This document shows positions 1 to 46,423 of a stretch of 46,423 nt of DNA, one piece after another. The stretch comes from a virus. Numbering within the stretch: position 1 is the stretch's first letter; each line of letters opens with the position of its first letter. A program made the position numbers and the translations under genes. The notes beneath the pieces were generated by a model. The model was not told where the DNA came from, did no database searches, and saw only the letters and a program-made list of their open reading frames with translations. The stretch covers positions 1 through 46,423 of the IMG/VR virus record IMGVR_UViG_3300032092_000059. One strand, written 5' to 3'.

Positions 1-92
1 TTTACAACTTTAGAAAAAACGGCGGGATGTGTTTTGTTGCTCATATACTTTAGAATTTCTGCGGTTGCTACATAGTCTTTGCGTGTCATCAT
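1..92 (-). CDS. Small phage protein, partial at left edge
   Basis: This leftward reading frame starts MMTRKDYVATAEILKYM and is still open at the window edge, so only about 30 residues are seen. The start ATG overlaps the TGA of the upstream gene (ATGA), and GGAAAGG lies upstream as ribosome binding site. The opening resembles short uncharacterised proteins common in phages; no function can be assigned. Confidence 0.7.
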   Translation of the reverse strand, partial: MMTRKDYVATAEILKYMSNKTHPAVFSKVV

Positions 93-289
93 TTTTGTGT
101 TACCTTTCCATTTCGGTAGAAGTTCTTGGTATGCATTTTACCAGATGGCTCTGACAAATTATAAGTGGCGCATTCTTTAGCATCGCCAAAGTCTGAGCAT
201 TTATCAAAAGTGTGAACGGCAGTTAAAGCGTCTGGAAATTGGTAGGTAGATACCATTTCGCCATCATATGCAATAGTTAGTTTATACAT
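89..289 (-). CDS. Hypothetical small protein (66 aa)
   Basis: A 66-residue, mostly polar protein with a beta-rich start (MYKLTIAYDGEMVSTY) and two cysteines. Its ATG overlaps the TAA of the upstream zinc-motif gene (TAATG) and its TGA overlaps the next start, so it sits inside a translationally coupled leftward string. I do not recognise a family. Confidence 0.7.
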   Translation of the reverse strand: MYKLTIAYDGEMVSTYQFPDALTAVHTFDKCSDFGDAKECATYNLSEPSGKMHTKNFYRNGKVTQK

Positions 290-453
290 TATTCATTTAC
301 CCAATCTACTGTTAGTTCATCTTCAATTTCTACAACGCAATCGCAAGGCTCTACATCATAGTCGTATTCATTTCCAAAGAATACAAAACCTGCACCGCCA
401 CACTCATCACATGGAGCAGACACAATCTCCATTAACTGTTTTACATTAGCCAT
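289..453 (-). CDS. Small DnaJ-type zinc-motif protein (54 aa)
   Basis: A 54-residue protein with CDECGGAG at residues 15-22 and a second Cys pair (CDC, residues 37-39), recalling half of a DnaJ cysteine-rich repeat. It probably binds one zinc ion, but the target is unknown. I chose the internal ATG (MANVKQLME) because GAAAGGAAAA lies just upstream. A longer reading frame starting further upstream has no such site and overlaps the neighbouring gene. Confidence 0.7.
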   Translation of the reverse strand: MANVKQLMEIVSAPCDECGGAGFVFFGNEYDYDVEPCDCVVEIEDELTVDWVNE

Positions 454-454
454 T

Positions 455-568
455 TTAGTTTTCCTTTCGTGTTGTTGTTGGAATTGTAGCAGATAGCACT
501 GACAAGGCTTCCGCCTTGCTTGCCTCACGTTGTGCGATCACGTGCTTTTTGAATTCTTCTAAGTTCAT
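455..568 (-). CDS. Hypothetical small protein (37 aa)
   Basis: This short frame begins MNLEEFKKHVIAQREASK and is predicted to be helical and charged in its first half. Its ATG overlaps the TGA of the upstream gene (ATGA). Its stop lies one base before the next ATG, whose ribosome binding site lies inside this gene. The tight fit between two coupled genes is the main evidence that it is real. Confidence 0.6.
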   Translation of the reverse strand: MNLEEFKKHVIAQREASKAEALSVLSATIPTTTRKEN

Positions 569-690
569 TCAAATGCTCCTTCTTCTAGTAAGCCTAATTC
601 AATGTTGAACAATTCGTCTGGAGTTGCTTCGGATAAATCAACCCAGCCCGCACCTTCTTCATCCATTCTAAAAATTTCGATGTATCCCAT
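565..690 (-). CDS. Hypothetical small acidic protein (41 aa)
   Basis: A 41-residue acidic protein beginning MGYIEIFRMDEEGAGWVDL. The start is well supported by GAAAGGAAAA about 7 nt upstream, the same ribosome-binding sequence used by several neighbours. It is first in a coupled run of leftward small genes. No family is recognised. Confidence 0.65.
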   Translation of the reverse strand: MGYIEIFRMDEEGAGWVDLSEATPDELFNIELGLLEEGAFE

Positions 691-785
691 TTATAGTTTT
701 CCTTTCGTTAGAATTTTGGGTGAGAGTTCTTACTTACGACATTGGGCGAGAACACTCTCTAAACTGCCCCTGTTTCGATTTTATT

Positions 786-986
786 TTATGGAGTTTTTAC
801 TGCGACTGTTCGGAACTTTGTTCCATAACCGCTATTTGGTGAAACCTCTACAAGATAAGTTTCGCAATCCTCATACCAAATTGCTTGTGGATGTTTTTCT
901 GCTGAGATAATTTCTCCCTGCAAAGTATTTGAGTAGTAGTTAGTGCCTACAAGTAGGCTTTCGATTGAATAAACATTTGCTGACAT
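786..986 (-). CDS. Hypothetical protein (66 aa)
   Basis: A 66-residue protein starting MSANVYSIESLLVGTNYY, rich in beta-type residues, ending in VAVKTP. GAAAGGCGG sits 6 nt before this ATG, so a 23-residue longer frame is rejected. A leftward promoter-like element lies just upstream, so this gene may begin a transcript running to the left edge. Function is unknown. Confidence 0.7.
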   Translation of the reverse strand: MSANVYSIESLLVGTNYYSNTLQGEIISAEKHPQAIWYEDCETYLVEVSPNSGYGTKFRTVAVKTP

Positions 987-1017
987 TTTGTCCGCCTTTC
1001 GTTTTGTTGATAATGGA

Positions 1018-1047
1018 ATTTTACCAGAACGGACTGACATTTTCCAA
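1018..1047 (-). promoter_or_regulatory. Leftward promoter with ATGTCAG element, copy 1
   Basis: Read on the minus strand: -35-like TTGGAA, an 18-nt spacer starting AATGTCAG, then TAAAAT preceded by TGG (extended -10). Two other copies with the same AATGTCAG placement precede other leftward genes. It lies about 30 nt upstream of the 66-aa gene. Confidence 0.5.
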
Positions 1048-1055
1048 TTTTGCAA

Positions 1056-1248
1056 GGGTTTGTCTCAATATTTGGAGCGTGGGCAATGTGATAAGCATCA
1101 CACGCTAAATGTCCGATTTGTCTGTCAAATCGACACGCCGTAGAATTCAGGGTTTTTTATAACAATGTCGTAACGACACGCCCGACGCCGCAGCTCTTGT
1201 GGGCGCATCGACTTTTGTCAAGTCAACACGCCGTTACGCTAGTGTGAT
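1056..1248. other. Non-coding stretch with hairpin and operator-like repeats
   Basis: I see no credible gene in these 193 bases. They hold a small hairpin (GTGAT / ATCAC at 1088-1101, flanked by GCGTG and ACGC) and a 13-nt sequence (ATGTCCGATTTGT at 1109-1121) that recurs at 4124-4136. They also hold three 18-nt direct repeats, listed separately. The stretch separates two leftward gene groups, so it may combine a terminator and a control region. Confidence 0.45.
1123..1233. repeat. Three 18-nt direct repeats, operator-like
   Basis: Copies at 1123-1140, 1166-1183 and 1216-1233 share TGTC(5 nt)RACACGCC, spaced 43 and 50 nt. The first two contain inverted arms TGTC...GACA; the second is a perfect TGTCGT-A-ACGACA palindrome. 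The third is degenerate on one arm. Short palindromic repeats in a non-coding region suggest a binding site for a phage repressor or replication protein; this is inference. Confidence 0.5.
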
Positions 1249-1392
1249 TTACATCGCATCTTCTCGCTTCATTAAGCGCCACGCATACACGAGGGCGGGG
1301 ATCCCGATAAGTAGATATAGAGGGAGGTTAGCGTATAGCCCTAAGAAATCTGAGTTAATATAAAGAAACTCGCTAGTTATTTCAATTTCCAT
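1249..1392 (-). CDS. Small single-pass membrane protein (47 aa)
   Basis: A 47-residue protein with an acidic N terminus, a hydrophobic stretch of about 20 residues (roughly 17-38, including LPLYLLIGIPALVYAW) and a basic tail (RLMKRED), suggesting one membrane segment with the C terminus in the cytoplasm. It follows directly on the stop of the upstream gene, whose end supplies GGAGAT as ribosome binding site. Role unknown. Confidence 0.6.
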   Translation of the reverse strand: MEIEITSEFLYINSDFLGLYANLPLYLLIGIPALVYAWRLMKREDAM

Positions 1393-1581
1393 TTATTTAT
1401 CTCCAAACATATCGAAAACCTCATCTAGTTGTTCATCTGTTAGATGGTCAATGCTAATTGCTTTTGTAAATCCAAAAACATCTTCTTCTTCTGCCATTAG
1501 TTTTTCATACATTTCTTCTTCTTCTAGGTGTGCGTATTGGTCTTGCACATCTGCTTGAATTGTATCCCATTTGCTCATCAT
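1393..1581 (-). CDS. Hypothetical acidic protein (62 aa)
   Basis: A very acidic, helical-looking protein (MMSKWDTIQADVQDQ..., with EEEE and EEED runs). The first ATG overlaps the upstream TAA (TAATG) and AGGAG lies 10 nt upstream; the second Met is also possible. Small acidic early phage proteins often bind host factors or mimic DNA, but nothing here proves that. Confidence 0.65.
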   Translation of the reverse strand: MMSKWDTIQADVQDQYAHLEEEEMYEKLMAEEEDVFGFTKAISIDHLTDEQLDEVFDMFGDK

Positions 1582-1754
1582 TAGTTGTTTTCTCCTGTCT
1601 TGATAGATTGAATGTTAGCGGAAAACTTTACTTTCTTTCCTAAGTCGCTAGCGTTTAGCGTATCCATTAGATGGTCAATAGCCTTTATCTCGTGTGCTAC
1701 ATTGTCAATGCTTAGTAGTCGTGAGCCTTGCCAGATTGAGTATGTGATTGTCAT
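1581..1754 (-). CDS. Hypothetical protein (57 aa)
   Basis: A 57-residue protein beginning MTITYSIWQGSRLLSIDNV. Its stop overlaps the start of the acidic 62-aa gene, indicating coupling. GAAAGAAG upstream serves as a weak ribosome binding site. The ATGTCAG-type promoter about 45-70 nt upstream would make it the first gene of a transcript. No family recognised. Confidence 0.65.
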   Translation of the reverse strand: MTITYSIWQGSRLLSIDNVAHEIKAIDHLMDTLNASDLGKKVKFSANIQSIKTGENN

Positions 1755-1797
1755 TGTCTGTTCTTCTTTCGTTAGTAGTTAATTTGTTATGTCTGTA

Positions 1798-1826
1798 AGA
1801 CTACACTAGGGGGCTGACATTTGCAA
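1798..1826 (-). promoter_or_regulatory. Leftward promoter-like element, copy 2
   Basis: On the minus strand: TTGCAA (-35-like) running into AATGTCAG, then, 17 nt after the hexamer, a poor -10 (TAGTCT). The shared ATGTCAG element and similar spacing argue that it belongs with the copies at 1018 and 2225, though the -10 is weak. Confidence 0.35.
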
Positions 1827-1853
1827 CCCTAGCGGGGGTGTGTCGTGTGTGAG

Positions 1854-2000
1854 TTACCTCACATTACTAGGGTTCTTAGAGCAGTTGCTCATATGAACGA
1901 AACACGCATAACCGCATTCATCGCAGATGCTATCTGCTAGACGGGCTCGGATAGCGTCATAAGACTCTAGAGAGTTTCTGTTTTCATAGATTGAGTTCAT
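1854..2000 (-). CDS. Small zinc-motif protein (48 aa)
   Basis: A 48-residue protein with a CDECGYAC cluster (residues 27-34) and a later Cys (residue 40), likely one metal site. Its ATG overlaps the TAA of the upstream gene, and AAGGAG lies before it. It ends next to the ATGTCAG element of copy 2. Function unknown. Confidence 0.65.
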   Translation of the reverse strand: MNSIYENRNSLESYDAIRARLADSICDECGYACFVHMSNCSKNPSNVR

Positions 2001-2170
2001 TATTTAGACTCCTTATCTATACAGTTGATACAGTAGCAAGCCTTGCTACTTAGTAGGTCTCGCAAGAGAGCCTTTCTAGTGTAGGCATTTAAGCCGTATG
2101 AAGATTTTACTCCACCATTGTGGAAGTCGTGCACGATTGTGCTGTATAAAGTTTCTGTAAGTTGAGTCAT
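2000..2170 (-). CDS. Small protein with C-terminal Cys cluster (56 aa)
   Basis: A 56-residue protein starting MTQLTETLYSTIVHDF with CYCINC near the end (residues 45-50). GAAAGGAG lies 8 nt before the ATG, the strongest ribosome binding site in this group. It is the first gene of the leftward cluster, below the promoter at 2225-2254. No family recognised. Confidence 0.65.
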   Translation of the reverse strand: MTQLTETLYSTIVHDFHNGGVKSSYGLNAYTRKALLRDLLSSKACYCINCIDKESK

Positions 2171-2224
2171 TGTCTGACTCCTTTCGTTTAAGTGCTAAGT
2201 ATTTCTTAACTTCTTATAACATTA

Positions 2225-2254
2225 ACTATACAGGGGGGGTCTGACATTTATCAA
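2225..2254 (-). promoter_or_regulatory. Leftward promoter with ATGTCAG element, copy 3
   Basis: Minus strand: TTGATA, 18-nt spacer beginning AATGTCAG and ending in a C-tract then TG, followed by TATAGT. It lies about 55 nt upstream of the first leftward gene and is the best of the three copies after that at 1018. Confidence 0.5.
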
Positions 2255-2417
2255 CTCGCAAAGGGTGCAATTCGGACATTTTGAAAAAAAACTATGTGTT
2301 TTGAATCACATTTAGGCTCATTATGGGCGCACTATCGGACAAAACGGACATTCATTTATGTGTGTATCATACAAGTTAAAAATATATTAACATTTTCTAA
2401 AAAGTGACTTTGATCTA

Positions 2418-2447
2418 TTGACTTGCGAAAATATCAAATGTTATACT
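2418..2447 (+). promoter_or_regulatory. Rightward extended -10 promoter
   Basis: TTGACT, 18-nt spacer, TATACT, with TG one base upstream of the -10 (TGTTATACT). It is the strongest promoter-like sequence of the left arm. It would produce a transcript from about 2454 with roughly 250 nt before the first gene. Confidence 0.6.
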
Positions 2448-2545
2448 TGGAAAGGTTTCGGGGGGTTACACTAAGACTCAATATACCAAGTAATGCTTGG
2501 ATTAGAATCTAGTAAAGCTCTCCCCTATCTTTCCAAAAAGATTTT
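2448..2545 (+). ncRNA. Possible structured leader or small RNA
   Basis: Just downstream of the promoter at 2418 the sequence can fold. GGAAAG (2449-2454) pairs with CTTTCC (2529-2534), GGGGGG (2460-2465) with CTCCCC (2520-2525, one G-U pair), and an inner hairpin forms from CCAAG (2486-2490) and CTTGG (2496-2500). A U-rich run (ATTTTT) follows. The outer stem may be partly lost depending on the exact start site. This is a fold proposal by eye, not a known family. Confidence 0.3.
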
Positions 2546-2670
2546 TAAATTTGGGGGGTAGGGGGGGTTTGCTAAAATCTAATTCCCAAGTATCCACTAT
2601 ATAATAAATATAATATATATACAAGAGAAAAAAATATTTTATTAACATTATGAGAAATCTTAAATCTTAG

Positions 2671-2698
2671 TCGACTGATAAATATACTGATATATAAT
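2671..2698 (+). promoter_or_regulatory. Promoter for a leaderless HNH transcript
   Basis: TCGACT, 16-nt spacer, TATAAT. The -10 ends 6 nt before the ATG of the HNH gene and no Shine-Dalgarno is present, so the transcript would start at or within a base or two of the start codon. Confidence 0.5.
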
Positions 2699-2704
2699 TA
2701 TCTT

Positions 2705-2989
2705 ATGTCTCCAGAGAAGATATCAATTAAGAAACAAAAAGAATATCTGGCACGTTATTTAAAAGAAGTAAAAGAAAAGAACCCTTGTATGGATTGCAAG
2801 ATATCGTATCCGTACTACATGATGGACTTTGATCATGTGCGTGGGCGGAAGCAAGCAAATGTGGCGGAACTAATTAATACACTATCTAAGAAACGCCTGG
2901 ACGAAGAGATAGCCAAATGCGAAGTAGTATGTTCTAATTGCCATAGGGTAAGAACTCATATGAGAAAGATGGGAAAGAAAGCATCATGA
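2705..2989 (+). CDS. HNH endonuclease-like protein (94 aa)
   Basis: A basic 94-residue protein with the zinc and nuclease signature of small phage HNH proteins: Cys28-x2-Cys31, then DFDH (catalytic-type His44), then CSNCHR (Cys76, Asn78, Cys79, His80). Members cut DNA, and in many HK97-like phages an HNH protein assists the terminase during packaging. No terminase is visible nearby, so homing or another nicking role is also possible. It lacks a Shine-Dalgarno and follows a -10 box closely; its stop overlaps the next start (ATGA). Confidence 0.8.
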   Translation: MSPEKISIKKQKEYLARYLKEVKEKNPCMDCKISYPYYMMDFDHVRGRKQANVAELINTLSKKRLDEEIAKCEVVCSNCHRVRTHMRKMGKKAS

Positions 2990-3096
2990 AATTTTGTAGC
3001 TACTGTGACAAGTTGTCATACACATCTAAAGTAACAATATCTGGCAAGAAGATCTACTATTGCGATGATCATGCAGATAGAATTGCAGTTGACTAG
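2986..3096 (+). CDS. Zinc-ribbon peptide (36 aa)
   Basis: A 36-residue peptide MKFCSYCDKLSYTSK... with Cys4-x2-Cys7 and a second half Cys26-x2-His29, a compact zinc ribbon. The start overlaps the HNH stop by four bases, so the two are translationally coupled. It could be a partner of the HNH protein, but this rests only on position. Confidence 0.6.
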   Translation: MKFCSYCDKLSYTSKVTISGKKIYYCDDHADRIAVD

Positions 3097-3102
3097 AATT
3101 AA

Positions 3103-3525
3103 ATGAAAGACAAAGTCACATGCATGCAGCTGTGGAAAAAGTGGGAACAGCAATGTCCAGATAGTTTGAAAGTTGCAGAAACTCAAAGACGTATTGCTAA
3201 TTATGAAAAAGCGGACTGGCAAGATATGATTACAGATTCAAGCCTAGTCATAGATAAATTAAAATACCTAGTAGTCAACGATATAGATATAAACTCGGAA
3301 GAATCTAAAGAAGCTTTTGACTACCTATGCAAGCACATATCTACATATTTTTTTGATCCTGATATTGAGTATCTAGGCACAATGCATTTGCTGCTAAGAA
3401 TAGATCGGGACTACATAAGTTTTTTTAATGGATTTCAGGATGGTCTAGCAAGAAGGCTAGCTAATATGATGGAAATCTATATTAATGAGACTATATCTCA
3501 GTCAACTAGAATTATGGTACAATAA
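3103..3525 (+). CDS. Possible TipAS-like helical protein (140 aa)
   Basis: An all-helical 140-residue protein. The order of features, W(39)xDMI, then EESKEAFDYLCKHI, then DPDIEYLG, then a GLARRLANMMEIYI end, resembles the antibiotic-binding TipAS domain known from actinobacterial TipA and AlbA regulators, here without a MerR DNA-binding part. TipAS domains bind cyclic or thiopeptide antibiotics. The match is by eye and weak, so 'hypothetical helical protein' is the safe label. It follows the zinc peptide by 6 nt, has no clear Shine-Dalgarno, and ends next to a -10 box preceding the tRNA gene. Confidence 0.6.
   Translation: MKDKVTCMQLWKKWEQQCPDSLKVAETQRRIANYEKADWQDMITDSSLVIDKLKYLVVNDIDINSEESKEAFDYLCKHISTYFFDPDIEYLGTMHLLLRIDRDYISFFNGFQDGLARRLANMMEIYINETISQSTRIMVQ
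3515..3523 (+). promoter_or_regulatory. Extended -10 before the tRNA gene
   Basis: TGG followed by TACAAT, about 43 nt before the tRNA. No good -35 is seen. The same TGnTAnAAT pattern recurs at many gene starts in this genome, which raises confidence slightly. Confidence 0.35.
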
Positions 3526-3565
3526 GATCATGATAAAAAGCTGGAACCGAATACGCTAGTCCCTA

Positions 3566-3640
3566 GGGGATATAGCTTAATCTGGTTAAAGCATTTGTCT
3601 TATATACAAACGACTCTGGGTTCAAATCCCAGTATCCCTA
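3566..3640 (+). tRNA. tRNA-Ile(UAU)
   Basis: A complete 75-nt cloverleaf: acceptor GGGGATA with TATCCCT (first pair G-U), D stem GCTT/AAGC, anticodon stem TTTGT/ACAAA around loop CTTATAT (anticodon TAT at 3601-3603), T arm CTGGG-TTCAAAT-CCCAG, discriminator A. CCA is not encoded. UAU reads AUA directly. Most bacteria decode AUA with a lysidine-modified CAU tRNA, so this tRNA may supply decoding for the AUA-rich phage genes. Confidence 0.88.
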
Positions 3641-3654
3641 CAAAGGAGGTCAAT

Positions 3655-3732
3655 ATGAATTGGCTTCAAGCAACAATTATATTTGGACCAATAGTGGTTC
3701 TATTAATAGCATTCTGGAAGGACATTAAATGA
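3655..3732 (+). CDS. Tiny membrane peptide (25 aa)
   Basis: A 25-residue peptide that is almost entirely one hydrophobic helix (MNWLQATIIFGPIVVLLIAF) with a WKDIK end. AAAGGAGG lies 6 nt before the ATG, a near-ideal ribosome binding site, and the stop overlaps the next start (ATGA). Possible roles include a lysis or superinfection peptide; unproven. Confidence 0.6.
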   Translation: MNWLQATIIFGPIVVLLIAFWKDIK

Positions 3733-3872
3733 AGAAGATCTGGGCTTTAGTTACTCTGATTGCGACAGCAATCCTTTCAGGCATATACTTGTCTCGATTC
3801 TTAAATTGGGCGGGACAGTTAGAAATCTTTGATTTTGACCTAGATGAAGATATAGACAGTGAAGACTTCTAA
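3729..3872 (+). CDS. Membrane-anchored acidic peptide (47 aa)
   Basis: MKKIWALVTLIATAILSGIY is a positively charged start plus hydrophobic segment (signal anchor), followed by an acidic tail (DFDLDEDIDSEDF). It is translationally coupled to the 25-aa membrane peptide. A pair of coupled tiny membrane proteins suggests a role at the host envelope; no family is recognised. Confidence 0.6.
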   Translation: MKKIWALVTLIATAILSGIYLSRFLNWAGQLEIFDFDLDEDIDSEDF

Positions 3873-3942
3873 CATATATAGGTCAATACAATGGATTGCT
3901 TGGCTTCTTATGGGTATGTATATTATATCCTGGCTATTGTAG
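3859..3942 (+). CDS. Possible tiny hydrophobic peptide (27 aa, GTG start)
   Basis: A GTG-started frame overlapping the end of the previous gene encodes a very hydrophobic peptide (SIQWIAWLLMGMYIISWLL). Composition fits a third membrane peptide in the series, but the ribosome binding site is poor and the frame is short, so it may be chance. Confidence 0.3.
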   Translation: MKTSNIYRSIQWIAWLLMGMYIISWLL

Positions 3943-4142
3943 AAAATTGCTAGCTTTTTTTCTCCCGCCCTTTTAAGGGTCTAAGTATCGGAGATACCAA
4001 ATATGACCCGTTAGGGCTTTAGAACCCTCGTAGAGGGCTTATATGGGATATTCTAGAAAATGTTGCAGATGGGAATATGGGTCTTCTATCGTCGGCGCAC
4101 TTTTTTTGCACTTATTGCACTATATGTCCGATTTGTACGGTA
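3943..4142. other. Convergent intergenic gap with several hairpins
   Basis: No gene is seen. Possible stems: AGGGTC...GACCC (3976-4009) enclosing GTATC-GGA-GATAC (3985-3997), then two mutually exclusive hairpins, AGGG/CCCT (4013-4028) and CCCTC-GTA-GAGGG (4025-4037). T-tracts lie at about 3956 and 4100. It lies between converging transcripts, so terminators are expected, but the nested stems are more than a simple terminator needs. The ATGTCCGATTTGT motif recurs at 4124-4136. Confidence 0.4.
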
Positions 4143-4787
4143 TTAACCAACTACCCAATCGCCATGCTTATAAATCCAGTCAACGAAAGAGTACTTGACT
4201 CCAGAAAGAACTTCATCTGACAGGTATGCCTGACCCTTATCAATTGGGAAACAGTACAAAGTATTTGGCTTTAGCTCTACCTTAGATCCATCAGAAAGAA
4301 CTTTTATATCTCCGCCAGTCCATTCACCTAAGTAATAAAGTGCTATATAGTCTGCTGATCTCCATGCATCTTTTCCGCCCCACATTCTGCTTACATCATC
4401 ACCAGGTCTTGTTCTATTAACTGTATTGTGTTCGTTTGTCCAGTACTCATTAATTATTGCTTCAACTATTGCAGCGTTTAATGGCTGAACTGTAAGTGGT
4501 GTTGAAATTCTTGCATAGAGCTCTGATGTCTCAGGTATTCCGTGACCAATCCAAGATTCTTCCTCAAGAGAGTCACATTGAAATAAAAGATACGTGTAGT
4601 CTTGAGGGTTAAGCAGATCATCGTATTTAAGAATGCCATTTCCAATATCAACGAACCCTGGCTTCTCGTGCAGATAAACCTGCTCGACAGGAACAGAGTT
4701 TTTAATTTCAAAAAATTCTTGAACAGTTTCTACTTCTGAAGAATCTTCTTGTTCTTCAATAATGTCTTCCCAAATAATCTCAGCCAT
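4143..4787 (-). CDS. Degenerate 2OG-Fe(II) oxygenase-fold protein (214 aa)
   Basis: The C-terminal half follows the double-stranded beta-helix pattern of its paralogues (YYLGEWTGGDI, VELKPNTLYCF, SGVKYSFVDW). The iron ligands are missing: there is no HxD before the beta strand, and the distal His is Tyr188, ten residues before Lys198. The 2-oxoglutarate-type Lys remains. It is therefore probably not an oxygenase; it could be a partner or regulatory subunit of the intact enzyme encoded just upstream (gap 3 nt). The first 30 residues are strongly acidic. It is the last gene of a short leftward operon. Confidence 0.7.
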   Translation of the reverse strand: MAEIIWEDIIEEQEDSSEVETVQEFFEIKNSVPVEQVYLHEKPGFVDIGNGILKYDDLLNPQDYTYLLFQCDSLEEESWIGHGIPETSELYARISTPLTVQPLNAAIVEAIINEYWTNEHNTVNRTRPGDDVSRMWGGKDAWRSADYIALYYLGEWTGGDIKVLSDGSKVELKPNTLYCFPIDKGQAYLSDEVLSGVKYSFVDWIYKHGDWVVG

Positions 4788-4790
4788 CGT

Positions 4791-5348
4791 TTAATTCTTT
4801 TCTGTTAAGAAAGTAGAATAAGCATATCTTATTCCGCTAGTAACTTCTGCGACACCATGTCTAATCAAAGCGCCATGTATTAGTAGATCTCCAGACTTAG
4901 GCTTTATTCTTAAACCAAGTGCTGGGTAGTATAGTTCTCCGCCTTCAAATTTATCTGTAAAGTATGCTACAGCACCATACTTTGTTATAGCGCATGTATT
5001 AAAGTCATCGTTTGAGGTTGCTTCTCCGTCTTCACCGCATGTATCTTCATGTTCATGCATGCTGTCTCCAGGAAACATTCTATGGAAGGAAGAGTTTCTT
5101 GTAGCTATATATCCTGGGGCTACAAGTTCAGATACTCTTGTGTTGATTTCAAGTAGTTCTGGTATAGCCTTGCTAACCTTGCCATTGTACCAATCAAGTG
5201 GGCTGTTTGCTTCGTTCCACTCAGGCTCTGTTAGGCTGTTAGCGATATTTTCTAATGATACACATTCTTCTTCAGTTAAAAAGTTTTCGTATACCCAAAT
5301 CTCGTCGTATATTTTTTTTACTTTAGGGTTATTGTCAAAATTAAGCAT
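4791..5348 (-). CDS. 2OG-Fe(II) oxygenase (185 aa)
   Basis: A complete small prolyl-hydroxylase-type fold: N-terminal helix region (ENFLTEEECVSL), His100-x-Asp102, the strand motif KFEGGELYYP, KPKSGDLLIHG, distal His164 and Arg174. These are the ligands for Fe(II) and 2-oxoglutarate, so the enzyme should hydroxylate a protein, nucleic acid or small molecule. GGAGAAAGAG precedes the ATG, which overlaps the 53-aa gene upstream. It shares an operon with a ligand-less relative, and six more relatives lie at 25.5-31.1 kb. Confidence 0.85.
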   Translation of the reverse strand: MLNFDNNPKVKKIYDEIWVYENFLTEEECVSLENIANSLTEPEWNEANSPLDWYNGKVSKAIPELLEINTRVSELVAPGYIATRNSSFHRMFPGDSMHEHEDTCGEDGEATSNDDFNTCAITKYGAVAYFTDKFEGGELYYPALGLRIKPKSGDLLIHGALIRHGVAEVTSGIRYAYSTFLTEKN

Positions 5349-5502
5349 CGTTTCTCTTTCTCCAAAAAAATATTTTAGATAGTATTTTTTCTATACGTTT
5401 TTCAATCTTATCTTCCATTTGTCCCGCAGGAGTTTCTTCCTTATAATATTTTGTTTGGAAATAAGGATTTTTCATTTGTTTAGAAAACTCATGAGGGGTC
5501 AT
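5341..5502 (-). CDS. Hypothetical basic protein (53 aa)
   Basis: A 53-residue protein (MTPHEFSKQMKNPYFQ...) whose second half is basic and helical (EKRIEKILSKIFFWRKR). Its end overlaps the start of the oxygenase gene by 8 nt, indicating coupling. A TATAAT-like box lies about 7 nt before its ATG (GGTATAATGGAGTA), so it may be transcribed without a leader. Function unknown. Confidence 0.6.
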   Translation of the reverse strand: MTPHEFSKQMKNPYFQTKYYKEETPAGQMEDKIEKRIEKILSKIFFWRKRNDA

Positions 5503-5530
5503 TACTCCATTATACCGCATGGCAAAACAA

Positions 5531-5564
5531 AAAGCCCATTCAGAGGCGGATCCGAATGGGCTTT
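5531..5564 (-). terminator. Intrinsic terminator of the leftward lysis operon
   Basis: An 11-bp perfect stem (AAAGCCCATTC with GAATGGGCTTT) with a 12-nt loop. On the minus strand it is followed by a T-rich run (TTTTTGTTTT), as expected for Rho-independent termination of transcripts from 7004 to 5649. Confidence 0.85.
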
Positions 5565-5580
5565 GCTGCCGTTTAAGGCA

Positions 5581-5634
5581 ATTATAGGGAACAATAAATT
5601 GCTCGACCTATAATCTTATTGTATGTTATACAAT
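5581..5634. repeat. Two inverted repeats between operons
   Basis: ATTATAGG (5581-5588) pairs with CCTATAAT (5607-5614). Right after, ATTGTAT-GTT-ATACAAT (5618-5634) forms a 17-nt palindrome that extends by one more pair. They lie just past the end of the leftward lysis operon, before its terminator. They may be an operator or a second termination structure. Confidence 0.45.
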
Positions 5635-5648
5635 ATTTTAAGTCAATA

Positions 5649-5843
5649 CTAATCTACAGAAATCATTCCTCTTGCGATTAGTGCATCAACAATTCCACTG
5701 CACATTTGATTATATCCAGGTTGTGCCTGCAATAAAGCCTTTTCTAGCTCTACTAGGTCTCCCTGAGCCTGTACAGTTGCTTGTCTTGATTGAATATTAA
5801 TTTGTTCAACCATTGTGTCTACTACAGCTTCTTTAGTCGCCAT
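5649..5843 (-). CDS. Hypothetical helical protein (64 aa)
   Basis: A 64-residue, likely coiled-coil protein (Gln- and Ala-rich: INIQSRQATVQAQGDLVELEKALLQAQ). It overlaps the upstream gene by 11 nt and is the last member of the leftward operon. No family recognised. Confidence 0.65.
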   Translation of the reverse strand: MATKEAVVDTMVEQINIQSRQATVQAQGDLVELEKALLQAQPGYNQMCSGIVDALIARGMISVD

Positions 5844-6045
5844 TTTCTTCCTTTTCTTCTATTGAGTATGATGGGCTGGGACCCAGAAGGAATCCCTCTT
5901 TGTGATATTGTATCATTTTTCCTACTTCTTCTCCACCGACTGATCCTTTTGCCACCAGGGTCAGCATATCGTAAATTCGGTGAAGCATTATATAATTTAC
6001 CATAGGCAAATTGTCTTCTAAGGCTTGAGGCTCTTTTTCATCCAT
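5833..6045 (-). CDS. Hypothetical protein (70 aa)
   Basis: A 70-residue protein with acidic ends and a helical centre (NLPMVNYIMLHRIYDMLTLVAK). A similar central motif occurs in unnamed small proteins of other phages. The start ATG overlaps the upstream stop (TAATG). Position next to the lytic enzyme gives no more than a hint of function. Confidence 0.65.
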   Translation of the reverse strand: MDEKEPQALEDNLPMVNYIMLHRIYDMLTLVAKGSVGGEEVGKMIQYHKEGFLLGPSPSYSIEEKEENGD

Positions 6046-6248
6046 TATGGTCTCCCCATATCTTCCCAGAATTTCTCTCTCCCCATAGAATCTGTTTCTG
6101 TGAGGGCATTTGATTCAAATTCAAATGAAGAAAATGTCTCTTCTTCCGCCGCACTGAAATTCGCACTATTTTGCGGAATCACTTTGACATGAAAAAAGTT
6201 ATTTTCTTCTTCACAGGCACATTGCCCATTTTTACATTTATTCAGCAT
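6045..6248 (-). CDS. Hypothetical protein with N-terminal Cys cluster (67 aa)
   Basis: It starts MLNKCKNGQCACEEENNFF: three cysteines within eight residues followed by an acidic, Ser-rich remainder. It overlaps the upstream frame by 11 nt and the downstream start by one base. The cysteines could hold a metal. No family recognised. Confidence 0.6.
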   Translation of the reverse strand: MLNKCKNGQCACEEENNFFHVKVIPQNSANFSAAEEETFSSFEFESNALTETDSMGREKFWEDMGRP

Positions 6249-6447
6249 TTTTTATTAATCCTAATATTTCTTCGTAGTCTTTTGTCCCAAGAATTTTTTT
6301 ATAATCACATGATAGGCAATAAACAAAAACCCTGTCTTGCATATCTTGGTTGGGCAAAAGAGGACCCTGATCCATTGGACATTCAAGTCTTGGAACAAGG
6401 CCCTCTTCTGATAAGGCTATGTATTTAGATACATACTGTACCTGCAT
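6238..6447 (-). CDS. Zinc-ribbon protein (69 aa)
   Basis: A 69-residue protein with a Cys (CPMDQG, residue 23) and a Cys pair (YCLSCDYKK, residues 44-47), a one-sided zinc ribbon. It lies 5 nt after the lysozyme-like gene with AGG before its ATG. Function unknown; similar short ribbons are frequent among phage accessory proteins. Confidence 0.65.
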   Translation of the reverse strand: MQVQYVSKYIALSEEGLVPRLECPMDQGPLLPNQDMQDRVFVYCLSCDYKKILGTKDYEEILGLIKNAE

Positions 6448-6452
6448 TTGAC

Positions 6453-7004
6453 CTACTTTTTCTGATCAGTCGGGAATTGCAATAGCCATTCCTTTGCTTT
6501 TGGGGTCATACCCTTCCAAGCCGACCAATCAATACCGCCATTGGTCATGTAATACGTTATCTCTGCGTTTGTTACTGGGTCGAATAACTCTTTGTTACTC
6601 TTTAGGTCGAATTTCTCTAGTCTTGCAGGACCGAGATTTCCAATCATATTGATCTGGAATATTCCATAGGAATTATCTCCAGTTTGCTTATCCCCGTTAT
6701 ATGCAAGCGGTCTTCCGTTAGATTCACGCTTTGCTATTGACCAGGCTTTCTTAAGGCCTGACCCTTCGAATCCTACAGTCTTAAGAAGCGTTAGCAACTC
6801 TTCGTCTGTAAGCATCTCAGATGGCTTGTAAATCTCTTTACTAAAACTATCTAAGACTTCTTGCTTTAGTTGGGCTTCAGTTTTCACTAAAGGTTTTACT
6901 GTCAAGGCTTGTGCAGGCTGGACTGGAAACATAAATAATGTTATCATTACTATCGTAACCAGATTATGAGCCAAATCACTAACCTGTTGTTTTATTTTCT
7001 CCAT
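6453..7004 (-). CDS. Secreted lysozyme / transglycosylase-like lysin (183 aa)
   Basis: Residues 12-30 form a hydrophobic signal segment ending near AQA (residues 31-33), so the enzyme is probably exported. The catalytic half has the lytic transglycosylase-like order AWSIAKRESNGRP (putative catalytic Glu94), GDNSYGIFQINM and a closing WSAW. It should cleave the glycan strands of peptidoglycan. I chose the ATG of MEKIKQQ because AGGAGG lies 8 nt upstream; earlier Met codons have no such site. It is first in a five-gene leftward operon driven by the promoter at 7038-7067. It could serve lysis or virion entry. Confidence 0.8.
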   Translation of the reverse strand: MEKIKQQVSDLAHNLVTIVMITLFMFPVQPAQALTVKPLVKTEAQLKQEVLDSFSKEIYKPSEMLTDEELLTLLKTVGFEGSGLKKAWSIAKRESNGRPLAYNGDKQTGDNSYGIFQINMIGNLGPARLEKFDLKSNKELFDPVTNAEITYYMTNGGIDWSAWKGMTPKAKEWLLQFPTDQKK

Positions 7005-7037
7005 TGGCATTTCCTCCTCTAGAGATAACGAACTACA

Positions 7038-7067
7038 ATCATAACATTGATGGGATAAGCCTGTCAA
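7038..7067 (-). promoter_or_regulatory. Strong leftward promoter of the lysin operon
   Basis: Minus strand: consensus TTGACA, 18-nt spacer, TATGAT with TG one base upstream (extended -10). It lies about 35 nt before the lysin ATG. The same TTGACN / 18 nt / TGT-TATNNT layout appears at 2418-2447. Confidence 0.75.
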
Positions 7068-7089
7068 GCCAGTCAACTAGAAAGAAAAT

Positions 7090-8091
7090 ATGAATATATC
7101 CTATTACACTATTCAAGCTGGCTTAAATCCTGCAGTTGGTTTTGGCTATGCGGGCAAAAATATAGTTAAATCATTAAATAATTTAGGACACTCAGTATCT
7201 TTTGCTAATCCTAAATCTACTATTCAATTAAATTTTACTCAGCCCCATCATTATAAGCTACATAGAAATCAGTATCAGATTGGATACACTCCGTGGGAGT
7301 CAACATCTATGAGGCCAGACTGGATTGAAAGATTTAATGCATGCGATGAAGTCTGGGCAACGTCTGATTGGTGTGCACAAGTTTTTAAAGACAACGGAAT
7401 AACAAAACCAATATATGTTTATCCACATGGCATTGAAGATATATGGAAGCCAAAGCGTAGGGTTGTTAGAGAAGGACAACCAATTAAATTTTTACATATT
7501 GGAGAGCCCTCTCCAAGAAAAGACGGGCAGCTAGCAGTAGAAACTTTTATCAAGCTTTTTGGTAATAATCCAGATTATCATTTAACAATTAAAGCTCACA
7601 AGTTTAATACAGTTAGAGTTTACGATCAAAATAATAGATTTGGAAGCCCAGAAGAACTTTATAGTAATATAACTTTAATCACTGAAGAGTTTGAAGAAGC
7701 AGATCTTGTTTCTCTTTATCATAGCCACCATGTTCTACTTTACCCAACATGGGGAGAAGGTTTTGGATTTATACCACTTCAAGGATTAGCAACAGGCATG
7801 CCAGTTATATCAACATATGATTGGTCTCATTATGTGGACTACATTGGCCCCCTTAAATTAAAATCTAAACTTACAGATGAGACTTTACCAAAATCAGTTG
7901 GAGATGAATACATCGGGAAAATGTTTAAACCAGATGCAAAACATTTAGAAGAGTTGATGTATGAAGTATCTTTAAACTACAAGGCTTACTCTGGTTACTA
8001 TTTTGCTCAATCAAATAAAATACATGAAGAATACAACTGGGATCAGTTGACTAAGAAAGCCTTCAAACATTTAGTAGAAAAATTTTTATAA
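7090..8091 (+). CDS. Glycosyltransferase, GT-B fold, group 1 type (333 aa)
   Basis: A GT4-like glycosyltransferase: N-terminal acceptor domain with a Gly-rich start (GFGYAGKNI), then a donor domain with HIGEPSPRKDG and the C-terminal signature TWGEGFGFIPLQGLATGMPVIS, which contacts the nucleotide sugar. Length is usual for the family. It transfers a sugar from a nucleotide donor to an unknown acceptor, for example a virion protein, phage DNA or host surface glycan. It diverges from the lysin operon and precedes the reductase; AGAAAG is a modest ribosome binding site. Confidence 0.85.
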   Translation: MNISYYTIQAGLNPAVGFGYAGKNIVKSLNNLGHSVSFANPKSTIQLNFTQPHHYKLHRNQYQIGYTPWESTSMRPDWIERFNACDEVWATSDWCAQVFKDNGITKPIYVYPHGIEDIWKPKRRVVREGQPIKFLHIGEPSPRKDGQLAVETFIKLFGNNPDYHLTIKAHKFNTVRVYDQNNRFGSPEELYSNITLITEEFEEADLVSLYHSHHVLLYPTWGEGFGFIPLQGLATGMPVISTYDWSHYVDYIGPLKLKSKLTDETLPKSVGDEYIGKMFKPDAKHLEELMYEVSLNYKAYSGYYFAQSNKIHEEYNWDQLTKKAFKHLVEKFL

Positions 8092-8114
8092 CGCTTCCCC
8101 TTTTAAAGTTTGTT

Positions 8115-8123
8115 TGGTAGAAT
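8115..8123 (+). promoter_or_regulatory. Extended -10 before the reductase gene
   Basis: TGG-TAGAAT about 55 nt before the reductase ATG, identical in form to the box at 10114-10122. No -35 match is visible. The short leader contains a small GCC/GGC hairpin but is too short for a cobalamin riboswitch. Confidence 0.45.
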
Positions 8124-8178
8124 AGGATCTTCACACTAAATTTAAATTAACCGCCAGGCGGAGAAACAGGTATTATAA

Positions 8179-10113
8179 ATGTCTAAGACTATTGCTAACC
8201 CATATGAAAATTTTATTGCGCTATCTCGATATGCAAGATGGATATCAGAAGATAATCGTCGTGAGACTTGGGGAGAAACAGTAGATAGATACTTTAGCTT
8301 TATGCTAAATCACCTAAAAGAAAATTACAATTATATTCCAAATGAAAAGCTTGTAGCGGAATTAAAAGACGGTGTATTTCAAAGAAACGTCATGCCCTCT
8401 ATGCGCTCCGTTATGACATCTGGAGCAGCACTAGAAAGAGATAATGTAGCAGGATATAACTGTTCATTTGTTCCAGTTGATTCACCTCGTTCATTTGACG
8501 AGACAATGTATATTCTTATGTGTGGCACAGGCGTAGGCTTCTCTGTTGAATACAAGTATGTTAATAAGCTTCCTGCCGTCCCAGATTCTTTTGAAAAGTC
8601 AGATACAGTAATTGTTGTAGAAGATTCAAAGCAGGGATGGGCAAAAGCATATCGTGAACTACTAGCTCTTCTTTGGACAGGACACATTCCAGCAATTGAT
8701 GTTAGCAAGGTACGTCCAGCAGGTGCACGTCTAAAAACAATGGGTGGTCGATCATCGGGACCACAACCATTAATCAACTTATTTGATTTTACAATTGCAA
8801 AGTTTAAAAATGCAGCAGGCCGTAATTTAAAGCCAATTGAGGCACACGACATTATGTGTAAGATAGGAGAAGTTGTAGTTGTCGGTGGAGTAAGAAGATC
8901 GGCAATGATTTCTCTTTCTAATATTAACGATATTGAGATGGCCGCAGCAAAGTCAGGAAACTGGTGGGAGAATAACACACAACGTGCTTTGTCTAACAAC
9001 TCTGTTGCGTATTCACGCAAGCCAGACATGGAGCAATTTATTGCAGAATGGAAATCTTTATATGACTCAAAGTCGGGAGAACGAGGTATATACAATGTGG
9101 CCGCAGCTCAAGCCCAAGCAGCCAAGTATGGAAGAAGAGATCCAGATATACACTACGGAACTAACCCGTGTTCAGAGATTATTTTACGTCCTTATCAGTT
9201 TTGTAACCTTTCAGAAGTCGTATTACGTGAAAATGATACAAAGAAAGATATTGAGCGTAAAGTAGAGCTTGCAACTATTCTCGGCACCTGGCAGTCAACG
9301 CTTACAGACTTTAAGTATCTTCGAAAGATTTGGAAAGATAACACAGAAGAAGAAAGACTATTAGGTGTTTCTTTAACTGGTCAGTTTGGCCACAAGTTTA
9401 TGTCAGGAAAAGAAGATCTTGTTGCGCTAGAGGCATTTTTAATGACTCTTAGAGAAACGGCAAGAGCAAAAAATAAAGATGAGGCTCAGAAGATTGGGAT
9501 TCAAGAGTCTGCCGCTATTACATGCGTAAAGCCATCAGGAACAGTGTCTCAATTGGTCGGGGTGTCTTCAGGAATGCATGCTTGGCATTCTCCATATTAT
9601 ATTCGTACTGTTCGTGGTTCAAAAGGAGATCCAATTTCTGTATTTCTTAAAGAAGTTGGAATCCCAGTAGAAGATGATGTAATGAAGCCAAACGATACAT
9701 ACGTTTTCTCATTTCCAGTAAAAGCACCAGAAGGTGCAATTGTTAGAAATGATTTGACAGCCATAGAGCACCTAAACATTTGGCTGGTTTACCAACGTGC
9801 ATGGTGTGAGCATAAGCCATCTATTACTGTATCTGTAAAAGAGGACGAGTGGATGGAAGTTGGAGCTTGGGTATATAAGCATTTTGATGAGGTTTCTGGA
9901 ATTTCATTCCTGCCACACTCAGATCACTCATACAAGCAGGCGCCATACCAAGAGGTGACAAAAGAAGAATATGAAGATCTTCTTTCTAAGATGCCTAAAG
10001 AAATTCGTTGGGAAGACCTATCTTTTTATGAGACAGAAGATGGCACTTCTACCAATGCAACACTTGCCTGCAGCTCAGATGGAAATTGTGAGCTTGTAGA
10101 TATTTCTGCTTAG
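8179..10113 (+). CDS. nrdJ: Adenosylcobalamin-dependent ribonucleoside-triphosphate reductase, class II (644 aa)
   Basis: It makes deoxynucleotides from ribonucleotides using adenosylcobalamin. Key residues match the monomeric lactobacillar type: Cys95 (GYNCS) and Cys343 (FCN) as the active-site redox pair, and N330-P-C332-S-E334 with the thiyl-radical Cys. The 11-residue step from Cys332 to Cys343 matches the family. The C-terminal Cys631/Cys637 act as the shuttle pair. At 644 aa it is about 95 residues shorter than the 739-aa model enzyme. It needs B12 from the host but no partner subunit. Its role is to supply dNTPs for phage replication. Confidence 0.95.
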   Translation: MSKTIANPYENFIALSRYARWISEDNRRETWGETVDRYFSFMLNHLKENYNYIPNEKLVAELKDGVFQRNVMPSMRSVMTSGAALERDNVAGYNCSFVPVDSPRSFDETMYILMCGTGVGFSVEYKYVNKLPAVPDSFEKSDTVIVVEDSKQGWAKAYRELLALLWTGHIPAIDVSKVRPAGARLKTMGGRSSGPQPLINLFDFTIAKFKNAAGRNLKPIEAHDIMCKIGEVVVVGGVRRSAMISLSNINDIEMAAAKSGNWWENNTQRALSNNSVAYSRKPDMEQFIAEWKSLYDSKSGERGIYNVAAAQAQAAKYGRRDPDIHYGTNPCSEIILRPYQFCNLSEVVLRENDTKKDIERKVELATILGTWQSTLTDFKYLRKIWKDNTEEERLLGVSLTGQFGHKFMSGKEDLVALEAFLMTLRETARAKNKDEAQKIGIQESAAITCVKPSGTVSQLVGVSSGMHAWHSPYYIRTVRGSKGDPISVFLKEVGIPVEDDVMKPNDTYVFSFPVKAPEGAIVRNDLTAIEHLNIWLVYQRAWCEHKPSITVSVKEDEWMEVGAWVYKHFDEVSGISFLPHSDHSYKQAPYQEVTKEEYEDLLSKMPKEIRWEDLSFYETEDGTSTNATLACSSDGNCELVDISA

Positions 10114-10122
10114 TGGTAGAAT
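10094..10122 (+). promoter_or_regulatory. Promoter before the holin-like gene
   Basis: TTGTAG, 17-nt spacer, TAGAAT with an extended TGG. It overlaps the end of the reductase gene and leads into a 60-nt leader with two hairpins. Confidence 0.55.
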
Positions 10123-10129
10123 ATTAGTA

Positions 10130-10165
10130 TTGGGGAATACCCCAAAATTCTGGGCACCCTGCCCA
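10130..10165 (+). other. Two hairpins in the leader of the holin-like gene
   Basis: TTGGGG-AATA-CCCCAA (10130-10145) and TGGGC-ACCCT-GCCCA (10151-10165) stand side by side, just before the ribosome binding site (GGAGATGATAAG). Neither has a T-tract. They may stabilise the transcript or time expression of the gene. Confidence 0.45.
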
Positions 10166-10181
10166 AAATGGAGATGATAAG

Positions 10182-10424
10182 ATGGCTATCAAAAAATTTG
10201 ATAAGGCTGATTTAAATAAAGACGGGAAAGTAACAATGCAAGAACAAATTTTAGCAGCAATTGGAACATACGGAAGAGCATTTTTGGCAGCAGCTACAGC
10301 ACTCTATATGACTGGTAATACAAATCCAAAGGATTTGATTGCAGCTGGAGTAGCAGCAATTGCACCAGTTATTCTAAAGGCTCTAAGCCCAAGCAACAAG
10401 GAATTTGGATTTACAAGCAAGTAA
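10182..10424 (+). CDS. Holin-like membrane protein with EF-hand-like loop (80 aa)
   Basis: Residues 8-20 (DLNKDGKVTMQEQ) fit a calcium-binding DxNxDGxVTxxE loop. Hydrophobic segments at about 29-43 and 53-67 are separated by a short polar turn (TGNTNPKDL), and a polar tail follows. The membrane part resembles small holin-type proteins seen in other aquatic phages. Placement after the reductase and before tail genes does not prove lysis; a calcium-responsive lysis switch is speculative. GGAGATGATAAG provides the ribosome binding site. Confidence 0.65.
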   Translation: MAIKKFDKADLNKDGKVTMQEQILAAIGTYGRAFLAAATALYMTGNTNPKDLIAAGVAAIAPVILKALSPSNKEFGFTSK

Positions 10425-10447
10425 TTTAATCTTTACTGTTAGGATAG

Positions 10448-10477
10448 CTCCTGTGCTAAAATAAGCATAGGAGTTTT
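10448..10477 (+). terminator. Terminator-like hairpin overlapping a -10 box
   Basis: CTCCTGTGCT pairs with AGCATAGGAG (one G-U) around AAAATA, followed by TTTT. The same bases include TGC-TAAAAT (10454-10462), an extended -10 for the following tail gene. The site could end the holin transcript and start the tail transcript; both readings are plausible. Confidence 0.5.
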
Positions 10478-10498
10478 CCTATTTAGGAGTACTATAAA

Positions 10499-10846
10499 AT
10501 GGCAGGGCAAAAGAATTTCGAAGTGGATCAAAATGCCACATTTTCATTTATTGTTGAATATAAAGACAATAATGGATTACCCGTTGACTTAACTGGAGCA
10601 ACAGCAAAAATGCAGGTTCGTGATACAAAGGGCGGAAGCAAGTTAGCATTTAGCTTAACATCTCCAGCAGGTGGAATTACAATTACCCCAGCACTTGGTA
10701 AACTGACTATTAAAATGACTCCAACACAAACTAATAAGCTATTCTATCCAAAATCATCATATGACATTATGTTGACAGATTCAAATGCAAATAAAATTAA
10801 ATTGCTAGAAGGCTTTATGACTCTTAGCAGATCGGTGACAATATAA
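10499..10846 (+). CDS. Tail appendage protein, Ig-like/BppU-N-like (115 aa)
   Basis: A beta-sandwich protein: FEVDQNATFSFIVEYKDNNG, then LPVDLTGATAKMQVRD, a pattern common at the N terminus of baseplate and receptor-binding proteins. It is probably a virion part that starts the fibre gene block. AGGAG lies before the ATG, and its stop overlaps the next start (TAATG). Confidence 0.6.
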   Translation: MAGQKNFEVDQNATFSFIVEYKDNNGLPVDLTGATAKMQVRDTKGGSKLAFSLTSPAGGITITPALGKLTIKMTPTQTNKLFYPKSSYDIMLTDSNANKIKLLEGFMTLSRSVTI

Positions 10847-11283
10847 TGGTAGAAACAATTGTTGTAACAGTTCCAAGTAACGAAGTGGTTGTATCATCTC
10901 CAGGTCCACAGGGGCCAAGAGGTAAAAGTATTCTTAATGGAGCAGGTGCCCCAGCAGAAAATTTTGGCCTAGAGGGAGATTTTTACTATGATAAAAATAC
11001 AACAAGATTCTATGGCCCAAAGCCAACAGACGTAACTTGGACTGGAGCTACAAGCTACCTTTTAAACATGACTCTAGAGTATTCATGGGAACTTACACAG
11101 GTAACTGGCCCAGTATCTGGAGTTTACTCTGTAGAAATTAATCACAATCTAGGAATGAAGCCAAATGTTACAGTTAAATCAAGCGCAGGCGACGTTTTAG
11201 AAACAGGAATAGATTATAATAGTAGTAACAAAATAACACTGACAATGGCTCAACCATTCTCAGGGACAGCGTACCTGTCTTAA
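10846..11283 (+). CDS. Short collagen-like tail appendage protein (145 aa)
   Basis: It has a beta-rich start, then a short collagen-like stretch GPQGPRG (residues 20-26), a strand motif LEGDFYYDKNTTRFYGPK, and a C-terminal domain ending TLTMAQPFSGTAYLS. That last domain matches the end of the next gene (HNLG...[19 protein letters not shown]), so both probably share a trimeric tip or attachment domain. Likely a fibre subunit. Confidence 0.65.
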   Translation: MVETIVVTVPSNEVVVSSPGPQGPRGKSILNGAGAPAENFGLEGDFYYDKNTTRFYGPKPTDVTWTGATSYLLNMTLEYSWELTQVTGPVSGVYSVEINHNLGMKPNVTVKSSAGDVLETGIDYNSSNKITLTMAQPFSGTAYLS

Positions 11284-11295
11284 GGGAGTTAGCAA

Positions 11296-12903
11296 ATGGC
11301 AAGAAAATTTTTAGTTAGCGTTGATCTCAACAAGAATGAGCTTCTCAACGCCAGAATCCAAAACCTTGGTGCTGCACCATCTAGCCCAGTAACTGGACAA
11401 ATTTACTATGATACATCTAATCAAACGATGTACTACTACAATGGACTATCTTCACCTAACGGTCCATGGATGCCAATGTCTGGCTCCACAGAAGTTATTC
11501 AAGACGTCATTGGCTCATCTATTATTGGCGGAGTTGGTTTAACATCAACATACGGTGATCCAGCAGGAACAACAACAATTGATTTGGACAATACAGCAGT
11601 AACAGCTGGTTCATACGGTTCAACAACACAGATTCCTACATTTACAGTTGATGCACAAGGTCGTTTGACTGCAGCAGGAACAGTAGACGTAGCTACAGAG
11701 CTAGATATTACTGGAGACACTGGAACAACTTCAATCTCCTTGCTCACAGAAGGTCTAACTGTAGCTGGAGGAGAAGGTATTGATGTTGCTGTAACAGAAA
11801 ACACAATTACAATATCCTCAGAAGATGCTTCTACAACCAACAAGGGTGCTGCATCATTTAATACAGATGACTTTAATGTAACAGCAGGACACGCAGAACT
11901 AAAAGATACAGTTGTCAAAGCAATCACAACTGATTCTGGAGCACTTACGCCTTCAGGACACGGAATTTCAATTCTTGGTGGAGAAGGTGTTGATGTAACT
12001 CATACTGGCACATCAATTACAGTAACTGGAGAAGATGCAACTTCATCAAATAAAGGTATTGCAAGTTTTGATGCAACAGACTTTACAGTAACATCAGGAG
12101 CTGTAACATTAAATGCTGAGCGTGTACAAGATATCGTTTCTTCACAAATTGTTGCAGGCGAAGGCATTGATGTAACATATGATGATAACGCAGGAACACT
12201 AACAGTAGATGCAGAAATTGCAACAACAACAAATCGTGGTGTTGCTTCTTTTGCTACAGCAGATTTTACCGTAACAGACGGTGCAGTATCTGTTAAGAAC
12301 GTAAACCTTGGAACACAAACCACTGGTGACTACGTTGCAAATATTCAGGGCACAACTAACGAAATAACAGTTAGCCCAACTTCTGGAGAAGGAGCCACAG
12401 TAACAATTGGCCTCCCAGATGATGTAACAATTGCAAACAACCTTAATATCGGCGGAGACCTTAATGTTGCTGGTGTAATTAACACAGTTAACTCAACACA
12501 AGTTAACATATCAGATAATAAGATTAATCTTAACTCTGATATGCCAGAAGAAAATGCACCTTCTTTAAATGCTGGAATTGTTGTACATCGTGGACTTGAA
12601 GCAGATGCTGAAATTCTATGGAACGAAACAGTAGATAGATGGCAAGTTGGTCTTCAGGGTGGATCTTATCATGAGATTGCTCGTGTATGGAAGTCTGATA
12701 TTACAACAACAGAGGTTGCTCCATATACATTCACAGCAACCCACAACCTTGGAACAAGAGATGTATTGGTTGCCGTTTATGCAACTTCTTCTCCATATTC
12801 AGAGGTTGAAGTTGATGTTGATCATACCTCAACAAATGCAGTAACGTTGACATTTGCAATCGCACCAGTAGCTGGAGCATATAGAGTCGTAATCACTGGA
12901 TAA
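11296..12903 (+). CDS. Tail fibre protein with three internal repeats (535 aa)
   Basis: N terminus (1-64): an attachment-type domain ([17 protein letters not shown]). Residues 107-130 carry the fibre motif [15 protein letters not shown]. Three repeats of about 47-48 residues follow (about 157-204, 227-274, 286-334), each with GEGxDV, then TTNxGxASFxTxDFxVTxGxxxL. The C-terminal domain is shared with the preceding protein. The overall form is a beta-structured trimeric fibre for host contact. GGGAG lies upstream of the ATG. Confidence 0.75.
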
Positions 12904-12913
12904 GGAGAGTTAA

Positions 12914-13264
12914 GTGTCTGTACAAAGATTAGTACCTTTACATGCAGTAGCTCTTAGCTCAGACCCAATTAATTCTAGAATTGGTGATTTGTATTATAAT
13001 ACAGTTGATAATGCTTTAAAGTTTTATGATGGATCTGTTTGGAATTTAGTTGGAGGCGGAGCAATAACTGGACTGCTTGATCATGTTCATACATATGATG
13101 GAGAAGTTTATTCTGTTAGCGCAAACGAAATACTTTCAGATGGAATTGTTGATGCAGGAAGCCCTAGTTCAAATCTTGATAATTTACCAGGAACTATTGA
13201 CGGAGGAGCTCCTAATTCAACTGTAAATAATTTAATAGGAAATCTTGATGGAGGAACACCATAA
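12914..13264 (+). CDS. Small tail protein with phage-tail strand motif (116 aa)
   Basis: A GTG start (AAGGAGAG 5 nt upstream) gives MSVQRLVPLHAVAL. The motif GDLYYNTVDNALKFYDGSVW is the same type as in the fibre proteins. The acidic, Gly-rich C terminus (LDNLPGTIDGG repeated) is unusual. It is paralogous in layout to the 157-aa gene at 17267, which also directly precedes a large Mtd_N-type fibre. Its stop overlaps the next ATG. Confidence 0.65.
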   Translation: MSVQRLVPLHAVALSSDPINSRIGDLYYNTVDNALKFYDGSVWNLVGGGAITGLLDHVHTYDGEVYSVSANEILSDGIVDAGSPSSNLDNLPGTIDGGAPNSTVNNLIGNLDGGTP

Positions 13265-14625
13265 TGGCTGCTAAAATAAGAATAAGAAGAGGAACTTCTG
13301 CTCAATGGGCAGCTTCTAATAGAATTTTAGATCAAGGCGAGCTTGGATATGATACATCTTCTAAGCTTCTTAAAATTGGTGACGGTTCAACAACTTGGAG
13401 CAATTTAGATAATCTAGTTTTAAATGTTACTTTAAATTCTTTAGTTGCCACCGAAACATACCTTCGCACACAAGCAATTGCAACAGCCAAATCAGAAGCT
13501 ATTTCAACTGCTTCCACAGATGCAACTACAAAAGCAAACGCTGCACAAGCAGCTGCAATCTCTGCAGCAGCTACAGATGCCACCACAAAGGCAAATTCAG
13601 CACAATCAGCAGCCGCTACAGATGCAACTACAAAGGCGAATGCTGCACAAGCAGCTGCAATCTCTGCAGCAGCTACAGATGCAACTACAAAAGCAAGCTC
13701 TGCTGTAACTAGCGCAAATTTATATACAGATACAGCCGTAGCTTCTTTAGGCAATACCGCAGAATTAACATATGTTCCAATATCAGATGTTGGAAACATA
13801 GATGGCGTTGCTTCTCTTGATGCCAATGGTAAAATACCAGACTCTCAAATACCAGCAGGTATTGCAAGAGATTCAGAAGTATCTTCAGCTATTACAACAG
13901 CTATAAACAACTTAGTTGATGGAGCACCAATTGCACTTGACACATTAAATGAGTTGGCGGCTGCAATTAATGACGATGCCTCATATGCTTCAAGTATAAC
14001 TACAGCGCTAGGACTTAAAGCACCAATTGCTTCACCTACATTTACTGGTACAGTTTCTGGTATAGACAAGACTATGGTTGGATTAGCAAATGTAGATAAT
14101 ACAACCGACGCCAACAAGCCAATTTCAACTGCCACACAGACAGCCTTAGACACAAAGCTTAATTCTTCAACAGCATCTTCTACTTATGCACCTATAGCCT
14201 CACCTACATTTACTGGAACAGTAGGCGGAATTACAAAATCAATGGTTGGCCTTAGTAATGTAGACAATACATCAGATGTAAACAAGCCTATTTCAACAGC
14301 AGTAAGTTCTGAGCTTGATAAAAAAACAAATCTTCTTTATACAATAACTCCAAATTCAGGATCATACACATTGCTTTCATCAGACCTTGGATCTTTAATT
14401 GAAATGTCTAACGGAGGAACTTTAACTATTACAGATTCTTCATCTTTCCCAGTCGGATTTGCAGTAGATGTTTTACAGACTGGATCTTCTCAGGTAACTA
14501 TTGCTGGAGATGGGTTTACTCCAGATGCCACCCCTGGTTTAAAATTACGTACTCGATGGAGTAGCGCTACGCTTGTTAAACGAGGACTCAACTCTTGGGT
14601 TGTACTCGGAGATTTGAGCGCTTAA
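13264..14625 (+). CDS. Tail fibre with Mtd_N-like head and Ala-rich coiled repeats (453 aa)
   Basis: Residues 1-60 match the major-tropism-determinant N-terminal type (IRIRRGTSAQWAASN, LDQGELGYDTSSKLLKIGDG). Residues 85-146 are Ala-rich repeats with four TDATTK units, probably a trimeric coiled coil. A segment with DANGKIPDSQIPAGI and two TFTGTV...MVGLxNVDNT repeats follows. The C-terminal domain (about 370-453, ending WVVLGDLSA) is shared with the protein at 23297. Likely a host-recognition fibre. Confidence 0.75.
   Translation: MAAKIRIRRGTSAQWAASNRILDQGELGYDTSSKLLKIGDGSTTWSNLDNLVLNVTLNSLVATETYLRTQAIATAKSEAISTASTDATTKANAAQAAAISAAATDATTKANSAQSAAATDATTKANAAQAAAISAAATDATTKASSAVTSANLYTDTAVASLGNTAELTYVPISDVGNIDGVASLDANGKIPDSQIPAGIARDSEVSSAITTAINNLVDGAPIALDTLNELAAAINDDASYASSITTALGLKAPIASPTFTGTVSGIDKTMVGLANVDNTTDANKPISTATQTALDTKLNSSTASSTYAPIASPTFTGTVGGITKSMVGLSNVDNTSDVNKPISTAVSSELDKKTNLLYTITPNSGSYTLLSSDLGSLIEMSNGGTLTITDSSSFPVGFAVDVLQTGSSQVTIAGDGFTPDATPGLKLRTRWSSATLVKRGLNSWVVLGDLSA
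13516..13698 (+). repeat. Ala-rich 19-residue repeats, module A
   Basis: Four TDATTK units, partly in 57-bp periods encoding TDATTKANAAQ and AAAISAA. Very similar DNA occurs at 18451-18813 in the second fibre gene, giving about 5 kb-separated direct homology that could recombine. Confidence 0.8.
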
Positions 14626-14626
14626 A

Positions 14627-15844
14627 ATGCGTAGAAAAACTGGTAGAGTCGGAAGAAGAAAAGTAAATGTTCCAAATCTTTCTGGACTAAGCAGATCTCA
14701 GGCAAAAACACTTCTAGAGTCAGTTGGACTTAATTGGTCTGAAACTGCCTCTACCATTCAAAATATAAATTTAGATCAATCAATTGTAAGTCAAGAAATT
14801 GAAAGCGGAAATACAATTAGAATTGGTGATACAGTATCTTTTAGCTATTATAATTATGTAGCACCCCCTCCTCCCCCTCCCCCTCCACCTTCAGGTCCAC
14901 CTTCAGGTCCACCACAAGGTCCACCACAAGGTCCACCACCAGCAGTAAGTGATTGTACAGATGACGACGCTTCATTTTGTAATAATATTGATTCACAGGG
15001 ATATGGAGACGTATATCAATATCAATACAGTCCTAGTGGTCAGTTTACATGCTCTCCAAGATATATAGGTAGATCTTTCTGTGGCGTACCAACTCCACCT
15101 TCTGGACCACCTTCTGGACCACCAGCTGCTCCTCCTTCAGGATGTCAAGAATATGGAATTGCATCATATGGATCATGCAACTGGAACCCATTCATTGCAG
15201 GATGTACACAGTCTGTACAAAGATATAATGTTGACTGCACAACATACGAGGATTATATATTCTGCTCTGGCTGTTCACAGCCACCAGCAGATCCACCAGC
15301 TGCTCCACCTTCTGGACCACCTTCTGGACCACCAGCAGATCCACCTTTTGGCCCACCTATTGGAAAATCTGTTTCCGTATCCACCATGGTTAGAACTACA
15401 TCAGGACTTGTTCGTGCTGAAAACTTAAATGTAGGTGACGTATTGCTTTCTGCAGATTTAGAAGGTTTTCCATATAATCCAGCTGAAGGTGTCACCGAAG
15501 AAGCTTTGGCTTGGACAAGCGATAATCCAAACTTAAACATTGTAAATACAACAATAGTTGGAATAACTAGAAGAATTTCAGAAAAAGCTGTTGTAGTAAA
15601 TGGTGACATATTTTCTCAATGGCACTGGATACTTGTAAAAAGAAATGATATAACTCAATTTGTTAGATCTGAAGAAATTATTGAAGGAACGGATTACATT
15701 TTCGATATAGATAGCAATTCATGGGAAATTGTAGATTTGTTTGAAATAATAGAAGTTGGTCATGAAACGGTATCAATAGACTGCGAGCCTTATGATATGT
15801 TCTTTACTGAAAAAATGCTAACGCATGACTCTTTCTCAATATAA
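14627..15844 (+). CDS. PASTA - proline-rich - Cys-rich - Hint-like tail protein (405 aa)
   Basis: The N terminus KTGR is shared with the protein at 23814. A PASTA-like domain (about 13-77, VPNLSGLSRSQAKTLL) could bind peptidoglycan peptides. Then come nine prolines in a row (80-88), SGPP/QGPP repeats, and two Cys-rich segments (ten Cys between 110 and 216). A C-terminal Hint-like domain starts at Ser248 (Cys in typical Hint), with LNVGDVLLS, His333 (SQWHW) and a closing His400-Asp401. Ser1 and Asp in place of Cys and Asn leave self-cleavage possible but uncertain. Position in the tail block suggests a virion surface protein. Confidence 0.7.
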   Translation: MRRKTGRVGRRKVNVPNLSGLSRSQAKTLLESVGLNWSETASTIQNINLDQSIVSQEIESGNTIRIGDTVSFSYYNYVAPPPPPPPPPSGPPSGPPQGPPQGPPPAVSDCTDDDASFCNNIDSQGYGDVYQYQYSPSGQFTCSPRYIGRSFCGVPTPPSGPPSGPPAAPPSGCQEYGIASYGSCNWNPFIAGCTQSVQRYNVDCTTYEDYIFCSGCSQPPADPPAAPPSGPPSGPPADPPFGPPIGKSVSVSTMVRTTSGLVRAENLNVGDVLLSADLEGFPYNPAEGVTEEALAWTSDNPNLNIVNTTIVGITRRISEKAVVVNGDIFSQWHWILVKRNDITQFVRSEEIIEGTDYIFDIDSNSWEIVDLFEIIEVGHETVSIDCEPYDMFFTEKMLTHDSFSI

Positions 15845-16376
15845 TATTGTCAGTCTAAAAAAAGTTGAAGATAAGATAGTACCCATATTTTCAGCCTGGC
15901 CTAAAGAGTTGGCAGGTTGGTGGCTACAAATAACAAGAGTATCTCTGGTTCAAACAGGATGGGTATGTCAATTTTATTATAATAATAAGTATCCAGAGGG
16001 AACAGTAATAACTTCTGATTTTGTACAAAAAGATTATCCAGATATGTATTTGCTTGTAGATCACGATGGGACTGTAGATAGGGTTTATATAAATCCCGCT
16101 TATAGGAAAAGAGGGCTTTTGGCAGTAAGCGGGCCTATTCTAAGAAGCCTTATGTATGAACTTTTTAATATAATAGTAGAAACAACTACAGATAGTAGTT
16201 TAAAAACAAAAAAGGGAATAGTTGAAGCCTACGGCTCAATAGGAGAAAATATACCCTCAAGAAAACCAGAAGAGCTATTGTCTGACATTTCTGTAGAGGA
16301 CATACTTCCACCAAGAGATCCAGTATACCCATTTGTTTGGGTTAAAGAGAGGGTTGGAGGCAAAAATGAATCGTAA
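15825..16376 (+). CDS. GNAT-like protein (183 aa)
   Basis: It contains VDRVYINPAYRKRGLLAVSG (residues 84-103), which fits the acetyl-CoA binding motif of GNAT acetyltransferases (R-x-x-G-x-A), after a beta strand with MYLLVDHDG. Flanking parts are unusual, so the substrate is unknown. It overlaps the end of the Hint-type gene by 20 nt, suggesting coupled expression and perhaps modification of that protein or of another tail part. Confidence 0.55.
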   Translation: MTLSQYNIVSLKKVEDKIVPIFSAWPKELAGWWLQITRVSLVQTGWVCQFYYNNKYPEGTVITSDFVQKDYPDMYLLVDHDGTVDRVYINPAYRKRGLLAVSGPILRSLMYELFNIIVETTTDSSLKTKKGIVEAYGSIGENIPSRKPEELLSDISVEDILPPRDPVYPFVWVKERVGGKNES

Positions 16377-16953
16377 TGAAAGATTGTTATATAGATCTAA
16401 TAAAAAAACATTAATTCATGCGGGAAAAGTAGATGCCTCTGGAATGCATGAAATATTTAATTTAGAATTAAATAAAGAGGACCTTGTATATCAATTTCCA
16501 GTTGCTGGCATTTTGGGTATAAGCGAAAAGCCTCAGTCCATATTGCCAAATAGAGATAAAAACATCTTGTCTTTTCCAGACATCCGAACCAATAAACTAT
16601 TTAAAGAAGTGGTTGGACTTATAAAAGAATTTTGTATTAAGTTTAACTTAAGCTATGAAGCAAATAGATACTACCTTTCTTCTGACCTATTAGATTCCCG
16701 CCCTCTTAATTTTTGGTACGATCAGTCTAGCGCAAGTAGACCAGCCTTATTTGGAATACTGTGCTTAGAGGATTCTGTTTCTAGAATAAAGATTAATGAA
16801 ATAGAGATGTCTTTAAGCCTAGGAGATATTGTAATTTCAGAGGCGGGCAACAAGGTAGTCTACCTTGACTCATTTAAGTCTTTAAACATACAGGTTCTTC
16901 CAGTATCTGAATTAAAAGGACAGTACTTAGAAAAATGGATACCTCTATGTTAA
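16366..16953 (+). CDS. Hypothetical protein, possible beta-helix fold (195 aa)
   Basis: I chose the ATG of MNRNERLLYR because GGAGG lies 5-6 nt upstream; an 11-codon longer frame lacks this. The C-terminal half (FGILCLEDS, IKINEIEMSLSLGDIVISEAG) has the strand rhythm of the double-stranded beta-helix in the oxygenase paralogues, but there is no HxD or distal His. It overlaps the GNAT-like gene. Function unknown. Confidence 0.55.
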   Translation: MNRNERLLYRSNKKTLIHAGKVDASGMHEIFNLELNKEDLVYQFPVAGILGISEKPQSILPNRDKNILSFPDIRTNKLFKEVVGLIKEFCIKFNLSYEANRYYLSSDLLDSRPLNFWYDQSSASRPALFGILCLEDSVSRIKINEIEMSLSLGDIVISEAGNKVVYLDSFKSLNIQVLPVSELKGQYLEKWIPLC

Positions 16954-16965
16954 AAATAAGTCTTT

Positions 16966-16974
16966 TGGTATAAT
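16966..16974 (+). promoter_or_regulatory. Extended -10 before the zinc protein
   Basis: TGG-TATAAT, a perfect extended -10, 19 nt before the ATG at 16994, with AGGAG in between. The -35 region (TATGTT) is weak. Confidence 0.55.
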
Positions 16975-16993
16975 TAAAGGCATAGGAGATAAA

Positions 16994-17221
16994 ATGTCAA
17001 ATACAGAAAACACAGATCTTCCCAAAAGAGAAGTAAGGCCCTGGGATTTTTTAAATCCAAAAACTGAATACGCCACAAAAGAAGAGGCGGATAGAAGATA
17101 CAATATCTGTGACTATTGCCCAGAACTAATATCTTTAACCAAGCAATGCAAAAAATGTGGATGCTTAATGCACTTAAAAACAAAGCTTGAAAAGGCTACA
17201 TGCCCACTTGGTAAATGGTAG
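16994..17221 (+). CDS. Cys-rich zinc-binding protein (75 aa)
   Basis: Six cysteines: CDYC (39-42), CKKCGC (52-57) and a last Cys70 in TCPLGKW. The order C-x2-C, C-x2-C-G-C, CP..KW recurs in small proteins of aquatic phages (resembling DUF6171, a guess from memory). It probably binds zinc. It has its own promoter-like box and lies between the two fibre modules. Confidence 0.65.
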   Translation: MSNTENTDLPKREVRPWDFLNPKTEYATKEEADRRYNICDYCPELISLTKQCKKCGCLMHLKTKLEKATCPLGKW

Positions 17222-17237
17222 ATTTAATAAATTCTGG

Positions 17238-17245
17238 TGTATAAT
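17238..17245 (+). promoter_or_regulatory. TATAAT box before the second fibre module
   Basis: TG immediately before TATAAT, 21 nt before the next ATG, with AAGGAG between them. A clear -35 is not seen. Confidence 0.4.
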
Positions 17246-17266
17246 TAGGGAAGGAGCGTATAGCAT

Positions 17267-17740
17267 ATGGCAGTAACCTTTCCAGTTAATCTGGATAATT
17301 TCACCAATCCTCAATCTACGAGTTCGGTTGGTAATCCTTCGCATGCCCAACAGCATTCTGATGCTAATGATGCTATTGCAGCTCTTCAATCTAAAGTAGG
17401 TGTTAATAATTCAACTGTGCCAACAACTCTAGACTATAGAGTTAAAACACTTGAGCTGGGTATATCAAAAAAGATTCAAACACTGTCTGACGCCCCATCT
17501 TCTCCAGAGATAGGCGCAGTTTATTTTAATACTTCCGAAAACACAATTAAAGTTTATAATGGAACAGAATGGTACGACGTGGCTGGCCCAAAATCTATTC
17601 TTGAGCATGATCACGAAATAAATGGATTGGTTAACTCTGTAGAATATGGAAACTATGTCAGCGAAGATAAGATTTTTGCAAATGCTGGTACTACTTCCTC
17701 AACCTACCAAGATAACTACATCGACGGAGGTGGTGCATAA
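17267..17740 (+). CDS. Tail protein paralogous to the 116-aa gene (157 aa)
   Basis: The central motif GAVYFNTSENTIKVYNGTEWYDVAG matches GDLYYNTVDNALKFYDGSVWNLVGG of the 12914 gene, and both end in a short Gly-rich tail overlapping the next ATG. The extra N-terminal 75 residues contain NPSHAQQHSDANDAIAALQ, a helix common in fibre attachment proteins. Likely a connector or chaperone for the following fibre. Confidence 0.65.
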   Translation: MAVTFPVNLDNFTNPQSTSSVGNPSHAQQHSDANDAIAALQSKVGVNNSTVPTTLDYRVKTLELGISKKIQTLSDAPSSPEIGAVYFNTSENTIKVYNGTEWYDVAGPKSILEHDHEINGLVNSVEYGNYVSEDKIFANAGTTSSTYQDNYIDGGGA

Positions 17741-20268
17741 TGGCAATTAGAATTCAATTACGCAGAGACACAGCAGCAAATTGGACTTCAGCAAATCCTG
17801 TTTTAAGAGCAGGAGAATTTGGTGTTGAAACAGACACACTTAAGGTTAAGGTGGGTAATGGCACAAGCACATGGACCCAGATATCTAGCTATTTAAATAT
17901 TACCCCCGCACAGCTAGCAACAACAGTTACAGCAGTAAATGCATATACAGATGCAGCAGTTGCGTCTCTAGGAAACACTGCATCAAATACATATGTACCT
18001 CTTTCTGATGTAGGTAATATAGATGGTGTTGCATCACTTGATGCTACTGGTAAAATTCCAGACTCACAAATTCCAGCAGGAATAACTAGAGACACAGAGT
18101 TGTCATCTGCTATATCAACAGCAATTAGCAACCTTATTGATGGCGCTCCAGGTGCTTTAGATACTCTTAATGAATTAGCCGCAGCAATTAATGATGATTC
18201 TTCTTATGCATCTACAATAACATCAGCTCTTGGCTTAAAGGCACCACTAGCATCACCAGCCTTGACTGGAACTCCTACTGCACCAACAGCAGCAGCAGAT
18301 ACAAACACAACCCAAATTGCAACAACAGCATTTGCTAAAGCAGAAGCAGACGCTGCACAAGCAGCAGCTGCTACAGATGCTACCGATAAGGTTGCCGCAG
18401 AAGCAGCCCTTAGAGTATCTGGCGATGCGGCTTCCGTATCAACCGCTTCTACAGATGCCACAACAAAGGCAAATGCAGCGCAAGCAGCCGCAATCTCTGC
18501 AGCCGCTACAGACGCAACCACAAAGGCAGACGCTGCACAAGCAGCTGCAATCTCTGCAGCCGCTACAGATGCAACCACAAAAGCAAATGCAGCGCAAGCA
18601 GCCGCAATCTCTGCAGCCGCTACAGATGCAACTACAAAAGCAAACGCTGCACAAGCAGCTGCAATCTCTGCAGCCGCTACAGATGCCACTACAAAGGCAG
18701 ACGCTGCACAAGCAGCTGCAGCAACCGACGCTACAACAAAGGCGAATGCGGCGCAAGCAGCAGCAATATCTGCAGCAGCAACTGACGCTACAACAAAAGC
18801 AAATGCAGCAAAAACTGGTGCAGAGGCCACAGCAGCAGCAGCGCTTTCTTCACACGAATCAGACACAACAAATATTCATGGCATTGCAGACACTTCTCTT
18901 CTTGCTACAAAATCATATGCTGACTCTGCAGCATCTGCAGCAGTTGCCGCAGTTATCGATACAGCCCCAGCAGCGTTAGATACACTTAACGAACTAGCAG
19001 CAGCTCTCGGAGACGACGCAAACTTTGCAACAACAATTACAACTTCAATTGGAACAAAGGCGCCGATAGATTCACCAACATTTACAGGAACCGTAAGTGG
19101 AATTACAAAATCAATGGTTGGCCTTGGTAGTGTAGACAACACAACTGATGCTGATAAGCCAGTATCAACAGCAACCCAGACAGCTCTTAATCTTAAGGCA
19201 AATCTAGCTTCACCAACTTTTACGGGAACAGTAGTTTTCCCAGATAATACAATCACTAACGCAATGCTAGCTGGATCAATTGCAAATAACAAGCTTGCAA
19301 ATTCTTCTATTACAATTAACGGAAGCGCAGTATCTTTAGGTGGATCCGTTACATTGGCTACAGGAAATGCAGCAACTGAAAGCACTCTGGGAACTGTATA
19401 TGGAAAAGTAACATTAGCTGGAGTTGACAATACATCTCTGGGAAGCCTAACTCTTCAGAATACAGAGACTGGTATTTTAAACACTGCCGTCGGTAATGAA
19501 TCCCTAAGAACGCTATCTAGCGGAGAAAGAAATACAGTAATTGGTTACCAGGCTGGTACCCTTATAGAGACTGGATCAGATAACACTCTATTAGGAACAA
19601 ATGCAGGAAATACTTTACTCGGCGGAACCAACAATATTATTATTGGTTCTAATGCACAAGCTCCAACAAACAGTACAAGCAATGAAATCATTATAGGAAA
19701 TGGTTCAAACACCTCGTTTAAAATACCAGGAATTGGTCTTTTAGCAACAGCAACAGATTATATTATTACAGCAACATCTGCACAAAATTTAACTAACAAA
19801 ACTTTGACTTCACCAACGATTGTTAGTCCGATATTTCAAGGTCCAATATCGGTCTTTAATCCAACAGATGACAGTCATGCAGTAAACAAGGGTTACCTGG
19901 TAGCAGAGCTAGCAGATGCCGTTGGAAGCGATATATATCCTTTAGATAGCCTTTCTCAATTATTTGACGGATATACATCAAGATTTAAATTAAAATTTGA
20001 TGGAGTAGATTTTATTCCAACAAACCCATATAAGCTTTTGATAACAATTAATGGTATAATTCAAATATTGGGAAACCAAGATCAGCACTGGCTCAGCGCA
20101 TTGCCTTCTGAGGGGTACTTTTTAGATAATGATGGATATATTCAGTTTGGAGAACCAATTCCAGCTGGGTCATCATTTGAAGCAAAGTATATTTCAGGAC
20201 CAAATACGCAAACAGTTAAAAAATCTAGATATCCGTTCAGAGCAACAGATATATTATTAGGAGATTAA
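17740..20268 (+). CDS. Large tail fibre: Mtd_N-like, Ala repeats, YadA-like head (842 aa)
   Basis: Residues 1-55 are Mtd_N-like (IRIQLRRDTAANWTSANP, VGNGTSTW). A stretch with DATGKIPDSQIPAGI is shared with the 453-aa fibre. Residues 238-358 hold seven TDATTK repeats. TFTGTV/MVGLGSVDNT units follow. Residues about 570-670 carry NTxxG-type repeats (ILNTAVGNESL, RNTVIGYQAG, DNTLLGTNAG) typical of YadA-like trimeric beta-rolls. A distinct C-terminal domain (about 740-830) ends it. Probably the main long host-recognition fibre. Confidence 0.8.
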   Translation: MAIRIQLRRDTAANWTSANPVLRAGEFGVETDTLKVKVGNGTSTWTQISSYLNITPAQLATTVTAVNAYTDAAVASLGNTASNTYVPLSDVGNIDGVASLDATGKIPDSQIPAGITRDTELSSAISTAISNLIDGAPGALDTLNELAAAINDDSSYASTITSALGLKAPLASPALTGTPTAPTAAADTNTTQIATTAFAKAEADAAQAAAATDATDKVAAEAALRVSGDAASVSTASTDATTKANAAQAAAISAAATDATTKADAAQAAAISAAATDATTKANAAQAAAISAAATDATTKANAAQAAAISAAATDATTKADAAQAAAATDATTKANAAQAAAISAAATDATTKANAAKTGAEATAAAALSSHESDTTNIHGIADTSLLATKSYADSAASAAVAAVIDTAPAALDTLNELAAALGDDANFATTITTSIGTKAPIDSPTFTGTVSGITKSMVGLGSVDNTTDADKPVSTATQTALNLKANLASPTFTGTVVFPDNTITNAMLAGSIANNKLANSSITINGSAVSLGGSVTLATGNAATESTLGTVYGKVTLAGVDNTSLGSLTLQNTETGILNTAVGNESLRTLSSGERNTVIGYQAGTLIETGSDNTLLGTNAGNTLLGGTNNIIIGSNAQAPTNSTSNEIIIGNGSNTSFKIPGIGLLATATDYIITATSAQNLTNKTLTSPTIVSPIFQGPISVFNPTDDSHAVNKGYLVAELADAVGSDIYPLDSLSQLFDGYTSRFKLKFDGVDFIPTNPYKLLITINGIIQILGNQDQHWLSALPSEGYFLDNDGYIQFGEPIPAGSSFEAKYISGPNTQTVKKSRYPFRATDILLGD
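18451..18813 (+). repeat. Ala-rich 19-residue repeats, module B
   Basis: Seven TDATTK units in mostly 57-bp periods, one period shortened. Near-identical blocks inside the array and to 13516-13698 indicate recent expansion or exchange. It encodes a predicted coiled coil in the 842-aa fibre. Confidence 0.85.
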
Positions 20269-20272
20269 GAAA

Positions 20273-23200
20273 ATGGCAAGAAAAGTATTACTAGAAACGT
20301 CTTATACGTTCACCCCATCAACAAGAACTATTTCGATTCCAAAAACAATCTTGAAAGAAAGATTGCTTTTGATCACAAACGTAACAACAAATCAGGTTAT
20401 TTATAATTTTTCAGATCCAAGCTTGGGCACAACATCATACTCAGCTACTACAAACTCTGCTATGGTAGAAAACACAACACTCGTTCTAGCATATAACACA
20501 GCTTCTATGACATCAACAGATAAGCTTATGTTTACAATTGATACATTTGACGAGAGCTTTACGCCAGCAGAATCACAGCTAGACCCAGCAAACAAGTTTA
20601 GAGTTTCTCAACCAAGAGCTCTTATCGACACTGATTTTGAATACGGTACACAGACTTCTAAATGGGAAAACCTAGGACTAATTAATAATAGACCATTTGC
20701 TTATGCAAGACCAACACCTATTCCTAATATATCTTCTATAAATCTCCCAACAGGTTCAAGAACAGTTACAGTAACACTCAGCTCTGGAACAGCTCCAGCA
20801 AACGGAACTCCAGTTACAATTCAGGATACATTCCTAGCAATTGCAGACGGTAACTTTATTATTGAAAACGGAGGCGGAGGATCAAGCTTCTCATATACAG
20901 CTTCTGCAATCAATAGAACAAGCATTACAGAAATCCTAGACCCAAACAAGACTTTGGTAAATCAGGGAGTTTTGTTTAGCGGTGCACAAATTGGCGGAAA
21001 CGCATCATTAACATATTCAGGAAGAAAGATAACAGTAGTTACATCAGTACCTCACGGACTTGCCCTAGGCAATGAAATTGTTGTGCTTGGTGCTACAGCA
21101 ACAACTAACCCACCAAATGGTAACCAAGAAGTTGCTCAGATCATCAATACTACAACATTCGCTTTCTATCATGACCAAGCACCTACTGGCACAATCGCTG
21201 GTGGAATTGCTATCTATGTACGACCACAGTCAACATTTGCTCACAGACCACACGATGGTGGTGTTTTGTTTAGCGCAAACTCAGGCTCAAACTACGCACA
21301 GTGTGTTCGTCAAACTCGTAGATACTTTAGATATCAGTCAGGTAAGGGAATTCAGATTTCTTCAGGAACTGTTCTCAAGCCTTACGCAGGAATTGAAAAC
21401 ATAACATCAAATAATACAGTTGCGGTAACTGTTCAGACAAAAGAAAAGCATAATCTGCAACCAGGAACTACAATTAAAATTGGTGGCTGTAATGAGTCAG
21501 CATACAATGGAACATTTACAATTACTAATGTTCTTTCTGCTACATCATTCCAGTATCAAGCACTAACAGTGCCATCAGCAACCGTAGCAACTGGAGCATT
21601 CTATGCATCAGTTGAAGCATGGTATGGATGCCAAAATAGACTAGGTGCTTTTGATGAGCAAAATGGTCTATTCTGGGAGTACGATGGAACTACTCTATAC
21701 GCAGTTCGCAGAAGCTCAACATTCCAGCTTTCTGGTAAAGTGACAGTATCTGCAAACTCTGCAACAGTTTTGCAGTCTAGCGTAGAATTTCCAACATACT
21801 TCTCTAAGCAGTTGATTCCAGGAGACAAGATTGTAATCCGTGGACAATCATACAAGGTTGTTTCAATTGCATCAGATACATCATTGACAATTAGCCCAGC
21901 TTATCGTGGAGCCAGCGCTTCAATGGCAATTGTTTCAAGAACAGATGATACAAAAATTGCTCAAAGCGATTTTAATCTAGACAAGATTGATGGTACAGGT
22001 CCTTCCCAGTACAACATAGATCTTGGAAAGATGCAGATGTTCTACATTGACTATACATGGTATGGTGCAGGATTCGTTAGATGGGGTGTTAGAGGGCCAA
22101 AGGGTAACGTTATTTACGTACACAAGATGCCAAACAACAACATTAACACAGAGGCCTACATGCGTTCTGGTAACCTTCCAGGAAGATATGAAAGCTCAAC
22201 CAATCCTCCTTACACAAAGGCAACTACAGAAATTTTAACAACAGATGCAGCACTAACAGTAGCATCTACAGCTGGATTCCCACCTTCAGGAACACTGGTC
22301 ATAAGAAACGAAAGCACTTATGAGTATGTTAACTACACAGGTAAGTCAGCAACAACATTTACTGGCCTTACAAGAGGAAAGGCTGGAGTTGAAGCAGGAA
22401 TTAACATTACAATGGTAACTGGTTCAAGCACAGGAACTGTTGCAAGCAACACAGGAATTCAGGTTGGACAAAGAGTTATTTCCAGCGCTTACCCTGAAGG
22501 AACCTTTGTTACTTCAATTGTAGGAACAGCAATTCAAATGAGCAAGGCTGCCCTATCAGATAACCCAACTGGAGTAATTATTGTTCCAATGGGTGCAACA
22601 TCAGCGCAGGCATTCCCATTCGCATCAACATCACCAACAATGGTGGAGTTGGCGTATCCATCATTCTCAGCATCCATATCTCACTGGGGAACCTCAGTAA
22701 TTATGGACGGTAACTTTGATGAAGATAAGTCACTCGTCTTTACATATGGACAGAGAACTTCAACATCTATTTCAGCAGGAGCATCAAGAGCGCTTATGGC
22801 AATCCGTGTAGCACCTTCTGTAGATAATGGTATTGCAGCAGCATTCGGACAAAGAGAGTTAATTAACCGTATGCAGCTTACACTTAAGGCTCTAGACGTT
22901 ACAACATCTACCGCTGGTGCAAACCTTCTTGTAACAGCAGTACTAAATGGTGTTCCTACAACAACAAATGCGTGGACTAACGCAGTAGGAAACGTAGCTG
23001 GAGTTGCAAACTCATCACTAGCACAAATTGTAGACTACTCATTAACCTCAACTACATTAGTTGGTGGAGAAGTTACAGCAGGTTTCTTTGTGGGAACTGG
23101 AGCAAACTCAATTGATTTGAGCAACGTTCGAGACCTTGGAAACTCTATTGTCGGTGGAGGATCTACAAACTCTAACACAAACATTTATCCAGATGGTCCA

Positions 23201-23287
23201 GATACACTGACAATTGTTGTTACAAATATCGGTTCTTCAACAGCATCTGTGTTCGGAAGATTATCCTGGACTGAGGCTCAGGCGTAA
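20273..23287 (+). CDS. Large virion structural protein (1004 aa)
   Basis: A beta-rich, low-charge protein with several short repeated modules (HGLALGNEIVVLG and HNLQPGTTIKIGG; SLTISPAYRG) and a conserved-looking core FYIDYTWYGAGFVRWGVRGPKGNVIYVHKMP split over residues 590-620. This core is seen in large structural proteins of aquatic myo- and siphophages. It follows the fibre by 4 nt and is probably a tail or baseplate appendage; exact location is unknown. Confidence 0.7.
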   Translation: MARKVLLETSYTFTPSTRTISIPKTILKERLLLITNVTTNQVIYNFSDPSLGTTSYSATTNSAMVENTTLVLAYNTASMTSTDKLMFTIDTFDESFTPAESQLDPANKFRVSQPRALIDTDFEYGTQTSKWENLGLINNRPFAYARPTPIPNISSINLPTGSRTVTVTLSSGTAPANGTPVTIQDTFLAIADGNFIIENGGGGSSFSYTASAINRTSITEILDPNKTLVNQGVLFSGAQIGGNASLTYSGRKITVVTSVPHGLALGNEIVVLGATATTNPPNGNQEVAQIINTTTFAFYHDQAPTGTIAGGIAIYVRPQSTFAHRPHDGGVLFSANSGSNYAQCVRQTRRYFRYQSGKGIQISSGTVLKPYAGIENITSNNTVAVTVQTKEKHNLQPGTTIKIGGCNESAYNGTFTITNVLSATSFQYQALTVPSATVATGAFYASVEAWYGCQNRLGAFDEQNGLFWEYDGTTLYAVRRSSTFQLSGKVTVSANSATVLQSSVEFPTYFSKQLIPGDKIVIRGQSYKVVSIASDTSLTISPAYRGASASMAIVSRTDDTKIAQSDFNLDKIDGTGPSQYNIDLGKMQMFYIDYTWYGAGFVRWGVRGPKGNVIYVHKMPNNNINTEAYMRSGNLPGRYESSTNPPYTKATTEILTTDAALTVASTAGFPPSGTLVIRNESTYEYVNYTGKSATTFTGLTRGKAGVEAGINITMVTGSSTGTVASNTGIQVGQRVISSAYPEGTFVTSIVGTAIQMSKAALSDNPTGVIIVPMGATSAQAFPFASTSPTMVELAYPSFSASISHWGTSVIMDGNFDEDKSLVFTYGQRTSTSISAGASRALMAIRVAPSVDNGIAAAFGQRELINRMQLTLKALDVTTSTAGANLLVTAVLNGVPTTTNAWTNAVGNVAGVANSSLAQIVDYSLTSTTLVGGEVTAGFFVGTGANSIDLSNVRDLGNSIVGGGSTNSNTNIYPDGPDTLTIVVTNIGSSTASVFGRLSWTEAQA

Positions 23288-23296
23288 GGATATAAA

Positions 23297-23797
23297 ATGT
23301 CTATTACTAAAGGAAATTTTCCCTACGAAACAGATTTGCAGGTTAAATCATTATCAGTTTCTGATAACTGCGGTCTTTCTGGAATAACAACATTTTCTGG
23401 AGTAGTAAAGTTAAGTGGAACACTTGACAGCACATTAGGAAACATTCGGTTTATAGATGGGGTACAGTCAAAACAGGGTACCCCGTCTATAACCCCAATA
23501 TCCACTAAATTCTTTAACTATACATTGAGTGATTTGAATGAAAGAGATTCTATCATTGATATGAGAATGACTGTTGCAAATACAGTAACAATTCCAGCGG
23601 ATAGTGTTATTAATTTCCCCGTAGGAACCACTATGGATATTTTGCAAACAGGAGCAGGACAAACTACAGTCCAAGCAGGACCTGGCGTAGTGTTAAACTT
23701 TACTCCAGGACAAAAGCTAAGATTTCAATGGTCAATTGCAACAATATTAAAGCGAGACGCCAATACTTGGCTTTTATTCGGAGATTTAACAGCGTAA
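23297..23797 (+). CDS. Fibre tip-domain protein (166 aa)
   Basis: Residues about 95-166 (FPVGTTMDILQTGAGQTTV, LKRDANTWLLFGDLTA) match the C-terminal domain of the 453-aa fibre, here as nearly a whole protein with a short N-terminal attachment part. AAGGAT precedes the ATG. As in module A, the gene directly precedes a KTGR-type Hint protein. It may be a separate trimeric tip. Confidence 0.7.
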   Translation: MSITKGNFPYETDLQVKSLSVSDNCGLSGITTFSGVVKLSGTLDSTLGNIRFIDGVQSKQGTPSITPISTKFFNYTLSDLNERDSIIDMRMTVANTVTIPADSVINFPVGTTMDILQTGAGQTTVQAGPGVVLNFTPGQKLRFQWSIATILKRDANTWLLFGDLTA

Positions 23798-23813
23798 GAA
23801 GGGTATTTAAAAA

Positions 23814-25457
23814 ATGGGAAAAAAGACGGGTAGAAAAGCGCAACTCTCTGGAGATTTTGAATATCCAGTACCACCAATAAATGTAGTTGCAACAGATGTA
23901 GGAACAAATAGACCATATAACAATGGTGCTATAAATGTTACTTTTGAATACCCAACAGGTCAATTACCTATTATAAACTATACTGCAAAGTTTACACCAA
24001 ATAGTGGATCAGTTACCTATACAGATTTTTCCGCAACATCTCCAATTGTAATTAGCGGAATACCTTCAGGATTAACTGGCTTTGTAACAGTAAATGCAAC
24101 AAATGCAAATGGAACTTCTCAAGAGTCTACTGCAACCGCTCCGCTTTTAGTTACAACGGTTCCACAGTCACCAAGAACAGTAACAGCAACATCCACAACC
24201 ACTGGACCAGGACACACTACTTCAGATCTTCGTGGTCAAGACGTAGTTTCTTGGGGACACCCAGCAGATGGCGGAAAGGCTATATCAAAGTATATTATTA
24301 CTTCTTCAGATACAGCAACACAGCCAGGTGGACTAGCATCTCCATACGAAACTAATTACCCAGCAACATCTATAGCAATTAGAGAAACCATGGCAACTGC
24401 TCAGATCTATACAGTAAGAGCAGTAAATGCAAATGGTACTTCTCTTGGAGCAGCAACTGGTGAAGTTACAACATTCTTCTCACCACCAGCTTTCTTTTCT
24501 CCGCCCAACTTCTTTGCGCCACCTAACTTTTTTGCACCACCTAACTTCTTTGCGCCACCTAACTTCTTTGCGCCACCGCAGTTCTTTGCGCCACCTAACT
24601 TTTTCGTTCCACCACTATTCTTCGCACCACCGCAGTTCTTTGCACCACCGCAGTTCTTTGCGCCACCGCAGTTCTTTGCGCCACCTAACTTTTTTACCCC
24701 ACCAGGGTTCTTTGCTCCGCCAAGATTCTTTGCGCCACCAGCATTTTTCTCTCCACCAGGGTTCTTTTCGCCTCCAAGATTCTTTTCACCACCAGGGTTC
24801 TTTGCTCCACCAAGATTCTTTGCGCCACCAGGGTTCTTCGGGCCACCAAGATTCTTTGGTCCTCCAGGATTCTGTATCCCAGCAGATACTGAAGTATTAA
24901 CTAAAGACGGCTACAAGAAAGCAAGAGACATTAAGATAGATGATTATTTACTAACTGTTTCTTTTGACAATCTTCCAGCACATGACTCTAATTGTTCACA
25001 AGGATATGTAACAACAGATTGCATGATTAAGGTAGCGGCCTGGAAAGATCTATCTCTTTCTAATCAAGCTACTCTAGAGTCTAGAGTTACAAATATATTT
25101 AAGCAGACTAAATCATCTTTTATGAGAATCAATGATAATGAAAAATATGACTTGTCTCTACTAGAGCAACCTCTTATAAAAAGAGGAAGCGAGTACATGT
25201 TGCCAGAAGTCTCTGATTTACAGATAGGCGATGAGCTATTTAATTATGATAATCCATCAGAACCTATAGTTATAGAGTCTCTAAATGAGATAGAAGAAGA
25301 AAGAGATGTTTTCTTATTTTATAGAGAGCCATGGGGACTTGTTGTAGCCGCATCAATGCTTGCCTATAATGGATGTGCAACAAATGATAAATTTGTTGCA
25401 GAGAATGAGTATCAAGAGTCTGCTGAAGAAGTAGTCTCTGAATCACAAGACAACTAA
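23814..25457 (+). CDS. FN3 - FFxPP repeat - Hint-domain tail protein (547 aa)
   Basis: The N terminus (MGKKTGRKAQ) resembles that of the 405-aa protein. Two fibronectin-III-like domains follow (about 18-113 and 115-219). Residues 221-352 are 22 tandem FFxPPx hexapeptides. A Hint-like domain begins at Cys354 (CIPADTEVLTKDG, DIKIDDYLLTV) and ends near Tyr518-Asn519-Gly (His replaced by Tyr). The block-B His appears replaced (DLSLLEQPLI). Some self-processing residues are thus kept and others lost. It lies directly before the oxygenase operon, making it a candidate substrate. Probably a surface tail protein. Confidence 0.75.
   Translation: MGKKTGRKAQLSGDFEYPVPPINVVATDVGTNRPYNNGAINVTFEYPTGQLPIINYTAKFTPNSGSVTYTDFSATSPIVISGIPSGLTGFVTVNATNANGTSQESTATAPLLVTTVPQSPRTVTATSTTTGPGHTTSDLRGQDVVSWGHPADGGKAISKYIITSSDTATQPGGLASPYETNYPATSIAIRETMATAQIYTVRAVNANGTSLGAATGEVTTFFSPPAFFSPPNFFAPPNFFAPPNFFAPPNFFAPPQFFAPPNFFVPPLFFAPPQFFAPPQFFAPPQFFAPPNFFTPPGFFAPPRFFAPPAFFSPPGFFSPPRFFSPPGFFAPPRFFAPPGFFGPPRFFGPPGFCIPADTEVLTKDGYKKARDIKIDDYLLTVSFDNLPAHDSNCSQGYVTTDCMIKVAAWKDLSLSNQATLESRVTNIFKQTKSSFMRINDNEKYDLSLLEQPLIKRGSEYMLPEVSDLQIGDELFNYDNPSEPIVIESLNEIEEERDVFLFYREPWGLVVAASMLAYNGCATNDKFVAENEYQESAEEVVSESQDN
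24474..24869 (+). repeat. 22 tandem 18-bp repeats coding FFxPPx
   Basis: Exactly 22 units of 18 bp with no indel. The third residue is A, S, V, T or G; the sixth is mostly N, Q, G or R. Early units favour N/Q and late units alternate G and R, suggesting block duplication from both ends. A coding array, not CRISPR. Confidence 0.95.
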
Positions 25458-25460
25458 TCC

Positions 25461-25489
25461 TTGACTATATAGCATAAAAATGCTATTCT
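25461..25489 (+). promoter_or_regulatory. Promoter of the oxygenase operon with internal palindrome
   Basis: TTGACT, 17-nt spacer, TATTCT with an extended TGC. The -10 ends 6 nt before the first ATG, and no Shine-Dalgarno exists, so the first gene should be leaderless. ATAGCAT-AAAA-ATGCTAT (25469-25486) covers the spacer and -10, an operator-like placement; it could also act as a weak terminator. Confidence 0.65.
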
Positions 25490-25495
25490 TTAGTA

Positions 25496-26119
25496 ATGAT
25501 ATACAATAAAAAGCAAATATATCCAGGGATTTGGGTATACCCTAACTCTTTTCCAAAAAGCCTTAATTTAATTAATAGAATTGAGGAATGCGTATCCAAT
25601 AAAGAAACCTCCTGGAACGGCGCAAGCGTATGCCTAGAAGAAGTAGATTTAACATACAGAGATGCCTGGGACTTCAAGCTATCAGATTTAGGCAAAGATC
25701 ATCCTCTTTATAAAGACATATATAATTGCCAAAAAGATGCAGCTGAAGATTTTTGTAATATGTATTCAATTAAAATGGATTTTTGGGAATGGACTAACGT
25801 TGTCAAGTATTACCCAAATCAATTTTTTCAAGAGCATGCAGATGATGGATGGTCTTATAAATGTGCAGTATCTTTAGTTGGTTATCCAAATGACGACTAT
25901 ACTGGTGGAGGATTATATTTTCCTAAATTTAATCTTCATATAACTCCAGAGGTTGGGGATCTTGTAATATTCCCATCATCTTTTATATATTCTCATGTGG
26001 CCCTACCAGTTGAAACAGGCGTTAAATATTCTTTTGTTACTATGCTGGATTATAATGATGATGCCCATACTGAAGAATATGATAGAATGATAGATAACAA
26101 ACACAAGGGGAAAAAATAA
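25496..26119 (+). CDS. 2OG-Fe(II) oxygenase, P4H-like (207 aa)
   Basis: It opens with IYPGIWVYPNSF and keeps His114-Ala-Asp116, DDYTGGGLYFPKF, EVGDLVIFPSS, distal His167 and Lys177. The ten-residue His-to-Lys step is that of prolyl-4-hydroxylases. It should hydroxylate a substrate using O2 and 2-oxoglutarate. First gene of an eight-gene operon, likely leaderless. Closest relative by eye is the next gene (shared YRDAWDFK and TMLDY), a likely tandem duplication. Confidence 0.88.
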   Translation: MIYNKKQIYPGIWVYPNSFPKSLNLINRIEECVSNKETSWNGASVCLEEVDLTYRDAWDFKLSDLGKDHPLYKDIYNCQKDAAEDFCNMYSIKMDFWEWTNVVKYYPNQFFQEHADDGWSYKCAVSLVGYPNDDYTGGGLYFPKFNLHITPEVGDLVIFPSSFIYSHVALPVETGVKYSFVTMLDYNDDAHTEEYDRMIDNKHKGKK

Positions 26120-26120
26120 T

Positions 26121-26861
26121 ATGCTTCCAAATGCAGAAACGATATACCCAGGAATTATTGTATACAGAGACGTTTTTAAAAAAGAATACAACCTGGCAGA
26201 AAGATTAGAAAAGGTTTTAGAAAAACAGGAAAATAAGAAACACTGGAATTTAGCTCAAACAGGTTTTGATACACTAAATACAGACTATAGAGATGCCTGG
26301 GATTTTAAGATTAAAGAAAATGACGGCGGATCTTTAATGTATGGTAATGGAAACCATGTTCAGCAAGAAGACCTTACAGAAGATGAAATTGAGCTAAGAC
26401 AAATATGGAGAGACTCAAAGGGTGTTCAGCTTAGCGCTGTAGCAGACTATATGAATATGTTTCAGCTTCCCCCATTAAATTATTGGGAATCTTTTAACTT
26501 TATCAAGTATGCAAAAAATCAACATTTTAATGTGCACTCAGATCACGGATACTCATACGTCTGCGTTCTTTCATCAGTAGGATATATTAATGATGACTAC
26601 GAAGGAGGGGAACTATTTTTTGATAAGCTAGGACTTAAGATCAAGCCAAAAGCTGGAGACTTATACCTTTTCCCATCTTCTTATATTTATTCTCATGCAG
26701 CAATGCCAGTAAAGTCTGGAACAAAGTATGCTATTGTAACAATGTTAGATTATCAAGAAGCTCCACACACACCTCTTTATAGAGAGATAGAAGCTGGATA
26801 CGAATACAATCATTTCACCGAAGGGAAAAGATTTATACCAGCAGAAAAAAGAGATCAGTAA
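26121..26861 (+). CDS. 2OG-Fe(II) oxygenase, P4H-like (246 aa)
   Basis: It starts with AETIYPGIIVYRDVF and has His139-Ser-Asp141, INDDYEGGELFFDKLG, KPKAGDLYLFPSS, His192 and Lys202. An insertion of about 25 acidic residues (76-98) separates it from its neighbour. The gap to the upstream gene is one base and to the next zero, so expression is tightly linked. Substrate unknown; tail proteins upstream are candidates. Confidence 0.88.
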   Translation: MLPNAETIYPGIIVYRDVFKKEYNLAERLEKVLEKQENKKHWNLAQTGFDTLNTDYRDAWDFKIKENDGGSLMYGNGNHVQQEDLTEDEIELRQIWRDSKGVQLSAVADYMNMFQLPPLNYWESFNFIKYAKNQHFNVHSDHGYSYVCVLSSVGYINDDYEGGELFFDKLGLKIKPKAGDLYLFPSSYIYSHAAMPVKSGTKYAIVTMLDYQEAPHTPLYREIEAGYEYNHFTEGKRFIPAEKRDQ

Positions 26862-27575
26862 ATGATTAAAATTACTGCATACGATAATTTACAAAATACA
26901 GCAAACATAGAACCTCTTTCAGCAAAAAGAGATTGGATGGACGCAACAGAACATAATCACGCATATAGATGTTTCCCTTTGACCCTAGCAAACCAGCTTG
27001 GATGGGGAATATCTTTTCCAGAGGACATAACGTTTATGTGGGATGGAATAACAAGCACATATCCTCACAACGTTAAAGTTTTATCAGGTGAAAAATACTG
27101 TGAGACAGGACGTGGACATGCAACAATTAATTTTAAAACAAACCTAGTCTTTGAAACAGAAAGCAACTACACCCTTCTTTCATTTCCAGTACCAAATAGT
27201 TTTGTTGATGGAGCACAAGCGGTTACTAGCCTATTGTCTTCATCATTTTTTGGCAGCCCGCTACCAGTAGCTTGGAAAATTACAAAGCCTTATACACCAA
27301 TCACAATTAAAGCAAACCAGCCAGTTATTGCAGTTCTACCAATCTCTTTAACAGAATTAAATAATTCTACGCTAGACATTAAACATATAAAAGACATGCC
27401 TAGCCAGCATTTTGAGAAAATGCCAACATACGAAGGTGCAGTTGCGGCAGCCAAAGAGGCGGCAGAAAAACAAATATGGACAGACTATTATAGAGATGCA
27501 ACAGATTACCTGGGAAACAAGTTGGGTACACACGAAGTTAAATCAATTAAGCTAAAGGTTAATAAGTATAAATGA
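26862..27575 (+). CDS. DUF6065-like protein (237 aa)
   Basis: It has the layout I associate with DUF6065: RCFPLTLANQLGWGISFPED (35-54), a GRGHATINF strand, PVPNSFVDGAQAVTS, then AWKITKP and VIAVLPISL. It looks like an all-beta enzyme-like fold without known chemistry. Its location inside the oxygenase operon, with a related protein next to it, suggests it acts on the same substrate or product. The family name is from memory and needs a search. Confidence 0.6.
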   Translation: MIKITAYDNLQNTANIEPLSAKRDWMDATEHNHAYRCFPLTLANQLGWGISFPEDITFMWDGITSTYPHNVKVLSGEKYCETGRGHATINFKTNLVFETESNYTLLSFPVPNSFVDGAQAVTSLLSSSFFGSPLPVAWKITKPYTPITIKANQPVIAVLPISLTELNNSTLDIKHIKDMPSQHFEKMPTYEGAVAAAKEAAEKQIWTDYYRDATDYLGNKLGTHEVKSIKLKVNKYK

Positions 27576-28282
27576 AAATTATTTTTAACTCTAATAGGCA
27601 CTATAACAACAAGGATCTTGTACCTGGACCTACAAAAAATACAATGCCTATGTGGTTTAAAAATGCCAGTAAATATTGGAAAGATTTTGAAGGCAATGAT
27701 GTAGTTGCCCCACCAGATAATAAAAGAGGGCCAGGATTTAAATCTTGTCCAGCTCTACATGATATTTTCACAACAGGATATACATTTACAACGCCATGCG
27801 ACATTAATGTTTTTATGGAAAATGGATACCCGTTAATAAATGCAGAGCCAGGCTATGACGACTTTGTTGCAATACGTTCGCATATGGGAGAGTTCCATTA
27901 CCCTGAAGGATATTATAAATTTGTTTACCACTGGTATCCAAACTGGGGTTTCACTCTTCCAGAAGGATATAGCGCTTTAGTGGTTCAGCCAATCAATAAC
28001 TTTGGTCTGCCTTTTTTAACAGTAGGCGGTATAATTGATAGTGACAAGTACGGAGCACCAGGGTTGATGCCATTCTTTATTAGAGACGGATTCACGGGGG
28101 TGATTCCTAAAGGAACCCCTTATGCACAAATCATTCCGATCAAAAGAGAAGAGTGGAAATCAGAGTTTAACCTGTATACATATCAAGAAATGCAAAAAAA
28201 GCATGATGATCATGTAGCTATTTACAGAGCAGACACGGGTGTTTACAAAAAAAATACATGGGTACCAAAAAGATATGAATAG
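27572..28282 (+). CDS. DUF6065-related protein (236 aa)
   Basis: It starts by ATGA overlap. GFKSCPALHDIFTTGYTF, WYPNWGFTLPEGYSALVVQP, LPFLTVGGIID and IPKGTPYAQIIPIKREEW have the same order as the previous gene's motifs (SFPED / PVPN / ILPISL), so both are probably one superfamily. The function is not known; pairs of this kind with 2OG oxygenases seem to occur in other aquatic phages, a point to verify. Confidence 0.6.
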   Translation: MKIIFNSNRHYNNKDLVPGPTKNTMPMWFKNASKYWKDFEGNDVVAPPDNKRGPGFKSCPALHDIFTTGYTFTTPCDINVFMENGYPLINAEPGYDDFVAIRSHMGEFHYPEGYYKFVYHWYPNWGFTLPEGYSALVVQPINNFGLPFLTVGGIIDSDKYGAPGLMPFFIRDGFTGVIPKGTPYAQIIPIKREEWKSEFNLYTYQEMQKKHDDHVAIYRADTGVYKKNTWVPKRYE

Positions 28283-28295
28283 GAAAAGAAATTAA

Positions 28296-28979
28296 ATGGA
28301 TAACATTGTAGAAAACACATCAGATATTAGAAAACACAGAACGTCTATAACCCCATCAGGATATTTTGGCAATGGAAAAGAAAACATTGTAGAAATTGAA
28401 AATTTGTTGACCGAAGAAGAAAATGAATACCTTCTAAACTTTATTAAGGGCAATCAGATATGGGATCAGGGCCAAGACGTACGTAATGAAAATGGAACTA
28501 TAATTTATCAGCACAACGTATGGGCAGATCGTGTTGCAACAAAAAAATCCCTAGATGAATCAGACCCAAATGTTTCTGTTATGCTAGAGGCAATAATTCA
28601 AAGACTAAGGCTTATTATTGAAAAGCATTTTAATGTAGAGGTAAACCCTACAGGCCCATGTCTAGTAAGATGGCCAGTGGGTTCTATGCAATGGCCACAT
28701 GCAGATAAAGAGTTGCATGAGGGCCCAGACAAGGGCACTGCAAACAATTTCCCTTGGTACGATATTGGTACAGTAATTTATTTAAATGAAGACTACGAAG
28801 GCGGAAGATTACATTTCCCAAAACAAGAAATTGCTTTTAAGCCAAAAGCCAGGGCTGCATATTTTTTCCCAGGCGACTTAAATTATATACACGGAGTAGA
28901 CGTAATTACACAAGGCACCAGATATACCTCACCATGGTTCTGGACTATAACTAAATTAGGAGAAAAAACAAATGGCTGA
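28296..28979 (+). CDS. 2OG-Fe(II) oxygenase (227 aa)
   Basis: Helical N-terminal part with ENLLTEEENEYLLNFI, then His135-Ala-Asp137, IYLNEDYEGGRLHFPK, FKPKARAAYFFPG, distal His199 and Arg209. The Arg makes it the other subtype from its two upstream neighbours. GGAAAAGAAA lies before the ATG. Its end overlaps the next gene by 8 nt. Confidence 0.85.
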   Translation: MDNIVENTSDIRKHRTSITPSGYFGNGKENIVEIENLLTEEENEYLLNFIKGNQIWDQGQDVRNENGTIIYQHNVWADRVATKKSLDESDPNVSVMLEAIIQRLRLIIEKHFNVEVNPTGPCLVRWPVGSMQWPHADKELHEGPDKGTANNFPWYDIGTVIYLNEDYEGGRLHFPKQEIAFKPKARAAYFFPGDLNYIHGVDVITQGTRYTSPWFWTITKLGEKTNG

Positions 28980-29832
28980 TTTCACATCAAAAACACTCTA
29001 TCCTAGAATTGAAATCTACAAGGGCTTGCTCCCAGATCATAAAGAAATTTTTGATGTTGTAAAGTCAACCGAGAGCATTGAAAATGAGTCGGACGAGCAC
29101 TACTTTGTTCCGTGGACAAAATGGAGCAAGTTTGGAACTTACTCATCAACAAAGTTTAAGGGTGCAGTAGAAGACCTTATAGGGAAAAACGAAACCTTCG
29201 ATAAAGAGTATTGGGCTGCAGAAAGAGTCTGGGACGCATACAATGTTGCTATTGAAGACTATATTAAAAAATATAATGTAGAGCTACCAAAGGATTGCCA
29301 GCTAGGATCATCATCATTCTGTAAGTATTTTACCAATGTTGATTCACTAAAGAATAACTTGACTATGCAGTATCACACTGATTTTAAGCAAACCGATAAG
29401 GACGCACCAGGAGATAAGTTTTATATTACATGCACAGTTTACATTAATGATGATTACGAAGGTGGAGAGATAGAATTTTACGTAAACGGAGAATTCGTTC
29501 CCGCATACAAGCCAGAGGCAGGAGACATCATGGTATTCCCATCTGGCGAAGGATACTATCATGGGGTTAAGACCGCAACAAAAGGAAATAAGTATTTAAT
29601 AAGAAACTTTATGTTTTACCCATATGCTGGATCAGAAGAATGGCTTGCAAACCAGTTAAAATATGGTGCAGCAAAATGGGCTGAGATGGAAAAAAGAAGA
29701 ATAAGCCTCGACGTATATGGAGGAAATCTGGTATTTGAAAACGGAAAAGAAAAGGTTCCAACCGAAAAAGAAATACAGGACCACATAGACTATTTGGATA
29801 GTCTAGAAGATAAAGATAAGACGGTGTGCTAA
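28972..29832 (+). CDS. 2OG-Fe(II) oxygenase with C-terminal extension (286 aa)
   Basis: It starts KTLYPRIEIYKGLL, similar to the first two enzymes. His135-Thr-Asp137, INDDYEGGEIEFYVNG, KPEAGDIMVFPSG, His197 and Lys207 are intact. An extra 75-residue C-terminal tail (AKWAEMEKRRISLD..., acidic helices) is not present in the paralogues and may bind a partner. Four-gene chain of overlaps continues through it. Confidence 0.85.
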   Translation: MADFTSKTLYPRIEIYKGLLPDHKEIFDVVKSTESIENESDEHYFVPWTKWSKFGTYSSTKFKGAVEDLIGKNETFDKEYWAAERVWDAYNVAIEDYIKKYNVELPKDCQLGSSSFCKYFTNVDSLKNNLTMQYHTDFKQTDKDAPGDKFYITCTVYINDDYEGGEIEFYVNGEFVPAYKPEAGDIMVFPSGEGYYHGVKTATKGNKYLIRNFMFYPYAGSEEWLANQLKYGAAKWAEMEKRRISLDVYGGNLVFENGKEKVPTEKEIQDHIDYLDSLEDKDKTVC

Positions 29833-30542
29833 TGGAAATTGTATCCCTTAAAGATGATGTTTTTGTTGTTGATAATTTAATTACAGAAGAAGAATGCCAA
29901 AAAATAATTGCTTATTTTGATGCAATTACAGATGCAGGACATTTAAAATGGAACCAGATATCCTTCTACGGCTCATTGGCAATGGGTTACTGGCCATGGG
30001 ATGACAATCTTCTAGTATTTGGATTACCTAAAGACTACTTCTCTATTTTAAAAGAAAAAGTAAAAAAAGCAGGAGAGATCTGTTTTAATAGAGAGCTTTC
30101 AGAAGTAAGCTACCATGCACAGAAATGGGTTATTGGGGCTTTTGCAGGATTCCATTCAGACAACACCCATGAAGATGGAACGCCATCCGCATTTTATAAA
30201 AGCAAGTACGCTGGATTCCTATACCTAAATGATAATTTTGATGGAGGAGTTTTAAACTTTAAGCATCATGATATTGCAATAAAGCCAAAGCCTGGAAGAT
30301 TAGCTTTCTTTAAAGGCGGACACGGTAATGAGCATGAGGTTACTATGGTACAAAAGGCAGAGAGATACACAGTAGGATCTTTCTGGGATAATGCCGATGC
30401 CGTTTACACACCAGAACAAATTGCTGAGTGGGAACAAGAGCTTAAGGAAACAAGGGCAGAGCAAGAAAAAACTTATGAAGAGTGGAACGAGCTTAAGAAA
30501 AAGGGAACTCCTCCAACCCATAAAGGCAAATACGATGTTTAA
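29832..30542 (+). CDS. 2OG-Fe(II) oxygenase with coiled C-terminal tail (236 aa)
   Basis: I chose the ATG that overlaps the upstream TAA (TAATG) rather than the GTG two codons earlier. DNLITEEECQKIIAYF leads to His108-Ser-Asp110, LNDNFDGGVLNFKHHD, KPKPGRLAFFKGG, His168 and Arg178. The last 50 residues are a charged helix (IAEWEQELKETRAEQEK), perhaps for oligomerisation. Its stop overlaps the next start. Confidence 0.85.
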   Translation: MEIVSLKDDVFVVDNLITEEECQKIIAYFDAITDAGHLKWNQISFYGSLAMGYWPWDDNLLVFGLPKDYFSILKEKVKKAGEICFNRELSEVSYHAQKWVIGAFAGFHSDNTHEDGTPSAFYKSKYAGFLYLNDNFDGGVLNFKHHDIAIKPKPGRLAFFKGGHGNEHEVTMVQKAERYTVGSFWDNADAVYTPEQIAEWEQELKETRAEQEKTYEEWNELKKKGTPPTHKGKYDV

Positions 30543-31137
30543 AGAAACTATTACAGAAGACATACATTATTACACTGAAGTGTTTGATGACGTAGATACA
30601 ATGATAAAAGAAATTGAAGCAATGGATCAGTTTCAAGATATTGGGTCTCAAATAACTCAATGGGAGCCATGGCTTTCTTCTTGCAAAACCGTGCAGTATG
30701 GTTATCAAAAAACAATAAATTATAAAAATGTTTTAAACCATAGCGTTAGAGATAGACATAACTCTAAGACTGCCAGCATAATCCATTACAGGGCAATTCA
30801 AATAGCCGAAGAGTATGCTTCACATCATGGCATAGATCTGGGTGATCTCCCAACACATTGTAAAATATATAAGTATGACAATTTAACAAAAATGGGTCCC
30901 CACACAGATTATGACCCAGACTATAGCCCAAAGGATTTAGTGGGTACGGTTTCAATTGTTTTTTATTTAAATGACGATTATGAAGGAGGAGATTTATCTT
31001 TTCCTAATGACAACATATCCGTAAAGCCAAAGGCAAGCAGCGCTCTGGTTTTTAAGTCACACGGAGTTTTACATGAGCCTAAGCCAACAACCGTAGGCAC
31101 AAAATACATGGTTGCGATATTTTTCTTCAAGAAATAA
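30535..31137 (+). CDS. 2OG-Fe(II) oxygenase, P4H-like (200 aa)
   Basis: MFKETITEDIHYYTEVF starts by an 8-nt overlap. His123-Thr-Asp125, LNDDYEGGDLSFPND, KPKASSALVFKS, His180 and Lys190 are present. A longer frame that begins inside the previous gene is rejected as it has no support. Last gene of the operon; no clear terminator follows before the next -10 box. Confidence 0.85.
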   Translation: MFKETITEDIHYYTEVFDDVDTMIKEIEAMDQFQDIGSQITQWEPWLSSCKTVQYGYQKTINYKNVLNHSVRDRHNSKTASIIHYRAIQIAEEYASHHGIDLGDLPTHCKIYKYDNLTKMGPHTDYDPDYSPKDLVGTVSIVFYLNDDYEGGDLSFPNDNISVKPKASSALVFKSHGVLHEPKPTTVGTKYMVAIFFFKK

Positions 31138-31156
31138 TATATAAACGAAACAGGTA

Positions 31157-31162
31157 TATAAT
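31157..31162 (+). promoter_or_regulatory. TATAAT box, leaderless LamG gene
   Basis: TATAAT ends 6 nt before the ATG at 31169, with no Shine-Dalgarno and no clear -35. It fits the leaderless pattern seen at 2705, 25496, 33003 and 34975. Confidence 0.4.
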
Positions 31163-31168
31163 AATAAA

Positions 31169-32941
31169 ATGAGCTATCAGTTAAAAGTAATACAAGATTA
31201 TCCAATCGGCCTTTGGCCGTTGGATGAGTCTTCTGGTACTTTAGCGTCCGATGTATCTGGATGCAATAATGATGGAACATATACTGGCGGGCTAACCACT
31301 GGATTAATACCACTTGTTTCGGGTGGAGCAAATGGATCCCTAATAACAAACACCAAATACATAACCTTACCAGTAACTAAAGATTATTATGGATCCGTTG
31401 CAGACGGAGGATTTGCTGATATAAATTCATCGGATAATGCATTCTCTTTAGAGGTGTGGTTTTATCCTAAAATTACAACAAGTGGCCTAACTACTATATT
31501 TGCAGACTCAGCAACAGGTGTAGGTATTTTTTATGAAAAAGGCAATTTGGTATTTAAGCTTGAGTCGGAAAGGCTTGACTATACTTTACCAAATATTGAG
31601 CAATCCCATCACATAGTAGCAACATATTCTATTACTGAAATGTCGTTGTATGTGGATGGTAAATTTGCAGCAACCAAACCTTTAACTAATTACAAGTTTA
31701 CCAATGAGGTAATTACATTAAAGCTAGGCCCAACCTCAAATGCATCAGATTCATTTATTGTAGATGCACCAGCAGTTTACAGGTACGCCCTAGGCTTAGA
31801 TAAAATTTTAGAGCATTATAATTATTCTGGCACAACATCCCCACTTCAAGTTTCTTACCCAGATGAGGGCACATTATTTGAGATATATGATGACAGCGTA
31901 AGCAAGCAATTTAATTTTGCATATCCAGCTAATCGACCATTAGAATATTTTGTTACAGAGGATTTAATTTATAACACGGAAGAAAAGTATTTAGAAATAA
32001 AGAAAACAGCCTCTGCAGCCCCTAAGAGCGTAGTTGTAGTAGACGCCATAGCAATTCCTGCAGCATTCGACTTAGACTCGTCTAAGATAGAGTGGGAGGG
32101 CGATAACGGGGTATCTGTAAGAACCTCTACAGATGGAACATCTTGGGAGTCTTGTTTTAATGGAAAAGCAATTCCTCAATTTAAGTTAGGTAGCTTTAGC
32201 TCTGAAAGAACTCTTTATCTTGAGATAACATTTACATCATCAGATACATCTAAGTTTATTCCAAGACTTTATAGCCTACTCGTATCTTTTTATAAAGATC
32301 AGGTTTTATATTCAATAAGCAATCCAGACTATATATACACAATAGAGTCTGAGTCAGGATTTGCCTCAAAAGACATTACCCTGGGCAGAATTAAATATCC
32401 TATTCTGTCCCGTCAAAAACTAAACGGATTAACAACGGCAGGCGGGGCGGGATTCAAAATTAATACCGCAGAATCAATAAGAACAATAGAGCTCTTTTTA
32501 ACCCTATCAGACCTTACATCAAACTCTATCATATCAAGTACGGCAAATGGAGATTTTGTATCAGCAGGATACTCCTGGGCAACAAATGGAACTATTACTA
32601 AATCTAATATATCTGCTATTTATGTTAATGGGGTAGACAAGACATCTCAGACAAACATAAGCTCGGTATTCCTTGCAAATGAACTATACCATGTTGTCAT
32701 AGTGACAAATGGCCCAGTATCAGGAACCATTTTGTTTAACCATAAAACAACTGGTGGGCCTGCTAGCCTGTATCAGTATATTTCTTACTACCCTTCAGCA
32801 TTTAATTCAGCCAAGGCCCTATCCCACTATAATATGCATATAGGAAGATCTGCTACAGTTGCAGATGATTCGTCCATAACATTGACAGAAAGCTCCGTAG
32901 ACTTCTATGATAATGATTGGGTTGTGCTACAAAACAAATAA
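31169..32941 (+). CDS. LamG/concanavalin-like minor tail protein (590 aa)
   Basis: It begins with the motif IGLWPLDESSGTLASDVSG typical of LamG-type sandwich domains, then SLEVWFYPKI and HHIVATYSITEMSLYVDGK (residues 90-165), the usual order of the laminin-G-like fold. A second beta-rich half may hold another copy. Such proteins usually bind glycans at the tail tip. It lies between the oxygenase operon and the head genes. Confidence 0.75.
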   Translation: MSYQLKVIQDYPIGLWPLDESSGTLASDVSGCNNDGTYTGGLTTGLIPLVSGGANGSLITNTKYITLPVTKDYYGSVADGGFADINSSDNAFSLEVWFYPKITTSGLTTIFADSATGVGIFYEKGNLVFKLESERLDYTLPNIEQSHHIVATYSITEMSLYVDGKFAATKPLTNYKFTNEVITLKLGPTSNASDSFIVDAPAVYRYALGLDKILEHYNYSGTTSPLQVSYPDEGTLFEIYDDSVSKQFNFAYPANRPLEYFVTEDLIYNTEEKYLEIKKTASAAPKSVVVVDAIAIPAAFDLDSSKIEWEGDNGVSVRTSTDGTSWESCFNGKAIPQFKLGSFSSERTLYLEITFTSSDTSKFIPRLYSLLVSFYKDQVLYSISNPDYIYTIESESGFASKDITLGRIKYPILSRQKLNGLTTAGGAGFKINTAESIRTIELFLTLSDLTSNSIISSTANGDFVSAGYSWATNGTITKSNISAIYVNGVDKTSQTNISSVFLANELYHVVIVTNGPVSGTILFNHKTTGGPASLYQYISYYPSAFNSAKALSHYNMHIGRSATVADDSSITLTESSVDFYDNDWVVLQNK

Positions 32942-32965
32942 TTTGTCACACAGATTGACAAAAGC

Positions 32966-32994
32966 TGGACTTGTATAGGAAATAATGGTAAAAT
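32966..32994 (+). promoter_or_regulatory. Promoter for the head operon, leaderless
   Basis: TGGACT, 17-nt spacer, TAAAAT with an extended TGG; 8 nt separate the -10 from the ATG at 33003. No Shine-Dalgarno. A better TTGACA (32955-32960) lies too far from this -10 and has no matching partner. Confidence 0.5.
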
Positions 32995-33002
32995 AAAATA
33001 CT

Positions 33003-33344
33003 ATGGACATCAATCGAATCAATACTAAAATCCTTGAAGAGGAAACAACTCTAGGTATATATGTCTGGGAAATGCCTGACGGCAGATGGATCGGAGACGA
33101 CGATGGGAACTTTCTTTCAGTCACATCAAAAAAAGGAAATAGATCCAAAGTCGATGCTCTGGCTAGAGAAGTTCGCTCATACGGTATATATGAAGGCGGG
33201 CCTAAATTTCTTTCAGGACGCAGAAAAATTGACGATGAAGAATTCCAGCATCAGAAACAAAGACTTGAATGGGGACTAGTTCCAGACCCACTAGATATTG
33301 GAAACTATAAAGACGAAATGAAAAAGTTGAGGGGTACAAGATGA
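33003..33344 (+). CDS. Conserved portal-adjacent protein (113 aa)
   Basis: GIYVWEMPDGRWIGDDDGNF and a C-terminal QKQRLEWGLVPDPLD match a small protein commonly placed just before the portal in actinobacteriophages. Role unknown, perhaps packaging-related. Its TGA overlaps the portal start (ATGA). Confidence 0.65.
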   Translation: MDINRINTKILEEETTLGIYVWEMPDGRWIGDDDGNFLSVTSKKGNRSKVDALAREVRSYGIYEGGPKFLSGRRKIDDEEFQHQKQRLEWGLVPDPLDIGNYKDEMKKLRGTR

Positions 33345-34921
33345 GCGTAGAGTTTCTTGATGATGACAACTCAGATAACATTATTGATATTTCAAATACA
33401 GCAGACTGGTTCTCTTTAAAAAAAGATGAAATAAGCAATGACCCATTCTCAGTAGGACTAGAGGATCTTAAAAAGGTAAGAGGACTTGGAACATCTTTTA
33501 AGCGTAAAATGAATAGAGAGTTTTCTAAATCATTTACAGGTAGAGAAGATACGGGCACACAGCAAAACTTGCTAGCACAGGCTATTACTGGCTACGCAAT
33601 GTTTGATCTAGTAGAGCCACCATATAACCTTGAATACCTTTCAAAAGTTTATGAGATTTCAACATATAACTATGCCGCAATTAATGCAAAGGTGGCAAAC
33701 ATAGTTGGTCTTGGATACGATTTTATAGAGACAAAGAAAACAAATGATGCTATTGATTCACTTACAGACGATAAGTCTCTTGAAAGAGCACGTAGAAAAT
33801 TAAGCAAGCTAAGACAAGACCTGCACACATGGCTAGATACAACAAACGATGAAGATACATTTACTCAAACATTAATTAAAGTATTTACAGACTATGAAGC
33901 AACAGGTAATGGTTATATTGAAATTGGCAGAACCACAGCGGGTAACATTGGTTATATCGGACACATCCCTGCAAAAACAATGCGTGTTCGTAGACTAAGA
34001 GATGGCTTTATTCAACTGCTTTATGGTAAGGCTGTTTATTTCCGAAACTTTGGAGACACTGAAACAGAGAACCCAATTGCTGGCCAAGAAGATAGACCAA
34101 ATGAAATTATTCACATAAAGAAGTATACGCCTATGAACAACTATTATGGCGTGGCAGATATTATTGCAGCCCAAGTATCCCTAGCTGGTAACGAGTTGTC
34201 TGGAAGATATAATCTTGACTATTTTGAAAACAAGGCTGTCCCAAGATATATTATTACAGTTAAGGGCGCTAAGCTTTCTTCAGAATCAGAAAGAAAGCTG
34301 CTTGAATTTTTCCAGGTCGGACTAAAGGGAAAGAATCACAGATCCCTATATATCCCACTTCCAGGAGATACCCCAGATTCAAAAACTGAATTTAAAATGG
34401 AGCCAGTTGAGGCAAACCCACAAGAGTCTTCATTTAACGTCTACCGTAAATCAAATAGAGATGAAATCCTGCTGGCACACCGTGTACCAATTAATAAAAT
34501 TGGAACCCCAGAAGGAGTTAATTTAGCGGTAGCAAGAGATGCTGACAAAACATTTAAAGAGCAGGTTTGCCGTCCAGCACAAATGATTTTGGAAAAGAAA
34601 TTAAATAAAATATTTGAAGAAAAGACAGATGCCCTGACTCTTAAGTTTAATGAATTAACACTCACAGACGAAGACACTCAGTCTAAAATTGATGAGAGAT
34701 ATTTAAGAATGCAGGTAATTACCCCTAACGAAGTTAGAATTAGAAAGGGTATGATTCCTCTGGATGGCGGAGACGATGTTGTAGATCTTAAGGCTCAGGC
34801 ACCAGAAATTAGAGCCCAGGCTGGAAATACCAGACAAAGATCCCAGGACCGACAAGCAACTGCCCCAGATAATTCTGGAGAAGGCAGAAATGCTAAAGGC
34901 GATGGAAGACAGGTTGAATAA
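33341..34921 (+). CDS. Portal protein (526 aa)
   Basis: It forms the dodecameric ring at one capsid vertex through which DNA enters and to which the tail connector binds. VYEISTYNYAAINAKVANIVGLGYDF (split over residues 105-132), a GNGYIEIGR strand and IHIKKYTPMNNYYGVADI place it with the PBSX/HK97-type portals; the size is normal. The C-terminal 40 residues are polar and probably disordered. It precedes the protease, as usual; the terminase normally upstream is not here. Confidence 0.88.
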   Translation: MSVEFLDDDNSDNIIDISNTADWFSLKKDEISNDPFSVGLEDLKKVRGLGTSFKRKMNREFSKSFTGREDTGTQQNLLAQAITGYAMFDLVEPPYNLEYLSKVYEISTYNYAAINAKVANIVGLGYDFIETKKTNDAIDSLTDDKSLERARRKLSKLRQDLHTWLDTTNDEDTFTQTLIKVFTDYEATGNGYIEIGRTTAGNIGYIGHIPAKTMRVRRLRDGFIQLLYGKAVYFRNFGDTETENPIAGQEDRPNEIIHIKKYTPMNNYYGVADIIAAQVSLAGNELSGRYNLDYFENKAVPRYIITVKGAKLSSESERKLLEFFQVGLKGKNHRSLYIPLPGDTPDSKTEFKMEPVEANPQESSFNVYRKSNRDEILLAHRVPINKIGTPEGVNLAVARDADKTFKEQVCRPAQMILEKKLNKIFEEKTDALTLKFNELTLTDEDTQSKIDERYLRMQVITPNEVRIRKGMIPLDGGDDVVDLKAQAPEIRAQAGNTRQRSQDRQATAPDNSGEGRNAKGDGRQVE

Positions 34922-34945
34922 ATTTACTCAACTGTTATTTGCCTT

Positions 34946-34967
34946 TTTATCTATAAGTAGATAAAAT
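34946..34967 (+). promoter_or_regulatory. Palindrome overlapping a -10, protease gene
   Basis: TTTATCTA-TAAG-TAGATAAA (34946-34965) overlaps TAAAAT (34962-34967). The -10 ends 7 nt before the ATG and there is no Shine-Dalgarno, so transcription may be leaderless. The TATCTA/TAGATA arms resemble the palindrome at 41474-41490. Confidence 0.45.
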
Positions 34968-34974
34968 TAAGCAT

Positions 34975-36324
34975 ATGAATATTGAAAAGTCTTTGTGGTC
35001 CAGTCATGGCGACAACATCAGTTTATCGGTTCCCTTCACTAAGGTCAACCGTGAAAAAAGAACTGTATCTGGTTTCGCCACACTAGACAATGTTGATCAA
35101 ACAGGTGACGTTGTAACAGCAGAGTCAAGCCTGAAAGCATTCGAAAATTTCCGTGGAAACATTCGTGAGATGCACGGATCCAACGCAGTAGGTAAGATGG
35201 TTTCGTTTAAGCCAGAAACTTTTTACGATGCAACATCAAAAGAATTTTATAACGGCGTTTATGTAGATGCATATATTTCAAAGGGTGCACAGGATACCTG
35301 GGAAAAAGTTTTAGACGGTACGCTTTCTGGTTTTTCAATCGGCGGAAAGATTATTGAATCAGACAATGAAGTTAACAAGTCAAACGGTAAGACTGTAAGA
35401 TTTATTAAGAACTATGAATTGATTGAGCTTTCTATTGTTGATTCTCCAGCAAATGAACTATGCAACATTCTTTCTATACAGAAGGCAAATGGTGCACTAA
35501 TATTTAAGGGAATAGCAACTGAAGTTACAACTGAAAATATTTTCTATTGCGAAGACAGCAATTCTGTTTTTATCTCAACAGAAAAAACATATGACTCTCC
35601 AGTATCTGGAAAGCCAGCCACACTAATAGGTTGGGTTGAAAGTTCAGATGTTAATAAGTCAAAAGAGATTGATAAGATTCTTGATGCATATAAGCATTCA
35701 AGATTTACGTTGCCTGAAACACAAACAATTGCAAAACAGGCAAACGCAGAAGGAGGTAATGAAATGTCACATCACGACGAAAATGTAGTTGCTGAAGTTG
35801 TTGCAGAAGATGCAGCTACAGAAGCAGTCGCAGAAGAGACAGCGGTTGTTGCAGAAGATGCAGCTCCAGTTGAAACTCCAGTCGAAGCTCCTGCAGAAGA
35901 AGCAGTAGCAGAAGACGTTCCTGCCGAAACTCTGGAAAAAGCAGCCGAAGTATCAGAAGATAAGGTTGATGAACCTGATTTTGCAAAAATGTTAGGCGAT
36001 CTAAAAGGCTTTTTCTCAGAAACTCTAAACAAGGCATCTGAAGCAAATGCAGCACAGGTAACAACAATCCAAGAGATTGTTGAAACTTTTAGCAAGAGCG
36101 TAGATGCTAGAATTTCAGAGTTGGCAGAACAACACACAGCACTTTCAAGCGCTGTAAATAACATCAAGAGCACGATTGATGGTGTACAAAAGCGTGTCGA
36201 TGCAGTAGAGTCAGAGACTGCAATTAAGAAGTCTTCAGATCTTGGCCGATCAGAAGAGGTAACAATCAGAAAATCTAAATGGAACGGTTCTTTCCTCGGT
36301 TCCGTAAACGAAATATTTAACTAA
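34975..36324 (+). CDS. Prohead protease fused to scaffold (449 aa)
   Basis: Residues 1-170 are a capsid maturation serine protease of the S78/XkdF type: His67 (REMHG), Ser121 in GFSIGG and a following ELSIVDSPAN strand. Residues 264-449 are a Glu/Ala-rich linker plus helical scaffold (NKASEANAAQVTTIQ..., coiled coil). It processes and shapes the procapsid around the portal. A strong internal start at 35764 should yield a separate scaffold. The start lacks a Shine-Dalgarno. Confidence 0.85.
   Translation: MNIEKSLWSSHGDNISLSVPFTKVNREKRTVSGFATLDNVDQTGDVVTAESSLKAFENFRGNIREMHGSNAVGKMVSFKPETFYDATSKEFYNGVYVDAYISKGAQDTWEKVLDGTLSGFSIGGKIIESDNEVNKSNGKTVRFIKNYELIELSIVDSPANELCNILSIQKANGALIFKGIATEVTTENIFYCEDSNSVFISTEKTYDSPVSGKPATLIGWVESSDVNKSKEIDKILDAYKHSRFTLPETQTIAKQANAEGGNEMSHHDENVVAEVVAEDAATEAVAEETAVVAEDAAPVETPVEAPAEEAVAEDVPAETLEKAAEVSEDKVDEPDFAKMLGDLKGFFSETLNKASEANAAQVTTIQEIVETFSKSVDARISELAEQHTALSSAVNNIKSTIDGVQKRVDAVESETAIKKSSDLGRSEEVTIRKSKWNGSFLGSVNEIFN
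35764..36324 (+). CDS. Nested scaffold protein from internal start (186 aa)
   Basis: Inside the protease gene and in the same frame, AGGAGG (35751-35756) stands 7 nt before an ATG (MSHHDENVVAEVV). This is one of the best ribosome binding sites in the window, while the full gene has none. It would produce the acidic, coiled-coil C-terminal half alone in excess, as Nu3 is made from within gene C of phage lambda. Confidence 0.65.
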   Translation: MSHHDENVVAEVVAEDAATEAVAEETAVVAEDAAPVETPVEAPAEEAVAEDVPAETLEKAAEVSEDKVDEPDFAKMLGDLKGFFSETLNKASEANAAQVTTIQEIVETFSKSVDARISELAEQHTALSSAVNNIKSTIDGVQKRVDAVESETAIKKSSDLGRSEEVTIRKSKWNGSFLGSVNEIFN

Positions 36325-36339
36325 GGTAGGTATAAAATA

Positions 36340-37389
36340 ATGAGCAATGAAACATTAGAAAAGGCCGTAGCAGCTGGTACTCAGGTATCAACAGGATTCG
36401 GTTCAACAACTGGTGGAACAGGAGTACACACAGCGTCTGAAAATGGCAATGGTGGTCTTCTTAACCCAGAACAATCTGCTCGCTTCCTTGATTATATGTT
36501 CGACGCAACCGTAATCGGTAAGGTCGCACGTACAGTTCGCATGAAGTCAGATACAGCAGAAATTGATCGCATGTCAGTAGGCGAAAAGCTTATGAAGCTT
36601 GCGACAGAGGCAGACAATACTGGTGTTAACTCAGCAGTAACTTTCTCAAAGATCTCTCTAACAACAAAGAAGCTACGCATGGATTGGGAGCTTTCAACAG
36701 AGTCTCTAGAAGACAACATCGAGGGTGCAGATCTAGAAGATCACATTGCACGTTTGATGGCAACACAGGCAGGAAATGACATCGAAGATGTTATTCTTAA
36801 CGGTGATACAGCTCTAACAGGAGACGCTCTTTACAAGTCATTTGATGGCGTTGTAAAGAAGGCAAAGGCATCAGGTCGTGTCGTAGACGCAGCTGGCGCT
36901 GAAGTTTCTCGTGAAGTATTCAACAAGGCACTTAAGGCTATGCCACGTAAGTACAAGCAACGTCGTGGAGACCTTCGCTTCCTTGCTGGATCAAACTTGA
37001 TTCAGGACTTCCTATACAAGAACAGTATTGGAACAAATCAGACAATTCCACAGGACATCGCTTCAAGCGTAATCCGTGGCGGAGTCGCACCACTAGGTGG
37101 ACCTGCAGGATATGTGGCACCATTCGCATTTGGTATTCCAATTGTTGAAGTTCCACTTCTTTCAGAGACACAGACTGGTACACACTCAGGAGCTTCAGGT
37201 TCACACGGAGATATCCACTTGTCATTCCCAAATAACGTAGTTATTGGTATCAAGCGTGATGTAACTGTTTACCGTTTCTTCTGGCCACGTAAGGACTCAA
37301 TCGAGTACACAATGTACACTCGTGTTGGCGTCCAGATCGAACAAGCAGATGCTTGGGTTGTCGTAAAGAACGTTAAGGTTGCTTCTTAA
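36340..37389 (+). CDS. Major capsid protein, HK97 fold (349 aa)
   Basis: It forms the capsid shell. The layout is that of HK97-type capsid proteins without a long delta domain: Gly/Ser-rich N terminus, LLNPEQSARFLDYMFD, a long helix (DHIARLMATQAGNDIEDVILNGD), and a C-terminal beta part ending VQIEQADAWVVVKNVKV. All 17 Arg codons are CGT or CGC, unlike the AGA used in neighbouring genes, a sign of high expression. It is followed by a terminator. Confidence 0.9.
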   Translation: MSNETLEKAVAAGTQVSTGFGSTTGGTGVHTASENGNGGLLNPEQSARFLDYMFDATVIGKVARTVRMKSDTAEIDRMSVGEKLMKLATEADNTGVNSAVTFSKISLTTKKLRMDWELSTESLEDNIEGADLEDHIARLMATQAGNDIEDVILNGDTALTGDALYKSFDGVVKKAKASGRVVDAAGAEVSREVFNKALKAMPRKYKQRRGDLRFLAGSNLIQDFLYKNSIGTNQTIPQDIASSVIRGGVAPLGGPAGYVAPFAFGIPIVEVPLLSETQTGTHSGASGSHGDIHLSFPNNVVIGIKRDVTVYRFFWPRKDSIEYTMYTRVGVQIEQADAWVVVKNVKVAS

Positions 37390-37410
37390 TTAAGAAATAA
37401 CCCCCGAAAG

Positions 37411-37436
37411 GCCCCCAATTAATTTTGGGGGCTTTT
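37411..37436 (+). terminator. Terminator after the capsid gene
   Basis: GCCCCCAA-TTAATT-TTGGGGGC followed by TTTT. A strong GC stem with T-tract, ending the capsid transcript. Confidence 0.88.
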
Positions 37437-37452
37437 CATTTTAATTTAACAA

Positions 37453-37461
37453 TGCTATAAT
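37453..37461 (+). promoter_or_regulatory. Extended -10 promoter of the connector genes
   Basis: TGC-TATAAT, with TTTTCA as a weak -35 at 17-nt distance inside the terminator tail. It leads to the 135-aa gene with AAAGGAG in between. Confidence 0.6.
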
Positions 37462-37486
37462 TAAGGAACCTAACAAAGGAGAATAT

Positions 37487-37894
37487 ATGTCATTCGAGAC
37501 ATTGAAAGTAGCAGAACTCAGAAAAATTGCAGAGGACTTTGCAGTTGATACTGATGGAATAAAGAACAAGGCCGATATTATTGCCGCTCTTGCCGAAGAG
37601 GGAGTAACATGGTCAGTTTACCAAAAGACTATTAAGGACATTGAAGAGGCGGCAGATGAATTTAGCGAAGATTCAGAAGAGATTCTTCCAAGATTTGATC
37701 CTAAAGCCCAAGCAGAAGATACAGTACTAGTTAGAATGACTAGAGAAAATTATAGATATGATATTCTAGGATTTACATTTACAAAAGAGCATCCTTTTGT
37801 TGCAATGACAGAAGATGACGCTCAAGAAATTTTTGACAAGGAGGAAGGTTTTCGTTTAGCAACTCCAAAGGAAGTTCAGGAGTACTACGGCTAA
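37487..37894 (+). CDS. HeH/SAP-like head-tail region protein (135 aa)
   Basis: The first 40 residues (TLKVAELRKIAEDFAVDTDGIKNKADIIAAL, split) look like a HeH/SAP-type helix-extension-helix domain. The second half (VRMTRENYRYDILGFTFTKEHPFVAM, ending LATPKEVQEYYG) is beta-rich and occurs in capsid-adjacent phage proteins. Possibly a head decoration or connector-associated protein. Confidence 0.6.
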   Translation: MSFETLKVAELRKIAEDFAVDTDGIKNKADIIAALAEEGVTWSVYQKTIKDIEEAADEFSEDSEEILPRFDPKAQAEDTVLVRMTRENYRYDILGFTFTKEHPFVAMTEDDAQEIFDKEEGFRLATPKEVQEYYG

Positions 37895-37908
37895 ACAAAC
37901 CTATATAA

Positions 37909-38889
37909 ATGGCCGAGGTTTTAATAAACAGTCAATCACCAGTAACACATAAAGTTTTTTGGAATGGTGATGTTGCAAATGCAGACTCTCTTCCAACCGT
38001 GGCATTATATGACGTCACTCTAGATCCAGCTGTAAGTCCAGCAGTTAGCCCAACACAACTGCTGGCAAACCTTACATCATCCTTGGATGAAAATAACCCA
38101 GGAACATATTCAGTAAATATTCCATATCAGTTTACAGATAGAAATAAAACTTTAAGACTACAATGGAACTATGCGGTAAATGGAACTGCGGTAAAGCACT
38201 CAGACGAAGTTTTTGTAATAACTCCGTATGTGGATTTTAATCATGCCCTAGATATTGGATTTAGCACAGACTCTTCTGACCCAGGATATAAGTCCTACAG
38301 AGATTTGTTGATGGCAGAAAAGTATGCTCGTAAAATTATAGAGCAGCACACAAGCCAAAACTTTTATTTAAAAGATGAAGTATTTGTTGTTTACGGAGAC
38401 GATTCAGACATACTTCCATTGCCTTCAAGAATTGCTGAACTTCATTACTTGTATGCCAACGATATATTGTTAGTAGACAATATTGAAGAAATAAATAATT
38501 GGAACTATGATGTAATGCTTAGCGAAAGCGGATACGGAATAAGAATTAATCGTGCTAGCATGATAGATAATACAGTATACGTAGCAAACGGAATGATTCC
38601 TCCAAGCATTAATGATCATAGCAATGGAGTTTTCCAGTCTGGAGTGCCATACAGAGTCTACGGCAAATTTGGCTGGGACAAGGTTCCAGATAACGTTGAA
38701 CTTGCAGCAATAGAATTAATGAAGGATTATTTCTCTAAAGATACAGTATGGAGAAACAAATATATCCAGAGCATACAGACGTTCGACTGGAACTTCAAGT
38801 ACTCAGATCAATCATTTGCTGGAACTGGTAATAATTACGCAGACCAATTGCTTGCAGATTATGTCTTATCAAAATCGGTAGTGATTTAA
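37909..38889 (+). CDS. Head-tail connector (adaptor-like), with Ig-like N terminus (326 aa)
   Basis: Residues 1-105 form an Ig-like strand set (HKVFWNGDVANADS, GTYSVNIPYQF). The C-terminal part (FGWDKVPDNVELAAIELMKDYFSKDTVW) is the helix pattern of gp6/gp15-type adaptors that dock on the portal. An adaptor with an Ig-like head is larger than usual. No Shine-Dalgarno; it starts 14 nt after the previous stop. Confidence 0.65.
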   Translation: MAEVLINSQSPVTHKVFWNGDVANADSLPTVALYDVTLDPAVSPAVSPTQLLANLTSSLDENNPGTYSVNIPYQFTDRNKTLRLQWNYAVNGTAVKHSDEVFVITPYVDFNHALDIGFSTDSSDPGYKSYRDLLMAEKYARKIIEQHTSQNFYLKDEVFVVYGDDSDILPLPSRIAELHYLYANDILLVDNIEEINNWNYDVMLSESGYGIRINRASMIDNTVYVANGMIPPSINDHSNGVFQSGVPYRVYGKFGWDKVPDNVELAAIELMKDYFSKDTVWRNKYIQSIQTFDWNFKYSDQSFAGTGNNYADQLLADYVLSKSVVI

Positions 38890-39318
38890 ATGAATAACCT
38901 CATAGACGCCGTCCTGTCTATGACGATGGACGTTTACAGGCAGTTTGATACACAAGACGAAGACACTGGAGCTATTGTAAAAGAATGGCATTATTACAAA
39001 AGCGTAGCTTGCCATGCTAAAGGCGTAGTTAGCAACTCATCAACCACAAGGTCGGGAGATAAGCAGATATTTGATAATCGATATACAAACGATCAAACTA
39101 TTCAAGTAAGAACTGCAGAAAGAATAACCGCCAGAGAAAAGATAACTAATATAAGAGATAGCGATGGTAATGTTATATGGGTAGAAATTAATTTCCCCAC
39201 AGATACACCAACCGTATTTGAAGTTATGGGGAATACTCCAATCACAGACCCATTTGGAAAAGTAGTCGCATATAACTCAACAATGAAAAGATCGGAGAAT
39301 CAAGTAATTGGACAATAG
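38890..39318 (+). CDS. Head closure / stopper-like protein (142 aa)
   Basis: A beta-barrel protein (MTMDVYRQFDTQDEDTGAIV, IQVRTAERITAREKITNIRD, FEVMGNTPITDPFGKVVAYN), the size and place of stopper proteins that close the connector after packaging. It starts directly on the previous stop and overlaps the next start. Confidence 0.65.
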   Translation: MNNLIDAVLSMTMDVYRQFDTQDEDTGAIVKEWHYYKSVACHAKGVVSNSSTTRSGDKQIFDNRYTNDQTIQVRTAERITAREKITNIRDSDGNVIWVEINFPTDTPTVFEVMGNTPITDPFGKVVAYNSTMKRSENQVIGQ

Positions 39319-40090
39319 TACACTACTTGTGACAGCGGCTAGCGGATTGCAAAAAGGCATGGCTGGAACTTCGGGTACCATTTTAAAAGATAGCACAGTT
39401 GCTCAAATCTCAGCGGCAATATATTATCAGGCTCAGGTTGTATCTAAGCTAACAACAAATAAGCAATTTCAAAAGAAATTTCAATCTATAGTTTTTAAGC
39501 AAATACAAGAAGACTTCGGCCTCTACCTAGACTCACAGGCTAGAATGAATCCTAAATCTTTACATCATATGTATGAGTGGAAAAAGACTGGAAACAAGAA
39601 TGCAAGATTGTTTACCTTAAATATATTATCTACAGATGGACTATCATTTAAGATTGCTTCTAATTTCTTGCCTTCTAAATCTGCTGTGCCAAATAAGTTT
39701 GGAAGCAGAAAGCATGTATTTATCAATAAAGCTTCTGTGATGGAAGCTGGAATGCCTCTAGTAATCCGTCCTAGGTTCGCAGAGCGATTAGTATTTGAAA
39801 CTAGTACTGGAGTAGTGTATATGCCCAAAGGGGCCTCTGTGACCGTTACAAGGCCAGGCGGAGGCAAGGCTACAGGAAGATTCAAAATTGCATATGCACA
39901 ATTCTTCACTGGTAATTTAGTAAGCCTATCGATTAAAAAGTCTGGCTTTCAACAAATATTTAATTCTTCATTAACTAAATCAATGAGGCTGCCATCAGAT
40001 GTTAAAAAGGTTAAATATTCATTTAATGCTAATACGTTAAACATGCAGGCAGAGTCAGCACTTGCTGCAGCATTTGGGGGTGCAGTATGA
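39308..40090 (+). CDS. Neck / tail completion protein (260 aa)
   Basis: A probable TTG start overlaps the previous gene by 11 nt; GGAG lies farther upstream than ideal, and a GTG six codons later is also possible. The protein is basic and mixed alpha/beta, in the place of HK97 gp10-type neck proteins between stopper and tail terminator. Assignment rests mainly on gene order. Confidence 0.6.
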   Translation: MDNSTLLVTAASGLQKGMAGTSGTILKDSTVAQISAAIYYQAQVVSKLTTNKQFQKKFQSIVFKQIQEDFGLYLDSQARMNPKSLHHMYEWKKTGNKNARLFTLNILSTDGLSFKIASNFLPSKSAVPNKFGSRKHVFINKASVMEAGMPLVIRPRFAERLVFETSTGVVYMPKGASVTVTRPGGGKATGRFKIAYAQFFTGNLVSLSIKKSGFQQIFNSSLTKSMRLPSDVKKVKYSFNANTLNMQAESALAAAFGGAV

Positions 40091-40596
40091 CAGATTATAA
40101 AGCAGATGTAATGCTTGATTTAAGAAAGTACCTTTGGTCTGAATTAAAGGACAATAATATATTTGAGCCTACTGATTATTATTCAGATAATATTGGACAA
40201 GAGATTGTTCCAATTATTCCAATTCAGCAGTCCCCAGAAATGAATCAATTTTTGAGCGGGAAGAAGCACATAGTCTATGACAAGATAGGCATCTCATATG
40301 AGGACAATTGGGCCATATGCTGTGAGCAGATTTTATTTACCATTTACTCAACAGATGTTTCAGAAATCAATGAGATCAGAAACTTGATGACTGACCTATT
40401 TAGAAGAATGGATGACTCAGCCAGAGACACCAACGCATATTCTGGTATATCTAAAAAGTTTAAATTCTTCAGCATATTCGTTGCCGATATATCCCCAACA
40501 GCCCCATCGGAAGAGCTGGCTGGATTTCTATCCACAGATATAATCCTTGAGGTTAAATATGCAAGGATCCTAGACTCAGCAGGTCGATTCCTATAA
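40087..40596 (+). CDS. Tail terminator-like protein (169 aa)
   Basis: It starts by ATGA overlap. An alpha/beta protein (DVMLDLRKYLWSEL, EQILFTIYSTDVSEINEIRNLMTDLFRRMD, STDIILEVKYARI) with the strand-helix order of tail terminators that cap the tail tube and join it to the neck. It directly precedes the tube gene, as is usual. Confidence 0.65.
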   Translation: MTDYKADVMLDLRKYLWSELKDNNIFEPTDYYSDNIGQEIVPIIPIQQSPEMNQFLSGKKHIVYDKIGISYEDNWAICCEQILFTIYSTDVSEINEIRNLMTDLFRRMDDSARDTNAYSGISKKFKFFSIFVADISPTAPSEELAGFLSTDIILEVKYARILDSAGRFL

Positions 40597-40713
40597 TTTG
40601 CCTTTGGGCGCATTATACTCTATTATTGTACATAGAGGAAAGGGCCTAGCCAGCCAAGATTTAACGTTTTACAATAATATATATATATTTTTATAAATAG
40701 GAGGAAAATAACT

Positions 40714-41421
40714 ATGGCACAATCCGTAGGTAATGCTAAAAATATTCTCGTTGGTGCATCTCCGTTGTTCTTGTCAACTATTGACGTAAACGACTCAGAC
40801 TACATCGCAAACGCAGAAGCAGGTGTCGCTGTTGCAAGCGGCGCAACAACAGTTGGTGTTCCAGCATTCGCATCAGGCGAATCATATACAACAACACTTA
40901 ACAATGTTGATCAGACAGCAGGAAAGTTTGGATACCGTAACGTTGGTTTTACTAACAATGGTCTCCAGATCACCTATAACCCAACATACGATTCAGTAAC
41001 CGTTGACCAGTTGCTTGATACAGCTAAGCTGTTCAAGTCTGCAATGGAAGTTATGATCGCAACAGAAATGTCAGAAGGTACCCTAGAAAACATCGTTGCT
41101 GTATTCGGACAGAATGCATCATCTTTGACAACATCAGGTACTGGAGCTACAAAGAAGGATGTTCTTGGTCTTGAAGCAGGTTCCCTAGGAGCAGCTCCAA
41201 CAGAGCGTCAACTAATTGCAGTTGGTCAAGCACCTACAGCAACTTCAACAGCATCAGAGCGTGTATATTATGCACGTAGAGTATTGTCTGTACAACAGTC
41301 ACAATTCTCACTTGCTCGTACAACTCCAACTACATTCCCAGTAACTTTCCGTCTTCTACCAGATGCTAACTACTCTGGCTCAGAATACGGCAAGATTATT
41401 GACCGTGTACTATCAGCATAA
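40714..41421 (+). CDS. Major tail (tube) protein (235 aa)
   Basis: A beta-rich protein with Ala/Thr-rich strands (MAQSVGNAKNILVGASPLF, FTNNGLQITYNPTYDSVTVD) and a C-terminal FPVTFRLLPDANYSGSEYG. Place (between terminator protein and chaperones), own strong AGGAGG site and following terminator all fit a tube subunit. Seven of eight Arg codons are CGT, as in the capsid gene, implying high expression. Confidence 0.82.
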   Translation: MAQSVGNAKNILVGASPLFLSTIDVNDSDYIANAEAGVAVASGATTVGVPAFASGESYTTTLNNVDQTAGKFGYRNVGFTNNGLQITYNPTYDSVTVDQLLDTAKLFKSAMEVMIATEMSEGTLENIVAVFGQNASSLTTSGTGATKKDVLGLEAGSLGAAPTERQLIAVGQAPTATSTASERVYYARRVLSVQQSQFSLARTTPTTFPVTFRLLPDANYSGSEYGKIIDRVLSA

Positions 41422-41444
41422 TAAATTTAATTTATTAATGAAAG

Positions 41445-41466
41445 CCCCCAGGAAACTGGGGGTTTT
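41445..41466 (+). terminator. Terminator after the tail tube gene
   Basis: CCCCCAG-GAAA-CTGGGGG with a GNRA-type tetraloop, followed by TTTT. Confidence 0.88.
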
Positions 41467-41470
41467 CCAT

Positions 41471-41499
41471 TTGTATAGATAATATCTATATGTTATAAT
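41471..41499 (+). promoter_or_regulatory. Promoter with palindrome, chaperone-tape operon
   Basis: TTGTAT, 17-nt spacer, TATAAT with an extended TGT. The spacer is filled by a perfect palindrome, TATAGAT-AAT-ATCTATA (41474-41490), an operator-like position comparable to that of the oxygenase promoter. Confidence 0.6.
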
Positions 41500-41528
41500 A
41501 ATTAAGACTAGATCCTAGGAGGATTAAA

Positions 41529-41861
41529 TTGGCAACAACAGTATATAGCGTAGAAGAATTAACTCTTCAGAATGGCTCAACAATTAAGTTGAAGCCGCTG
41601 AGCATTAAAGAGCTAAGAAAGTTTATGAACGTACTACAAGCAGCAAGCGATTCAACTACAGAGGCAGAAACTCTCAACGTATTAATTGACGCAGTTGCAG
41701 TAGCACTTGAAAAGCAGTTACCAGAATTGGTAGCAGATAGAGATGCACTGGAAGATGCACTAGATGTTCCTACAATCAATCGTATCCTTGAGGTATGTGG
41801 TGGGATTAAGATGGACGACCCAAACCTTCTAGCGGCAGCGGTTCTGGCTGGTCAGAACTAG
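41529..41861 (+). CDS. Tail assembly chaperone G-type (110 aa)
   Basis: A TTG start follows AGGAGG by 6 nt. The protein (LTLQNGSTIKLKPLSIKELRKFM, helical C terminus) has the form of G-type chaperones that coat the tape measure while the tail tube assembles. Its end carries a slippery CCCAAAC at 41819-41825, from which a longer GT protein is made. Confidence 0.8.
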   Translation: MATTVYSVEELTLQNGSTIKLKPLSIKELRKFMNVLQAASDSTTEAETLNVLIDAVAVALEKQLPELVADRDALEDALDVPTINRILEVCGGIKMDDPNLLAAAVLAGQN

Positions 41862-42196
41862 ATTTAGCCGCTTTAGAGGGTGAAGTATTTCTTTTAGGTC
41901 ACTGGAAGAATTACGAAGAACTAGAAGAAAGTCTTTCAATGCCAGAGCTCATTCAAACATTGAAATCTTTTAAGAAACAAAAGTCGGAAGACAGAAAGTT
42001 TACGGCAAGTCTTAAAGGAATAGATTTAGATGCAGATGAGGAAGACGAAGTAGTTCAAGGAAAAACTTTTGAAGATATACAAAGACAAGCTCTTGGTATA
42101 AAAGCTTCAGGTGATGATATAGTTTCCTTACAAGGAAGCTTTGCAGCACAAGCAGGGTTTGGAATTGGCGCAGGTCTAGGCTACGCAGAGGAGTAA
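41810..42196 (+). CDS. T portion of the frameshifted GT chaperone
   Basis: The -1 frame is open from 41810 to 42196. After slippage at CCCAAAC, 99 residues of G continue with PSSGSGSGWSELDLAALEGE... to GLGYAEE, giving about 222 aa. The Ser/Gly link and following helical, charged region (LKSFKKQKSEDRKF) are as expected for T domains, which recruit tube subunits. An in-frame ATG at 41939 has no ribosome binding site, supporting the frameshift. Confidence 0.82.
   Translation, partial: DGRPKPSSGSGSGWSELDLAALEGEVFLLGHWKNYEELEESLSMPELIQTLKSFKKQKSEDRKFTASLKGIDLDADEEDEVVQGKTFEDIQRQALGIKASGDDIVSLQGSFAAQAGFGIGAGLGYAEE
41819..41872 (+). other. Programmed -1 frameshift site with stem-loops
   Basis: CCCAAAC lies in the right phase (C CCA AAC) in the G frame. 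Downstream, GTTCTG-GCTGGT-CAGAAC (41841-41858) forms a hairpin, enclosed by AGCGGC (41831-41836) and GCCGCT (41867-41872). The stems start 5-15 nt after the slip site, as expected for a stimulator. Confidence 0.82.
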
Positions 42197-42206
42197 TATA
42201 GGATAA

Positions 42207-45200
42207 ATGGCTGATGAAAATATTGTAACTAATATAGTTGCTAATGCAGATTTTTCAGGTCTTATTGCAGATGTCAATAAGGTTACAGCCTCTTTATCAA
42301 AACTTCAGGCACAAATAATTCAATCAGACACAAGACTCGCAAGTCAAGTGGCTACAATGAACAGGTCCTTCGGTGAAAACCTAAGAAGAACTGGTCAGTT
42401 CTCAACACACTTTGTTACACTAACATCAGATGTTGAAAAGTTTGGCACCAACCTAGACAGGGGCCAAATGAAGCTGAGACAGTATTTTCAAACATTTCAG
42501 CAGCATACAAAAACACAAGGCGGATTAATTAGAGACCTTGCTAAACAGCAAGTAGCACTACAAAATGCAATCATTCAACCTATGGGCAAAAATGCTCAAG
42601 GTCTTATGCAATACAGTGTGCATATACCACAGGGTCTTGATGCAGTAAAAAATAAAGCAGCTTTAGCTAAGCAAGAACTCCAGATCATGAATAAGGTTAT
42701 TCAAGACGGCGGAGTACAAATGATTAACTGGGGTAAGAATACTCAGTGGGCAGGACGTCAGCTAACCGTAGGATTGACTGTGCCTCTAGCAGCATTTGGT
42801 AAAGCAGCAGCAGATGCATTTAGAATGGCAGACGCAGAGCTAGTAAGACTTACAAAGGTTTATGGCGGAGTAGCAGCAACATCAGCAGCAGAATTATCCA
42901 AGATAAGAAATGAAGTTTCAGCAACTGCTAAAGAGATTTCAAAAGCTTATGGAGTTTCGTTTAAAGACACAATTACTCTTGCAGCCGATATAGCTGCAAC
43001 AGGCAAACAGGGCGACGAGCTTCTAGCTTCAGTAAAAGAAACAAGCAGACTTGCAGTTCTTGGTGAAGTAGATAGACAAGAAGCAATGAAAGCAACGTTG
43101 GCAATTCAAACAACATTTAAGCAAAATACTGATCAGCTTTCTGAATCTATTAACTTCCTTAACTCAGTTGAAAACCAAACATCAACAACTCTTAATGACT
43201 TAGTAGAAGCAATTCCAAAAGCTGGCCCAGTTATTCAAGGATTGGGCGGAAGCGTACAAGATTTAGCATTATATTTAACTGCAATGAAAGAAGGCGGAAT
43301 TAATGCTTCAGAAGGAGCTAACGCTCTTAAGTCAGCACTCGCATCTTTAATTAATCCTACAAAGGTAGCAAAAGAAAAGTTTTCTGAAATGGGAATTGAC
43401 CTTGGCGGAATTGTAGCAAAAAATGCTGGAAACCTAACAGGAACACTTTTTGCTCTTCAAGAAGCACTAGATCAGCTAGATCCACTACAAAAGCAACAGG
43501 CAATTGAGCAGTTGTTCGGCAAGTTCCAGTTCTCTAGACTTAATGCTTTGTTTGCAAACCTAGGCAAGCAAGGAAGCCAGACCCTTCAGGTAATGGATTT
43601 AATGAAAGCAAGTTCCCAAGAGCTGGCACAGGTTGCTGGCCGAGAATTATCGATGGTAACAGAGTCTGCTTCTGGAAAGTATAAAAGAGCGGTAGAGGGA
43701 TTAAAGGCAGATCTTGCAGGAATTGGAGATGAGTTCCTAAAGATTCAAACATTCTTTATTAATATTGTAGACGGAATTGTTAAGTTTATAAATAAATTAC
43801 CAGACCCAATTAAATCTGTTCTGACATTTGTTACTGGCTTCACTGCAATAATTGGTCCAGTTATTATGTTAACGGGTGTGCTGGCAAACTTCTTTGGATA
43901 TATTATTAAGGGTGCATCACACTTTAGGGCTTTATTCAAAGGCGGCGAAGGCTGGAAAATGCTTACGCCAGAAATTTTGGCTGCACAAAAAGCTGGATCT
44001 TTAGTTGAAGCAACATTTTATAGCGACGCAAAAGCAGCAACAGTATTAAAAACAGCAATTGCAGGACTTGTTACAGAGTTTGAATTACTACAAAGCAAGG
44101 CAATGACGGGTGCTGTATCTGTTGCACCAGCAATGTCCACAATGGCAGGAAACTTAGTAAAAGCCAGTGGTGGCAGAGTTGTTGATCCAAATCATCCACT
44201 GATTAGCCCTGAAGACACAAGATCAATGTCACACCTCAATCCAGTTGCTGGTATGACAACTGATCAAAGAGCGGCACAAACAATTTTCGGCGTAGTCCCT
44301 GGAGCTCCAAAGGTTAATCAAAAAATTGGAAATAATCCTCAGATTTATATGGAAGGAGATTTGCCAAAGATTCCAGGACTTACATCTATAGGTGGAGCAT
44401 CAACAGGAGTTGTTGCAGAAGAAGCAGCAAAATGGCATGCAATGACAGGCGCACTTGCAATGCAGTCACAAGCAGAAATTGCATTGCTTAAAAAAGAAGT
44501 TGCCACAACTGGATTAATAACATCAGAGCTTTCTGATTCATACCAAGCTCTTCTTCCAACAATGACTAAGCTTACGGCAAACGCAGCAGCAGAATCTGCA
44601 GCAATTGTTGCACAACTTCAGGCTGGTAAGCTAACGGTTGATCAAGCAAGAGCTAAAATTATTCAGTTGAATGCACAAGTAGAGGCTATGATGACTCAAG
44701 CATCAATAGACATTGCAGGACAACAAGGTAGATCTATTAGCTTAACTTCAGTTCCCCTACTAGACCAGCCAGTAGTTAATAAAGATGGAAAGTCTAATAT
44801 GAAGGAGCTTGCTCGTCCAGGAAGAACAAGAGATCTTCTAAATAAAATTGCACGAGGTCTTGGAGTAAAAACATTCGGTGCTGGATATAGTACAGAAACT
44901 ACAATTCCAAAAAGATTTAATAGAGGAAATATTGTTCCAGGAACTGGCAATACAGATACAGTTCCAGCAATGCTTACTCCAGGAGAATTTGTTGTAAACA
45001 AAGAAGCAACGGCAGCAAACCTTCCATTACTTGAGGCTATAAATGGCGGCAAAGGATCTGGCGGTCCTAATTATAATAAAGGCGGAAAAGCTTTAAGACT
45101 TCAAAGAACTCATATCACAGATGATTTAAGTGGACTAGCCTTATTGCTACCAGCATGGTTAAACCTAGGTGTTAACTCTAATGGAAGTGGTCTAACTGGA

Positions 45201-46423
45201 AGTCAAATTTCTTCTGGAATCAGAGAAACCTTGCAAGCTGGGTATGATCCAAATGGGTTAATGAATGAGGCAGCATCTACTTTAGGTGGAGATAGAAGTC
45301 AATCATCAAGAAGAACTAAAGCAGCTTTAGAAAAACTAATTGCTTCTTTAGAGAGTCCAGAAAATGCAAATAGAATGATTGGCGGGAAAGCAGACCCGTT
45401 TGGATTTGAAAAACTTGCAAAAGAAATATACAGACCAGCACTCCGTGGAATTAAAATTGATTCTGGAAGAGCTGGTGGAACAAGAAACCTATATTCTGCA
45501 ATATCTCAAATATTTACTGAAAGAGCTAAAGAAGTTTTAACTAGAGATGAAGCAATATCTCGTGGACTACTAACTGGATCCCCAACTGGATCAAGGCAAA
45601 TGGGACAGATGGTTAAGAGAAGAGATGGAAGATTAACATGGGTCAGCGAAAATAGAACAATAGGCTCTAGAGTTCCTTCGTGGGCAAGGGGAACAAATTT
45701 ACCAACATTGCTAACTACATCAAGTGGTATTAGTCATGCTCTTAAATTGCTTAGAAGAAATTCTGGTGGAATGATACCAGGATATAATGCTGGCGGAGTT
45801 GTCGGAAATGTATTAAAGAGTACAGCTTTTAAAAACGTAGGAGCAAAGTTTGGAAAAATAGGAGAAAAGTGGGGTGCCACTTCTCTATCCATTGGTATGG
45901 GAAGAAAGCTATTCGGAAGTTCAGGACTAACACCTAAAGCACAAAACTTAATGTACGGCAAGCTAGTTGAAAATCTTGAAAAAGAAAGACCATACGGATA
46001 CGTAAAAGATGCTCAGGGCAGTCTTCAAAAAGCCCTAGAGCCAGATATTGTAGATACACTTCTTAAATCCGCTGCTGGAGATGTTCTTAGCACAGGAGGA
46101 AAAAGTTTAAGTAAAATTGATAGAGAGATATTAAGAACCAAGTTTGCAAACTGGGATTCAAAGTCATGGACACCTTCAACTACTAAAGTAAGAAAACAAA
46201 TGTTTGGAATGAACAAAGGCGGAATGGTGCCAGGTGTTCAATATTTTAATAGAGGCGGAAAGGTAAAAGGCGTTCAGTATTTAAATGAAGGAAGCGTTGT
46301 TAAACCAATAACATTTGGATCAGCATATAGAGAACAAAGAGATAAGGGTTTTATTGGTAAAGGTTTAGTTGGCGGACCTATGGCTGGTATGGGCGTTGGT
46401 ATGGGAATGCAAATGGCTGGAGG
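42207..46423 (+). CDS. Tape measure protein, partial at right edge
   Basis: The frame is open from the ATG (MADENIVTNIVANADF) to the window end: 1405 codons without a stop. It sets tail length and is packed inside the tube. The N-terminal third is helical (coiled coil); a phage tail tape region follows (DTITLAADIAATGKQGDELL, GAVIQGLGG-like). Hydrophobic segments lie near residues 530-570 (IKSVLTFVTGFTAIIGPVIM). The C-terminal part has the common motif VPAMLTPGEFVVNKEA and several GGMxPG repeats. Directly downstream of the GT chaperone, as in lambda-like tails. Confidence 0.88.
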   Translation, partial: MADENIVTNIVANADFSGLIADVNKVTASLSKLQAQIIQSDTRLASQVATMNRSFGENLRRTGQFSTHFVTLTSDVEKFGTNLDRGQMKLRQYFQTFQQHTKTQGGLIRDLAKQQVALQNAIIQPMGKNAQGLMQYSVHIPQGLDAVKNKAALAKQELQIMNKVIQDGGVQMINWGKNTQWAGRQLTVGLTVPLAAFGKAAADAFRMADAELVRLTKVYGGVAATSAAELSKIRNEVSATAKEISKAYGVSFKDTITLAADIAATGKQGDELLASVKETSRLAVLGEVDRQEAMKATLAIQTTFKQNTDQLSESINFLNSVENQTSTTLNDLVEAIPKAGPVIQGLGGSVQDLALYLTAMKEGGINASEGANALKSALASLINPTKVAKEKFSEMGIDLGGIVAKNAGNLTGTLFALQEALDQLDPLQKQQAIEQLFGKFQFSRLNALFANLGKQGSQTLQVMDLMKASSQELAQVAGRELSMVTESASGKYKRAVEGLKADLAGIGDEFLKIQTFFINIVDGIVKFINKLPDPIKSVLTFVTGFTAIIGPVIMLTGVLANFFGYIIKGASHFRALFKGGEGWKMLTPEILAAQKAGSLVEATFYSDAKAATVLKTAIAGLVTEFELLQSKAMTGAVSVAPAMSTMAGNLVKASGGRVVDPNHPLISPEDTRSMSHLNPVAGMTTDQRAAQTIFGVVPGAPKVNQKIGNNPQIYMEGDLPKIPGLTSIGGASTGVVAEEAAKWHAMTGALAMQSQAEIALLKKEVATTGLITSELSDSYQALLPTMTKLTANAAAESAAIVAQLQAGKLTVDQARAKIIQLNAQVEAMMTQASIDIAGQQGRSISLTSVPLLDQPVVNKDGKSNMKELARPGRTRDLLNKIARGLGVKTFGAGYSTETTIPKRFNRGNIVPGTGNTDTVPAMLTPGEFVVNKEATAANLPLLEAINGGKGSGGPNYNKGGKALRLQRTHITDDLSGLALLLPAWLNLGVNSNGSGLTGSQISSGIRETLQAGYDPNGLMNEAASTLGGDRSQSSRRTKAALEKLIASLESPENANRMIGGKADPFGFEKLAKEIYRPALRGIKIDSGRAGGTRNLYSAISQIFTERAKEVLTRDEAISRGLLTGSPTGSRQMGQMVKRRDGRLTWVSENRTIGSRVPSWARGTNLPTLLTTSSGISHALKLLRRNSGGMIPGYNAGGVVGNVLKSTAFKNVGAKFGKIGEKWGATSLSIGMGRKLFGSSGLTPKAQNLMYGKLVENLEKERPYGYVKDAQGSLQKALEPDIVDTLLKSAAGDVLSTGGKSLSKIDREILRTKFANWDSKSWTPSTTKVRKQMFGMNKGGMVPGVQYFNRGGKVKGVQYLNEGSVVKPITFGSAYREQRDKGFIGKGLVGGPMAGMGVGMGMQMAG

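What the first reader, a model, noticed from the sequence alone, without database searches (positions are those of the whole stretch)
23814..25457. 22 perfect FFxPPx hexapeptides joined to a Hint domain
Seen: an uninterrupted 396-bp array encodes FFxPP repeats between two FN3-like domains and a Cys-started Hint-like domain. Alternating aromatic pairs and prolines could form an extended rod or adhesive surface. I know of no described phage protein with this architecture.
Basis: partly seen in the sequence, partly recalled or inferred. Interest (0 to 1): 0.75.

Follow-up and report, generated by a model that had tools for sequence, protein, structure and literature searches.

The report
Phage fibre repeats with hydroxylase genes
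An uncultured phage makes a tail-fibre-like protein containing 22 copies of a Phe-Phe-x-Pro-Pro-x motif, and in every testable control genome such a protein goes with a cluster of prolyl-hydroxylase-like enzyme genes, so the phage probably hydroxylates its own fibre and these much-discussed 'metabolic' viral enzymes gain a concrete candidate substrate.

Summary
ORF 23814-25457 encodes two FN3 domains, 22 perfect FFxPPx units (24474-24869) and a Hint (intein-like) domain. F and P codons show only synonymous change against a homologue. The array is not an assembly artefact: relatives carry 21-23 units, and more than 100 viral loci carry FFxPPx or FFP/FFPP arrays in many architectures (FN3 or PASTA in front; Hint, Peptidase_S74, Cys-rich or short tails behind). 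None was found in 84,980 cellular genomes.

The array gene heads a cassette with six PF13640 2OG-Fe(II) oxygenase genes (25496-31137) plus DUF6065. The oxygenases' best solved relatives are prolyl hydroxylases, and all six keep HxD...H. Array and cassette go together. All 14 array-bearing control records have at least 5 PF13640 genes; none of 33 array-less ones does. Of loci found through DUF6065 alone, 42/42 have an aromatic-proline array upstream, against 0/27 controls. Phages with nearly identical portals lack both.

Best reading: the array is a virion fibre segment whose prolines are hydroxylated by the clustered enzymes. The Hint domain is a C-terminal processing or capping module: its nucleophile Cys/Ser is universal, but other catalytic residues are degenerate here. 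Hydroxylation and Hint cleavage are inferred, not shown.

The parts
23814..25457 (+). FN3-FN3-(FFxPPx)22-Hint protein, 547 aa
23814..23855 (+). short basic N-terminus MGKKTGRKAQLSGD; similar K/R-rich starts occur in other array proteins
   Evidence: M1, K3, K4, G6 invariant in 13 homologues
23871..24164 (+). first FN3-like domain (aa ~20-117)
   Evidence: AF2 model and Foldseek to tandem FN3
24171..24470 (+). second FN3-like domain (aa ~120-219)
   Evidence: Pfam fn3 aa 144-209 E 7.6e-4; Foldseek
24474..24869 (+). array of 22 perfect FFxPPx hexapeptides
   Evidence: purifying selection; units 21-23 in close relatives
24873..25376 (+). Hint (intein/BIL-like) domain, C354 to C521; nucleophile C354, block-B S448/E451, C-terminal Y518-N519-G520-C521
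25377..25454 (+). acidic, predicted disordered C-terminal tail
   Evidence: pLDDT < 50 for residues 521-547
25496..26119 (+). 2OG-Fe(II) oxygenase 1 (PF13640)
   Evidence: E 2.4e-8; HxD..H
26121..26861 (+). 2OG-Fe(II) oxygenase 2 (PF13640); nearest solved structure Bacillus anthracis prolyl 4-hydroxylase
   Evidence: E 8.5e-12; 3itq/5hv0 1.6e-5
26862..27575 (+). DUF6065 protein, regular member of the cassette
   Evidence: PF19541 6.8e-34; 35 of 42 cassettes; reverse search
27572..28282 (+). unknown cassette protein g27572
   Evidence: no Pfam match; 22 of 42 cassettes
28296..28979 (+). 2OG-Fe(II) oxygenase 3 (PF13640, just under the Pfam cut-off)
   Evidence: E 1.7e-5; HxD..H
28972..29832 (+). 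2OG-Fe(II) oxygenase 4
   Evidence: E 3e-9
29826..30542 (+). 2OG-Fe(II) oxygenase 5
   Evidence: E 5.4e-10
30391..31137 (+). 2OG-Fe(II) oxygenase 6 (listed start overlaps oxygenase 5; the true start is probably further downstream)
   Evidence: E 3.2e-10
14627..15844 (+). second Hint-bearing virion-type protein: PASTA, (PPxx)n Pro-rich/Cys-rich stretch, Ser1 Hint-like domain

Best explanation
The protein is probably a tail-fibre-type virion protein. A basic N-terminus and two FN3 domains hold a 132-residue aromatic-proline segment. This segment is likely an oligomeric fibre or rod, because 44 Phe in 132 residues would hardly stay soluble as a free chain. A C-terminal Hint domain acts as a removable or capping module. 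The array's prolines are the likely substrate of the P4H-like 2OG-Fe(II) oxygenases encoded directly downstream, which would hydroxylate some of the PP pairs to set the conformation, solubility or binding of the fibre. SHOWN: the array and its purifying selection, FN3 and Hint folds, six oxygenases with intact metal ligands, and near-perfect two-way co-occurrence of aromatic-proline arrays with the oxygenase/DUF6065 cassette. INFERRED: virion location, oligomerisation, proline hydroxylation, Hint self-cleavage.
For: 1) Array genes, forward: 70 of 79 distinct array genes with at least 2.2 kb of downstream sequence have a 2OG gene within 2 kb downstream, across FN3, PASTA, Hint, S74, Cys-rich and short-tail architectures. 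The nine exceptions are four PASTA-array-Cys-rich and five long upstream-type array proteins, several of them on contigs with a second array gene or a PF13640 cluster elsewhere. 2) Controls by backbone gene: array present and testable, 14/14 records with >=5 PF13640 genes; array absent, 0/33 (Fisher 3e-12, not corrected for relatedness). 3) Three cassette records lacking perfect FFxPPx turned out to have FFPFFPP/YFPPFFP arrays just before the oxygenases. 4) Reverse: loci found by DUF6065 alone, 42/42 with >=4.9 kb upstream have an array gene upstream; 0/27 array-less controls. 5) Phages with 85-94% identical LamG/portal proteins lack both array and cassette, while array-bearing phages of the wider survey have portals only 53-81% identical or undetected, so the pairing does not follow backbone kinship. 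6) Oxygenase profile vs PDB: bacterial P4H 3e-11, prolyl 3-hydroxylase 3e-10, PHD2 5e-6; HxD..H invariant. 7) Hint C/S nucleophile in 51/51 array-linked Hint domains.
Against: No hydroxyproline or virion protein data exist. Co-occurrence could partly reflect a cassette transferred as one block. The oxygenases are diverse (20-45% identity to the first) and could act on Phe, Asn or another protein. Other phages carry single 2OG genes without arrays, and cyanophage 2OG genes showed no such repeat nearby. The window's Hint has lost the block-B His (E) and the penultimate His (Y), so cleavage is doubtful.
Confidence: 0.6

Rival explanations
1. The array is an unmodified structural rod or adhesive segment. 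The oxygenase cassette only travels with it as a linked block and acts elsewhere, for example on the host surface, on DNA or on another virion protein.
For: Cassette gene order is conserved, as expected for a block moved by recombination. 2OG genes occur in many phages without arrays.
Against: The array proteins differ in every other domain while the array and the oxygenases stay together. Variant FFP/FFPP arrays keep the link. No testable array-less record has a cassette. The closest solved relatives of the enzymes are peptidyl-prolyl hydroxylases.
Confidence: 0.22
2. The Hint domain is an active self-processing module: C354 attacks the preceding peptide bond (N-S shift), giving cleavage or a thioester at the end of the array, so the mature fibre ends in ..FFxPPxF, as S74 would leave ..FK in L035. 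This is compatible with the best explanation; it concerns the Hint only.
For: C or S at position 1 in 51/51 array-linked Hint domains. Hint fold. Some family members keep a full set C/TxxH/HN (L033, L108, L139). Many array proteins simply end just after the array, several with FK, the residues preceding the S74 Ser in L035.
Against: In the window's lineage block-B His is Glu and the penultimate His is Tyr; a group has Asp or Ala instead of the terminal Asn. Invariant C394, C403 and C521 suggest that cysteines could serve structure.
Confidence: 0.4
3. The aromatic-rich array is a membrane-active or surface-binding segment exposed on infection, with hydroxylation or the Hint cap keeping it soluble until then.
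For: Two of every six residues are Phe; charge is nearly absent apart from Arg at x6. Array at or near the C-terminus in many proteins.
Against: The PP pairs every six residues prevent helix or sheet membrane segments of known types; arrays also occur at N-terminal or internal positions (L060, L064).
Confidence: 0.12
4. The array is a collagen-like triple helix in disguise (FFx-PPx read as XYZ triplets with small Z).
For: Third position is A/S/G/T in 97% and sixth is G in 49% of 1,179 units; weak Pfam Collagen match on L035 (0.032).
Against: Gly is not obligatory at every third residue, and R, L, N and V are common at x6. FFPPFFPP and FFPFFPP variants break the triplet register.
Confidence: 0.08

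Closest known systems
Paramecium bursaria chlorella virus-1 prolyl 4-hydroxylase and its proline-rich peptide substrates (Eriksson et al. 1999, cited in PMC9301287 and PMC7700475)
   Same: A virus-encoded P4H-like 2OG oxygenase with Pro-rich viral sequences as likely substrate.
   Different: Eukaryotic virus; from memory one enzyme and PAPK-type repeats. Here bacteriophages, up to six clustered enzymes, aromatic-proline repeats in a tail-fibre-type protein, DUF6065 partner.
Bacterial prolyl 4-hydroxylase (Bacillus anthracis P4H, PDB 3itq/5hv0)
   Same: Best profile match of the six oxygenases (3e-11); HxD..H.
   Different: 20-45% identity among the phage paralogues; substrate and activity untested.
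Hint superfamily: bacterial intein-like (BIL) domains, inteins, hedgehog autoprocessing domain
   Same: Fold and Cys/Ser at position 1.
   Different: Block-B His and penultimate His replaced in this lineage; sits at the C-terminus of a repeat fibre; no evidence of splicing.
Collagen-repeat plus Hint tail proteins of phage NCTB and Hint-bearing virion proteins of Erwinia/Dickeya jumbo phages
   Same: A C-terminal Hint on a phage tail/virion protein; in NCTB it follows a fibrous repeat.
   Different: Collagen GXY repeat in NCTB; no FFxPPx array.
Endosialidase-type Peptidase_S74 C-terminal chaperone
   Same: C-terminal processing domain of trimeric phage fibres; directly follows an FFxPPx array in L035.
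   Different: Absent from the window protein, which has Hint in that place.

Membership tests
Hint/intein superfamily | Hint fold | tested here: met
   AF2 pLDDT 88; Foldseek BIL2, inteins, hedgehog; profile vs 2lwy 5.4e-7
Hint/intein superfamily | Cys or Ser nucleophile at position 1 | tested here: met
   C354; C/S in 51/51 array-linked Hint domains
Hint/intein superfamily | block-B TxxH | tested here: not met
   S-L-L-E in the window; H kept in only some relatives
Intein (protein splicing) | C-terminal His-Asn followed by Cys/Ser/Thr and a C-extein | tested here: not met
   Tyr-Asn-Gly-Cys then a 26-residue acidic tail
Hint/intein superfamily | autoproteolysis or splicing activity | not testable with these tools
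   needs expression
Prolyl 4-hydroxylase-like 2OG-Fe(II) oxygenases (downstream genes) | HxD...H metal ligands | tested here: met
   H114, D116, H167 invariant in all six
Prolyl 4-hydroxylase-like 2OG-Fe(II) oxygenases (downstream genes) | closest solved relatives are peptidyl-prolyl hydroxylases | tested here: met
   BaP4H 3e-11, prolyl 3-hydroxylase 3e-10, PHD2 5e-6; PKHD-type PiuC (7e-7) and LH3 also match
Prolyl 4-hydroxylase-like 2OG-Fe(II) oxygenases (downstream genes) | hydroxylates peptidyl proline | not testable with these tools
   needs assay or mass spectrometry
Collagen-like fibre | Gly at every third residue | tested here: not met
   x3 is A/S/G/T, x6 varied; FFPP variants break the register
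Fibronectin type III | FN3 fold and profile | tested here: met
   Foldseek 1.6e-10; Pfam in 7 of 13 homologues
Phage tail fibre/virion protein | encoded in the tail-fibre block of the genome | tested here: met
   neighbours are Mtd_N fibre, phrog_5838 virion protein, fibre C-terminal-like protein
Phage tail fibre/virion protein | present in virions | not testable with these tools
   uncultured phage

The most novel reading that the evidence does not exclude
Aromatic-proline arrays (FFxPPx/FFPP) are a new class of phage fibre material, distinct from collagen, whose assembly or receptor binding depends on hydroxylation by a dedicated multi-enzyme, phage-encoded 2OG oxygenase cassette with DUF6065 as accessory factor. 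Many viral 'prolyl 4-hydroxylase' auxiliary metabolic genes of lakes would then be fibre-modification enzymes.
Probability: 0.4. Interest if true: 0.88.

Novelty: new variant of a known kind. Interest (0 to 1): 0.78.

Why it matters
Viral prolyl 4-hydroxylase genes are reported among the most abundant auxiliary metabolic genes in Baltic Sea water, with the remark that how viruses use them 'remains cryptic' (PMC9301287). This work points to a physical substrate: aromatic-proline repeats of a fibre-type protein in the same gene cluster. It turns that question into a simple co-expression and mass-spectrometry test, and adds a widespread fibre architecture from abundant uncultured phages. If right, it would be a rare case of bacteriophage-encoded hydroxylation of a phage structural protein, possibly with a self-processing C-terminal cap.

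Tried and rejected
Assembly artefact: rejected, arrays of 21-23 units recur in separate assemblies with synonymous differences. Cellular origin: the 11 genome contigs matches are short and lack this architecture. Known repeat family: no match to the array in Pfam, PHROGs, NCBIfam or PDB sequences. Plain collagen: rejected on register. Hint as the partner of the oxygenases: rejected, because arrays without Hint keep the oxygenases. The three cassette records that first seemed array-less proved to have variant arrays. Cyanophage 2OG loci were checked for similar repeats and none was found. Literature searches for the motif, for Hint in phage tails and for phage hydroxyproline gave nothing relevant. 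The AF2 monomer gives no information on array conformation; multimers were not available. A suspected Hint remnant after the L020 Cys-rich cap was not supported.

Full report
OBSERVATION. The ORF at 23814-25457 encodes 547 residues. Residues 221-352 (DNA 24474-24869) are 22 perfect FFxPPx units. In 200 shuffles of the window no run exceeded one unit. The units differ in their codons, and between this array and the 22-unit array of L017 the F and P codons carry 39 synonymous and no nonsynonymous differences, while the two x positions carry 25 nonsynonymous ones. The repeat is therefore a coding sequence under strong selection for Phe-Phe and Pro-Pro.

DOMAINS. Two FN3 domains precede the array (Pfam weak but recurrent; Foldseek to tandem FN3 1.6e-10). 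After it, starting at C354, comes a Hint domain: a profile of 46 such domains matches the solved bacterial intein-like domain 2lwy at 5.4e-7, and the model (pLDDT 88) matches BIL2, gp41-1 intein and hedgehog. Position 1 is Cys or Ser in 51/51 array-linked Hint domains. The window's lineage has Glu in place of the block-B His and Tyr-Asn-Gly-Cys in place of His-Asn, so activity is uncertain; other members (L033, L108, L139) keep C, TxxH and HN. The array itself is not modelled with confidence as a monomer (pLDDT below 50).

FAMILY. Fourteen viral loci encode relatives with 9-23 units, 21-23 in the close ones. 110 distinct arrays of 3-35 units have A/S/G/T at x3 in 97%. The array is a module. 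It stands behind FN3, PASTA-like or longer N-termini, and before Hint (Cys1 or Ser1), Peptidase_S74 (L035, 6.5e-10), Cys-rich ends or short tails such as FK, FWD and FGSRFIRSY. In L035 the residues before the S74 domain are FK, the same end as proteins that stop there. From general knowledge S74 cleaves before its first Ser, so both would end alike; this is inference.

THE CASSETTE. Directly downstream lie six PF13640 2OG-Fe(II) oxygenases (25496, 26121, 28296, 28972, 29826, 30391) with DUF6065 (26862) and an unknown protein (27572) among them. All six keep HxD...H. Their joint profile finds Bacillus anthracis prolyl 4-hydroxylase (3e-11), prolyl 3-hydroxylase (3e-10) and PHD2 in the PDB. The order OG1 OG2 DUF6065 g27572 OG3 OG4 OG5 OG6 recurs in many phages.

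TWO-WAY TEST. Forward: 70 of 79 distinct array genes with enough sequence have a 2OG gene within 2 kb downstream. The exceptions are PASTA-array-Cys-rich proteins and longer upstream array proteins, several on contigs that also hold a second array gene or a PF13640 cluster. Controls drawn by backbone genes (portal and ribonucleotide reductase) were searched as whole records: 14/14 testable records with an array have at least five PF13640 genes, and 0/33 without an array do. Three records were set aside because the contig ends where the partner would lie (G022, G067, G077). G068, G072 and G085 first looked like exceptions, but their gene before the oxygenases carries FFPFFPP or YFPPFFP arrays. 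Reverse: 80 loci fetched by DUF6065 alone; all 42 with 4.9 kb upstream have an aromatic-proline array gene 0.7-2.1 kb upstream, against 0 of 27 array-less portal relatives. Relatives with 85-94% identical neighbours (L165) lack both elements; L182 has FN3 plus Gly-rich proteins there. Array-bearing records of the wider survey have portals 53-81% identical to the window's or none detected. Counts are of records, not independent events; the Fisher value of 3e-12 ignores relatedness.

MECHANISM. The most economical reading is a fibre-type protein whose PP pairs are hydroxylated by the adjacent enzymes. Steps shown: sequence, selection, folds, intact metal ligands, two-way association. Steps inferred: virion location, oligomer, chemistry, Hint cleavage. 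Linkage without function remains possible, but it does not explain why the array and the enzymes are the shared features among otherwise different proteins.

COMPARISON. The nearest precedent is the chlorella virus PBCV-1 prolyl 4-hydroxylase with its peptide substrates (Eriksson et al. 1999, cited in PMC9301287). The Baltic Sea study PMC9301287 lists viral prolyl 4-hydroxylase among the most abundant auxiliary genes in the water column and states that its use by viruses remains cryptic. Hint-bearing tail proteins exist in phage NCTB (collagen repeat plus Hint) and Erwinia/Dickeya jumbo phages. No described phage system combining these features was found in the searches made here.

HOST. The class of host is not shown. 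The ribonucleotide reductase is closest to those of Streptomyces phages (about 66%), which with low GC (39%) fits an actinobacterial phage, possibly of freshwater; this is inference.

Noticed in passing
14627-15844 (+): A second Hint-bearing protein in the same genome: PASTA domain, GPPS/PPxx Pro-rich and Cys-rich stretch, then a Ser1 Hint-like domain; its Hint part matches virion structural proteins of Erwinia/Dickeya jumbo phages (3e-6).
   Followed up: partly
13516-13703 and 18449-18720: The same 57-bp repeat (ATDATTKANAAQAAAISA) in two different fibre genes (13264-14625 and 17740-20268), a possible recombination or segment-exchange point.
   Followed up: no
26862-27575 (+): DUF6065: in viral contigs it was always found downstream of an aromatic-proline array (42/42 testable); function unknown, highly conserved HAYxCFP and FPEDIxFxWDG motifs.
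   Followed up: yes
L051, L053, L076, L118: In the PASTA-array type cassettes one 2OG gene lies on the opposite strand to its neighbours, an unusual arrangement in a phage gene cluster.
   Followed up: partly
L182:1330-7431: A close portal relative has FN3 proteins ending in long Gly-rich (GGGGAGG) stretches where the window has array and cassette, suggesting exchange of alternative fibre-tip modules.
   Followed up: partly
L154 (phage NCTB LT598654): Collagen-repeat plus Hint tail protein followed by a separate small Hint protein and collagen-repeat fibre proteins.
   Followed up: partly
31169-32941 (+): Laminin_G_3/ConA-like protein next to the portal marks the downstream edge of the exchangeable cassette: conserved in relatives with and without the array.
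   Followed up: partly
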